Shown: in pieces, positions 1 to 64,000 of the stretch
Position numbering within the stretch: the stretch's first letter is position 1
Layout of the letters: every line of letters begins with the position of its first letter
Source of the DNA: Acanthochromis polyacanthus
Lineage: Eukaryota > Chordata > Actinopteri > Pomacentridae
Assembly: GCF_021347895.1 (NCBI RefSeq)
Contig: NC_067132.1
Span: 5,212,268 to 5,276,267, forward strand
DNA length: 64,000 nucleotides
Reading direction: 5' to 3'
Program-made: the position numbers and the translations under genes
The notes under the pieces: model-generated
Seen by the model: only the letters and a program-made list of their open reading frames with translations
The model's database searches: none
What the model was told of the DNA's origin: nothing

Positions 1-916
1 TGCAAAGTTTTTTAGTATTATCAAAGTAGAAAATTAAAAAGAAAGAAAGACATATTGTTTGCTGTAGTTATTTTAGAACTGAAATGTTTTGCTTTCATCC
101 TCCAGCAGCTCCAGTCGTGTCAGATCAGACTTCTATCAAAAACCATTTCAATAGAGGTGATTTTTCCACCCTCCACATATTTTTACAAGTCTTTCTGAAT
201 GACTGACCTTTACTTGCTTGTGCAAGCTGCCAGCTATTATTTATTTAAGGCCGGTTCATAATTTTAATATAAAATGTTATATTGCAATATGTTTTCTGCC
301 AGTCCTTCCACTCTGCAGAGTGGAACAGAAACTGCAGCCTTTTCCAGCCCTGTCGTTAAGCATTATCTTTGATTTTTTTTCTTTCAGTTCAGGAGGGGAA
401 AGAATAAAATCTCAGAGGATGGGTTTCAAGTCCAGTAGAAGAAGGTCCTGTCTACTGTCTGTCAGGGTGAGATGTAACACGCTGTCAGGTGGCTGAGCTC
501 AGGACACACCACAGCCTTTAACAGTCCACATCTTCCTGCCATAGCGGTTCAGCCAGAGTGAGCAGGTATTTTCAGGTATTTTAATGACAAAAATACGCAG
601 ACAAAAAACAATGCATTGCTTCATATGTAGTCATCATGAATAAAAATCATTTAAATATAAAAGAAATGCTGCAGTGTGGCTTCTTCAGGCTACTGCTGCT
701 GCATTCTCTTCCTGTTTTACATCTTTCTGCCTGGCTGCTTTTCAAAATAAAGACACAGGCCCCTTGTGGACTGACATCTCTGAAAAAGGATGTGCACGGA
801 TACTAAGAAAAGCACCGTATGTACATGTATACGTACAACGTTAAACTGAAAAACCAACTTAAAGCTGCTATGATCCATTTTATTGTATGACTAGTGGTTT
901 AAATGATGATCAGGAA
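1..916. other. unassigned AT-rich DNA
   Basis: I see no gene, RNA or recognised repeat here. Short open frames (for example 218-496) have no recognisable domain and no coding-like composition. Confidence 0.5.
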
Positions 917-1585
917 CAGAGGTGTCAAACTCATCATCAACAACTCCTATTGTTTCCTTTGTTTCAGTGCAAAAAAAGCACATTCTGAAAATGTTCACAT
1001 TTAAGGAATTATCTGTTTTTTTGTTTTGTTTTGTTTTTTTACAAAACATTATGAACAACCTGGAATTTCTTAAGAAAAATAAAATAAATTTCAACAGTAT
1101 TATACCTCAGTTCATTATTGACACATTACAGCTTTCATAACACAGAGTGTCTACAAAGGAACACTACATTTAGTCCTACATATCTGCAACTGAACGACAT
1201 AGTATTTTATTTTAAAAATGACAAATAACAAAAGCAAGACAAAATATTACAAAAATGAGACACACAACGGCAAAAGCAAGAAACAAAATGACAAAAAATG
1301 AAACAAACAACACGAAAGAATAAAAAAGAGACAAAAAATAGCCAAAAACGTTACAAAGCGACAAACAATGGACACAAATGAAACAAAAAATGATGAAAAC
1401 AATACCCAAAATAACAAATAAAGCAAAACACAAAATGACAACAATGGGACAAAAAACACAAGCGAGATAAAAAGGAAACACAAAACGACAAACACATGAA
1501 ACAAATGACAAAAAAAAAAAAGACAAAAACAACAAAAAAAGACAAGCTATTAAAGAAATGAGACACAAAATGAGAAAAGTACAAT
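917..1585 (+). mobile_element. hAT-like MITE, copy 1
   Basis: Starts with CAGAGGTGTCAAACTCAT, a hAT-type terminus. The body (about 960-1200) is shared with copies at 20782-21044, 36058-36794 (reverse) and 48599-49204, through phrases such as TTCTGAAAATGTTCACA and ACAAAACATTATGAACAACC. From about 1205 it runs into a strongly strand-biased tract built of short GACAAAATGA-like words, also present in the copies at 36 and 49 kb. No transposase is encoded. The long hydrophobic frame on the other strand is a low-complexity artefact. The right edge is not defined by a clear inverted terminus. Confidence 0.6.
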
Positions 1586-1775
1586 GAACACTCCAGTATT
1601 TTACTTTGGGATCAGAACAATGCTTTGGTTTGACAACAACTTCTTGTTGGAACCGGCTAACATTAGTCAGCAAAATATCATGGTTTGGGTTAAATACATC
1701 CCTTCTAAAACATGTTTGAAGCCTCTCATCCTTCTGTTTAGTAACCAGGGTGACAAGTCCCACGCCTTCTATATA

Positions 1776-1987
1776 CACACGTGGACAAAATTGTTGGTAC
1801 CCCTCAGTGAAAGAAGGAAAAACCCACAATTCTCACTGAAATCACTTGAAACTCACAAAAGTAACAATAAATAAAAATTTATTGAAAATTAAATAATCAA
1901 AATCAGCCATCACTTTTGAATTGTTGATTAACATAATTATTTAAAAAACAAACTAATGAAATAGGGCTGGACAAAAATGATGGTACC
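1776..1987. repeat. Tc1-A left inverted terminal repeat
   Basis: About 212 bp, complementary to 3197-3409 with few mismatches. The outer phrase ACAAAATTGTTGGTACC and the inner phrase ACAAAAATGATGGTACC resemble each other, giving the outer and inner direct repeats expected of IR/DR-type Tc1 termini, where transposase binds. Confidence 0.88.
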
Positions 1988-1993
1988 CATAAC

Positions 1994-3028
<1,035 letters not shown>

Positions 3029-3196
3029 GTTCAGTGTGGTACACACCTTTTCACCAAACAGCAGGGTGACTACTTGTCTCCCTTTAAATAGGCAGACTGA
3101 CTGATTATGAGTTTGGAAACACCTGTGATGTCAATTAAATGACACACCTGAGTTAATCATGTCACTCTGGTCAAATAGTTTTCAATCTTTTATAGA

Positions 3197-3409
3197 GGTA
3201 CCATCATTTTTGTCCAGGCCTGTTTCATTAGTTTGTTTTTTTAAATAATTATGTTAATCAACAATTCAAAAGTGATGGCTGTTTTTGATTATTTAATTTT
3301 CAATAAATTTTTATTTATTGTTACTTTTGTGAGTTTCAAGTGATTTCAGTGAGAATTGTGGGTTTTTCCTTCTTTAACTGAGGGGTACCAACAATTTTGT
3401 CCACGTGTG
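3197..3409. repeat. Tc1-A right inverted terminal repeat
   Basis: Partner of the left repeat. It starts at GGTACCATCATTTTTGTCC and ends at CCACGTGTG just before the TA. The transposase start lies about 170 bp inside it. Confidence 0.88.
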
Positions 3410-3411
3410 TA

Positions 3412-6400
3412 TATATATGTGACTGGTTGGCTGAAAAGGAGCAACAATAAAGCAGTGAAATAAAAGCCATACAGTCTGCTGATTTGAATCGTGTTTGTGA
3501 TACATCATTACCAGATTTAACAGAGCAGAACATGTATGTTCTATAAATAAAAATGCAGTTTAGTAGGAGGACTAGTTGCTGTCAGTGTCTTCAGTTCACT
3601 CTTTGGATTCCGCAAAGGGCCTATTATGCAAAACTGAGATTTCTATCAGTCTTGTGTACCTATGTTGTCCATCTCTTTTCATACCTATTTTGACTTATCC
3701 ATAAATTAAGTGTGTTGTTGTTTTAATCATTTAATTCCTAATTTAAAGTTCACTGGTCACCTGTCAGCTAATCACTGAGGAAGCTGGATGATGAATTATG
3801 ACCCAGTCCTCCTCTCAGTTCATTACTTGTTTGTTGCTTAAAGTTTTTCTAAGCAGCTTTGTGAATAGATCTTCATCCCTTAGCTAATAATGTGTGTTTG
3901 CTGACAGCCAGAGAGCCATTACTTTACAGACAGATGAAGGAAGCATTACTGCATAGACAGAGCTGTTCAATGCCAAAGTAAGCTTCAACCGGTGGACACA
4001 GGACATGTGGAACAGAGTGAAAACTACTCCCTGCCTGTACAGAAGGTGTGATAATAGAAGTCTTACAATAACTTCTCCATCTGAGAGTATAATCCAATTT
4101 AGCACAGCATCACCAGCCACTGACTAGCAGCTTCACAAAAGACTGCACTGTTGAATGACGGTCTTTGTGGCATCCTATGATAAGAAAAAACTGGACATAA
4201 CATCGTAACAGGTTATTGGATTATGTTGTCCAGTTTATCGGTCAGGCCGGCCATAACTGCAGTTCTTTGTTAGATGATTAGTTTGGCTGGCGGCTGTGTC
4301 TGTTCAATTAAGCATCTTGAATCTAACAACCAAACTATTGTAAAAATGACCAACAATGTCTGTTTTGCCGAGCAGTTCAGCTAGGAGAGGTGACGTAGGT
4401 AATTGCTCAGTGATTGCATTTGACTTTCATAATTGCACAACAGGGATAGCATGTGCAGTACTTTGTTTGCAGAATATTGATTTAGTGTTATATGTGTGAG
4501 CACAAACAGAATAAATTAGTTTGCCTGTTTTTTGTGCTCCCTTGTTGGAGAATAAAGGCCATTCAATGTTTTCATTAAGTTTTCTTTTCTTTTTCATGCA
4601 CCAGTCTCAGCTGAATGGCACCAAGGTTAGGTTAACATTCAGCCACACAGCAGGCCGGTCTGAGTGGGGAGACTTTTCAAGTTTTTACAATAAAGCAATT
4701 TGTATACATCACCAGATTAGCACTCCCAGGAGCTTCAGCGTATACAAGTTAATATAAATTTCATGTGAAGCTTCTCTAAAGAATGAATGAATTCTCTCAT
4801 AGCCAGGTTCAAAACAGCTGAAGTCCAGAAGACTCTATTAAGCCCGATGCTAACTTATGTTGTATGAGCAGCAGTCTGTTGAAATTAAACTAAAGACGGG
4901 AGGAAAATTTCAAGGACAAATATAGATTTATAGTTTAAGTTGGAATGAACATTTCACATCAGTGTGAAGTTATTTGTAATTTTCCATGGCTACAAGTAAA
5001 CTTAAAACACTGAGCATTTGTGATTGTGAAGGACTGAGGACTGTGTGTTAATAAAACAGACAGTATGCAGGTTAGCACGATGACTACATTTGCTGCACAT
5101 CCAAATTTCTTTGCCCATCTGGCATTGTTTGAAAGGTCAGGTCATGTAGTTTTATTTCCACTAAACCTCACTGCAATAAATACTGTGAGAGCAATCCAAC
5201 CAAGAAGAAAGGATGTGATTCTGGACACAAAATGCATCTGTTGGGCTCTAAGAGTCAAAAATGTGGAAACTGTAGACAGACAAAGATAACAGCTCGATGG
5301 TAAACATAGCAGCATCCAGCTGAGTTTTTACAGCTAGATACAAAAACATGATTAGATTCAGATCAGTCCTGTTGCATGAAATGAATGATCCTGTTACTCC
5401 TTGTCTGATAGATATATGAACTTTATAAAGTGGTTTCAGTGCCGGGTTGTTGTTCTGCCTTCAAGTGGCCACAAAGTCAAATAAGGCAGGTTTAACATGG
5501 CTGAATCATGCAGAAAGTCTACTAGAAAGTTCAGATGAAGTTGGGTCTGAAAAGTGGTTGCATACAAACAGAAACTAGAAACAAGTAAACAAAACTGTCT
5601 CCTTTTTTAAATTTAATTTAACGGGATCATAAACAAAACTAATGATAATCGCTGGAGTACAATTTGATTTACAGCGTAGAGGATAATGAGTGTACTGGAT
5701 CAGTGGTTAACAGGGCCAAGTACACTGAAATATTATCAATATAGAAAACACTCAGCTCAGAATGGAGAAGTGCTGTCTGTTTCCTCAGTGTGGTTAAAAC
5801 AAGCCACCATCAATATTTCTGCAGTTCTAAGGAACGCTGTGTGGACTGCAGAACAACAAAAGATTTTCAGAATCTGCTTTGAACAGTGAACATTTTATAA
5901 AATATACCCTACAATGACAGGAAATTAGGATTTCTGTAGGTGTTGATGAATGCCAGAGCCACGCTTCATTCATAGCTGCTGAAGGTTTGGACTTTCTAAG
6001 CTTACCTCACTTCAGTGTGTTTCAGACAGAAGGCATTAACTTCACTGCAAATCCCAGGGATGAAACTGCAGCAACCTGACCGAGACAGCAGATAGTGGTA
6101 AGTGAAGTGCAGAAACTGAGACAGCTCTCTTTACTATTCTATTAGTGTTTGCTAATAGTTTGCCCTCTTCGTACCCCCATCTGGGCCACGGCTGATGTCC
6201 CATGGCAGTGAATGTTGTGACATGTTAATAGCTGCCTACAATGTCAGATGCCAAGTTCCCATTATCAAGGATTCAAGGAATCTCAAAAAATCTCAAGAAA
6301 AGTCATATTCTCTGGTCTTTTCTTGCATTTTTAAAGTCCCCAACTGTTTCAGGAGCTAAAAGAACAGAGATGTTGGCTTTGGAGGTGAATACATTTGAGG

Positions 6401-6740
6401 TACTGAAAAATGCTGCCTGCACTCTTTATCCTGACTGAAGGCTGGCTGACAGCACCTTAACTATTAATAGTGCATATTCCAGATAACTCTTGGTGCAGGA
6501 AAGACAGAGCAGATAGAGTAAATATGCGTTAAACTTCTCCTTGTACGTCCAGTTCTTTGAGCCCCTGTATAGCCGTTAAACAGGCGTAATTAACTGGTAG
6601 AATGTATCCTTAGTAAAAATATCCATCCAAGTAGTCTCTTTTTCACACAAGGTACACCCAGTAACCAGCACTGGTGGACTATAACCCTCAGACAGAACAG
6701 AATACTTTGCTGTAGCACATTAAAGTGTAGCCTAGCTTAG
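3412..6740. other. unassigned DNA
   Basis: About 3.3 kb, AT-rich, with no domain-bearing frame, RNA gene or repeat that I recognise. Open frames of 60-78 codons here (3884-4120, 4521-4757, 5065-5289, 5686-5889, 6241-6438) look like chance. Confidence 0.5.
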
Positions 6741-6786
6741 CTAGACTGTATTCCCGTTATAAGGGATATACGGGAATACGGTCTAG
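6741..6786. repeat. 46-bp hairpin-forming palindrome
   Basis: CTAGACTGTATTCCCGT at 6741-6757 pairs with 6770-6786 with one mismatch around a 12-base loop. It abuts the left edge of the palindromic element that follows and may be part of its terminus. Confidence 0.75.
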
Positions 6787-6930
6787 CCCTCCTCCATTGA
6801 CACATTTTGACAGGTCTTCAAGCTCCGAGCAGATCAGACCAAACCAATCAGAGCAGCAGAGGCGGGAGTTAACGATGCGACCGCAACAGAGCGAGGTTTC
6901 TCTCGTGCGCTTTCCTCTGTTTTGCACGGG

Positions 6931-7020
6931 CTGAATTTGTCCTTAAAACCTCAACAAGAAGCAGCTCTTAAAGCTTTTCTTTTTAAAAAGGATGTATTTT
7001 TAATTCCGGCAGGCTGTACG
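6931..7020 (+). pseudogene. RecQ/DEAD-like helicase N-terminal fragment
   Basis: The reading frame contains LKPQQEAALKAFLFKKDVF, which resembles the start of RecQ-type superfamily II helicases: the Q-motif region (L-K-P-x-Q-x-x-A-L) followed by K-D-V-F and then a decayed Walker A (IPAGCT where a P-T-G-x-G-K-S would be expected). Only about 30 residues are recognisable and there is no methionine in a sensible place. Helicases of this kind occur in some large eukaryotic DNA transposons, such as certain Academ elements, so a captured transposon exon is plausible. The match is by eye from motif knowledge and is short, so it remains tentative. Confidence 0.35.
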
Positions 7021-7132
7021 ATAGAATGCGTAATGCTGCCCTCCACTGTTGAAAGGGAGAGCTTAGATTTTCCTCAGGACCCCTGTACGGCGAAGGAAGC
7101 TGTTAAAACTACAAAACATCATGGCGGAACAG

Positions 7133-7237
7133 CCCGATCTCACGAGGATTCGTGAAACTGTCACGTAAATTTTTGTTTCGGCTTCGTGCGCACCAACACG
7201 ATTTCGTCATGTTTTTCGTGCCGCTCACCACGAAATG
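7133..7237. repeat. inner inverted repeat, left arm (105 bp)
   Basis: Contains ATTCGTGAAACTGTCACGTA and ATTTCGTCATGTTTTTCGTG. It is the reverse complement of 7571-7675 with only scattered mismatches, mostly C/T and G/A as expected from CpG decay. Confidence 0.88.
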
Positions 7238-7362
7238 CACACCAATGTATTTTAAACGGCGGACTTTTCGTACCACTCAGAACGTATTTCAAAAGAATGT
7301 GTATATTATATTTTTAATGTAAAACCGTGGCGAATCCAACGCTATATTTTGCATGACATCGT

Positions 7363-7410
7363 CCCTAAACATAACCCTAACCATAACCCTAACCATAACC
7401 TAACCATAAG
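7363..7410 (+). repeat. interstitial telomere-like repeats
   Basis: About four imperfect units of CCATAACCCTAA and similar, a variant of the vertebrate CCCTAA telomere unit. It lies in the centre of the palindromic element, so it is more likely an internal part of that element than a chromosome-fusion scar. Confidence 0.7.
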
Positions 7411-7566
7411 CCGGTGGTACACTTACCAATTTGCATAGGAATTTCAAGAATGTCCGGCGGCCGGCGGCCGCAAACGCGATCACACAAGCAGTATACGCCG
7501 ATGGACAGCTTGGATCGTCATGAATCCGCCGGTATAAACCACTTTCAGATGTGATTACCACAGCGA
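7408..7566 (-). repeat. module shared with THAP element at 50.9-51.1 kb
   Basis: About 155 bp that aligns in reverse complement to 50918-51072. Shared phrases in the orientation of the 50-kb copy include TGGTAATCACATCTGAAAGT, GTTTATACCGGCGGATTCAT and AATTCCTATGCAAATT. Divergence is moderate. Confidence 0.85.
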
Positions 7567-7570
7567 AAAA

Positions 7571-7675
7571 CATTTCGTGGTGAGCGGCACGAAAAACATG
7601 ACGAAATCGTGCAGGTGCGCACGAAACCGAAACTAAAACTTACGTGACAGTTTCACGAATCCCTGTGAGACCGGG
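7571..7675. repeat. inner inverted repeat, right arm (105 bp)
   Basis: Partner of the left arm at 7133-7237; both arms are exactly 105 bp, with a 333-bp spacer between them. Confidence 0.88.
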
Positions 7676-7830
7676 TTGGGCGGAAAGGCAATTGTTAGGT
7701 CGCTTAGTGATTGCGTCACACATGCGTTACGCTGATTGGCTCTCTCCAATTCAAGCTGTGATCGGTAGTCCCGCCTCTGGGCTAGATTTGGTTCAATGGA
7801 GCAGTTCCAGACTGACTTTATGTGTATTTG

Positions 7831-10800
7831 TAATACACAATATAAAGGCTGTCTGGTCCCCAGGCAAATTAAAGTGAGCCTCTAGTAAGCTGGAACACAA
7901 ACACAGCAGTGGAAGATCATGATAGTTAGATTTCTGCATTGTTCAGTACAGTGTGCTCAGACTCCCCCAAAGCAGCACAACCTACAGACCTTTAGCGATG
8001 AGCTAGCCATCAGCTGGAGACACAGGAGCCCTGAGCCCACAAATCACGGCAGACAACTGTTCAAATGTCCTCAGCACGGCTATACAGCTGACATGCTAAG
8101 CTAGTGGTTAGCTTGGCAGGCAGCAGCGTTCCCTCTTGGCCAGGTGAAAATTACATACCATTTAAAATCCATCCTGAGCCCACTGTTTGGCACGCAGCTT
8201 TTCCATACGGCCCGTGAAGTCATCCAGGAGTGTTTCTGATGGTGAAGGAGGAAGATGAATTGCCGTTGTGTTGCCAGCTGCCTGGAATGTCTAAAAGGTC
8301 ACCGAGCATGTAGTGTGAGTGAAAGGCACCTTGAACAATGAGGGTCTTTCTGCTAACCACTGCTAGTGATTGATGGTAGGGAAGCCTCAGTATTACCTCT
8401 AGTGACAGACAGGTAGGGAGAACTCCACTGCAATACGTTTGTTTTGGTCACATCGGTACCACTGAGACCATTTAAACAAGACAGAGAAATGCAGCATTGC
8501 TTAGTACAAAATACTGTAAACTGAGAGTAAGAAGCAAAAAAACGGAATTAGAGATGACTGGAAAAGGGCGGATATGGTGTTTTTTCTGCAGAACAGTTTG
8601 ATGTTATAGTACACCGCTGCACGTACCACAGTAACACTGAAACAAGTTCACAGCAGCCTATCATGGATGTCTGGACAGATGTCTTGAAGTTAGTGAAACT
8701 GCTCAGACTGCAGCCATCTGGTCAGAACTTGTGATGACCGACTGTCCAACAGCCAAAAGCATTCGATCAGACATCAGTCACACTGCATGTCAAACAACAA
8801 ACATTAAGCCAGAAGGTAAAACTGCTGGAGGTTTCGCTATACTAGATTAAAACATGTCAGACTATTAAACTGATTGGGATCAGAGTGAGTAATACAGTCA
8901 GCTGTCCACTCAGATATAACACCAATGTTTAATAATTTGTCAGTTTTCTGGAGAAACTCTGTGAATGCTGATTCTCCAGTTAGGTGCCATTAAATCTAGA
9001 ATAGAAAAACGTGAAAAAAATTACTTGAAATTGAATATTTAGGTTTGTTTCCGGTACTAATTTAAAGAACATGATAGTTTATTTCTTTAGAAGCTTCAGT
9101 GAATGCCGAAGCTCTGCCAACACACAGGTTCATCTGTTTTAAAGTTTTCTTTGAATCCTTTTTCTTTCATTGCTTTATCAACTTTTCCACATCAGCTATG
9201 TCCACTGAGGGGTTTTATATGCAAATTTAAAAAGCGCATAAAAAGAGGTTGGTGGAAACACAGTTTGTGATCATTTCTTTGAGCAAACACTCGAGGATTG
9301 TCATTGAAGAGCGTGTCATTTTGACTCGAGATGAGCTGAACGATAAAGGTGATGAATGGCAGAACGGTTGCTCATAAATAGCGTGTCTCAGCACCTGATA
9401 AGACATTTAAAAGGGTCTTTGCAGGAGGGCTTCACCGTGATAAACCAGTAGTTTCAGAGGCACAACAACAAGGAGAAGAACATGGAACAATACAAGGAAT
9501 TCAAAGCAGTCGTCACAACATTTAGCACCTCACCATGAATGTCAAGCGTCCTTAAGGTGGAATAAAGAGTTGAAACTTCATCTTCATTAGTCTCCTACCA
9601 GTCAGATTTATGTTTAGTTGCATCACACTACGTTTCCTATAGGGGAAGAATGGGGTAAGGAGATGTAAGCCATCAGCTCATAAAGTAACACCTTTTTAAA
9701 TAGCATACAAGGTCACTGGAGGGAAGAATTAAGGTGGGAGTTAAGACACTGCTAATGGCTCTGTGTGTAATTAGGGATCAGCATTTGAGAGAGCAGCTGG
9801 CAGAACCACAGATGAAATGCTTACTGTTGGAATCTAAAATTCTGAGCTGTACATCCTTAACAATATGCAGCAACATCTGGATACACAAGGGGAAGAGGCT
9901 CCATCAGGCTGACTTCAGCAGTAAGAATCATTATTTTGCCCAACTGTTCACCCGAACTAAACCTCAGACCATTTGAGTCATTAAAGAGTACTTCCGTCTA
10001 AACTTCACTCCCTAAATGCTTAAACAAAGCATCAAATTTTCAAAATGTTAAATGGATTCTGAAGTGAAAAGGCAGTGGGGGGAAGAGAGGAGGGAAGAAA
10101 GGACAGAGAGGAAAAAGAGAGCTTAAAATGCATGAAGCATCGCCCTGATGATTTCTCAGGGTTTCTCTCATTGGTATTGACAAAGCCCTATTTCCGTGAG
10201 CAGAGGGGAGACAGCATTAGAGTGAGAGGATTGTTGAGATTGATGCCCAGCGAATATGCATGACAGAAGATGTCTTGTCTCAGTGAGTTAGTCACAGATG
10301 TATGAAGAGTGGGCCAGGCAGAGAAAATAGCCCCTCGTTGGATGCCACTGCCATTTATTTGAACTGAACTCTGTAATGATGTATTTTCTCTTTTCTGGTA
10401 GGCAATTCATTTCAGGTCAGAGAGACAGTCAGGCAGAAATGGAAACTCACCGGTAAAAACGTCATCTTAGATTCTCTCCTGCCTCCTAGAAAAAGGGTGG
10501 ACTGTCTGTAAAGATATTCCAGTTTGTACTTTATTTAATTAGTTTGTCACAGACAGAAACACACACTGACAGCAAACACCTAGCTGGCAGTCAGCACATT
10601 CAAAGCCAATACCTGGCTGTTTGCCTATCAAATGAATTAACTCTATAGCCAGAGTCATCTGATTCAGAGAGGAAAAACACAGGAGACTTTTCTTACATCT
10701 TACTAAACTTTGCAAAATACTTCTGCAGTCAGACATACAAACTCCAGAATTCCATTTGGTTGCCTCCTAATAAGACCACTGTTCTGCGGTTTTTTGTGTA

Positions 10801-11340
10801 ATGTTTTGAGGAATAGCCCAACAGTTGACTTGAACTGCAGTCAAAGAAAATATTTTATGATCAAGATCACTGCATTGTTATTTCTTTTCTGAGCTCAGTG
10901 ATCTCATCCCGTTGCAGTTATGAGCTCTTTGCTCACAGAGAGTGTCTGGAGGGCAGCACCAGGTTCAGCTCAGGAGCTGACTGTGTGATGAGCTTCTGCT
11001 TTAAATCAGCCACTGAATACGTGGAGAATGCAACTGCAAACTTAATGAAAACCCCACCGCCCAATTGTCATTTACTTACTAAGTCTGACTCTGAGAGTCC
11101 AAGTTAGCAGCTCTGTGAAGCTGTTCATAGTAACAGGAAGATGCTAACTGCTAAAGTCAACATGGTGGCATCATCTGAAAACCCAGTCTGATAGGATTCA
11201 TCCTCAGGGTGCCGTGAACATCTATAACACCTTTTATGACAGTCCCATCCATCTGTCTATCAAAAGCCTGTAGCTCTAGTCTTTCTTTCTTTTCTTATTT
11301 TTTGTTTATTTTAGAGAGCATCACAAAGAGACTGCATCCC
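7831..11340. other. unassigned DNA
   Basis: About 3.5 kb with no recognisable gene or repeat. A purine-rich stretch (10075-10125) and a more balanced block at about 10140-10380, with AT-rich words, stand out slightly. The small open frames have no recognisable domains. Confidence 0.5.
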
Positions 11341-11530
11341 AGGGCTGTGAGACACCGGGTACATCCTAGATGGGTCCTCAGTTCAGAGGCAGACAACCAT
11401 CACAATCACACACCTACAGCCAATTCAGAACCAGGAACTAATAAACCATGCATGTAAGAACTTACCAGCTCCATAGAGACTGGTCCTTGCAGACTAGCAG
11501 GTTTGAGCCCAGAACCTTCTTGTAAACCAG
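11341..11530 (-). repeat. SINE-like dispersed repeat, degraded
   Basis: A reverse-oriented, eroded copy of the repeat best preserved at 45555-45905. The phrases about cytosine-rich gaps, CACACCTACAGCCAATTCAGAA and the following segment line up with the reverse complement of that copy. Confidence 0.5.
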
Positions 11531-13372
11531 TCAATAGTTATAATTTAGTCTGACATGCTATTCCACACCATGAGCATTGATGATGTTCTTTGTGTTGTTA
11601 GCAGCTAAACTGAATAAGAAGATGTGCAGAGAATTTCTACAAAGTCAAACTTGAAGTGTTACCTCATTTTGCCTCTTTGGATCCGACTTCTCCAGCCATC
11701 ATGCAGTTTGCATGTCGATATTAAGACTGGCACCAAAACCATTCCTTAGCATGTGATAAGCATCCTCTGTTTGCCCCTGAGTGGTTCATGAACAATCGAT
11801 AGTTACACATCAAACTGTGACCAGTTATGCAAACTAGAAGTGTGTCTGCTTTGTCAGATAGATGTGAAGAAAAAAAAGACCAAAAGGTGTCCAGGGTGGA
11901 CATGGAGCTTGAAGATCAGTTTCTTTATGCATGTGTGCAGATCTCAGAACAGAGCTGGGTCTGATGAATGTTCCTGCTGCTGATCAGTGCATGTCAGAAG
12001 CATTAATAACTCCTGCTGACCTTGTCTTATGACACTGAGTGGTTTTACAGTATAAATCTATTGATTGGCCACCAAGATGGATGTACTCAGTGGGTGTGAT
12101 TCTTCTCACTTGGAGATGGACGTCACCCACACACTATATTGACGTAGAACCATCACAGATGGAATGATAAGTCTGGTCAGTGTGTGTGCTGGAGAGTTTC
12201 TACAAAGGATTCTGCTGCTCAGACTGAAGTGTGCTGTGGGCTTTCTGAAACATCCTCCTTCTTCCCCTGGACCAAGAATCTAAGTCGTCCTCTATATCTG
12301 ATCTAATATTAACATCTGACAGCAAGTGAGATTTTGTCTAAAGAGCCAGCTTTACTTTGGGTTGAGTTCAAATACTAAAGTTAGTGAGACATAAAAGTTC
12401 ACTTGAAGGACATCAAGGAGAACTGTTGGCTACAGCAGTGAAGGAAACGGAGTAAACAAAGAAGGCTGTCCTCCTGAATGTAGCGGTTCAGCTGTCCGAC
12501 AGTCTGTTCATCCAACACCACCATGAGGCCGGCTTCCAGCAGTAGTCTGCTTTATGGCTAAACAGCAGCAGAACTAATGACATTAAGATCAGCCTCAGCC
12601 ACACTTTGTGTTTATTGCTAATAAGCAAATGACTCTATATAAAAAAGAGAAGCAGAAAAAGATATGAAAGCTGCTGCATATCAACACTGTCACAGTGAGC
12701 ATGTAAGAACAACAGAAAAATCTAACTGATAAAATGTGTTTACAGAAATTTACTTCATTTTGTTGGTTATTTTCTATCTTGTGTTTTAGAGTGATTTCAG
12801 TTTTGATTGTATTTTTCCAGAAGCTGTTTTATTTTATTTTTCATCTGGATTGCTTTTTGTTGATAAGATTTTTCCTGGTCCACCAGTAAAGTAGAATGTC
12901 AGATGGCAAACATCCCACTTGTGGATCTATAACTGCACAAACCATCCAATAAAAAAGAGCCGATAATAGATGAGCTCAAATTAAAGAAATGCTGAAATGG
13001 AAAAGGAAAGGAAAGGAAAGGAAAAATTCACTGTCCAGATGCATATTCTTAATGTCAAATCAGATAAAACAGCTTTAACAGATCAAAAATATAACAAAAC
13101 AAATACAAAGCATGTGTTTTGGTTTACAGGTTTCTTTGTATCTGTCATCTTTTCTTTTATTTTGTCATATCACCCTCATAGAGTAGGTTGAATTCGATTT
13201 TATTTATTTCTTTGGTTTCAGCAGCACAATTTTGCTTCTAATCCCCTCTCTTGTGTTTTTTACTCTCTAAATACTCCGCTTTAAAAATAAATCCTAACTA
13301 CCACTCTGTAACTTAGCGTTGTTTATTTTCTTTTGCTATGGTCATTGTTAGGACCCAGACAGCCGGGTCGTA
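11531..13372. other. unassigned DNA with a small GGAAA microsatellite
   Basis: No gene seen. A short (GGAAA)n run lies at about 12997-13025. The segment 12720-12870 is T-rich on this strand. Confidence 0.5.
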
Positions 13373-13545
13373 ACAATCACCAATGAACCTCAGCATGTTT
13401 TTGGACTGTGGGAGGAAGCTGGAGAACCTGGAGAACAGCCACAAGAACATGGAGACTGCATGCAGGAAGGTCCCAGGAAGGCCAGGATGTGAACTGCAGG
13501 GCGACAGTGCTAACCACCATCCACTGTGCAGCCTGATTGCAAAGC
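13373..13545 (-). repeat. SINE-like dispersed repeat, 5' part
   Basis: Matches the reverse complement of 45560-45735: CAGCATGTTTTTGGACTGTG, GGAGGAAGCTGGAGAACCTG and ACATGGAGACTGCATGCAGG are conserved. The distal half of the repeat is missing. Confidence 0.75.
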
Positions 13546-16500
13546 AGTGCTTTCTTAAAAATGTTTTGCTTCACTTTGCTGGATATCAGGGAATGTTGAT
13601 GAGTGAAGGATTAGAGAGCAAACCACCTCATCAGCAGTGACTCCAGTTAGACTGGCAGTCATCTGGACTTTTGCTGAATGTCGTTCCACTGCTCACCAAC
13701 TCCACATTTCCTGTCTATCTCAACTGAAACTATCCATCAAAGGCAAAGTTGCCAAAAGTATGACTTTGCTGGGACTCAGCAGAGTGCAGACGGAGTATTG
13801 ATCCTCAGTGGGATCAGCAGTTCTAAAAAAGCCTTTTTGTATTAGATATTATTATAAACATTTCTTCATGGACTTCTGCACTTCTTTATTCACATTAAGC
13901 ACACACAGCATGTGTGGCAACAGCTGGCTGCTAATGGGTCATGTGAATGTGAACTGATGATGGAGAGAAGTGAATCCAGGATAGTTACAGTTTTTATCCT
14001 CTCTCGCTGTGGATCCTCGCCTGTGAATGGCCTTTTCCAATACATTACTGACACTTCAAATTGAGTGTCACTCAAAATGGAAGTGGAGTGATATGAGCCC
14101 TAACAGGATGGGGGAAGGAGCGCTGCATACTTTGGTTTACTCTTTTATCATCCTCACATGAAGGACAGGAAGCTATTCAGCATATGTGCGTATGTGTTGA
14201 CGGGGTGTAACCTGACCATGAGTACAGCCACTTTCACCCAGCACTTTGGAAAATAGGCTAAATTATGAAAACAGTGATGGTTTCCAGCAGAGAGTGTCAA
14301 TCTGTGTGGAGTGTTCCATGTGGAATGGAAGCATAGGAAGAGGTGTAAAGCAGCTTTGTTTCTGCCTTGGTTTGTTTTGTGGCTCCAGATCATCCTCCAT
14401 CACATTCACTCGTTTTAGTATGATGTGACTTCAGAGGCTGCAGACGTTTCTGGCATTCTTCCCTGAACTGGCAAACAGGGATGGATGACTGTGGAACACT
14501 AGTCTCGTGTTCAACAGGAACCTTTAACTACACACACGTTACTTCAGATTAGTTTTTGTTGTTTTTTTTTCATGTAACATCGGGGTGAATCAGCAATGAG
14601 AAATCAGTTTAGTGGTGATCACTGCCTCAAATCTGACCCCTCAAATTCTTTAAATTTGGACTAAAACATGGGTGCATTTACGAAAGCCGTGCTAAATTTG
14701 ACCTTCATGCATTTTGATTTGTGCTATTTTACCAAAACTTAGGAATGTGGACTCTTCAGTGATGACAACATCTCTGAGGTCTGTTAGAAACTCCAAACTA
14801 ACATTTTTTTGTACTCCAGATGTCACATTTTAGGGACAAAATCTCTTTTCTTGCAATGATTTATCAGAAAACAAATGACACATCAGTGTTAGTGCTCGTT
14901 TTGCTGTAGAAATGATGATTAATCCCATGACATTGGTGCCCAAAACTTTTTAAACGTGCGCTGAACAAAAATAATCTTTTGGCTTTGGATTATGGCACAA
15001 GGAATTTGGTTTTTAGAATTCAGTGACTTTCAGTTTTTAATAGGGCTTAACGTAAGACGAAGTTATGAGAGCTTAACAGATGGTGGAGAAAAGAGCAAAT
15101 TAAAAGCACAAAATTTCTCCACACTTTGAAAAACTGTAACTAGAAAAATATTCAAAATGTGCATACAAAAAGTATAAAAACATGGAATGACACTAATGCA
15201 GTTTTCTTTGAGTATTTCTTTAAACCAATCCCAATGATCTTGGGTGGTGCTGAGCTCAGAATGCAGCTAAAGTGTCCCTGAAAAACAGCAACAAGGAAAA
15301 CTCTGTTAATGTAACATTAGTAGGAAGATCGTTGAGCTCACTCATTAAAATGAATTCACTGAAAAAACAAACAGTCCTGCTTTAGTGCACAATTCAGATC
15401 TTCAGTGTAAGATGGAGGATGAGGAAGGAGGAGAAAGCTGCCTGGAGTTTGAGCCAGAAATAGCCGGCTGAAGGTAAATACTGGCAGTATTAAGGACATT
15501 TCTGTCAGCCCCAGCTGTACTTTCTGTTTACTGCTAATTAGCAAATAGGCTAACATTTTTAAGATAAATTTGTAACATTTTGGGGTCTGGCTACAGAGCA
15601 AAATTAAAACGATTTTGGTTTAGTTTATTGTGCAAAGCAGCTAGCAGTACCGGGTGTTTTTATGTCTCGTGATTTTTGTTTCGTTTCAGTTCGAATGTAT
15701 TTTGTAACCAGTAGTTTGTATTTTGCATGTTTTTTCGTGGATGAAGACTCTGTTTTCCTGTCTCTTGATCTCTGTCGTCCTCAGTCTGTACCTGTCCTCG
15801 TCCACTCTGTGAGGACTACAGAACAATGACATGATGTGATTGGTACTTTTTTTGGAAGTCTTACAGTCTCTTTGTAGACATAATGTACGCTGCTGCAGTT
15901 TTGGAGCATTTCACGTTGTTGTATATTCCCTTGGCAACTGGTTTCATTTCCATTGGTATAATAACATTCGTGTCAGGCAGCATCGATATTACAGTTCTTT
16001 CTTCTTTAGAGAACCCCTATATCCAGTCAACACTCCCTCAGCTGGTTTCACTTATTACCCAGCTGTCTGGCAGAGTGCTTGATTGACGTCTCACTCATTA
16101 GACAACTTACATCCTCAACATTCCTACTGTCCATTTGGAGACCTCCCAGAGACCTTAAGTCGCTCTCCCCGACTTCAATCAGAGCAGAAATCCAATCATT
16201 CCAAATAATTAAAGATCTGCATGTGTCAAAAACGACCAAACAAGTGACTTGTAAGGCGGACCAGGGTGTACAGCACATAATGATTTATTCAGAGCAGCCA
16301 CAGGCAAGCAGGATAATGATCTAATCATGCAGCCACAAGAGCCGGCCACACTCTCACTGTGTGTTTTCTGATAGACCAGATCTGATCACATTTTATACTG
16401 CCACTTCCCTCAGCAGAAGTTTAAAGTTTACTGAGCATTTCAGAGTAGAGACGGGAGTTCTTCCATATGATGAAAGTCCATCAGTCATTTTCATAGAGCC

Positions 16501-17514
16501 TCCAGCCTCAGTGGCAGCGCTTCGTTTCCCTGTTTTATCTTGCATTTAATATCTGCTCAGCATCAGCATGTGGTGTTCAGCAGAGACATGGACACAGTGA
16601 GAGGAGGGAGGATGAAGAGGAAGCTCATAGCTCCATTCTCCTGCATGGTAGAGGTCAGAAGGGAACGACTCAACGTAGGGTTTTCTTTTCAAAATTATAA
16701 TTCTAATAATGAAAATAGGCCCAATTGATCTTCACTGCTCGGTTTCCAGAGAGCCAAGAGAGGACAGAAGAGAGTCCTAGCTGCTGAATAATATCCCTGC
16801 TGCTCTTGAAGCAGGAAGTCTTTGTCTGCTGTGACCATGTGATTGAAGTTTAGTCCTCTGCAGGCTTAGACGAACAGTGAACTTCCAACAAGTGTCCAGT
16901 GGTTCTGTTTGCAGCTGAATACGACGGCTACATGCATCACAAACACAGATTATAGCAGTAAGACTTTAACTGCAGTGATAAATCCACTGAGTTTGGACAC
17001 AGGTGATCAGGAGGCTGAAACAGAAACAGACAATGGTTTCCACCGAGGGAAATGATCACTCAGCAGCGATGCTTCTGTTCTCTCTCATGCTGCTACCTGG
17101 CTCATCAAATCAGTCACATCCTCAAATGCATTTCAATAATAAAACATAAAAGGTTGAAAAAAACTACAAAAGGAGGTGATGACTCTAATGAGCTCTGATA
17201 GTCTGATGTCTCCTGTATAAACGAGCAGATTACTGAGCTGTAAGCAAACACCAGGATGCTCTGTGGTTGTTCTGTAGCAGCCTGCATGTGTTTGTCAGTG
17301 AATGAAGGTAAACTCAGAATACACCGTTCCAAATGTGTCTGCACCATTAGATGGCACTCCTTCAGCTGCAGGAATTTATCAGCATATGTGTTCTGCAGCA
17401 CAATCTAGATGTGTATGTTAGCTTTTCTATCAGTGAATGAAAGAAAGTGGTGTTAATATTCAGCAGGCCTCAGGCAGGGGTGTCCAAATGCCTTTCATTT
17501 TCAAACTTTTAAAC
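13546..17514. other. unassigned DNA, includes candidate conserved element
   Basis: About 4 kb with no repeat that I recognise and no coding frame with a domain. The block at about 16080-16340 looks like conserved noncoding DNA in style (AT-rich homeobox-type words such as AATAATTAAAGATC, ATAATGATTTATT and ATAATGATCTAATCATGCAG), an impression only. Confidence 0.45.
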
Positions 17515-17737
17515 GATAGAGTAATAAAATACAGTAAAAATAAATAAAAATAGCTAAAATACAGTAAAAATATAGTACCATTACAGTGAAAATGGAGTAA
17601 AAAATGGTAAAAGTCATATAATAAAACATAGTAAAATATTGTAAAAATATAACAAAAATACAGAAAAATATAATAAAATGCAATTACAAAATACAGTAAA
17701 AATATAGCAAACTCTAGTAAACAATATACTATAAATA
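17515..17737. repeat. AT-rich degenerate tandem repeat
   Basis: Repeats words like ACAGTAAAAATA and ATAGTAAAATA without a fixed period. It lies immediately left of a MITE, and creates a spurious long frame on the minus strand. Confidence 0.75.
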
Positions 17738-17739
17738 TA

Positions 17740-18072
17740 CACTTCTGATCAAAAGTTTGGGGTCTCCCAGATAATTCCATGTTTTCCATGTAAACTCCCA
17801 CTTTTATCCATGTGCTAACATAACTGTACAAGGGTTTTCTCATCATCAATGAGCCTTTCAACACCATTAGCTAACACAAAGTAGCATTAGAACACAGGAG
17901 TGATGGTTGCTGGAAATGTTCCTCTGTACCCCTATGGAGATATTCCATTAAAAATCAGACGTTTACAGCTACAATAGTCATTTACCACATTAACTATGTC
18001 TACACTGGATTTAAAAACTGATTTTCTTTCAAAATAATAACATTTCTGAGTGAATTCAAACTTTTGAACGGT
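17740..18072 (+). mobile_element. Tc1-type MITE (GTTCAAAAG family), copy 1
   Basis: Left terminus ACTTCTGATCAAAAGTTTGG after TA, right terminus ACTTTTGAACGGTATA. Most of the body (CCATGTTTTCCATG to CACATTAACTATGTCTACAC) is almost identical to 55379-55625. There is no coding capacity. TA flanks suggest mobilisation by a Tc1/mariner transposase. Confidence 0.78.
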
Positions 18073-19160
18073 ATACAGTATATGACCGACTGTGTTATTA
18101 TTGGTGAAGACTTTGCATTTTCTCTACAGTTCTTGTCCCTGAACAACTGGAACAACTCAGTATCACATATTCATGTTCATTTGTTTGCTGGGCTGTTTTG
18201 GAGGAGGGAGATTATTTGTATGAAGATGAAAAATGCAGCATCCCATTCTGTGGAGTGGAGCTCTGGGCAGAATTAACAGGTTACTGTCAAAAGCATGTTG
18301 GGTATTTGTACACAGGAGACGTCTGTAAATTAATGACTCATCAGCTGAATCCCAGGGTGAGGACGCTTTTTATGGAGCTGCAGAGGAAGGGAAGTGTGTG
18401 TGAGAGAAAGTGTGTGCATTAGTTATTGTGTGCACTGAGTCGGTGGTAACATGCGTGCTCTCACCCTAAGAGAACCTCGTCTATTTCCATCATAGTGTGC
18501 CCTCAAAACATCAACGTGTGCTGCCTGACCTGATCCAGGCTGGGGCTGCTCGATGGAGACTGGCCCGAACAGTGACACTAATGAGATGAAACATCAGGTC
18601 CAGTGAGCCATCCTCCAAATAACTACCGACTGATGACAACAACCTGAAAGCAGGACAAGACCTCCACAGCACCTCAGTAGGTTTTATATCGTCCAGCAAT
18701 AGTTAAACTTGATGCTGCAGTTGTGTAACTGATGATAAAGGCTTGTGAAGGTGTTTAGACTCAGAGATCAAAGAAGAAAACTTTGCCTCAAAAATAACTC
18801 TCCAATACAAATAAACTGCATTTGGAATTTTTGGGGGAGAAAAATGCATTTCCTGTTTCTTCAGATATCTTTTCAACATATCACAAATACACTTCTTAAC
18901 ATTTATTTTTTTTTTGCCATTTTTAATTAAAGTGTTCCTACCAACTAGTCTACATATGAAATGAGGTGGGATGTCTCACCCTGGTGACCGAGAAGATGCA
19001 AGTTTTTACCCTGTAATACCCAGATATAGAAAAAAATGGGCAAAATTATATATAAAGACAAAAAAAAAGAAATGTAATACTTTTTATTATGTAAGAAGAT
19101 TTTTAAAATAAATAAAATGAAAAATAAATAAATAATTATATATGCATAATATATACTGCA
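18073..19160. other. unassigned DNA, AT-rich towards the right
   Basis: No gene recognised. From about 18890 the sequence becomes A/T simple-sequence-like (poly-T, AAATAAATAAAT) up to the next MITE. Confidence 0.5.
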
Positions 19161-19552
19161 CAGCGCCCTCCATAATTATCGTCAACCCTGGTTAAGATGT
19201 GTTAAAAACCTTAAAATAAATTCTATTTTTATTGCAGAAGCAAACTCTCACACTGAAAATTGTAGAAAAATATATTATAGGAGAAGATTAGGTGCTGTTT
19301 TGTTGGCAAAAGGGGGTTGTACAAAATATGAACATAAGGGGGGCTAATAAATGTGGCACACATGATTTGATGTAAAAGAATTATTTCTTGTGTGATTTTT
19401 TTCCCCCCACTGAATAAACGCACTTGAATTAAAGATTGGATTTTCCTATTTTTTCATTGTGGTCCTATATTATTATTATTTTTTTAAATGAATTTATTAG
19501 AAGCTGAAGAACACATCTTAACCAGGGGTGCCAATAATTATGGAGGGCTCTG
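19161..19552. mobile_element. Tc1-type MITE, 392 bp
   Basis: Inverted ends of about 45 bp: CAGCGCCCTCCATAATTAT on the left and ATAATTATGGAGGGCTCTG on the right, continuing through AACCCTGGTTAAGATGTGTT and its complement. TA-rich flanks. The interior has no coding frame; a non-autonomous Tc1/mariner derivative. Confidence 0.85.
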
Positions 19553-20781
19553 CATATAGAAACCCAAATATTACCCAAATATAGAAGCCACCAGTTTGGA
19601 ATTTGATCATCTTGGTCTCTAGAACCAGACTTATTGAGTGAGGTTCTGACTGGATCTGACAGGAGACCCTGAGGTACTTACAGTCATACAGTAACAACCT
19701 GTCAATCACTCACACAACCCTACTTTTTATTTTACAAAATGAGCATCAAACTTTATTTAAAATGCCTTTAAAATAATGACTGAATCATGAGAAAAACTTC
19801 TTTCTGAGGTAACAGACCTGGTTTTCTCACCACAGACTCCTATGCAGTCAGACACATTTCCTAACCAGAGGAGTCGCCCCCTGCTGGCTGCAGTCTCAGA
19901 TCCAAACAAGTATATTTTGGTGTTCATGTGAGTGAAACCAAAACTTATGTGAGATCATTATTTTCAGACATGAAACATGGATCCCCGTTTCCTGGATGGA
20001 AATTCTGTGTGTTTGAAAGTTTTAACATTTCCCTGTACTGTTACCTCACCAGGAGAAAGCATGTCTTTCAGAACACAATTAAGAAATCAGTTATGAACTC
20101 AGTGTTTAGCATCTGTGATTTTAGTGCAGGAGATCGATGTTTCCAATCCTGGTCAAGGAGCAGTTGTCCAGTGAGGACTCTTGTGCTGTATCTACTCTGT
20201 AGGTTGCTTTGGACTGAAGTGTCTGCTGAATGAAACTGTTAGTTATGGGAATGTAATTTTAGGGAGACAGGGTTGAACAAAATGCCCATTTTTTTACAGA
20301 CTGACAGTAGCCATATATTCACCTGGAGAGTCAGCACTGCTTGGTTTCAGTGAGGAAACCTCATATGAGCAATGAATGACTTTGTGTTCAGTTTTTACTG
20401 TATTTTCTGACAATAACTCGCTGCATTACAAGTGACACTCAGCCCTGCCAATGAAAGCCGGTGACATTTTAAAGAGTGAAAAATTTAATAAAGCGTGTCT
20501 ATTGAAAAAGTTTATTGATGAATGGCTGGCACCTGGTGTGAAAAGGAAAGCCCTGTGAGGAATATGCCACAAACCTGAATAATGGTTTGACTGATCTGCA
20601 AACAGTCCAAACAGACGTGAGGATTTCAGAAGCTGCTTGTCAGACGGTGTATTTAGGAGGCAGACTAGTGTTTCACCGTCTGTTCATTTGCTGTGGGACG
20701 CCATAGAAACATGATACGTAACATTTGCTAGTGTCACTTCAGATGACATTTGACTGGAAAGAAAATCTTTTATATTTAGAT
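19553..20781. other. unassigned DNA
   Basis: No gene recognised. A small motif around 19872-19892 (GAGTCGCCCCCTGCTGGCTG) is of a type often seen in dispersed fish repeats, but too short to classify. Confidence 0.45.
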
Positions 20782-21044
20782 CAGAGGCGCCAAACTCATC
20801 TTAGTTCAGGTTCCACATTCAGCCCAGTTTGATCTCCGGTGGACCGGACCAGTAAAACCACAGCATAATAACCTATACATAACAACTCCACATTTTTACT
20901 TCGTTTTAGTGCAAAAATGTGCATTCTGAAAATGTTCACATTTAAGAACTATTTTTTGACAAAACATCATAAACAACCTGACATTTCTTAAGAAAAATAA
21001 GTTCAAACTCAGAAACATGAACTAAAATGGGTTTGACACCCCAG
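20782..21044 (+). mobile_element. hAT-like MITE, short copy with both ends
   Basis: Left CAGAGGCGCCAAACTCATCT, right ATGGGTTTGACACCCCAG. This is the only copy in the window where both termini are clear. Its body matches copies 1, 3 and 4, but it lacks their strand-biased GACAAAAT tract. Flanking 8-mers do not match convincingly. Confidence 0.75.
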
Positions 21045-21654
21045 GACTAAATTTTAGAGCAGCAGAGAGATTAACTGATGATTTTTCAGTGGGTTCATCC
21101 ATCATTTACAGTAGAAACTGGAAGGTTTGATGTGATGCACAGAGGTTGGTACCAGTCTGACGCTGGATTCCTAACATTTAACATCCAGCTCTTAGCTAGT
21201 AAGAACCCGCTTTAATTTTTGTTATGACTAGCATTAATGTTGTAACAGGAACAATACTTTCTGGATGGTAGAAAAATGAACAATAATGTGAAAAAAGAGG
21301 GTTGTGTGATTCTAGGGAGGCGTGAGCACACTGAGCAGGCGAGCGGTGGACCATGCAAGATGGTTCTTGACACAAAAATTGCAGTGCGCTACTACCTCTC
21401 CTCCCACTGTGGTGTACAGGGAGTACAGCAGATACTGTACCAAGCCAGCGAAGCCGAAAAAAAATCCTCAGTGCACCACAGGAAAACAGCAGTTTACCAC
21501 ACTACATTTAACTCCATTCACTGACACAAAACCACAGCCCTATGTCGACCGTTACCATCAAACAGGAAAACAAAAGGTCCACAGTTACTAATCTCTTGTG
21601 ATTACAAAATGTGGAATATTTACACGCTACCAACATGATCATTATCACCTCCTC
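21045..21654. other. unassigned DNA
   Basis: Two overlapping frames (21276-21524 and 21322-21591) have no recognisable domain. Nothing else seen. Confidence 0.45.
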
Positions 21655-22258
21655 AAAGAGAACAAGAAAAGCAGTCAGAGTGCAGTCCTCCTCCAAGGCT
21701 GCTCAGTCCCCCATATGTCAAAAATGCAGCATTTATTTATTAGTAATTGATGATCAGAAATCACACTAACATGGAACATGTCCATTTAATATAGATGTAC
21801 CACAAACAAACTGACCTTATGCTGAGCACAGGTGTGTGTTCTGCATGTGTATATTATGTACGGATACAGAATTGCGTGACCTAAATATGTTGCGGGTGAC
21901 GGGAATTAATCAGTTGTTCCTTGGATCATTTCTGATGGATAAGTCCTGATAAGTCCTCAGAGGTGGATTTGTAGTAGGATCACAATCAGCTGATGTAATG
22001 TTCACTTGTTGTCATGGTTACAGTGACACCGTGCTGCTATCTGGCAATGATACAGAAATCTTTAACTAATCCATGGATCCAGACTATGAGCTGCATCTCT
22101 GCCAGAATCTAATCATTTGGTCCTTGAGTCATTTCTGACTTTCCCTGAAAATTTCATCCAAATCCATCATTCTGTTTTTGAGAAATGTTGCTCACAGTTA
22201 GACGGATGGACGGACGGACAGACAGACAGACAGACAGTAACTCCGCTGTGTTTGTTGG
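21655..22258 (+). repeat. long dispersed repeat ending in (GACA)n
   Basis: Starts near AGAAAAGCAGTCAGAGTGCAG and the phrase CCAAGGCTGCTCAGTCCC, shared in part with 29655-29705. It ends with GAAAATTTCATCCAAATCCATC, then GGACGGACGGACAGACAGAC and AACTCCGC. This layout is that of a repeat class common in fish and invertebrates. No coding frame. Confidence 0.55.
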
Positions 22259-23069
22259 TGGAATAACAAAGACTGTGGCAGTCTAGATGAACAAATCAGG
22301 TGATTGCTTTAAAAAAAGGGATGTTATCTTGTCTCCATTTCACATCCCTGGATCTTATTCATGACTTTTGCATTTGACCTTGTTTGTACATAAGAATAAT
22401 TTCAGAACTGTTATGGAGTTTTTCAGTTTTTCATAGGAAAATCAACTTCTTGTGGATCAGACATCAGTTCTGTCTTCTTTTACTTTGATTACAAACTGAC
22501 AAAGACACAAAGTGTAAATGTTGCCCAGTGCCTGCTGCATAGTCTGAAATGTGTTATGCTGTTTTTTACCTCACAACAAGTGCTACTTGGCTTTTGAAAA
22601 GTAAACTCTTCTGTCATCTCAACTTTGTTTACTTTATGAAAAAGAACATGAAATGAACACACAAGAAGCAAACTGCTCTACAGGGACTGGAAGTAGCTTG
22701 CACATAAGACTGAAGTGTAATCGCAAGGCTAATTGTCACAAAGCTGCTTCAGGGCTCTGATTACCAACTGGTCCTTCTGACAGAGCTGAGTGCATCTTCA
22801 GGCTGATTGCATCTCACAGGAGGTGACTGTGTCCTGAGATTATGAGGCTGCCAATGACAGTACTTTGAAGGTTCTTTGTCAAAAACACCAAGGGAATGAT
22901 ATGCATACCAAAGATCCAAAATTATCTGTGAAATAGTTTTGAGCCCCTTCTGAGATTAAAGTTACTCTGTAGAATCTAGCAGGGGCACGTCTTCAGTTAG
23001 CTGCTTCATTTATTTTGATCCTAAATACATGTTTCCAGTGGGCTCCTCACAGTTGACATGGACAACATG
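22259..23069. other. unassigned DNA
   Basis: No gene recognised. The block 22690-22880 is free of recognisable repeats and could be noncoding conserved DNA; there is no proof. Confidence 0.4.
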
Positions 23070-23709
23070 CAGTGCCTATTAACGGTATTCACTCCCATTG
23101 GAAGTTTTCCCCATTTAAACTTTTTAACATTAAATCATGGTCAGTTAGTGTTTTTTTTTTGTTTGTTTGTTTGGTTTTTTTTAGTTTTTCTATCTCAAGG
23201 TGAATACAGATTTCATTAAAATAATATTAATTATTTAGAAAATTGAATTATTCCCTAACTTCAAGTCACTTTTTACAGTATTTCCCCCTTCTTCTGGTCC
23301 AGCTCTGTCAGTTGCACAGGGATCATGAGTCATCAGCTCTTTTCGACTTCAGTTACAAATTCTCAGTTGGGCTGAGGTCCAGACTCTGAGTTGACCATTC
23401 CCTAAAATTCATTTTGTTGTCTTTAAACTGGTCCTGTATAGCTTTGGCTGGTTTAGTGTCAAACTAGAAAACAAATCTCACCAAGTTCTCTTCTAGATGG
23501 CATCACGCTGTCATGGATTTACTAATATTTTTCTGCATTAATCTGACCTTCTGCCTTTACCAGTCGTCAAGGTACTGAGAAGCATTCCCACGTTATGATG
23601 TTGTCTGCCAAACATAATGCCTCATCTGATGACTTCAGATTCTCCCACATGCCTTCTGTTGAGTTCTAGTCAAGATTTAGTACGATCTTTTCATCAACAA
23701 TGGCTTTGT

Positions 23710-24465
23710 CTTTGCCACTCCTTCATGAAGCTCTGACTTTGCCACTCCTTGATGAAGCTCTGACTTTGCCACTCCTTCATGAAGCTCTGTCTTTGCCACT
23801 CCTTGATGAAGCTCTGACTTTGCCACTCCTTCATGAAGCTCTGTCTTTGCCACTCCTTCATGAAGCTTTGTCTTTGCCACTCCTTCATGAAGCTCTGTCT
23901 TTGCCACTCCTTCATGAAGCTTTGTCTTTGCCACTCCTTCATGAAGCTCTGTCTTTGCCACTCCTTCATGAAGCTTTGTCTTTGCCACTCCTTCATGAAG
24001 CTCTGTCTTTGCCACTCCTTCATGAAGCTTTGTCTTTGCCACTCCTTCATGAAGCTCTGTCTTTGCCACTCCTTCATGAAGCTTTGTCTTTGCCACTCCT
24101 TCATGAAGCTTTGTCTTTGCCACTCCTTCATGAAACTTTGTCTTTGCCACTCCTTCATGAAGCCCTGACTTTGCCACTCCTTCATGAAGCTTTGACTTTG
24201 CCACTCCTTCATGAAGCTTTGTCTTTGCCACTCCTTCATGAAACTTTGTCTTTGCCACTCCTTCATGAAGCCCTGACTTTGCCACTCCTTCATGAAGCTT
24301 TGACTTTGCCACTCCTTCATGAAGCTTTGTCTTTGCCACTCCTTCATGAAGCTTTGTCTTTGCCACTCCTTCATGAAACTTTGTCTTTGCCACTCCTTCA
24401 TGAAGCCCTGACTTTGCCACTCCTTCATGAAGCTTTGACTTTGCCACTCCTTCATGAAGCTACAG
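23710..24465 (-). repeat. 27-bp minisatellite, 28 units, inside Tc1 transposase DNA
   Basis: Each unit is a version of CTTTGCCACTCCTTCATGAA plus GCTCTGA. Unit starts fall at 23710, 23737 and so on to 24439, exactly 27 x 27 bases apart, so there is no net length change across the array. Since 27 is divisible by three and the unit lacks stops, both strands stay open throughout, giving long spurious frames. In the transposase sense each unit reads (S/T)-x-(L/F)-H-(E/Q)-G-V-A-K. Variants are ordered: a 4-5 unit block occurs three times at 24120-24460, and alternating two-unit forms fill 23850-24120. Confidence 0.95.
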
Positions 24466-24885
24466 TATACACAGCCTTTCCTATCTCAGCAGCTGAAGCT
24501 TGTAACTGCTTCAGAGGAGTCGGAAGGGTCTTGTTTCTCTCTCTGGTATCTTTCTTGGACAGTCACTCAGACTTGCTCTCATTTCTTGATGAGAATGAAT
24601 GTAACTGTAGTATAAGGGATATTCATCCATCCATTCCTCCATTTTATTCCGCTTGTCCGGGGCCAGGTAGAGGCAGCAGATCAAGCAGGTCATTCCAAAA
24701 ATCCTTCCCCCAGCAACGCTTTCGAGTTGTTTCTGGGGGATTCTGAGGCATTCCCAGGCCAGATGAGATGCATAATCCCTCCAGCAAGCTCTAGGTCTAG
24801 CCCCCAGGCAGACATGTTCAGAAAACCTCCAAAAGAAGTATCCCTGGAAGCAGGGAGTAAAGCCACTACTCTTTTGCCTCTAAAG

Positions 24886-27136
24886 CAGGGGTGGGGAACC
24901 TTTTTCATATCAAGGGCCATTTCAATTTTTATAAAGTCCTCCAAGGGCCATACTATTATGAACACATAACAAGTGATGAAAAAAAGACGAAGAAAGTCTA
25001 TAACTGCTGTGTTACTAAGCCTCATGATTGCTGCATTTGTAGACTCACCTAATGCGATGGCTGGAACTGTTTTTCTTTAGCGAGGCGTCTGATGTCAGCT
25101 GGCAGTGATGATGATGCTACTCGAAGCTGGTTTTTCAAGTTTGAGTTAGTCAGTCTTGAGCTGAGGCGAGTCTTTGCAAGAGTCAGTTTTGAAAAGAACT
25201 GTTCACAGCGGTACGTTGTCCCAAACAGAGATGCAAACTTCAGGGCATGTCTCCTCAGGATGGGAAAATCCTCAGCACGGACATACAGTTTGTAAAAGTC
25301 CAGCAGAGAGAGGTTGTTGTACTTGGCTTTGAGCTCGTTGTTGTTTTGCAGCTCAATTATTTCCATTTGGAGGTTGTCTGGCACATCAGATGGTTGCACA
25401 TCAGATGGTTGCACATTAAATGGCGTCTCAAACATATCGAGTTCCTTTTGTATATTTTTCACATCATGAAACCTCTCATCAAATGCCTGGATGAGTTTTG
25501 AACACTTACCAGCATATTCAGTTGTAACATCAGGCTTTTGTTCTTGTAGGGTGGGAAAGTGCACAGTGTTTCCCCCTTCCAGTTGTCCTTGCCACAGCCT
25601 TAACTTCACTTCAAATGATTTCACATTTGAAAGCAGAGAGCTGATGAGCTGACTGGGACCTTGCAGCTTCATGTTTAGCTCTGACAGGTGCTGGCTGATG
25701 TCCACCATGAAGGCCAGATGACAGAGGAACTTGCCATCACTGAGCTCCACGATAGGTTTCCCCTTCATCTCCATGAAGCGTCTGACTTCTTCCCACAGTG
25801 TATAAAACCGCGCGAGCATATTTGCACGACTCAGCCATCGCACTTCACAATGATACACCAGATCACCATACTCTGACTCAAGCTCGCTGAGTAGCTCCAT
25901 GAACTGACGGTTGTTCAGCCCTCTGCTTTTAATGAAGTTTACGGTGGACACAACTGTTTTCATCACATGGGTAAGCTTCAGGGAATGTGCACATAAACGC
26001 TCTTGATGTATGATACAGTGGCATACAACTAAATCATTTGGATCCAGACTCAGACGGCTCATTTCTTTTTTGACTAATGCAGTCGATCCTTTTTGCGCGC
26101 CAACCATTGCGCATTGCTACTGACCGTCAGTGGCGATGCCGCTCAACTTCTCAAATGGCAGTTCAAAATTGTTCATGGCCACAATAACTTGATTAAACAA
26201 ATCTTCACCTTTAGTAGTGCCATGCATGGCTTGCAAAGACAGCAACTCCTCCTTCGTTTCAAACTCGGTCGTAATCCCACGCACAAAAATGGCAAGCTGC
26301 GCTGTGTTTGTGATGTCTGTTGTCTCATCACAAGCCAGAGAAAAATATTCAAAGTCTCTTGCAGTGTTCTTCAATGTTTTTTCAATATCTTGCGCCATAT
26401 CAGTAATCCTGTCTGAAACAGTTCTTCAAGACAAACTGACGCTTTTGAATAATTTCACTTTGTCGGGCGCGAGAAACTCCACGGTGGCTACCAGGCACTC
26501 CTTCACGAACTCTCCTTCAGCATGAGGTTTCAGCTTCTTGGCTATTAATTCACTCACCACAAAACTTGCACGTGTAATATTCTCTCTGTCAGTCTGTGGT
26601 TGTGTGAAAGCTGCTTGTTGCGCATCCAAACTCCGACGAAGAGTGTTAATTTTATCCAAACGCATTTGTCCTCTCAACTCCTGGAGTTTAGCATGTTTCG
26701 AGCTGTAATGGCGCTCCACATTTGCCTTTTTCATCACCGCCAGCGCCTCGCCACACACAAGGCACACTGGCTTGCCTTTCACTTCAACAAAGAAAAAGTC
26801 ATTTGTCCATTTTTCCTGGAATACGTGGCACTCTGCATCCACCTTCCTTTTCTTGACAGTCGCCAATGATGCATCACTTGTCTTGTGTCAATCACTCCGG
26901 CCCAATGCAATGACACGTACATCGCATGTTGTATTCACTGACCCTGACGTTGACTCGGACACGTCTGTTTTTTCTCAGAAAACTAATGCCTGGCAATTTT
27001 TCCGCCCATAATTTTTTATTTATTCATATATGCATAAATGAAGATATAAAATATAAAAATTGTATTGCATTGCGGGCCATTTGAAATCGTCTCGCGGGCC
27101 GTATACGGCCCGGAGGCCGGACATTCCCCATCCCTG
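24886..27136 (-). mobile_element. hAT element hAT-1 (2.25 kb), inserted in the LINE
   Basis: Ends CAGGGGTGGGGAACC and, inverted, CAGGGATGGGGAATG: imperfect termini of about 13 bp typical of hAT. Flanks CTCTAAAG (24878-24885) and CTGTAAAG (27137-27144) match 7 of 8, the 8-bp hAT target duplication. Internal ends are rich in GGGCC words (AAGGGCCAT left, GCGGGCCGTATACGGCCC right), as subterminal transposase sites usually are. One transposase gene on the minus strand fills most of it. Confidence 0.9.
25049..26866 (-). pseudogene. hAT transposase, 605 codons, two in-frame stops
   Basis: A single reading frame runs from MATVKKRKVDAECHVFQ to KEKQFQPSH with no frameshift. Interruptions are two stop codons: TGA at 26426-26428 (after SVSLS) and TAG at 26117-26119 (after GIATDGQ). 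The BED-type zinc finger is near residues 30-60 (PVCLVCGEALAV then ERHYSSKH). A catalytic-core aspartate region reads LACDETTDITNTAQLAIFVR, and CHCIIHQERLCA, VVSTVNFIKSRGLNNRQF and VRWLSRANMLARF follow. The C-terminus has the hAT dimerisation motif FGTTYRCEQFFSKL and SRLTNSNLKNQLRVA. It resembles the transposases that gave rise to GTF2IRD2-, SCAND3- and ZBED-type host proteins. A 15-bp tandem duplication (QPSDV repeated) lies near 25380-25420. Confidence 0.93.
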
Positions 27137-27296
27137 CTGTAAAGGATCAGCAGCTCTACTCTGAGCCCCCTCCGGATGTCTGATCTTCTCCACCTATCTC
27201 TAAGGCCCAGACACCCTACAGAGGAAGCTCATTTCAGCCACTTGTATCTTGTTCTTGTTCTGATCTTGTTCTTTTGGTCACACCCAGAGCTAATGA

Positions 27297-27753
27297 CTAT
27301 AGGTGAGGGATGGAACGTAGATGGATGGTAAATCTCTTCACCACGACGGTTCGGTACAGCCCCTGCATTACTGCTGATGCTGTACCAATCTGCCTGTCCA
27401 TCTCTCGCTCCATTTTCTCATCACTTGTGAACAAAATCCTGAGATACTTGAACTCCTTCGCTTGGACACAGAACTCCCTCCAACCCAGAGGGCTCAATCC
27501 ACCGGTTTCCATCAGAGAACCATGGCCCCAGACTTGGAGGTTCTGATCCACATCTCCGCCGCTTCACACTTGGCCGCAAACAGCTCAAGTGCTGCTGAAG
27601 GTCTGATGAAGTCAACAGAACCACATCATCTGTAAAAAGCAGAGACACAATCCTGAGGTCCCCACACTGGACACCCTCCTCATCCCAGCTGCACCTTGTG
27701 GAGTCCAACACCCACTGGAAACCTGTCTGACTTTGTGATGAGCATGTGGACAC
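27297..27753 (-). pseudogene. LINE reverse transcriptase fragment
   Basis: Two overlapping frames give RT motifs: GDLRIVSLLFTDDVVLL is motif C, where F-A-D-D is usual and F-T-D-D is seen here, and EFKYLRILFTSDEKMEREMD with SAVMQGLYRTVVVKR is the region following the palm. The frames overlap, which shows at least one frameshift. The domain is only partial: the endonuclease and RT motifs before C are absent because the element is 5' truncated at 27790. It reverse-transcribed its own RNA at target nicks when intact. Confidence 0.85.
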
Positions 27754-27945
27754 AGCTCTAGCTTTGGTTGGCAGTGCTTGCTGAGGTAGTTAAGGGATAT
27801 TCAGGGACTTACAAATGTTCTTGTGTCCATTCCTTGACTTAGCTGTTTCAATAATCTTGGTTGCGTAATTGTTTGGAGTGTTCTTTTGTCTTCGTGGTGC
27901 ACTAACAGCCAGGACTACTGATTATTCCCACGAACAGTCCAATGA

Positions 27946-28110
27946 CATGGATGATAGGTTCACTGTTGATGCTAAATTAGCTGTAGGTGTGAGTGTGCAT
28001 TATTGTCTGTTTGTCTGCCTCTTCATGTTTGTCCTTCGGCACACTAGAAACCTACCCAGGGTACACCCTATGACCCAGTGTCAGCCAGGATAGGCCTCTA
28101 CAGGATACAG
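27946..28110 (+). repeat. SINE-like dispersed repeat, 3' part
   Basis: GATGCTAAATTAGCTGTAGG, TGTGAGTGTG and the later ACCCAGGGTACACCC and CAGCCAGGATAGGC correspond to the middle and end of the copy at 45555-45905. It adjoins the broken right edge of Tc1-C. Confidence 0.7.
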
Positions 28111-30807
28111 CAGATCTAGTTAATAGAATATGGGCATTCTCATCTTGGTTGATCTTCACAGACCTAACCTGTCTGCTGATTACATGCTGATCCCTCATGA
28201 GGTGCCTTAAGAATTGCTATGAGACAAATATTTTTAGAATTTATCACACATCTCTCGAACAAGCCATTGAGCCTGATTGGCGAGGCTGTCACAGTAGCAC
28301 TTTTATTTCTACCGAGCATTTGTTTGAACCACAGCTGCCTTGCCGGGGCTGACAAGGCCTCAGTGAATAGTCCCTACTGCTATTAAACCCCCCTCTCATC
28401 AGCCTTGACAAGTGCCTTGATTTGAAACATAAAAGTGTGAAATAATCAGCTGTGTTTAGTTGTTTGACAGATTTACACCTGAGTTGTGACTGCTGATGTG
28501 CTGCTGTCATGTTTTACAACTAACTGATATCCACTTGAAAAGCCAGCATCACTTATTAATACATTACTTTATTAAAAAGGAGAAAAAAAATCCACCTGTA
28601 ATGGCATGCATGCAAGATTTTTTGTGTTTTATGGTCATGTTTTGTGGAATCTGACAGAAAATATCATCTCCTTCTGTTATGAATATGGTAATATTGCCTT
28701 GCATTGCCTGACACTGAAATGTTTTTCTTTTTATAAATACAGGCAAAAAGGACTCAGGGGAATATTTGTTTAAATCACCATCGAATCAGATGCCATCACT
28801 GCATTAACCAGTAATGTAGAGTCTGTTATGTTGCCATGGTTACCAGCAGTTTAATATAGCTTGGTAAGGGGTTTGAAACTGTGTTTCAGTGTTTGTGTGA
28901 GAAATGAATATTACAAACAGACATTCTGTGTGAAAAATGAAACAGTATAGTGGCTGTTTCAGCATTAAGCATAATGAATATATCAGTACCAGAGAGACCT
29001 GGGACAGTGTCTCACTGTGTGTGCGTTATTTCATTTTGATGTCTGCACCACAGAGCCCTTCCATTTGCAAATTGGATGAGGCTGTTCAAAGTCTGAAATG
29101 GAGAAAGAAAATAATGGGATCGTTTCTTTAACCTTTCGTCATGAGTAAAAGCAAACTGATAACAGCCTCATTTACTGTGAGGTCACACACTGCTCAGACT
29201 CCCCTTGAAGAGAAGGTTAAGATAACCTGTCATTTATGCCTTTTGTTGGGTTCCTCATTCTGTGTGGTATTTGTCTTTAGGCAGAGAGCACGCAATACAG
29301 CAGTGAGGAAAAATTACATTGGTTTGTGAATGTGGTTATTTCCCCAGGTTCCTATAAAGTTCATTGTCAAAAGTGCACAAAAATTCATTCCATCGTGTAA
29401 TGTGCCACTTTTTATCATTAGATACCTCTTATTACAATACATAAAACAGCAAGCATCCCTTTCAGTGGTAGCTCAGTACTTATCTGTCTTCGATCAATAC
29501 TTCAGCCTCAGTATATGTTTGTTTCCTGTAAATCAGCAGGAGTCACAGCAGACACAGCATCACACCTGATCACAAATATGCTGATACACACACTTCTGGG
29601 TGAAATTACATTAGGTTTCAACAAACCTAAACCAGAACCAAAGCCAGTCAGCAACAGGAAAAGCACTCAGAGGGTGAAGTCGTCTGCCAAGGCTGCTCCG
29701 TCCCATTGAGTCCTCCAACTACAGCTGGAGCTGAAAATCTAAACTGGTGCAAACAGAGCTGCAATAAAAATGAACAAACTACAATGAAAACTAACAAAGC
29801 TACGACTGATGCTGGTAAACTAAAACTGACAAATCACAATTCCAGTGGTTTTGGTTAGCCCGGATGGTGTGGCTACAGAAAAGTCTCATTTGTATTGAGG
29901 GTAACGGTGGGATTTGTCCCCTAATGAGTGAGCATGAATGTGCTCAGCAAATGTCATGGTAATCTGCCTCTTTAATTATTAGATATCAAGAGTGCAGAGG
30001 TGGCATTTTAGTGAGTGAGGTGTCAGATGAATAAGTAAGCCACACAGCTGTCAGACATGAGAGAGACGAGCTAAAATCTTTTGTGACATCAAGTGCTTAA
30101 ATGACCATTTAACCTTGTTTTGTTCAGTTTAGTTTTGCTAAATGACTGAAACCCAGTAGAGCAAATGTTTCTGCCCAGGCTTTGGTTTGATGGTCTTGCA
30201 CGTGTCAAAGCACTGCAGGTTATTACACGATTGGCCAAACAAAACCAGCAGCACATTGAGCTTGTTTTAGAGTGTGTTTATGTGCAACACAGCTTATTTA
30301 AAACTTGAGCACAATGCAATACCCTCAAGGCATTTGATACGGTTAGTAGAGGGGCACCACTGCTGATTCCCTACATTTGCAGTTATCACTTCCTTGCAAA
30401 TACCTCTTGGGCATTATTCAGCAAACACACCATGTTTTTTTAATAATCAGATCTCAGTCCACTCAGTGATTGTTCAGAAACACATTCATTACTGTTAGAA
30501 TGTTGTCTCATACCCAGAAGCTGCTTTCAAGGACACACACGTTTTGTGTGTTTTGGCAAAGAGGGAAAAAAAACAACATAAACTAACAAACTCAGGTATG
30601 CAGTAAGAGGAATGCAAAGCAGAAGTTAACATTTAGCTACCTTCAAAGTTCCATTGTAAACCATTATTTAATAGCCTCATTTTAAAAAACTGGTACTTCT
30701 TTTTGATGACTAAATGTGCTGCCACTGAAGATTATCTACGCTGTTTTCTTGAAACATCAAATTAATTCTAAAGAATACTTAAAACAGTGGGAGTTTGAGG
30801 AAATACT
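28111..30807. other. unassigned DNA, includes candidate conserved element
   Basis: No gene recognised. The segment 28240-28500 has balanced composition and regulatory-style words (TTTATTTCTACCGAGC, TGAAATAATCAGCTGTG), and stands out from the repeats. 29655-29705 matches the 5' part of the dispersed repeat at 21.7 kb. Confidence 0.45.
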
Positions 30808-30960
30808 CTAGTGTTCAAAAGTTTAGGGTCACTTAGAAATGTCCTTATTTTAGAAAGAAAAACCTTTGTGCAGTTATGTTAGCACTAGTAATACTAATAA
30901 TAATAATTTGTAGTTTTCTATAGTGTACAACATCACTGAAGACATTAAAAGTATGAAATA
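30808..30960 (-). mobile_element. Tc1-type MITE (GTTCAAAAG family), fragment
   Basis: GTTCAAAAGTTTAGGGTCAC then TTAGAAATGTCCTTATTTT is the reverse complement of the right half of the copy at 55359-55705, including the terminus that copy has lost. The other end has decayed. Confidence 0.6.
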
Positions 30961-33900
30961 ACACAAATGGATTTAGGTAGGAAGCAGAAATAAAGTGTTC
31001 ACAAAGATTTTTTTAAAGCACACCTTCAGTCCGTACAGCAAAGTAAGAGTGGTTTATTAGAACTAACCCAAAGCTGCTTAGGGATGATTCTAGCTCTGAC
31101 ATTATTCACATTAAAGGGGCAGTGTCCAATCACAAGCACAGACAGATTTAGAACCAAATATAGTCCTGAAGTAATATGAGGAATTTTAAACCAAAGTGCA
31201 GGTAGACCCTCCTCTTCCTCTGGTTCATGGCAGGAATCACCGAGCATAAAATCTCGGAGTCTATTCCTTGTGTTTCTGTGTCACGCACTATTTATCTTGT
31301 TCTTAGTTTGCCTAAATAGTGATTTCTTTGCAGCAGTTCCTCCATGACGCCCTGATTCCCTCAGGTTCTTCCTAACGGTTGTGTCTGCTGCTTGAACTCC
31401 GGGAAGCGTTGATGCCTTGCTCTGATCTGAGCTTCTGCTAACTGTTGATTTTTGAGGCTGCTAATTCTAATGAACCTCTCTGCAGCAGGGAGATAGAGGT
31501 CAAAAACACATTAAAGCAAAAGTTTCACTGATTAACTTTTCTCAAGGTTCACCTGTTTACTGAAAATCATTCCAAGTTTAGATCTCATGAAAGCAGGTTT
31601 CTCATCTAAAAATGTTCATAGTTTTGATGTTTTCACTTTAGTCATACACTATAACAGGAATATCCAACTGGATACGAACATGTATATATATTTTAGGACT
31701 GGGCAAGTTCACACACTATTAACATGTTAACACATTAATTAACATAATTATTTTGTCATGGAATTTTATTTTTATTTTATAATTATTGCTATTATAGTGA
31801 AAGCCTGTTGCTCCCTGGCTCTGAATCCACAGACAGACGAACCATGGGTCACAGGAGGATGGATGTGGATCAGAACATGGGATGGACGTCTTCATGTCTC
31901 TAACAGGAGGGAGGCTTCAGACTGGAAGCAGAGATGAACTAAAACAAGACAAGCCAACAAATGATGCAGTGAAGCTGTAGGCTGCATTGTGATCAGTTTT
32001 GAGGAAGATGTCGATCTCATGGCGACACGTATGAGCCTCAAGCTGCATCACACAGACTGGTTCTGCTGCTCCCTGATGGAAGAAAAGGGTTTCTGCTGGT
32101 TCCTGTTCACAGAAAAATAAGAACACAGATTTATAAATGTTAACTTGCTGTTGCTGGGAAGGTTGCTGTTCTAATGTTCTGATCTCTGGACTCTGAGGAT
32201 AACTTGTTTTTCTCAAACAAACCAGATAAAACATTAATGCCCTGCAGTGGAAAATACCTTTGGTTTGATTTGATTCCATTAATGTTTAGGTTGAGCTTTA
32301 CTAGAAATGCTCTAAGTGCTGTTGTGTAAAGGGAAGACCGCTGTTAAAAAGCACTTTAGTTGTTTAAATTGTTAGCAAACCAAGTGTTACTGTATATTTG
32401 TGCTTTAAAAATGAAAATGTGGAATACACAACTATTAAGTTAATTAGTTAAATTTATGTATAACACCGCGATTAATGATAAGGATAGAACCAGGACCTCT
32501 GGGGATGCCCTGTGGGTGGACCTGCTTAGATCAGGCTGATCCTGGACCATCCCACAGATGCTCAGATCTGGATCTGGGGAATGTGGAACCCGAATGAACA
32601 GCTTAGCGCTGTCGTGTTCCCCTGCCACTCCTGAGCAGTTTTTGTGGTGTGACGGCATGAAAATATGTAAATGCATAAAGTTAAAAATATGAAAAAGAAA
32701 GCAGCAGAAGCTCTATTACATTCAAGCTTAGCAATAAATCCTGTCAATGAGCAGCCTGACTCCAGAATAAATGCATCGGATCCCTATAATACTGCAATAT
32801 TAATGAACACATCAAAATATCTGCTGTGAACACGTCTTTTTTATCTTCTCATGTGAACTGTTAAAAGCCCCTCTCTTCCCCGTTACACCTGCACAGGTGA
32901 CTGCTCTTCAGTTGTGTGATTAGAGCTCAGAGTGTGTGACTGTGTACAGACTGTCTGACATCTCTCTCTCCTGTTAGCTTTGCTGCACCTGCCGGCTGCC
33001 ACTAATTACACCTTTATCATTCTTCCTGCTACATGGAGCAGATGTTTAATCACCACAAAACTAGAGTCACCTGTGAAAACGGCAGCGTTTTAATGTGAAG
33101 GAGGCATAATCCACCTGTGTGCGGTGTTTATTCTGTTTAATCTGATAATTAAAGCGTGGTGTTGGTGCCATCTCTGTGGTATGTATGGAAAAGTTACAGC
33201 AAAGATGAAATGTCAAACCGCTTTTATTTTACTTTATTGTTATATTCTCCTGTCATTTTGCATTTCTTCAGCTATCATTTTGCTTTGATTCAGAATTAAA
33301 AAGCACTGTGTGTCTTAGAGTCATTTTTCAGTTTGTTTCTGTTGTGTTCTCTCTGCCTTTTGTCTCTAGTTTGTCCTCTACGTGTCCAGGATGAACTGAA
33401 CCTCATGGATGACAGCAGCAGAGGGTCCAGATTAAAGCCAGCAATTAAACAGTTTTTTATTGAAATACACTGATTTAATCATATATTCTCTAATGCATAT
33501 ATAAATTAGTACAAAGTCTTACATGGTTTTGATTATGACTGGACAGCTTATAAAATGCGATGTAAGTGAACAGCCTCCATTTACATGAATTCTCATGTAA
33601 ATCAGAATCATATTTTTTTGCTACTGCACATAACCAAAAATGTCTCTGCCGTGCCAAACAAATAAACTGATAACACTGATATACTGCCCAAATATAGAAC
33701 CACACCTTTTATTTCTGATCTGTGAACTCTTCAGACTGTCAGGGCTGAAACATCTGTACAGATGTCATTTTAACAATCCTCAAATTCCACTTACCACAAC
33801 TTTTAGATGTTGCTTGGTCAGTCTATAACTGTGAGACTTTTTGTATCATAGTTGACATTTTTGCTGTTTTCAGGCCTAAAATCAACATGGCCGCCTGTAA

Positions 33901-35559
33901 CCAAACATCACATGGTATTGTTAGAGAAAGATTCTTTTAAATATTATATATACAGCTGAGTAAAATTGAAATTGCAGTAAACCTGTTGACTACTTTATAT
34001 TAAATAAGTCTGAGAGCTTTGGAGTCTGTCCAGTCTTTTCTTCAGGAGGAAATGACATCATGTGGAGCAGGTCATGTGATCTGGAATTAACACACTTCCT
34101 GGAGAGGAGTTTTTGAAAAATAAATATCTGTCACGATGATCTCAACTTAATAAAAAGAACACAATCCAAACTATTTCTGAATCAGCTCATTTTATTATTG
34201 TTTAGCTCATTAGAAGGTGGTTGGTGTTAAATTCAGTTATTTAGTTGACATTTTAGTGATACCCAGTCATTGTTTTATTAATAAGTGATTGTTTGTATAA
34301 TAAATAATTATGGAATTTATAGACACGATCATAATGAACATAAAAAAATCTATGCAACATATATCCCATAGACCTCAAAAGTCCCTCAATGATATATTGA
34401 CCCACCTAAATACAAGAAATAAAACAGTCCAATGTTACAACAGACTACAACTACATATTGTTTTAGTTTATGATGAGTAACTTGAAAATAATTCGGTAAA
34501 AATAGCATTTAAATCAGACAAATATAACTCAAATCTCACTTAAGACGAAAAGTTTCTATCAAACATTCTATTGTTAAGACAGCATCTAAACCCATCAGCT
34601 GAGTTTATCTGTGAGCCAGATGTTTGTTGTGATTCCACGGTCACTGGAAAGCAGCTGCAGAATCATGATATAAAGACTGCAGCCATCTTGATCCCGTGAT
34701 GTTATCATGTCCTACGTTTGCATGAAGTCAGATCAGGTTGGGATGAAGTCGGTCAGTGACGGTGGTGATTGAATCTAATCTGACTTAGCAGAGCATCTTT
34801 AACTGCTAGCTCTTCTTCTCATCAGATTGTTCTGCAGTGTGATAGAATATCTATGATAATACCTTCAACCAAAACTGCCCTTGCAGTTTTTTACTCCATT
34901 CTAATCCGCTGCTCCTCTTTTTTTAGCCGACTCATCCCCACTACCAGCTCCAGCCTGTTACTCACTGAGCCTGAGGCCACATCCATATCCTTCATCTCCA
35001 AAATGGTCAATTTGCCACCCACCAAGCCGCCCAGCACGTTCACAGCCACCAGCCTTCAGGTGCCACACATTTTTTAAAAATCCTCACCTGCAACAGACTC
35101 CTCATCTTCAGGTTCCCTCTGTGCTGCAATCACATTTTTGGAACAGTAAAACTGACTGCATTTGGGTCCAGAAAGTCCTTCTGTTATCAGAACAATTGGA
35201 GCAAATGCATCTCCATTATGTTTCCCCACCATTGTTTGTCTTTTAATGACAGAAATCCAAAGGCTGCTCTATAAATGAGTGATTTCTTTAGGTAGCTTGT
35301 TCTTGTCAGTCACTCTAAACAGTAAAGTGATCATTGATATTGGCTGATTAAAGATGACTGACATCTTTATTCTTAACACTTATGCAGCCATATAAACTTT
35401 CAATCCATGAGGACCTCAGTTATACATTGAAAACTAAGGGTTTAAGCTCATTGCAGGGTGTTTGTCACAGCATGCTCTCATTACAGCGGTTTGACAAACG
35501 GATTCTTTCGTTAGCTTAACGGTGATCGTTGACCCAGAACAGAGCACAGAAAGAGGAGG
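30961..35559. other. unassigned DNA, gene desert
   Basis: About 4.6 kb without a recognised repeat or gene. The segment 32870-33180 (words such as CACTAATTACACCTTTATCA and TTTAATCTGATAATTAAAGC) resembles noncoding conserved DNA by style. 34880-35060 has a coding-like reading on the minus strand and is listed separately. Confidence 0.45.
34888..35058 (-). other. coding-like segment of unknown origin
   Basis: On the minus strand a stop-free reading of about 56 codons contains VAVNVLGGLVGGKLTILEM then DMDVASGSVSNRLELVVGM and RLKKEEQRIRME before TAA. The composition looks like real protein (a Gly/Val-rich stretch followed by a charged helix), which is unusual in this desert. There is no starting ATG, and I do not recognise the family. 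It may be an exon fragment, a decayed transposon piece, or chance. Confidence 0.25.
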
Positions 35560-35925
35560 CTCTGCTGGCAGTGGCGGGATCCCTCCAGGGTCTGGGCCGG
35601 TGGCCTGACAAGGGGCCGGCGATGGCGAGACCCCTCTGAAGGCGGAGCTAAAGCTGGGTCCTCCGGGGACAGGGCTGGGGACGGTGGGTCCTCCGGGGAC
35701 AGGGCTGGAGGCAGGACAGAGCACGGGACTGGGGGCGCCTCGGGGGGCAAGACAGGTCTTAGGGACGGAAGCCCCTCTGGAGGCAGAACTGGGTCCAGGG
35801 GCAGAACTGGGTCTGGGGGCCCCTCCGGGGGCAGGGCTGGATCCGGGAGCCCGTCTGGGGGCGTAATTGGAGGGGAGACGCTGAGCCTCTTTGAAGGTGT
35901 CGGGGGGTCTTCAGTGTACTGCTGC
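35560..35925 (-). repeat. GC-rich degenerate repeat coding Pro-rich peptide on minus strand
   Basis: Tandem-like units of CTCCGGGGACAGGGCTGG and relatives. The minus strand gives a frame (35511-35927) of LPPEGPPDPVLP-type repeats. A (GAGA)n tract follows at 35932-35962. It is unlike the AT-rich surroundings. It may be an eroded gag-like or minisatellite stretch; I cannot assign it, and the frame alone is not evidence of a gene. Confidence 0.6.
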
Positions 35926-36057
35926 AACGAGAGGGAAAGAGAGAGAGAGAGAGAAGAAGGAGCACGAAAGGGAAGAGGGAGAGGAGACAGATAGGATGGG
36001 GTCTTTTGGGATGTCAGGTGGGAAGGACAGGGGGTGAGAAGGGAGCTCTGACAGTCA

Positions 36058-36794
36058 TTTTGTTTCCTTTTGTCTCGCTTGTGTTTTTTCTCTTATTTTT
36101 GTCTTTTTGTGTGTTACGTTATTCGTTGTTTTTTGCAATGTTTTATCATTTTGTGTTGTTGTGTCTTGCTTGCATTGTGTATTTTTTGTTGTTCTGGTTT
36201 TTGCTTTTGTCATTTTTTGGCCTTGCTTGTGTTGTCTGTCCATTTTTTTGTCCTTTTGTAATTTTTTGTCTAATTTTTTATATTTTGTTTTGCTTTGTGT
36301 CGCTTGTCTCATTTAGTTTCTCTCTTTTGCCATTTTGTATCTTGTTTCTGTCATTCTGAGTATCATTTTTGTAATATTTTGTTTCTTCTTTTTGTTGTTG
36401 TTTTTGTGTGACTTTTGCTGTTTTGATCATTAAAATAAAATCCCACATAGTTCAGTTCCAGGTGACTAAATGTTGTGTTCCTTTGTAGACACTCTGTGAT
36501 CTGGAAGTTGTAAAGTGGAAATGATAAACTGAGGCTGAATGTTGATGAAAGTGAACTTATTTTTCTTCATAAATTTCAGGATGATCATAATGTTTTGTTG
36601 AAAGATGATTCCTTAAATGTGAACATTTTCAGAATGTACTTTTTTTTGCACTAAAACAAAGAAAGCATTAGGAGTTATTATAGGTTATTAGGGTTATTTA
36701 TAGGTTATTATGCTGTGGTTTTACTGGTCCAGTCCACTGAAGATCAAACTGGGCTGAACGTGGAACCTGAACTAAGATAAGTTTGACTCCCCAG
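36058..36794 (-). mobile_element. hAT-like MITE, copy 3
   Basis: Terminus GTTTGACTCCCCAG at 36781-36794, the inverse of the family start. The body 36440-36780 is the reverse complement of copy 4 (GTAAAACCACAGCATAATA, TTCTGAAAATGTTCACA, ACATTATGA). From 36058 to 36430 lies the T-rich complement of the strand-biased tract (TTTTGTCATTTTGT words), producing spurious hydrophobic frames. Confidence 0.72.
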
Positions 36795-37832
36795 AGTTAG
36801 AGGGACATTCTGAAACCCTCTCAGTATTCCTGTAAAATCCTGAATGTCGGTACTTCACTGCTGGTATCTGTTAATATTATACTTCTATGTATTGATAGCT
36901 TTACACAAAGTTGCCAGCACGCTCTAATCTCTCTCAAATCAATCTCTCAAATCTCACAGCAAACATGATGAGGCCTCAGAGGCATGTCTTCATGAAAATA
37001 GGCATTCTTGGTTTTAATAGCACTCCCAGTCTAATTAATCTAAACTAGAGTAGGTGGCGCCTTCTTGACTTAATCCAAAAGGTAATTACTTTTCTTTTTC
37101 TTTTTTTTTTTTCTGGGGGAGAAATCAGCAGTTGTGGAACCTTCCAAGTTTGTGCTTCCATTTTAAAACCTTACTAAGCACCTGTGGCTAAAACTATTCA
37201 TTTAGAATGACCATGACACCGGTTAAATGACACATTTAGTTAATCTATAATCTCATTTTAACCCTGGTGTGTGTACAGAAGATGTCCATAGTGACTGTGA
37301 CACCACCTGTGGGTGTGTGGACTGCTCTTTGGAAACATTAGTTCTGCATCTGGCCATCACCATGTTGGTTATTTGAAACTCGATGTGATGAACAAGAGGT
37401 GGATCTGATCTGATTAACCCCAGCCAAAGTATGTCCAGGTAAATTACCTGCTGATACTTAAAGATTAAACATGTTAAACTCTTAATTGTGAAGTTATTTC
37501 TTTATTTATTGTTTTTACAAAGAGGTATGCTCAGCAAGCAAAGCATTATGCAAGATCATAACTAGAATGTCCTTGAGCTGATTACAGCTAAAAAGTACAA
37601 ATCAAAGGAAAAACACAATTGCATACAAAGATAAAATTATGCTGTAAACAAAACATTATCAAAGAAGATCAGCACTGGCTGTTGTTAACGTCAAATGTTA
37701 CTGTAAAACTGATTTCAGTATAATATCTATTTATTCTACCTTTATATTGTGCTTAAATTAAAATTGGCTTGATTTGTGCTCCAGAAATGAACCGTTACAT
37801 CAGCATCACATTTCATGGGATGTTTTGCTTAG
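36795..37832. other. unassigned DNA
   Basis: No gene recognised. A short polypyrimidine run lies at 37090-37115, and an AT-rich stretch at 37480-37780. Confidence 0.45.
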
Positions 37833-40105
37833 AATCCATCCATCCTACAATTCTACAATTTCATTTCGCAGACGCTTTTGTCTCTTAAAAGTAGAAAGGG
37901 ACTCAGCAGAACACACAGAGATTGGTAGTTTGTTCCACCATTTGGGAACAACAGAGGAGAAGAGTCTGGTTAGAGATTTGGAGCCGTGCTGGGCTGGAAG
38001 CACCAGGCGTCTCTCACATGCAGAACGAAGTGGGCATGAAGGGGAGTAGACCTGGATCAGGGAATCCAGGTAGGCTGGGGCCGTTCTTGTAAATGTTTTG
38101 TAAGCCAGGAGGAGAGTTTTGAATTTGATTCTGGCTGCAACTGGAAGCTAGTGAAGGGAGATGAACAGGGGAGTGACATGAGCTCTTCTGGGCTGGTTGA
38201 AGACCAGACGTGCTGCTGCATTCTGGATCATCTGTAGAGGTTTGACTGTACATGCAGGGAGACCTGCCAGAAGAGAGTTGCAGTAGTCAATGCGTGACAT
38301 CACAAGAGCCTGAACCAGAAGTTGTGTGGCCTGTTGGGTCAGGACAAGATCGAGAAAGTGAGGCCACCTGAACCTTTGGTCTGCTGGTCATCAATCATGA
38401 CACCCAGGTTTCTGGCTGAGTTTGTGGGCACAAGTAGGCTCGAGTGAAGTTGGACACTGATCTGAGGCTGAACAGATGGACAAGCTGGAAAGACCATGAG
38501 TTCAGTCTTAGACAGATTCAGCTGAAGGTGCCGTTCCTTCATCCATGTGGAGATATCAGCCGGACATGCTGATATCCGAGCTGAAACTGTTGTTTCGTCA
38601 GGTGGAAAAGAGAGGAAAAGCTGAGTGTCGTCAGCATAACAGTGGTAGGAGAAGCCATGGGAGCGGATCACTGCACCAAGTGAGGTGGTGTACAGAGAGA
38701 AGAGTAAGGGACCAAGCACTGACCCCTGAGGGACCCCAGTTGATAGGTCATGTGACCTCGACACCTCCCCTTGCCATGACACTCTGAAGGATCTGCCTGT
38801 GAGGTAGGACTTGAACCACAACAGGACAGAACCTGAGATGCTGAGCTCAGAGAGTGGAGAGGAGGATTTGATGGTTCACGGTGTCAAAGGCAGCAGACAA
38901 GTCCAGCAGCAGTAGGACAGAGGACTGACCAGCAGCTCTCACCAGTCGCAGAGATTCTGTGACTGATCGGAGTGCAGTCTCAGTGGAGTGGTCGCACCTG
39001 AAGCCTGACTGAAAAGGGTCAAGTTGGTTGTTGTTCCGCAGATGTTCAGAGACTTGGTTAAACACTGAGCGCTCCAGTATTTTCGACAGGAATGGTAGAA
39101 GTGAGACTGGCCTGTAGTTTTCAACCTGGGCTGGGTTGAGATGAGGCTTTTTGAGCAGTGGGGTGACGCGGGCTTGTTTAAAAGTAGCAGGAAAAATGGC
39201 AGTTTCCAGGGAGGAGTTGACAATGTGCGTGACTGCAGGTTTGATTGTGGGCAAGATGGTCTGCAGGATGCTGGTGGGTATTGGATCGAGAGGACATGTT
39301 GTAGGTTTTGAGCTCAGAAGAAGCCTGGAGACCTCATCCTCACTCAGAGGAGCAAAAGAGCAGAGTGAAGAAGCAGTAGTGGGTTTGAGCTGACTGGACT
39401 GGTCAGGCTCAGAGAACTGGTTGCTGATTGCAGCCACCTTTTCAGTGAAAAAGGAGGCAAACATGTCTGGAGTCAGCTCAGTGGACGGCTGAGCAGCTGG
39501 AGGAGAAAGCAAGGAGTTGAACGCCATAAACAGTTTTCTGGAATCAGAAGCTGCACAGATCTTGTTCTGATAAAAAGCTTTCTTTGCAGACTGCAAGCAG
39601 GAGGGAAAGGAAGCAAGTTTCTGTTTGTATGAGGACAAATCAGCGGGTTTTTGGGATTTACGCCACTTTCTTTCTGCTGCCCTGAGTCCAGCTCTTTGTT
39701 CTCTCAGAACTTCAGAGAGCCATGGACTTGGTTGTTTTTTCTTGGCCGGTTTGGACACCAGGGGGCAGAGTTTGTCCAAAGAGGATGCCAGAGAGGAACA
39801 GAGTGTTTCAGTAGCCTCATTAACAGGAAGTGAGGAGAAGTGTGATTGGTCAGGCATGACAGAGCTCACCTCCTCAGACAGCTGAGCTGCTGTGAGGGAC
39901 TTCAGATTTCTGCGGAAGGAGACCATCTGTGTTAGTGACTGCAATTGCGGAAAGGCAGCCATTTTACCAAGAAATGGTCTGACAGGTGTAGTGGAGTAAC
40001 TGTCACCTCTGCTATGGAGCAGTTACGAGTCAGCACCAAGTCAAGGACTTTATCAGCTTTGTGGGTGGGAGGAGACGGTACCAGTACAAGTGCAAAAGTG
40101 CATCC
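37833..40105 (-). mobile_element. L2-type LINE, 5' truncated
   Basis: About 2.27 kb non-LTR retrotransposon. The 3' end, on the left, shows the CGTCTGCGAAATG motif then a short GGATGGATT tail. The 5' truncation, on the right, lies within the endonuclease domain. It adjoins the SINE-like repeat at 40106. A second, much shorter tail of the same family is at 49205-49735 on the plus strand. Confidence 0.88.
38339..40105 (-). pseudogene. L2-type ORF2: partial endonuclease, reverse transcriptase
   Basis: From the 5' end: the tail of the apurinic-type endonuclease (THKADKVLDLVLTRNCS, then VTPLHLSDHF), a linker of about 200 residues, then reverse transcriptase blocks [53 protein letters not shown] (motif A), [14 protein letters not shown] (motif B), [12 protein letters not shown] (motif C, catalytic Y-A-D-D) and [11 protein letters not shown] (D). 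A frameshift in the CTCTCT run near 38847 splits the frame just after motif A. A second disruption, probably a deletion, follows NLGVMIDDQ near 38360. The C-terminal domain continues out of frame toward 37860. Compared with full-length L2 ORF2, most of the endonuclease is missing. Confidence 0.9.
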
Positions 40106-40426
40106 GATATCTACACACCACTTAATCCTCATCAGGTTCATAGGGAGTGGAGTCTATCCCAGCTGACTCAGGGTGAAGGTTCACCTGGACAGGTAAAGGC
40201 CCTGTCACACTCTAGCGTATAGAGCCAGCGTCTGAGGAACGTATAGAATATTTCAAAAAATTGTTTATACGCACAACTTTTCAGCGTATGAGGTCGATTT
40301 TCGGTTAATGACCGTTAGAGTAACGTGAGCCTAGCGTACCGTCAGCGTATGAGTAGCGTCCGCATAGTGTATGTCAGCGTATGTGAGCGGATGTGATGTG
40401 ATGTGTATTTGAGTTGGACGTATACC

Positions 40427-40500
40427 GACGTATGAGTAACGTATATCAGCGTACCTCCGACGTATGAGTAACGTATATCAGCGTACCTCCGACGTATGAG
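40427..40500. repeat. 32-bp tandem duplication in Harbinger end
   Basis: Two exact 32-bp units start at 40427 and 40459 and a partial third at 40491. Each unit holds GACGTATGAG, AACGTATATC and AGCGTACCTC, i.e. three copies of the motif that pervades the element ends. Confidence 0.92.
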
Positions 40501-40544
40501 AAACGTATGCGGAACGTCAGCCTAATGTATGAGGAGCGTACACA

Positions 40545-40772
40545 GCTGATGATGTTGGGACCAACCCTGTCCAGCAGTTCATCATACATTTCTGGAGGCA
40601 TGCGTAGGAAGTTCCTGAAGGCTCTCTGATCTTCATTTCTCAATTCAACCATAAGCTGGTCATAAAGGCCAAATTGACGCCGTCTTCCAATCCAAGGTTT
40701 CACCCAGATTGCACGTCTCATTCTACGCCTTCTTCTTCTGTGTCTAGGATACTCAACTGCCAACTGTAACAA
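40545..40772 (-). pseudogene. HARBI1-like transposase, N-terminal fragment
   Basis: About 76 residues: Arg-rich HRRRRRRMRRAIWVKPWIG, then QFGLYDQLMVELRNEDQRAF, RNFLRMPPEMYDELLDRVGP. This is the N-terminal region of PIF/Harbinger transposases, where W-V-R-P-W-I, the Y-x-x-L-x-x-E-L helix and the F-R-N-F-L-R-M segment recur, before the DDE nuclease. After GPNIIS the reading continues into subterminal repeat DNA, so the catalytic domain has been removed by an internal deletion. The Myb-like partner gene of autonomous Harbinger elements is absent. Confidence 0.85.
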
Positions 40773-41596
40773 ATCTTGGTGATGTTATAGCACAGCAACC
40801 TCCATCTCTGAACTGCTGGTACAAAGTGATACAGATTTGGAAATGTGAGACTTTATATACCCCCCACACGCTGGAAATACGCATGTAATACGCATAGGAT
40901 AAGTTGGCTGTACGCTCAGAACACGTTAGGCATAAGTTGAGTACGTTAGACTGGAACTACCATCATAACGTTAGCCATTCGTTAGACACACGTCAGACAC
41001 ACGTTCATTATACGCTCCTCTAACGCTAGGTTTCCTGACCCACTCAATTTTAACGTATGAGAAGCGTACTCGATGTATGTAACGTATCTTCAGCGTACCT
41101 CTAGTGTGTTCAGCGTTTAAGGAACGTATGAGGAGCGTAAAATTCATATGTCGTCATACTCTGAAAATTTTTGTGCATGTTCAAAAAAAATTTTGCCCGT
41201 CAGCGTACATCAGCGTACACCGACGTACCTCAGCGTACTAGAAATGTATTCCAGCGTACCCCTAGCGTGTTTCAGCGTGTTTCAGTGTATGCCCAGAAAG
41301 TCCATACGTTCCTCATACGCTGGCTCTATACGCTAGAGTGTGACGGGATCTTAACAGTCTATCACAGGACTACACATAGAGACAAACGATCACACTCACA
41401 TTCACACCTACAGACAATTTAGAATCACCAATTAATTGATTTGTGCTTAAATTAAGATAAAAATTATTTCATTGATGTAATCTCTTAATACATGGGCTGT
41501 ATTATAGCCTGGAAGGGTATATTCAGGCTTTTTCAGCCCCCCGGGTATAAATTGGGCTAAGCTAAAGTACACTTTGGCCGTGTGTTTAGTCCGGCC

Positions 41597-41850
41597 CAGG
41601 GGTCGGCAACCCACGGCTCCGGAGCCGCATGCGGCTCTTTCATCCCTCTGTTGTGGCTTCCTGTAGCTTCACAGCAGAGTCCTGCACTGTGTCGGGTACT
41701 CGTAAACTACAGATAATTGTCTTGCTCAGTATCTACTCTTTGATATGTCAGGTTAATACTACGTTACTCGTGAGAGCACGGCTTGATGTCATGTCCAGCA
41801 TCCAGGCAGCAGGTCAGAGAGTCAGAGGAGTGTCGTCTTGGAAAATAGGG
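41597..41850 (+). mobile_element. hAT left-end fragment
   Basis: CAGGGGTCGGCAACCC at 41597 followed by the 16-bp palindrome GAGCCGCATGCGGCTC is the left terminus of a well-known type of hAT element. The matching right end is not present in the window and no transposase frame follows; the inner edge is uncertain. Confidence 0.6.
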
Positions 41851-42165
41851 CAGCGACTTACCGGAGAAAAGTTATTAGCTTAAGATAACTCATAATAGAT
41901 TTTACAAGTTAAATAGACATTCGCAAAATATTGATTTCCAGCTAACATGACGTAACATATGAGGTCCAGGAGCAAAAATGACATTAACCAAGTAAGATAA
42001 ATATTAGTGGAAGGACACAATTAAAAAATGAATCTATCTAATTAGAGGCTTTGTAATTAATTAATCACGACTGATGGCATCATAAAGCAATATCTGACAT
42101 AATCAGCAAATTTTTTCAATTTAAATAATTTTTGGTTGATGACTGAATTGGTGAACAGACATATA
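41851..42165. other. unassigned DNA
   Basis: Nothing recognised; AT-rich DNA to the left of Tc1-B. Confidence 0.45.
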
Positions 42166-42545
42166 CACACGTGGACAAAATTGTTGGTACCCCTCAGTTA
42201 AAGAAGGAAAACCCACAATTCTCACTGAAATCACTTGAAACTCACAAAAGTAACAATAAATAAAAATTTATTGAAAATTAAATAATCAAAATCAGCCATC
42301 ACTTTTGAATTGTTGATTAACATAATTATTTAAAAAAACAAACTAATGAAACAGGCCTGGACAAAAATGATGGTACCTCTATAAAAGATTGAAAACTATT
42401 TGACCAGAGTGACATGATTAACTCAGGTGTGTCATTTAATTGACATCACAGGTGTTTCCAAACTCATAATCAGTCAGTCTGCCTATTTAAAGGGAGACAA
42501 GTAGTCACCCTGCTGTTTGGTGAAAAGGTGTGTACCACACTGAAC

Positions 42546-43615
<1,070 letters not shown>

Positions 43616-43904
43616 GTTATGGGTACCATCATTTTTGTCCAGCCCTATTTCATTAGTTTGTTTTTTTAAATAATTATGTTAATCAACAATTCAAAAGTGA
43701 TGGCTAATTTTGATTATTTAATTTTCAATAAATTTTTATTTATTGTTACTTTTGTGAGTTTCAAGTGATTTCAGTGAGAATTGTGGGTTTTTCCTTCTTT
43801 AACTGGGGTACCAACAATTTTGTCCACGTGTGTACATGAACTTAAACAAGTATATTTCATTTATTTATCTGTATTTTTCATCTGTCTACTACATTTACAG
43901 ATTA

Positions 43905-43990
43905 CTGCTATACTTTGGCCTAGGGGGGTATACTTTGGCCTAGGGGGATATTCTTTGGCCTGGGGGCGTATTCCTTGGTCTCGGGGGATG
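43905..43990 (+). repeat. four units of a 20-21-bp G-rich tandem repeat
   Basis: Units like GTATACTTTGGCCTAGGGGG occur four times with drift. The GGGGG runs make the plus strand a G-quadruplex candidate. A related phrase GTACACTTTGGCC lies at 41564 on the other side of Tc1-B. Confidence 0.82.
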
Positions 43991-44859
43991 GGTTAATCCG
44001 GCTTGTTACACCTGAAACATTACACACTCAGTGATGCAGTAGCACCCTGTCAGTCACAAGGTGTCCCATCCTAATCATATCCTGGTTTTTCTGTAGTATT
44101 TCTCCAGATAAAACCATAACTTAGAATAATGAATACCATGTTGATTCAGAACATATTCACTGCAGTTAAAGAACAAGGAAGGAGGATCATTTCCTCATAG
44201 ACTTCTGTACAGTCAAAAAATCTCAGAATTCCAAAGTGCGTGTCTCAATAACATCACTGGAAATATTCACTGTTACATCTAAACCTATACTACTGGCAGT
44301 AAAGGCATATACTGCAAAACCTGTGTGTTCATTGTACCACTTGGTGTAGTTTCCATTTCACTGAGGAGCCCTGAATCTGGCAGCAGACAGCATAAGGAAG
44401 GTCAGACGCTGTTTCCTCCACTATTAACAGACAGATTTCTCCATGATATTTTCATGTTATATTACTCTCTGAAGAACTGTGTCATAAAAGACTAACTTAA
44501 GCTTCTTCTTGATATTTTAAAGACACATGTATCCATCGGAGCATTATAACATGGGACAACAGTGAAAGAATGCCCTCACTGTGAGGCTGACCTCAGAAAA
44601 CAATAGACCTGTGTTCTGTCTGGGTCACCTTCTCTTCACACAGCTGCTCTTCCTGAAAACAGCCTGATGAAAGCACAGCAGACATTCACCAGAACCAGAA
44701 TGCACTTTAGTTTATGAAAGAGATCCATATAATTGTACTGCACACCTGAGTACACTATTGTGCAACATCATGTCAAAGATATATAATAAATTGCTGCAGT
44801 ATTTTTTAGATTATTTTGGAAATCAAAGTGAGGGCACCCTTCCTTAGTGAGACTCCTTT
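43991..44859. other. unassigned DNA
   Basis: No gene or repeat recognised. Confidence 0.45.
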
Positions 44860-45260
44860 TTCCTGATTTGTCGTGGCAGACTGGATCCCTCAGGGCATGG
44901 ATGCTACTAATCTGTCAGATCTGCAGAGGGTTTCTGGGAGTCATCTTTTCATTAACAGTGCGAACCCATAAATGTTATCTCCTCCACACCTTCATGCAGC
45001 TCATTTCAGCACCCTCCCACCTCCATGTTTCACAGCTGGCACCGTGTAGGCACTGCGGTACTCCTGGCCATGTCCAAGCCAAACATGCTGGACACCGTCT
45101 GATCCAAACAAATTAGGCAGCGTCCACAGAGGCCGGCTACATGCTGCGTCCTCCTCTCTGTCTGGAAGTCACTGGAACACCAGTTTTCACAACACAAGAC
45201 TTCCCATCTGTTTCTCAATGCAAAGCTGCATGAGTTGTAAATGTTGCATGCATCATTTGT
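44860..45260 (-). mobile_element. degraded Tc1-like remnant
   Basis: Antisense phrases CCTCCATGTTTCACAGCTGG and ATGCTGGACACCGTCTGATC followed by CAAACAAATT resemble the catalytic-domain DNA of a Tc1-like transposase ([10 protein letters not shown] and DGSDETK-like readings on the minus strand). Heavily eroded; no frame survives and the ends are not seen. Confidence 0.45.
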
Positions 45261-45554
45261 GAAGACAGCGTGACATTCTGACCAAGTGAGAGCTGTAGTG
45301 TTTACGGTTTTATCTATCGAACCTGTTTGTTCAATCTGAGCTTCAGAAGTTAGTGGAAGATGATACAGTTTTAACACGTTTACCGTTTAAGTGATACTGC
45401 TGGGGAGTTTACTCAGTTTTGTTGTATATTTTATGTAAGAGGAGACCAACAGAATAAATGAAGCTGAATAAACACAGGTTATGAAGTTTGTCCAACAATT
45501 AAATTCAATGTCCATTCCATTTCTAACAGTATATGTTCATGCACAGAATTATTC

Positions 45555-45905
45555 ATCTGTTCACAGTGGTTCAGTGGTTAACACTTTCACCTTGCAGCTA
45601 GAAAATCCCAGTCCATGTCCTGGCCTGGGATCTTTCTGCATGGAGTCTCCATGTTCTCCTGTACATGTGTGGCTTTTCTCCAGGTTCTCCAGCTTCCTCC
45701 CACAGTCCACAAACATGCTGAGGTTAACTGGTGATTCTAAACTGTCTGTAGGTGTGAATGTGAGTGTGATTGTTTGTCTGTATGTGTAGCCCTGTGATAG
45801 ACTGTTACCTGTCCAAGTGTCTCCTGTTTTCACCCTCAGCTGGGATAGACTCCACCCCCTATGACCCTGATGAAGGCCAAACAGGGTACAGATGATGGAT
45901 GGATG
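45555..45905 (+). repeat. SINE-like dispersed repeat, best copy
   Basis: GGTTCAGTGGTTAACACTTT, CACCTTGCAGCTAGAAAATC, TTTCTGCATGGAGTCTCCAT, TTCTCCAGGTTCTCCAGCTT, CACAAACATGCTGAGGTTAA, CTGTCTGTAGGTGTGAATGT and AGCTGGGATAGACTCCACCC follow in order, ending in GATGGATGGATG. At least six partial copies occur in the window. The start resembles a tRNA-like box A region (GGTTAACACTTTCACCTTGC), but I cannot confirm a pol III promoter. Confidence 0.78.
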
Positions 45906-47285
45906 ATCTGTTCATAGGGTTAGAAGTCCTCCAGCCTGACTGAACATATTGGTTGTTCAGGTTGTACTGCATTAGTACTAATATTAGTATTAGTAGCAAG
46001 AAATAAAGCACAGATATGTTTGGGCTTGGGCACAGAAAAACCTTCATTAAATTTAGGAAAGATCAGAGTTTTATATTAAAATAGAGGACTTTCGTTGTCA
46101 GGATTAAAACCACAGCAAACATTAATCCATAGACTTAAAATAAGTTGTTCATAAATAGCTGATAGTCTTCAGTAACAGTGCTGTTCAGAGCCTTGTTACT
46201 TTAGAACCCTGAAACCTCTTTAACATTATTCTCCCTTCTTATTAAATATGGGGTTGAGTTGGAGACAGAAAACAGAACCTTTAAGTATTGAAACACCACA
46301 AGTTCTTTGAGAGGCTAACAATAATTTTTATCATGAATGCCATATTTTTACAGGTAATATGAACATTTAAAACATTTTATTTGAACATCAGTTTACAGGA
46401 ATACAAAATGAAGAGAGGCATGGAAACAGGCTTTAACTCAGGTTTACATTTTTGGTGACAAAGGGAGAAGTAAATCCACATTTTCAAGTAAAAGTGCAAG
46501 TATTTTTAAACATTAAGTGTATTTGTTTTAAAATTATACATTACACCCTTGAATTGACAGGCTAATTTGAAAATGATATATTTTTTTGTCAGCTGGATTA
46601 TTATCCCACAGAGACATGATTATAGCGCCTCAGCATTATTGTTTTATTCTTTGTGGAGAGCCCTGTAATGAGAGAAACTGCAAGACGGGAGGGAGGGTGA
46701 GGAGATGAGTGTGGCTGCAAATATGCTATGCAGTATAGTCTTATTAATCACTGTGTATTATGTGAAAATGAATTATACTGTGTTGTCTCCCTGCTTGGCA
46801 GCAATCAAACCCTGGGAGTTTCCTTGCCACCTGCATTAGTACACTTGAATGGCAAGCCCACCGCCGCCATCAATAACACAATAGTTTAGCCTCAGATAAA
46901 AATGATAAATGCACTGGCTTTCCTTCAGACCCTGATTCAGTCAACCATTTATTTTAATATTTCAGCAACTACCGGGCGCTATCGTTAATCACTGTTAGAC
47001 TGCAGATAGGCAGGGAGGAATCACAGAGCGGGAGAGTGGAGGAGCCGAGATGGGGTGACGGACGAGGAGGAGGGCGGAGGAGGAGGAGGAGGAGTGGGTT
47101 TGGGGAATGCCACTTCTCATTGGGGAAGCTGTTGCTCATCTGTCGCCGGCTCGTTGGGGCATGGCTAAAGGCTCCCGTTCAGTCAAACTCCTCTCCTGTA
47201 CGCATGACATTTCAATTACACAGCGAGCTCTCATAGCGCTCTCCACAGCCAGATAAGCCAAGACACCAAATGCCACACACAGCAT

Positions 47286-47287
<2 letters not shown>
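45906..47287. other. unassigned DNA, includes candidate conserved element
   Basis: No gene. 46640-47000 has words resembling regulatory conserved DNA (GATAAAAATGATAAATGCAC, TTTATTTTAATATTTCAGC). 47030-47100 is a GGA-rich low-complexity tract (GGAGGAGGAGGAGGAG). Confidence 0.42.

Positions 47288-47331
<44 letters not shown>
47288..47331. repeat. (AC)22 microsatellite
   Basis: An uninterrupted dinucleotide run. Confidence 0.98.
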
Positions 47332-47335
<4 letters not shown>

Positions 47336-47477
47336 AGCATGTCCTGCAGGGCTTGTTTTAACAGATGTCATTCTAACTTGTGACAGGTGGGTGTAGAGCA
47401 CAGAAACATTACCTCAAAACCTAAATAAAATAGATATTTGAATAATGGCTTCATTTATTTCACTCACTTATCATGTG

Positions 47478-47510
<33 letters not shown>

Positions 47511-47516
47511 TATATA
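47478..47516. repeat. (AC)n-(AT)n microsatellite
   Basis: AC repeats followed by TACATATATATA. It lies 146 bases from the first AC run. Confidence 0.97.
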
Positions 47517-47539
47517 TAATAAATGGGTTACATCAGCAT

Positions 47540-48340
47540 TCTTTCTATTCATTCCTTCAGTGAAAACATTTTTGAGAAAATGTGCTAATTTATTAGAAAC
47601 TGAAGCTGAAACCTCCTTTGACTGTGGCCAGAAGGCCTCTAGTTGTAGAGAAACCATTACAGATTTAAATCTTGGGCAGTTCTCTACAAGCTTTGCACAT
47701 CTGGATTTGGACAGTTTATCCAGTTCTTTCAGACAAAGAGATCTCTCATTTAACATCTATCTGGAAGCAGATGTTCTGCAGGGTTTACATCTGGACGTTG
47801 TCTCAGCCATCCAAGGACAATCAAGAGACTTGTCCTGAAGCCATTTGAGCGTTTGAAGCTGTAGGCTCCAGCTGGTTGTCACGCTGACAGGTGAATCATC
47901 ATGCTGCATTCTGGAGCAGCTTTTTCTTCATTCACCTCTCTGTGTTTCGCTACTTTTGCTCATCCCTCAAGTCTGACAAGTCTCTCTGTCTGTGCTGCTG
48001 AGAAGCACCACCAAAGCATGATGCTGCCACTACCATGCTTCATCATAGGGACAGTGTTAGCCAGGTGAAGGACAATAGCTGGTGTTAAAGTGGTGGTAGT
48101 TGTACCTGAAGGGTTCAGTTCTTCACCAACATCAGAGAGTCTTTCCTCGTGTTATTAGAGTCCTTTAAATGTTATTTGGTGCTCAGTCTGTCAAGCCTTT
48201 AAGTTGAGTGGCTTTCGACCAGCAGCTCTACTATGGGCTGAATAATAGAGAGCTGCTATGGTGACCTTACTTCAGCAGGTTCTCTCATCTCTGCATAGGA
48301 CTTCTTAAGCTCTGTTAAGTGTGACAGGGATTTTTAGTGC
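47540..48340 (-). mobile_element. degraded Tc1-like remnant
   Basis: Antisense phrases in the right order for a Tc1 transposase: CTTTGCACATCTGGATTTGG, TCAGCCATCCAAGGACAATC, ACTTGTCCTGAAGCC, CATGATGCTGCCACTACC then ATGCTTCATCATAGGGACAG, and near 48260 CTATGGTGACC. These correspond to catalytic-domain (SPDLNPIE) to linker DNA of another Tc1 family than Tc1-A/B. No frame is left and no terminal repeats were found. Confidence 0.65.
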
Positions 48341-48598
48341 TTATGAATCAAAGCAAGAATTTATTTAGAAAATATCATTGCACTTTGTCCAATGTGTTTG
48401 TCAGAAGTCAAAGGTTAAACATTACTGACTATGCTTGTAGCAGACCCTTTGAGCTGCATGAGTTTGATGCATAAAGACTGCATCATGTGTGCTGTAGCGC
48501 CTGTATAAATGTTTTCATTTGAACACCTCACATCCTTCCATGATTGTCTAAAATCTGAGAAAAGTGTTGAGAAAATAATGGTCTGCAATGATCTAGAA
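48341..48598. other. unassigned DNA
   Basis: Possibly the eroded end of the preceding Tc1 remnant; nothing certain. Confidence 0.4.
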
Positions 48599-49204
48599 CA
48601 GGAGTGTCAAACTCATTCTAGTTCAGGTTCCACATTTAACCCAGTTTGATCTAAAGTGTTCCAGACCAGTAAAATCACAGCATAATACCGATAAATAACC
48701 ACAGCTCCAAAGGTTTCCTCGTTTTAGTGCAAAAAAAGTATGTTCTGAAAATGTTCACACTGAAGGAATTATCTTTTTACAAAACATTATGAACAACCTG
48801 AAATTTGTTAAGAAAAATTAAAACAATTTCATCCTCAGTTTATCATTTCCACATTACTACTTCCAGGTCACAGTGTCTACAAAAGAACACAACATTTAGT
48901 CACCTGGAACTGAATGATATAAGATTTTACTTTAAAAATGCAAAAAACAACAAAATAAGACAAAATATTACAAAAATGAGACAAAATGGAAAAAAAAAAC
49001 AGAAAACAAAATGACAAAATTCAGACAAATGACACAAAGCAAAACAAAAAAAAGACGAAAAATTAGAAAAAAATTAGAAAGCGACAAAATAAATGGACAA
49101 ATGACACAAGTGACAAAAATGACAAGTGTGAAACAAACGAAGAGAAGATACACAAAACAATGAATAACGCAAATCACAAAATGACAAAAATAAGACAACA
49201 TCAG
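48599..49204 (+). mobile_element. hAT-like MITE, copy 4
   Basis: Starts CAGGAGTGTCAAACTCATTC, then GTTCAGGTTCCACATTTAAC and CAGTAAAATCACAGCATAAT, TTCTGAAAATGTTCACA. The strand-biased GACAAAAT tract fills 48940-49200. Its right end is cut by or abuts the L2 tail at 49205. Confidence 0.75.
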
Positions 49205-49710
49205 GAGATCAGACCCTTCCTGACCCAAACAGGCCACACAACTTCTGGTTCAGGCTCTTGTGATGTCCACGCATTGACTACTGCAACTCTCTTCTGGCAG
49301 GTCTCCCTGCATGTACAGTCAAACCTCTACAGATGATCCAGAATGCAGCAGCACGTCTGGTCTTCAACCAGCCCAGAAGAGCTCATGTCACTCCCCTGTT
49401 CATCTCCCTTCACTGGCTTCCAGTTGCAGCCAGAATCAAATTCAAAACTCTCCTCCTGGCTTACAAAACATTTAGAAGAACGGCCCCAGCCTACCTGGAT
49501 TCCCTGATCCAGGTCTACTCCCCTTCATGCCCACTTCGCTCTGCATGTGAGAGACGCCTGGTGCTTCCAGCCCAGCACGGCTCCAAATCTCTAACCAGAC
49601 TCTTCTCCTCTGTTGTTCCCAAATGGTGGAACAAACTACCAAACTCTGTGCGTTCTGCTGAGTCCCTTTCTACTTTCAAGAGACAATTGAAGGCTCATCC
49701 GTTCCCATGA
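49205..49710 (+). pseudogene. L2-type ORF2, C-terminal domain
   Basis: From 49333 an open frame of 125 codons reads MIQNAAARLVFNQPRRAHV, TPLFISLHWLPVAARIKFK, ACERRLVLPAQHGSKSLTR and KWWNKLPNSVRSAESLSTFK. This is the region after the reverse transcriptase in L2/CR1-type ORF2: the A-A-R-L-V, L-H-W-L-P-V and W-W-N-x-L-P-x-x-V-R landmarks are diagnostic. The 49205-49330 part is in another frame (LTQTGHTTSGSGSCDVHALT-like), where one extra base in GTCCACGCATTG against GTCACGCATTG of the first copy breaks the frame. The stop after AHPFP at 49708 is likely the family end. Confidence 0.88.
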
Positions 49711-49735
49711 GATTTCTATCTGCAGTGTAGGTCAA
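49205..49735 (+). mobile_element. L2-type LINE 3' tail
   Basis: The last 0.5 kb of the same family as 37833-40105, with long identical stretches (for example ATGATCCAGAATGCAGCAGC). Severe 5' truncation as usual for LINEs. Confidence 0.88.
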
Positions 49736-50160
49736 AAAATCACAAGACAGTAACTACTAAATCTGAGTGACAATGAGCATATTAGCAACCAGTGTCATTG
49801 ATGCTTCATGTCGTAGGTTTGAGGTATTTGGACCTGATTTTGAAATACATAGTCAGTAATATACCATGAGAGATCACTGTAATTGTTGGGGAATTAAAGC
49901 GCTGGCGTCCCTCAGATGTAGAGCACTGGACAAACAGGAAAATCAGAAAAGATCAGGATGTGGATGTACTGAGTCTGTGTGTCATTGTAGTTCATTACAT
50001 TTCTTTGTAACAACATTTCTGTATTGCAGTGTGAGAACCCTGACCATGAAGGCTTTATATACTGATGTACTGATTCCGTGTGTGGCGAGGGAAGTAGCAG
50101 CTGGAAGTGCTGCAGAATCTGGGGAAAGCTTAGAGCCAGGGCCGGGGTCACATTGCCCAA
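49736..50160. other. unassigned DNA
   Basis: No gene recognised; the frame 49866-50237 has no domain. Confidence 0.45.
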
Positions 50161-50284
50161 TAGACCCTTTAATGACCCACGTCATGAATGACGTCACAGC
50201 TTTAGCTGGAGGCAAAAGAGGAAGCCCGCGGCCGTGACCGAAAGGCGAAAGACTGAGGGACTAGGCTCTATCAACTTTTCTAAA

Positions 50285-50500
50285 ATGTCGTCCTGCTGTG
50301 TTTTTGGATGCCAGAACAGGAGGAATGACATTGGCGAACGCAAATTAAAGTTTTATAGGATTCCACCGAACACTCGTGCTCAGAGGAACGAAGACAGTTG
50401 TGGTTAAATGCACTGAGGCGAAAAGACTGGACAGAGACGATCAGCTGCAGTCAATTCCAGCCATTTTCAGTACAAAAAATCGCTGATATTCTATTTGTAA
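50285..50500 (+). pseudogene. THAP zinc-finger domain, frameshifted
   Basis: The ATG at 50285 begins MSSCCVFGCQNRRNDI, the canonical THAP start with its first two zinc-binding cysteines (C-x2-4-C), followed by LKFYRIPPNTRAQR, the F-Y-R-I-P hallmark. One base is lost near 50396 so the frame then moves to QLWLNALRRKDWTE, which supplies the invariant Trp of the domain. The downstream segment reads SSHFQYKK in the third frame, in the position of the C-x2-H half of the finger, where the cysteine is no longer encoded. THAP domains bind DNA; here it is likely the N-terminus of a transposase. The catalytic part is absent. Confidence 0.78.
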
Positions 50501-51051
50501 TAAAAAAAATATTCAATTCAATTCAGTTCAGCTTTATTCCAGACACTGGGTCCAATACACACACCATAAGAACAAGGACACAACAAGACACAGAAAAAAT
50601 ACAATCAAAAAACAATAACCCGTTAAATATGATGAGAAATACAGGGAATATTGGACGCGCATCGCGAGGTGCATTTCCTTGAAAACGACCGATTCGTGGA
50701 TTATATACCGACTTCAAGACATGTTTTGGACAAAATAGTTTACTGGCTTGTGTCATCTGGATGTCCAAGGTTGGATTATGGCCGTTTTTTGTGGAATATT
50801 TTCATCTGTGTGTAATAATGAACCCGGAATGTGAGCCGCGCTGTGTGCGTTGAAGCCGTGTACAGAGAAAGGATGGATGGATATTCGTTGTTTGTCGGAC
50901 AAATGTGTTTATATTACCCGCTGTGGTAATCACATCTGAAAGTGGTTTATACCGGCGGATTCATGAGAATCTAAGCTTTCCATCGGCGTATAGTGTTTAT
51001 ATAATTGCGTTTGCAGTCTTCGGACATTCTTTAAATTCCTATGCAAATTAG

Positions 51052-51077
51052 TAAGTGTACCGCCGGCGGTACACTTA
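51052..51077. repeat. 26-bp perfect palindrome
   Basis: Centre GTACCGCCGGCGGTAC, extending perfectly for 13 bp either side. The module at 7408-7566 retains one half (CCGGTGGTACACTTACC in its own orientation). Confidence 0.93.
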
Positions 51078-51252
51078 AGTTTTACGGGTTAAAAATGCTC
51101 GAGTTTGCAGCGCAAACTCCCAGCGCAAACTATATACTCCCAGTCCCGCTTGACTTCTCGCTCTGCTTTTGCCTCCAGCATAAGCCCCGCCACAAAAAAC
51201 GTCACAATGTTTGTAAACAAATAAGGGTCTATAGCTCTTAAGCTAAGCTTGA

Positions 51253-52604
51253 CAATGCCACCTCAGGGAGGGACCCCCCCCCCCAAGGAAAGTTCTACCT
51301 TCTGCCTCTGGGCACACAGGTTTGCATACCAGGAAGCACGAGACGTGTTGTGCTCAAACAATTAATCAAATTTTATTTAAACAATCAATTTAAAAAATGT
51401 TAAAACAATGAAATAGGACAAGGGGAGGGAAAGTGCAAAGGGGCAGAGGCTGTAGCTTATCATGTGGCAGGATGGGTCACTGGAGGGGAGGAACAGGGCC
51501 CCAGGTGAATAAAATCTCACACGTGAAGGATTAAACAATAATACCCAAGGTTCACACGGGGGAGGGTTACCACCACGTCCCTACCACCAGTGCTCAGCCT
51601 CTGGAACACAGAATAAAGGAAGATTAGCGGGGGCACAAAAGGACAATAAGCAAAATAAACAGGTAATTAAACTATAAACAAAAACAAATTCCTATAAACT
51701 AAAATCACAAAAAAAACATTCAAACCCAGAAAACCAAATACCATAAAATGCCCAAAAACAAGAACACTGAAGTTCAAATTTATATTACCTGAACAGAACC
51801 AAACCTTAAACACAAACAACAAAATAACAATGAAATCAATATTAACTGAGCAATGAACCAATATAGGTCACCGGGTCAACAAAAGAAAACAAAACCCAAA
51901 TAATATTCTACAAATAAAGCGATGTCCCCGCTGTGGACACAGATAAAGCACAGGCAAATTAATATTAAAGACACGAGGATAAATACAACGTCTAAATGCA
52001 ACTCGACTCCCAATCAGCTGCTTGGTCTAACCCGGCTGACGCTGGGAGAAGCAGACCAGGCCGATGAAACGGAGGTCAAGCAGAGCTAGGTGCAGTTAGC
52101 CGTAGGCCTATAGCAGAGGCATCCAGGAGTACGGCCAAGCGAAGCAGAACAACAAGGCAAAACAGCAGCGGGTCCTTTGCGCCGCCACTAAACAGCATAG
52201 AGGAAAGCAGAGGTGCTGCGTTAAAAGCGTTTTGATTTATTATGCCCACACTAAGAGCGACACACACACACACACAGGAGAGTGACAGCATGTCAGGAGC
52301 AGCCCCAGCAGTTGCAGCTACCCACCGGAACAATTAGTGTTGAGCATGAATGCATGCGGGACCTGGCCAGAATACACCTACCAAAATGCAGCTGCTAACA
52401 CTCGAACCACAGGACACAACAACGGTGGATACCGGCAACAAACCGGGTCGAGCAACCGGAAGGGGCGTGGCTTCAGCCTCAGAGAGAGAGAAGAGGTAGC
52501 CACCCCCAGCTCTTATAGCTGGTGGGTGTGCTCTGATTGGCTTACAGCCCAGCACTGCCTGGGAGGACACAAAACTGGCCTTAGGCAGGACTTATCCTGC
52601 TACA
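51253..52604 (-). mobile_element. LTR-like or transcription-unit-like repeat (tentative)
   Basis: Read on the minus strand it starts TGTAGCAGGATAAGTCC, has a possible TATA (CTATAAGAGCTGGGG) about 100 bases on, an AATAAATCAAAACGC polyA-like word at about 52235, and near its far end AATAAAATTTGATTAATTG; it finishes at TGAGGTGGCA. TG...CA ends, core-promoter and polyA words suggest an LTR or a short noncoding retroelement. I found no target duplication, no primer-binding site and no coding frame, and a C13 run at 51278-51292 may hide the junction. Confidence 0.3.
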
Positions 52605-54746
52605 CGTGGAAATGATGACACAAAGCCATGACTTCACATTGTTGCAAGTCTTCAAGGTGTTGAGTCTACAAATGTTGCATCCCACAGCTATATCTACAAG
52701 CATTGGCTTCTTTGTTGCATCCAGCTAGAAGTGCTCTAAAGGACCACGTTTTCCCATTGTGTTAGTTGTGTGTCAATAGAGGCAAACTCTCAGTAACGTA
52801 GGATGCACAGATTTCATTTTCCTCATCGTGCCTGCTGTTGTCACTTATTTTAGGTTGTGCTATGCCAGTTAACACCAAGTCTGAAAATGACTCCGTTTCC
52901 TGGAGGTCCACCTAAAGAACAAAATCTAACCTGCATGCATGGACTTACATGTTCCAGCCATAACTGCATGTTCCAACACTTTGTCTTCCATATCTTGATG
53001 TTTTCCTGTCTTGGTAGGTGAACAATATCTAAATGGAACTGTGAAAGGATATGTGGTCCACTGCTGCACAATCATGGCAAGCGCTCCACCTACTTATCCC
53101 ATACATCCACAGCGGCAGCCAGTTCTTCTTTCTCATGTCTTGTTTTGTCTTGTGTTGTGGTTGTCAAGATGATTTATCCTGGACATAATATGGAATGTTT
53201 CCAGTGGCATGGTGGCACTAAAAACAGCTCTGAATCTCACAAGCGAGTGTTGGATTTGCCTCTGGATGCTGAGACACCTGCCACAGTCATCCGTTGTGTG
53301 AATGCCTGCTGCTCGTTCATCTGGTTCCTTCCACTTGGAAGCAAACACAAAATTAGTTTCACTTCTGCGTTGGCATTACCAGCATTGTTTACTCAAGTTG
53401 TGATCTATGTGACAGAGTATAAAGCGTCGCCGGCAGTGCAAAATCGTTATAATGTAATTACTGTGATAAGTGAATTTGATCACGGGGGCAAAGTAGAGGA
53501 ACTGTTTGTGTTCACCAGCCACAAAGAAGATTCATCTACCCAGCTTTGTGAAATATGTTTCTCTAGGAGCTGGTCGACATGCATCCACAATGTCCTGACT
53601 TTTTAGGCTCTGGATAGATGTTTCAGCAGCTCACAAACTGGACTCCTTGTTGTGGATTGCCTTGATCTTAAGTAAGACATCTCTAGTACCAGTTCTATCC
53701 TCCTCAGATCTGGATCCTCAGTGGGTTCATCATTAAAATTCATCAGCTTCCACCAACAAACATTACTTTGACCTAGGATTACCAGCAGCTTCTGGACAAC
53801 AATCTGAAGCAAACACTGGGTTAACAAGAACCATCTCTTGAAATATTCACCATGTTTTGCTTAAGGTTTTTATTTTTTAACCAAACAGTGGATTCACTCT
53901 ATTGCTCTTTTAGTTTTGTATTTTCAAGGTTACATAAGACGTGTTCTATTATACAGCAGGACTGTGTTAGATAAGTGATGTTTTATTCACCATTAGTAGC
54001 CTGTAGTCGTAACACTCTGCTGTCCACTGTTTCAACAGCATCCATCTGTGACGCAAAGAAAAGATGTTTTATGTGAACAAATAAAGAGGCTGTGCTTAAT
54101 GAACAGATAAATAGACTGGAGGCAAATATTATGCTGTTGATGCTTTTACATTTTCCTCCAGAGTGGTAGGTTCATTTGGTTCATAGCATCACTGTGATAT
54201 TTTTCTCACTCAATGAAATACATGGAGTATCAGAAGTCAGAAAGGTACTCTGAGCTAACAGGAGCTTTTTTGGCATCAAATCATGGCTAAAATGAAGACT
54301 CCTAAGTGTGCAGTAGACAGAGTTCTAACAGACTTTGTTTAAAGCTGATTTGTTGTATTCAAAGTAGAATCAAATAGAGCACAAGTGATCACCATCAGAA
54401 GATCAGTACATCAGCTGTGTTCACTCAGAGGTAGAAACACAGCTCCATCACAGACAGAGAATTTACTAAACAAAAGTCAACATTACAATCAGCAGACATC
54501 CTGTCAGAAGAAAGCTGTTGAGTAGTGTCTCAGAGGAGGAGTGTCTTTAAATCACTTCTTGGGTTGGGCTTAAACACATCAACCAATTAACTGATGGATC
54601 CTAGTGAGATATTAGTGGCACCAAATTAAAGGTTGTCTGTAACTGGATCAAAACCTGAGCCCTCACAGGTAAGTTCCTAAACAAATAAATTATATATAAT
54701 ATACATTTCTAGGAAACATCTTTTCACCATTTATTTTACTGCTTCA
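52605..54746. other. unassigned DNA
   Basis: About 2.1 kb, no repeat recognised. It contains a 153-codon frame at 53145-53606 with no domain I recognise. Confidence 0.45.
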
Positions 54747-55165
54747 TTGTCGGCCATGTTGTTTGGTCTGGAGACAGTGTCCCTGAGGAAAACACAGGAG
54801 GCAGAGCTGGAGGTAGCAGAACTGAAGATGCTGAGGTTCTCTTTGGGAGTGACCAGGATGGATAGGATCAGGAATGAGTCCATCAGAGGGACAGCACATG
54901 TTAGAGGCTTTGGAGATAAAGTCAGAGAGGCCAGACTGAGATGGTTCAGACATGTCCAGAGGAGAGAGAGTGAATATATTGGTAGAAGGATGCTGAGTTT
55001 CCCACTGCCAGGCAGGAGGCCTAGAGGAAGACCAAAGAGGAGGTTTGTGGATGTGGTTAAAGAGGACATGAAGGTGGTTGGTGTGAGAGAAGAGGATGCA
55101 GCAGACAGGGTTAGATGGAGGCAACTGATTCGCTGTGGCGACCCCTGAAGGGAAAAGAAGAAGAA
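54747..55165 (+). pseudogene. RTE-type LINE ORF2, C-terminal end
   Basis: A frame of 133 codons reads FGLETVSLRKTQEAELEVAE, MLRFSLGVTRMDRIRNESIR, DKVREARLRWFRHVQRRESE, GRRPRGRPKRRFVDVVKEDM and ADRVRWRQLIRCGDP. This is the terminal part of RTE (BovB-like) ORF2: L-x-V-A-E-x-x-M-L-R, R-L-R-W-x-x-H-V, G-R-P-K-R-R-W/F and W-R-x-L-I-R-C-G-D-P are landmarks in order. The 3' tail after the stop is GGGAAAAGAAGAAGAA. The frame is open but 5' truncated, since the endonuclease and reverse transcriptase are absent. The first residue of the open frame is not the protein start. Confidence 0.88.
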
Positions 55166-55358
55166 TTTTACTGCTTCATTGTCAGAACTTTAAAGTCAAC
55201 CAATGATATCCATTATCTATACAACGCTTCATCCTCATTAAGGCCTATTTAAACTTAACGTATTGATGCAGATAACTGGTATTTGACTGATGTCTCCCAA
55301 ATCTTGTAATCTGAATAAAAGTTGTTCCTGACATTAGCCTTGTGGCTGTAGACATATA

Positions 55359-55705
55359 CACCACCGTTCAAAAGTTTGGGGTCATCCAGACAATTCCATG
55401 TTTTCCATGAAAACTCCCACTTTTATCCATGTGCTAACATAACTGAACAAGGGTTTTCTAATCATCAATGAGCCTTTCAGCACCATTAGCTAACACAATG
55501 TAGCATTAGAACACAGGAGTGATGGTTGCTGGAAAAGTTCCTCTGTACCCCTATGGAGATATTCCATTAAAAACCAGCTGTTTACAGCTACAATAGTCAT
55601 TTACCACATTAACTATGTCTACACTGGATTTATCATTCATTTCATGTTATCTTAAATTTAAAAAAAAAACTTTCAAAAATAAGGACATTTCTAAGTGACA
55701 GTAGT
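55359..55705 (+). mobile_element. Tc1-type MITE (GTTCAAAAG family), copy 2
   Basis: Begins CACCACCGTTCAAAAGTTTG after TA (55357-55358), and is nearly identical to 17740-18072 over its middle. The right end stops at CATTTCTAAGTGACAGTAGT without its terminal repeat; the fragment at 30808 shows what it should look like. Confidence 0.8.
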
Positions 55706-57060
55706 GCATGTGCAGATGCATGAGTTATTCAGCAAAATCTCCAGCATCAAATTCTCCAGATCCAGTTATAGTCATCCCTTGATAAGTTACCAAAACGTGT
55801 GACAACTTGAAATGCAAATGTAAGGTGCAGTTGATGTTTTATGGGCAATGACTCACTAAGAGGTAATGTTTTCCCTAACATGTATGTAAACCTAATTTCA
55901 TGTCTGCTTCACTAGTTTTCCACCTTACTTATGTTCTGTAGGAGCTCAGTGTCCAGCCCCGAGGCAGGAATGAACAGTATATATGCCAGAGTAGCATCTT
56001 TTCACTATTCATGAGAGCAAGAGGTCATCCATTGATCCTCCAATCATGAGGGCCTTGTCCACTGTGGATGCTGTGGCCTCTGGTGGTGACTCATCACCTA
56101 CTGAGGCTGCTCGGAGCCAAGAGATGTTGGAAGATGATGAGGAAGGTGGCTCAGACAGGAGGATGCTGAGCCATCCAGAGGAGGGGGATTAGCCAGGCAA
56201 GAAAAAGTTCTTGGACCTTTTGGAAAGTCGTGTAAAGAAGGAGCTGTTTTGGTTGTGTTTCTCTCTCTCTTTAAAGCTTGACGAGCTTTGATTTATGTTC
56301 ACCTTTCAGGCTATTTGTGATTAAAATCAAGCATGTTGCAAGCAAATCAAGCATGCAGCCTTTTTTTTTAATTCCCCTCCAGACAAAAACAGGTTTAATA
56401 CTAATGAGATACAAAGGAGAGCTTTGGTTATACAAGGCAAGGTTTTTAAACTCACCAGCAAACACGCCACTGAAAATTTAAACTTTTCAGCATCAGCTTT
56501 AAACAGTTCTGCCAGGAACATGTCAGCTGCACACAGGCAGCTGGACAGAAAGCCTCTTATCACAAGAGATGATTTGATAGCCTATTTTAACATCCCAGAC
56601 AACTTTTAATAATGACCTATGGGTCCAAAAAGCACGTTGAGATAGCAACAGTACATTAAATCTGCTGTATCATGGATGAAGTTACATAAATATATCAAAT
56701 AAATGGCTTCACGGTTTGGGGTTTTGGTCACTGTTTTGGATTGCTGTTTTCTGAGATCACCTCTTGTGTGTTTTGGTGTGTTTTCTTTTACTCTATCTCC
56801 TTCTGTTTGCCTGCGGTCTCATTTGCATGAGATGCAGTTTGTAATAACTGTAAATGTCATCTGTGGTCCTGATCCTGAGCAGCTCCTCCATGTCTGTAAT
56901 TTGTAAAGTAAAAAATCCAGAGGTCCTGTGATATTAGTCCAGTAGAAATTAGCATTTGTGTGACTTGTGGTTCTGTTTTTAGTTACTTTCTGATTTATTT
57001 TGAACATAGTTTTCCCGTATGTTTGTGATGCTTTTATTGTCTCCCTTTGTGTGTTTCCCC
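55706..57060. other. unassigned DNA
   Basis: No gene or repeat recognised. Confidence 0.45.
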
Positions 57061-57238
57061 ACACTTTTTGATGGTCTCGTCCACCCTCATTAGTTTCATC
57101 TGTGTCTAGTTTCCTAATTAGTTCTTGGTGTTTATATATTTCTGTCTCCTGTGTTGTCAGTTGTCAGTCTCTCTGTGCTCCTCAGCAGTTCACTGTGAGT
57201 CTGGATGTTCATGTGCTTTCCTTCACTTTGTTCTAGAC

Positions 57239-59030
57239 CAGGCATGTCAAACTCAGTTTGGCTCTGGGGCCGGATCCAGACTTTCTGTTCTCAGGTGGGC
57301 CGGATCAGTTAAAGAATGTCAACTCCAAATATTTAGCTTTGTTTTTCAGTACTATGCTTTATCATTCAGCCTCCATTTGTAGCCTACCCTACATATTATA
57401 ATAACGGATGACAAGGGATCTTTTCTAAGCACAACACATTTATTCACAAACAATGGAAAGAAAATGATTTTCATGTTTGGTGGTGAATGTGTTAACTGGT
57501 TTATTTTAACAGTTGAGTGAATGCAGTTTTACACCTGAACCAACTCACCACACTAAACAAACTCAAGTGGGAGCTATGAAAAAATATTTTCACCTTAATT
57601 TTCATACTGCTTTGAAATAAATAAAAAAAGAAATACAAAATAAAATAAATAAACGAAATAAAAAGTTATAGCAGTGCATGGGCAATAAGATTAGACTACA
57701 TCAGATCAAACTACTAGGCTGGGCCTACTGAAGCTGAGAATATACTGCACAATATTAATTGTCTTTAATATGAAACCAGATTAATCTTATTTTTAATGAT
57801 CTGTATTCATGAGTGCAAACAAATTTCGTGTCATCACACTTTTTTTCTCTCTCTCACTGCACTCCTGCAGTCTACTTGCTGCTGCTGGCTCCTGAAACTT
57901 GGCATCTTTTTGCCTTCACAAGTGCATCGATATTAGGTGTGAAATCCTGAGTAGCAGCACATTTAACAATGTCATTCAAGTGTTTATTTGTTAACCTTGA
58001 GCGCTGCTTTGTTTTATTATTGTTCATTACGGAGAACACCTGTTCACAAAGATAAGTAGTCCCAAACATGGATAGAACCTTTGCAGTCATGGCTGTTAAT
58101 TCGGGGTAACCTGGCACGAGATATTGATAAAACGTATCCAATCCCACGGACCCAAATTTATCCTTCATAGCGGAATCGCACTGCAAGTCAATAAGCTCGA
58201 GTTGAATGTCAGCTGGCATATCAGAAGGCTTCACTGTAAATGGCGAGCGAAAAAAGCCAAATTTGTTCTCAGGTTCACTGAATACCTGAAACCTCTGCTC
58301 AAACTCTCGCAGCAAATCTGTTATGTTGTCTTTATATTTATCCAAATCATTATCGGGACGGTCCGGTGCCTTCGGACGCACAGCTGTGACACAAGAGAAA
58401 TGCGCGGTGTCACCGTTGGATAGCTGAGACTCCCACAGTGACAGTTTCATCTTGAACACACTTATGCTGTCGTAATATTGAGTGACAACTCTGTTACAGC
58501 CCTGCAATGTAGTGTTAAGTGTATTCAAGTGTTGTGTAATATCAACCTTTATGATGAGTCTCATAGTGGCGCCGAATATTAAACTCTTTGAACACTGCAA
58601 CTTGCTGATTACATACCAAGCACACTGGTTTCGCATCCACTTCTGTGAATAAATACTTCTCAGTCCATTTTTCCTGGAAAACTCTGCACTCCATGTCCAC
58701 TTTTCTTTTTTTTGACAGTGCCATTTTGGGAAGGGTGTGTTGACCGATAACTTGTTTAGTAGTGGTGAATGTGAAGCAAGATTGCCAGTTTATTTTTACT
58801 TGGACACATCACGTTGCGAATGTTGGACGTGAGCGCTTTTGCACATTTACTGCCCTTTAGCGGCCGGAGGGAGCATTTGGTTTGTATTTATTTTAAAAAA
58901 TCACAACTTTTGATAGAAATGAGCTAGAGACTTGCTTATTTTTTTGACATACTCAGAAATTTATGCCGGGCCGGATTAAATCATCCAACGGGCTGGGTCC
59001 GGCCCGCGGGCCGTATGTTTGACATGCCTG
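57239..59030 (-). mobile_element. hAT element hAT-2, internally deleted, perfect 8-bp duplication
   Basis: Termini CAGGCATGTCAAAC and GTTTGACATGCCTG are perfect 14-bp inverted repeats. The flanks are TTCTAGAC at 57231-57238 and TTCTAGAC at 59031-59038, an exact 8-bp hAT duplication. GGGCC-rich subterminal blocks occur on both sides. Size 1792 bp, short for the family because the centre of the transposase gene is gone. The intact duplication suggests a relatively recent insertion. Confidence 0.96.
57872..58724 (-). pseudogene. hAT transposase, internal deletion and frameshift
   Basis: The N-terminus MALSKKRKVDMECRVFQEK is followed by a BED-type finger (PVCLVCNQQVAV then RRHYETHH) and abruptly joins, at about 58545, the C-terminal half VDITQHLNTLNTTLQ. 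The join changes frame, so the N-terminal frame stops at once. Compared with the 605-codon hAT-1 protein, roughly 300 codons with the central catalytic region are deleted. The C-terminal half is otherwise open to the end: FFRSPFTVKPSDMPADIQLE, FGTTYLCEQVFSVMNNN (dimerisation domain) and SRLTNKHLNDIVKCA, ending GASSSK. The same general family as hAT-1, but a different subfamily by termini. Confidence 0.92.
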
Positions 59031-59310
59031 TTCTAGACCCTTTGCTTTCTTGTTGGTATTTGGATTTATTTGGTTAGACTTTGTTTTTCTACCTGGATCT
59101 CTAGGTATTTTTTGTTTGTTTCCCTGCCAACCTGTACATTTTATTGAAGTTACACTAGCTTATTTCACTGGCCTGTCTGCCATGTGTGTTCTGTGTTGTG
59201 CTCCTCTTTCCTGGATTGCACACAACAAATAGGCTGTCAGAGTGAACCGGCACTCAGACGCCTTTTCTTTGTCAAAACGATGAAACATACGAAGGAGTCA
59301 GCAATGAATA

Positions 59311-59400
59311 ACATCCATCCATCCATCATCTACACACAGCTTAGTCCTCATTAGGGTTGTGGGGGCTGGAGGCTATCCTAACTGACTGAAGGTGCCTTTT
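59311..59400 (-). repeat. SINE-like repeat, 3' fragment
   Basis: CATCCATCCATCCATCATCT then CTCATTAGGGTTGTGGGGGC and GGAGGCTATCCTAACTGACT match the tail of the family in reverse. Confidence 0.7.
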
Positions 59401-59734
59401 CAAGATCTGACAATTTCCCACGTCCTATTCATCGTCTATGTGAAACTCACCGCGTTGCATGCTGGTCCAGTGGCGATGCATTTCCACCTGCAGTCTGGTG
59501 CTTCCCCCGGAACGAGCCACAGTTCATTGACATAAAGCAGACTCGACCTCTACTTATGCAAATTTGATGTGGGGTGCAGAGGTCTGACACATCGCAACAC
59601 TTTGGTCAAACATCTAAACTAGCCATCGGTGAAGTAAAACAAGGACAGATTCAGCTACTGCACAGCTTATTTCTAATCTCAGATGCTTTCAGAAATATTT
59701 TTTGCTGAAGTGTTTTCAAAATAAGAGAGAAAGT

Positions 59735-59850
59735 GTCAGGAGAACATGGAGACTCCATGCAGAAAGATCCCAGGAAGGCCAGGACACAAACTGGGGATCT
59801 TATAGTTGCAAGCCAGCAGTGCTAACCACGGATACACTGTGCAGAACGCA
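59735..59850 (-). repeat. SINE-like repeat, 5' fragment
   Basis: ACATGGAGACTCCATGCAGA, AGATCCCAGGAAGGCCAGG and GCAGTGCTAACCACGGATAC match the reverse complement of the start of the copy at 45.6 kb. It may be the other half of the 59311 fragment, separated by an insertion. Confidence 0.7.
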
Positions 59851-60077
59851 ATAATTAATAGAATCCAGTAAATAATCATGCTCGTTAACTCCAGAGAATT
59901 AGGGCCAAAAGCTGAAAGCTGGTCTGCCGGTTTGTCTCACCAACAACATCCACTTTGCTATCCAATCAGTGAAAACACTGATGAGTGTAAGGGTAATCTC
60001 CATCCTCCACTCTGAAACACCCTGGAGGACGATACAGGGTGTTTTCTTGGTGTCACAACAGTTACTGTCAGTGGTCC

Positions 60078-60353
60078 TCAGACCTCCGTCCTCTCAGGTG
60101 GCAGACCCTCCATCAAGAAGTCACAGCTGAGGCAGTAATCATCCAGGATGTCTTGTTCCCTTTTCAAAGTAAATTTGGAGCACATGAGCAATGCTGTTGA
60201 GGTATTTATAAATGGGCGTGGGTGGATTTTTAAGCCGACAGAATGATAAACATTGTTAAAGTCTGCATGTGTTGTCCATTTAACCACTTCAACAAAACCG
60301 CCTAGTGAGATGCACACTTTGTATGGATAGACGTTGGTAACTATATCAGTCAA
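60078..60353 (-). other. open frame of 91 codons, unknown
   Basis: The frame reads VYPYKVCISLGGFVEVVKW and LKREQDILDDYCLSCDFLM among others. Composition is protein-like, with clustered cysteines near the end, but I recognise no family and see no splice or promoter context. It may be chance. Confidence 0.2.
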
Positions 60354-61092
60354 TCACACATTAGATACGCGTCATTTTTTTCTCTGTGTGTGCACATGTG
60401 TGGGTGTGTTAAATGAAAATCAGTCAATAAATATAATGTCTGATATCCGTATATTCCTGTCACATTGTGCCACACTTTGTATTGAATTACAAATAAATGT
60501 GATGAACACTGTTCTGCTCAGACATCATAGAATACAGGCTAGAACAGACGGATGGACAAATGATGCAGCTCTGCCATGTGTCATATTTAACTGATGCTGC
60601 TTTAAAATGACGGCTTCAAACCGAGCATGTGACATTCTCTCTCCTCATAGCTCCTCCTCGTCTCCTCCACGGGCGTCTCAGGAAGTAGGACTAAATGCAA
60701 GGAAAGTGTCATGGTTTCTCTTAGATGTGCCAAGGTTGAATAACACGTCCGGTGACACTGTTGCTTTTAATCTGATTTTATTATAAAAAGACAGCATCTG
60801 AACAGGCCCCATGGTTTGCCTGTGGAGGTTCACAGCCAATACGAACATCTCCCAGAATGATGGGCTGGTGGTCATTTTATACCCTTCTGGTGAAGGATAT
60901 GAGCTCAGCATCTGACGACTTTGGTAAAAACAGAATGCACCCCTAAATCAACATAATACAGAGTTTCTCTTCTAGGATAACAGAAGGCACTCACTGATAT
61001 CGGTCCATGCATACCTAACATAACATATGGCTTCCCTTCAATGACAGGCCCCACTTCACTTTGCGATCTCCCAGACACAGAAGCCACTTTAA

Positions 61093-61997
61093 AGCTGCTG
61101 TCCGGAGTTTGAATCGCAGCGTCTCCCAAAACACTGTTGGTCCCTCCCTCTGATTTCGCCCCTTTATTTGTGCACGCTCAGTACATGAGAGAAATGCCCG
61201 GAGTGCTGCAGCATCTCGCCTGTTTTGCTGTTTTCCACTCTTCTACATTTAGTACATTTAGTAAATAATAAAGGAATTACGTTAGAATGCTGTATTGAGT
61301 CTAACTTGTCCTAATACCAAAATAACATGAATCTGCTAGGACGAACTAGTAAAGTTTCAATATGTGATTACACTCGTGTATCCCTCTGGATGACGTTGTT
61401 TATCAAACTTGCATTTACGCGTGTATATGTGTTACATTGTTTATTTATTTCTATCTAGAGTTCAGAATTGCATGACTCCTCTGACGAAGAGTATGTCCCA
61501 GACGCCCCAACATCTTCCTCCAGAGGTCGGGCATCTAAACGAAGCCGTCAGGCGGGCTATGGAGGCCGTGGTCGGGGAGCGACGCGAGCACCCCGAGCGA
61601 AAGAACATCCTGCAGTCTCTTGGCCTGACAAGCCGTGGGATTGGTAACTTTTCTGGAAGTTGCTGATCCCTGATGCTCTCTCCTCCACAAGCAAAACAAA
61701 TGTGTGCGCGGTTGCGTAGTGCGTAGCTCGCCCACCTCTGCATGGGCTTGCTTGCTGTGCGCGTAACCGTTGATTGACAGCATGACAAAGCTGAAGCTCG
61801 AACTTGATTGGTCGGCAGCGACCGGCGCTTTTTGGAATAACATGGGGGTCTATGAGAGGAAGGCGGAGCTCAGGAATAAATTTTCATATCGCGTCATACT
61901 AACATTATATTATAGTATCGAACTAGACTAACACATTTAAGCTTTGTTAAAAAATGATACATAAATTGAAAATAAACGGAAACTCCGGACAGCAGCT
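61093..61997 (+). mobile_element. TTAA-flanked DNA transposon derivative, 905 bp
   Basis: Perfect 18-bp inverted termini AGCTGCTGTCCGGAGTTT, flanked by TTAA at 61089-61092 and 61998-62001. TTAA duplication is the hallmark of piggyBac and Kolobok superfamilies; the terminus is unlike piggyBac's C-C-C-T start, so Kolobok or a related group is favoured. The interior is CpG-richer than the flanks and contains an exon-like segment. No transposase domain is visible. Confidence 0.82.
61459..61643 (+). other. exon-like segment inside the TTAA element
   Basis: A 185-base stop-free segment preceded by a good acceptor (TTATTTCTATCTAG) and followed by a donor (TTG|GTAACT). It reads DSSDEEYVPDAP, TSSSRGRASKRSRQAG, YGGRGRGATRAPR and WPDKPWDW: an acidic Ser/Asp/Glu stretch, an RGG-like basic stretch and a Trp-rich end. 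This looks like a coding exon of an autonomous relative or a captured gene piece. I do not recognise the family with certainty. Confidence 0.5.
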
Positions 61998-62001
61998 TTA
62001 A

Positions 62002-62239
62002 GTAAACATTCCCAGACCAAAACAGAAACACATCTCAGGTCAGAGACCACCTGCTTACATAGGGACAAAGGAAATGTATGTTTTCCCACAAGTTACTGGT
62101 CAGATACTAGAACAGGCAAAACAGATTCCATTCAACTAACTTATTAAGTAATACATGTCTCAGATCAGACACTACAAAAGGAAGTGAGGAAAGGAATCCA
62201 GGATTTACTGTACAAACTGTAAAATGAGAAGAGCACAAG
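62002..62239. other. unassigned DNA
   Basis: Nothing recognised. Confidence 0.4.
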
Positions 62240-62545
62240 AGATACTCTGGGTTTCATCTTTATGAAGAAGTATTCAGACTGCAGCAGGATAATGAGCCCA
62301 ACCACACCTCAGAGCTTTAAAGAACTCCTTAAAGACCAAAGACGCCCAAAGGTGCTGACTGCCATGAACTTCCTCTACAGTCATCAGATCTCAGCTCTAC
62401 TGTACATTTAGGGCCGACGTGAAAACTGAGCAAGACAAACATTCCTGACAGAGTGAGAAGCTGTTTTGAAGACTGCCACGTCATGCTGGGAGAACATGAC
62501 TGATCAGGTTTGAACATCCGTGCAGCTTGAGTGCTGATGTCATTA
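62240..62545 (+). mobile_element. degraded Tc1-like remnant
   Basis: TGCAGCAGGATAATGAGCCC then AACCACACCTCAGAGC reads LQQDNEPNHTSEL, the second-aspartate motif of a Tc1 transposase (QQDNDPKHT). ACATTCCTGACAGAGTGAGA and AGCTGTTTTGAAGACTGCCA match the C-terminal end. The transposase sense is the plus strand. No frame is left, and termini are not seen. Confidence 0.6.
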
Positions 62546-64000
62546 AAGCAGAGACTTTCTTACAAATGCATCCATTTAGAATTTATTTTTTTTAAAAGCA
62601 CAGTAAAGATGGGGAAACTGAACTGCTTCGACAATTTTCTTAAGCAATTGCACACGGAGTTCATATATTGACATTTAACATGAGTTTGTTGTTTTTCTCA
62701 GATGGTAGCAGCAGATTTTACAGGCAGTGTTTGATTTATACTGATTGAATGGCCTTCATGCTGATTACCCTGATCACCTGCAGCCGCTGCTCCTTCAGGA
62801 TTAGATTTACTTATTACATTATTTTTATTATTATTTTTATATTTTTTATTATATATATTTTTTATTTCGGGAAACTTGTCACCCAGAAAACTTGTCACCC
62901 AGAAACTGGCAGGGAGACGAAAACATCCTTTTATTCTCAATGTTGTACTGATCAGTAACCCGTTCTAATGGAAGGCTAAAGACTAGCTGTGCTGCTGTGG
63001 AACTGCAGCATTTGTAGATTTATGTTGTTCTAAAATAATTACATAAACAGACACTAGCTTGATAGTATACAGTATGTATTAATGATAACAATGCTGCGTG
63101 TATAGAATGATAATCTTGAATAAATCCTTAAAGCACTCTTTCCAAAAGGCTTTGTCTGTTAAACTGCTGTTTAATTCTTCTTGATTGTAGCTTGTGTTTG
63201 CTCTGCTTCCAGTTATCTCCAACCAACCTGCCTTGATTTAACCACTGTTGTCCTGTTCTGGTCCGGCCTCCAACTCTCAGTCAGCAGATTCAGATTGTTC
63301 TCAGCAGACCCCAGCTAAACTGGCATGTAGGTAGCATAGCCTAGCTGCTAGCTTTCATATGCTGCCTGTTTATTGTACTGTTGCTTGGACTGTAACTGCA
63401 GATTTTGTGGTGTGTTAATCTGAGTGCTTTGTACTACAGTAATTAGATTAGCCGTTACATCCTGTTATGATTCTTTGCACTGTGGTCTATGGTGGAGGCT
63501 TCAGCCCCCCGGTCCTTTTGCTGCATCATCATGCCAGCCTGTTCCACTACTAAACACATTCTGATTGTCTACAGACTTTCAAAGTAAGAGTTACTTTGGA
63601 GCTGTTTTGGGAACCCTGATTTTGTCTTGCAAAATCATGAAACTCTCCAAATCTTAAAACTCTAAAAAAGCAAAATGTTTTTTAATCAAAAGTCAAAGGT
63701 AAAACTTCTAACCCTAACCCCTCCAATTTTAACCTTTTAAATCCCTGCTGTAACATGGTAGAAGATAAGTAGAAGCCAACACATTAGTGTTAAGAAAGCT
63801 GAAACACGTCTGCAACTTCAAATGCTTTATTCAACTTTGTGTAAAGTGTGGCTGAATTCAGCAACTATGGGGCTTTTTTTTTAAATTACAACTATAGCAA
63901 CAAAGCATTTTGAATTTGCTACCACTGCTCCTGACTGACCTCGTCTACAGGGCAGCTGGAGCCAAGGCTCATGGGATTTGTAGCGCTTCAAGCCAGCTGC
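62546..64000. other. unassigned DNA
   Basis: No gene or repeat recognised. AT-rich simple sequence at 62810-62870, with a duplicated ACTTGTCACCCAGAAA phrase at 62874-62906. A short telomere-like CTAACCCTAACCCC at 63709-63722 is probably chance. Confidence 0.45.

Follow-up and report, generated by a model that had tools for sequence, protein, structure and literature searches.

Minisatellites derived from transposable elements are well known, and Alu, B1, MaLR, Gmr9 and others are given as their sources in the accessible sections of two publications (PMC6947457, PMC9659126). In the model of Haber and Louis from 1998, as it is summarised in the accessible sections of PMC6947457 and PMC3389668, a minisatellite is born between direct repeats of 5-10 bp. 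For human arrays derived from transposable elements, the part of PMC3389668 that could be used here reports flanking direct repeats of 5-20 bp in 300 of 7,276 cases, and names AluS and LTR12 as hot spots. In Xenopus, a satellite in the Tc1/mariner MITE miDNA4 varies in copy number between loci, according to the extracts at hand of PMC12628747 and PMC9659126. Among the titles and abstract beginnings listed from an open-licence library, we came across no paper that deals with minisatellites derived from the coding part of a fish Tc1 element. The beginnings of minisatellites are difficult to observe, as the unexpanded state has usually disappeared; at the locus described here, this state is preserved in sister copies of the transposon.

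The window (the whole stretch of 64,000 nucleotides that was analysed) contains 28 head-to-tail units of 27 bp at positions 23703-24458, which follow each other without indels when the sequence is cut in register from 23703. Tandem Repeats Finder, run on the window, reports 23703-24461 with a period of 27, 28.1 copies, 94% matches and 0% indels, and its score of 1315 heads the list for the window. Both the program and the cutting in register bear out the first-pass annotation in its description of an indel-free array of 28 units of 27 bp; the array does lie where it had been placed (23710-24465), with both ends off by 7 bases. The units fall into eight types with a mean pairwise divergence of 5.5%. 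Their order on the plus strand, ABCDCEAEAEAEAEAAFGHAFGHAAFGH, shows three zones: the left end is varied, the next zone consists of blocks of two units (EA), and the last one of blocks of four (AFGH). Unit-type identity peaks at lag 2 (9/26) and lag 4 (11/24). A perfect 10-bp palindrome, CTTCATGAAG, is present in 23 copies in the array units (23703-24462) and is a product of the private changes of this copy. The array and the transposon copy around it comprise the following features, given in positions of the window.

23066..23702, minus strand: decayed remains of the Tc1 copy's catalytic (C-terminal) half and of its 3' end, in separate matched pieces
23066-23143, 23192-23244, 23294-23448 and 23526-23603, minus strand: Tc1 matched pieces left of the array
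23068..23094, minus strand: remnant of the Tc1 3' terminal inverted repeat, with 6 mismatches of 27
23638-23737, minus strand: matched Tc1 piece running into the array
23677..23679, minus strand: stop codon TAA, closing the sense frame of the array about 8 codons past the repeats
23703..24458, minus strand: 28-unit, 27-bp minisatellite, its unit corresponding to the Tc1 transposase linker (LYGRVAMRK region)
24459..24625, minus strand: Tc1 sequence upstream of the array, with a match at 24467-24570
24460..24462, minus strand: stop codon TAG, immediately preceding the sense frame of the array
24626..27790, no strand assigned: later insertion splitting the Tc1 copy, with flanking 13-bp duplication and hAT-like ORFs
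27791..27922, minus strand: N-terminal part of the same Tc1 copy, which resumes here, with a match at 27794-27922

The matched pieces on either side agree with the earlier proposal that Tc1 sequence flanks the array on both sides. In the upstream Tc1 sequence (24459-24625), about 30 bp of the linker region are missing beside the array. Further upstream, the copy is split by an insertion whose ORFs comprise a hAT dimerisation domain and a zinc finger, and the same 13-bp duplication, TAAGGGATATTCA, is found on both of its sides (24613-24625 and 27791-27803). Because a target duplication of this length would be better explained by a LINE than by a hAT element, this segment of about 3.2 kb (24613-27803) possibly consists of nested insertions. 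A 5' terminal repeat of the Tc1 copy was not found between 22000 and 32000 when up to 8 mismatches of 27 were allowed. The window copy is a decayed remnant of its family and not an intact element; it is a dead fossil in which no reading frame is protected. The first-pass annotation had recorded neither the deletion of about 30 bp, nor the insertion of about 3.2 kb that later split the copy, nor the second site of expansion in the transposase gene (KHGGGS) that is described below.

Other remnants of mobile elements are present in the window. Two further Tc1-like transposase genes (1994-3130 and 42601-43209) belong to another subfamily with its own 17-residue linker, and the second of them ends abruptly close to a tandem duplication of 37 bp (43141-43217). 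The segments 38339-40022 and 57872-58789 contain remnants of reverse transcriptase in two frames that overlap, as well as a second ORF resembling hAT.

The relationship between the repeat unit and the transposase linker is apparent at the DNA level. When the unit is compared with the linker of L027, a member of the young family introduced below, 22 of 27 bases match, while the best non-linker place gives 17 matches and 40 shuffled units give at most 18; the origin of the unit from the Tc1 linker, as it had been put forward in the first-pass annotation, is therefore right. The linker of L031, a family member with a long open frame, reads SKLYGRVAMRKPLLKKSH, and the array end has a reading like KLHEGVAKTKPLLMKRS; on the minus strand, the downstream end of the array reads LHEGVAKTKPLLMKRS. 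The peptide GVAKTKPLLMKRSY and the unit LHEGVAK, both mentioned earlier, are present, and the transposase sense is that of the minus strand. Two observations had been named in advance as speaking against this origin: a unit unlike the linker, and an array elsewhere without Tc1 flanks. The similarity exists, and no second genomic place with the array was found when its own genome (957 Mb, 81 contigs) was searched at the DNA level with a 301-base query from the array; this search, which skips simple repeats and very common words, returned four matches, all within the array.

L031 contains the Pfam domains HTH_SB, HTH_Tnp_Tc3_2 and DDE_3 above the cut-off and matches the Sleeping Beauty transposase SB100X (5cr4) with an E value of 2.4e-88. 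A genome search with the right flank (24440-24640) recovered this locus and 39 others with 81-85% identity over about 100 bp (40 scored matches of 456 candidates), and a search with the left flank (23000-23712) recovered this locus and others with 67-88% identity (44 matches at 40 scored places of 402 candidates). These relatives are Tc1 copies, and the host element can be assigned to a family of Tc1/Sleeping Beauty-like transposons. As the unit is homologous to the sequence of the element at the array's own place, the array qualifies as a minisatellite born inside a transposable element. The sample of related loci used in the following comprises 68 loci, of which 29 are young (L006-L034) and 39 older (L036-L074). 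The young loci form a near-uniform Tc1 family, several members of which possess a full-length open transposase frame.

The unexpanded state of the linker can be read in these relatives. The linker was located in 44 of the 68 loci; 37 of them could be aligned gap-free, and seven, all of them older, were dropped. Direct repeats one unit apart are present in the unexpanded state, although they are weaker in the older relatives: the longest repeat spaced by 27 bp at the linker edges measures 5 bp in 25 of the 29 young copies (3-4 bp in the rest), and 6, 5, 4, 4, 4, 3, 2 and 2 bp in the eight older linkers, two of which hence reach at least 5 bp. In L027, the word GCTTT stands on both sides of the linker, exactly 27 bp apart. 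At position 6 of the unit, the upstream repeat has C and the downstream repeat G, each in 36 of the 37 aligned relatives. All 28 array units have G at this position (followed by A in 9 units and by T in 19), which fits the hybrid repeat that a first exchange running through the repeat should produce. The outermost left unit also carries G where C would be expected, an observation that counts against a birth between direct repeats; conversion within the array is our explanation for it, not a result. At positions 19, 20, 21 and 25, all 28 units agree with each other and differ from the majority of the relatives, and the array's base occurs in at most 2 of the 37. Since these private changes are common to all units, amplification, or a later homogenisation, followed the decay of the copy. 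The left end of the array begins with the repeat word, and the outer right repeat was lost in the deletion of about 30 bp, so that the flanks are unreadable in the window copy itself. Among the 68 related loci, there was no relative with two linker units or any other linker intermediate, and no second 27-bp linker array.

The reading that we favour, with a probability of about 0.7, takes the array for a neutral minisatellite that was born in a dead copy of Tc1, by slip or exchange between short repeats, once this copy had decayed. A replication slip or an unequal exchange between the two repeat words would have doubled the segment in the decayed copy, and later slips or exchanges on blocks of one, two and four units would have led to the 28 units seen today; the 27-bp register would then stem from this mode of growth and not from coding selection. 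The fact that the linker of the young family is bounded by GCTTT at 27 bp fits a birth by slippage or unequal exchange without proving it, and the weaker repeats in the older relatives, which are nearer in age to the window copy, leave room for a birth that needed no repeat. The first duplication could accordingly have resulted from the repair of a chance break or from microhomology-independent template switching, in which case GCTTT at 27 bp would be coincidental and slippage would account for the growth afterwards. We regard this as rather unlikely. Short direct repeats are abundant in L027, where 55 pairs of at least 5 bp are found at a spacing of 20-40 bp (mean of 30 and maximum of 50 in monoshuffles), six of the eight older linkers have less than 5 bp at their edges, and for the human arrays derived from transposable elements, the accessible sections of PMC3389668 attribute no more than 6% to flanking repeats or incomplete end units. 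Yet when all combinations of start and period (20-40 bp) in L027 are considered, only 1.06% have a junction homology of at least 5 bp, and both the 27-bp site and the 29-bp site of this copy, the two birth sites, have a junction homology of 5; furthermore, chance duplication has to contend with the hybrid base at position 6 in every unit of the array.

Under the favoured reading of a birth between short repeats, the same kind of event appears to have occurred at a second spot of the transposase, the KHGGGS segment, where the unit measures 29 bp and is bounded by TGTG or CTGTG. This spot is part of the catalytic domain. Tandem units of 29 bp are present there in 8 of the 68 related loci, all of them older (8/39 older, 0/29 young). 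When Tandem Repeats Finder was run on 58 relatives, it reported such arrays in L038 (44 copies), L051 (4.8), L053 (7.4) and L061 (37.9); counting of units by pattern added L046 (two units) and L062 (three tandem units), which brings the number to 6 of 58 loci, and ten further loci added L071 (two units) and L074 (17 units). L012 has two pattern matches that are 1.25 kb apart and not in tandem, and was not counted as an array. From unit to unit, 41 of 42 steps measure exactly 29 in L038, and 37 of 37 do so in L061. Of the 29 young copies, all without an array, 27 have TGTG on both sides at a distance of 29 bp; of 27 older loci with a single match, 5 have it. Because the young copies keep the repeat and nevertheless lack an array, the repeat alone is not enough, and their age may be the explanation. 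Direct repeats as a sufficient cause of expansion can thus be set aside, all the more so as two spots expanded in the sample despite the large number of repeat pairs in L027. The KHGGGS unit also has a 10-bp palindrome, CATCATGATG. Palindromes of this length (CTTCATGAAG, CATCATGATG) were considered as an additional factor and rejected, as they occur in 6 of 8 array loci versus 12 of 26 single loci, a difference without significance (Fisher p 0.23).

Whether the 29-bp arrays arose once or repeatedly was assessed by their divergence and by a tree. Units within an array differ by 7-10% in L038, L046, L051 and L061, and by about 12-14% between these arrays; in L053 (15%) and L062 (33%), the divergence inside the array is as great as that between arrays, which weakens the comparison. 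Matches outside the 29-bp arrays are mostly 71-82% identical. In a quick tree built from the sequence after the KHGGGS spot, with 29 older loci, five young ones and the window, the six array loci then known require six changes and do not cluster (shuffled mean of 5.6). Since this tree is star-like (3 of 32 branches starred), it is also compatible with a single origin of the arrays followed by their spread through transposition; independent births are likely.

The 29-bp arrays extend well beyond the sampled loci. A 27-base word that is expected only at the junction between two 29-bp units was counted with at most two mismatches and gave 7,346 + 7,824 = 15,170 matches genome-wide (0 + 0 for the reversed control); these are matches to unit junctions, and the Tc1 context is known for the eight array loci, which were chosen as Tc1 relatives. 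The first 100 perfect matches listed come from three contigs, where they occupy 29 distinct places; of the 71 spacings within clusters, 55 are exact multiples of 29. At C1:55383042-55384088 of the same genome, the junction spacings 200, 55, 142 and 113 repeat, and this represents a higher-order form of the 29-bp array.

It is conceivable, although we hold this somewhat less probable than its opposite, that the Tc1 transposase is a recurrent nursery of minisatellites, with fixed coding spots set by short direct repeats at 27 and 29 bp, independent births in many dead copies and a genome-wide class of arrays seeded from them. Our estimate for this wider proposal was initially even and was lowered a little because the edge repeats are kept mainly in the young copies. 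If it is true, thousands of sister copies would serve as natural replicates in which the birth of minisatellites can be measured.

Three further explanations for the array in the window fare considerably worse than a chance duplication. A pre-existing satellite might have been captured by, or inserted into, the Tc1 copy, a process that has been proposed for miDNA4 of Xenopus in the accessible part of PMC12628747; however, the unit is nothing other than the linker, at its proper place and in its proper orientation, and the array search matched only this genomic place, so that a captured satellite is close to being refuted and very improbable. Equally improbable is an assembly artefact, either in the form of a true copy number that differs or of an array that is itself a collapse or expansion: arrays of 756 bp can be mis-assembled, but this one has eight unit types in an ordered block structure and lies inside a contig of a genome assembled into 81 contigs for 957 Mb. 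That the array encodes an extended linker or a new repeat protein whose frame is kept by selection is scarcely credible, for although the period is divisible by three and 260 to 358 codons are open in three frames, the sense frame is closed by stops at both ends, the host copy is in pieces and the sister arrays have a 29-bp period.

The first-pass annotation had attached meaning to the kept transposase frame and had offered a filtering of indels as one explanation for the regularity of the array. Since the unit length of 27 is divisible by three, three of the six reading frames stay open along the entire array, and one more does so over part of its length. The sense frame is closed by TAG directly before the array and by TAA about 8 codons after it. 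As the 29-bp arrays in the same gene are nearly as regular, a filtering of indels for coding is unneeded, and the preservation of the frame has to be abandoned as a sign of selection.

The array in the window adds one more case to the known minisatellites derived from transposable elements. Of greater weight, and less expected, is the presence of at least two spots of expansion in this one transposase gene. A transposon family can in this way serve as a natural experiment with built-in replication, showing which short repeats produce arrays and which fail to do so. In comparison with other fish Tc1/Sleeping Beauty-like transposons, L031 possesses the same domains, whereas the copy in the window has decayed, was split by an insertion and bears an array. 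With the human minisatellites derived from transposable elements, the locus shares tandem units cut from such an element at favoured spots; the human cases concern retroelements, while here the coding sequence of a DNA transposon is affected at two spots and 15,170 junctions of the 29-bp type are found in a single genome. The nearest case of a tandem repeat within a Tc1/mariner-related element that we noticed is miDNA4 of Xenopus; as far as the extracts at hand show, it is a non-autonomous MITE for which the capture of an existing repeat has been proposed, whereas the unit described here is transposase coding sequence. The window array fits a birth as envisioned by Haber and Louis, followed by growth in blocks: as in their model, short direct repeats delimit the segment that becomes the unit and is then multiplied by slips or exchanges, with the difference that the right-hand repeat has been lost here and the repeat is read in the sister copies.
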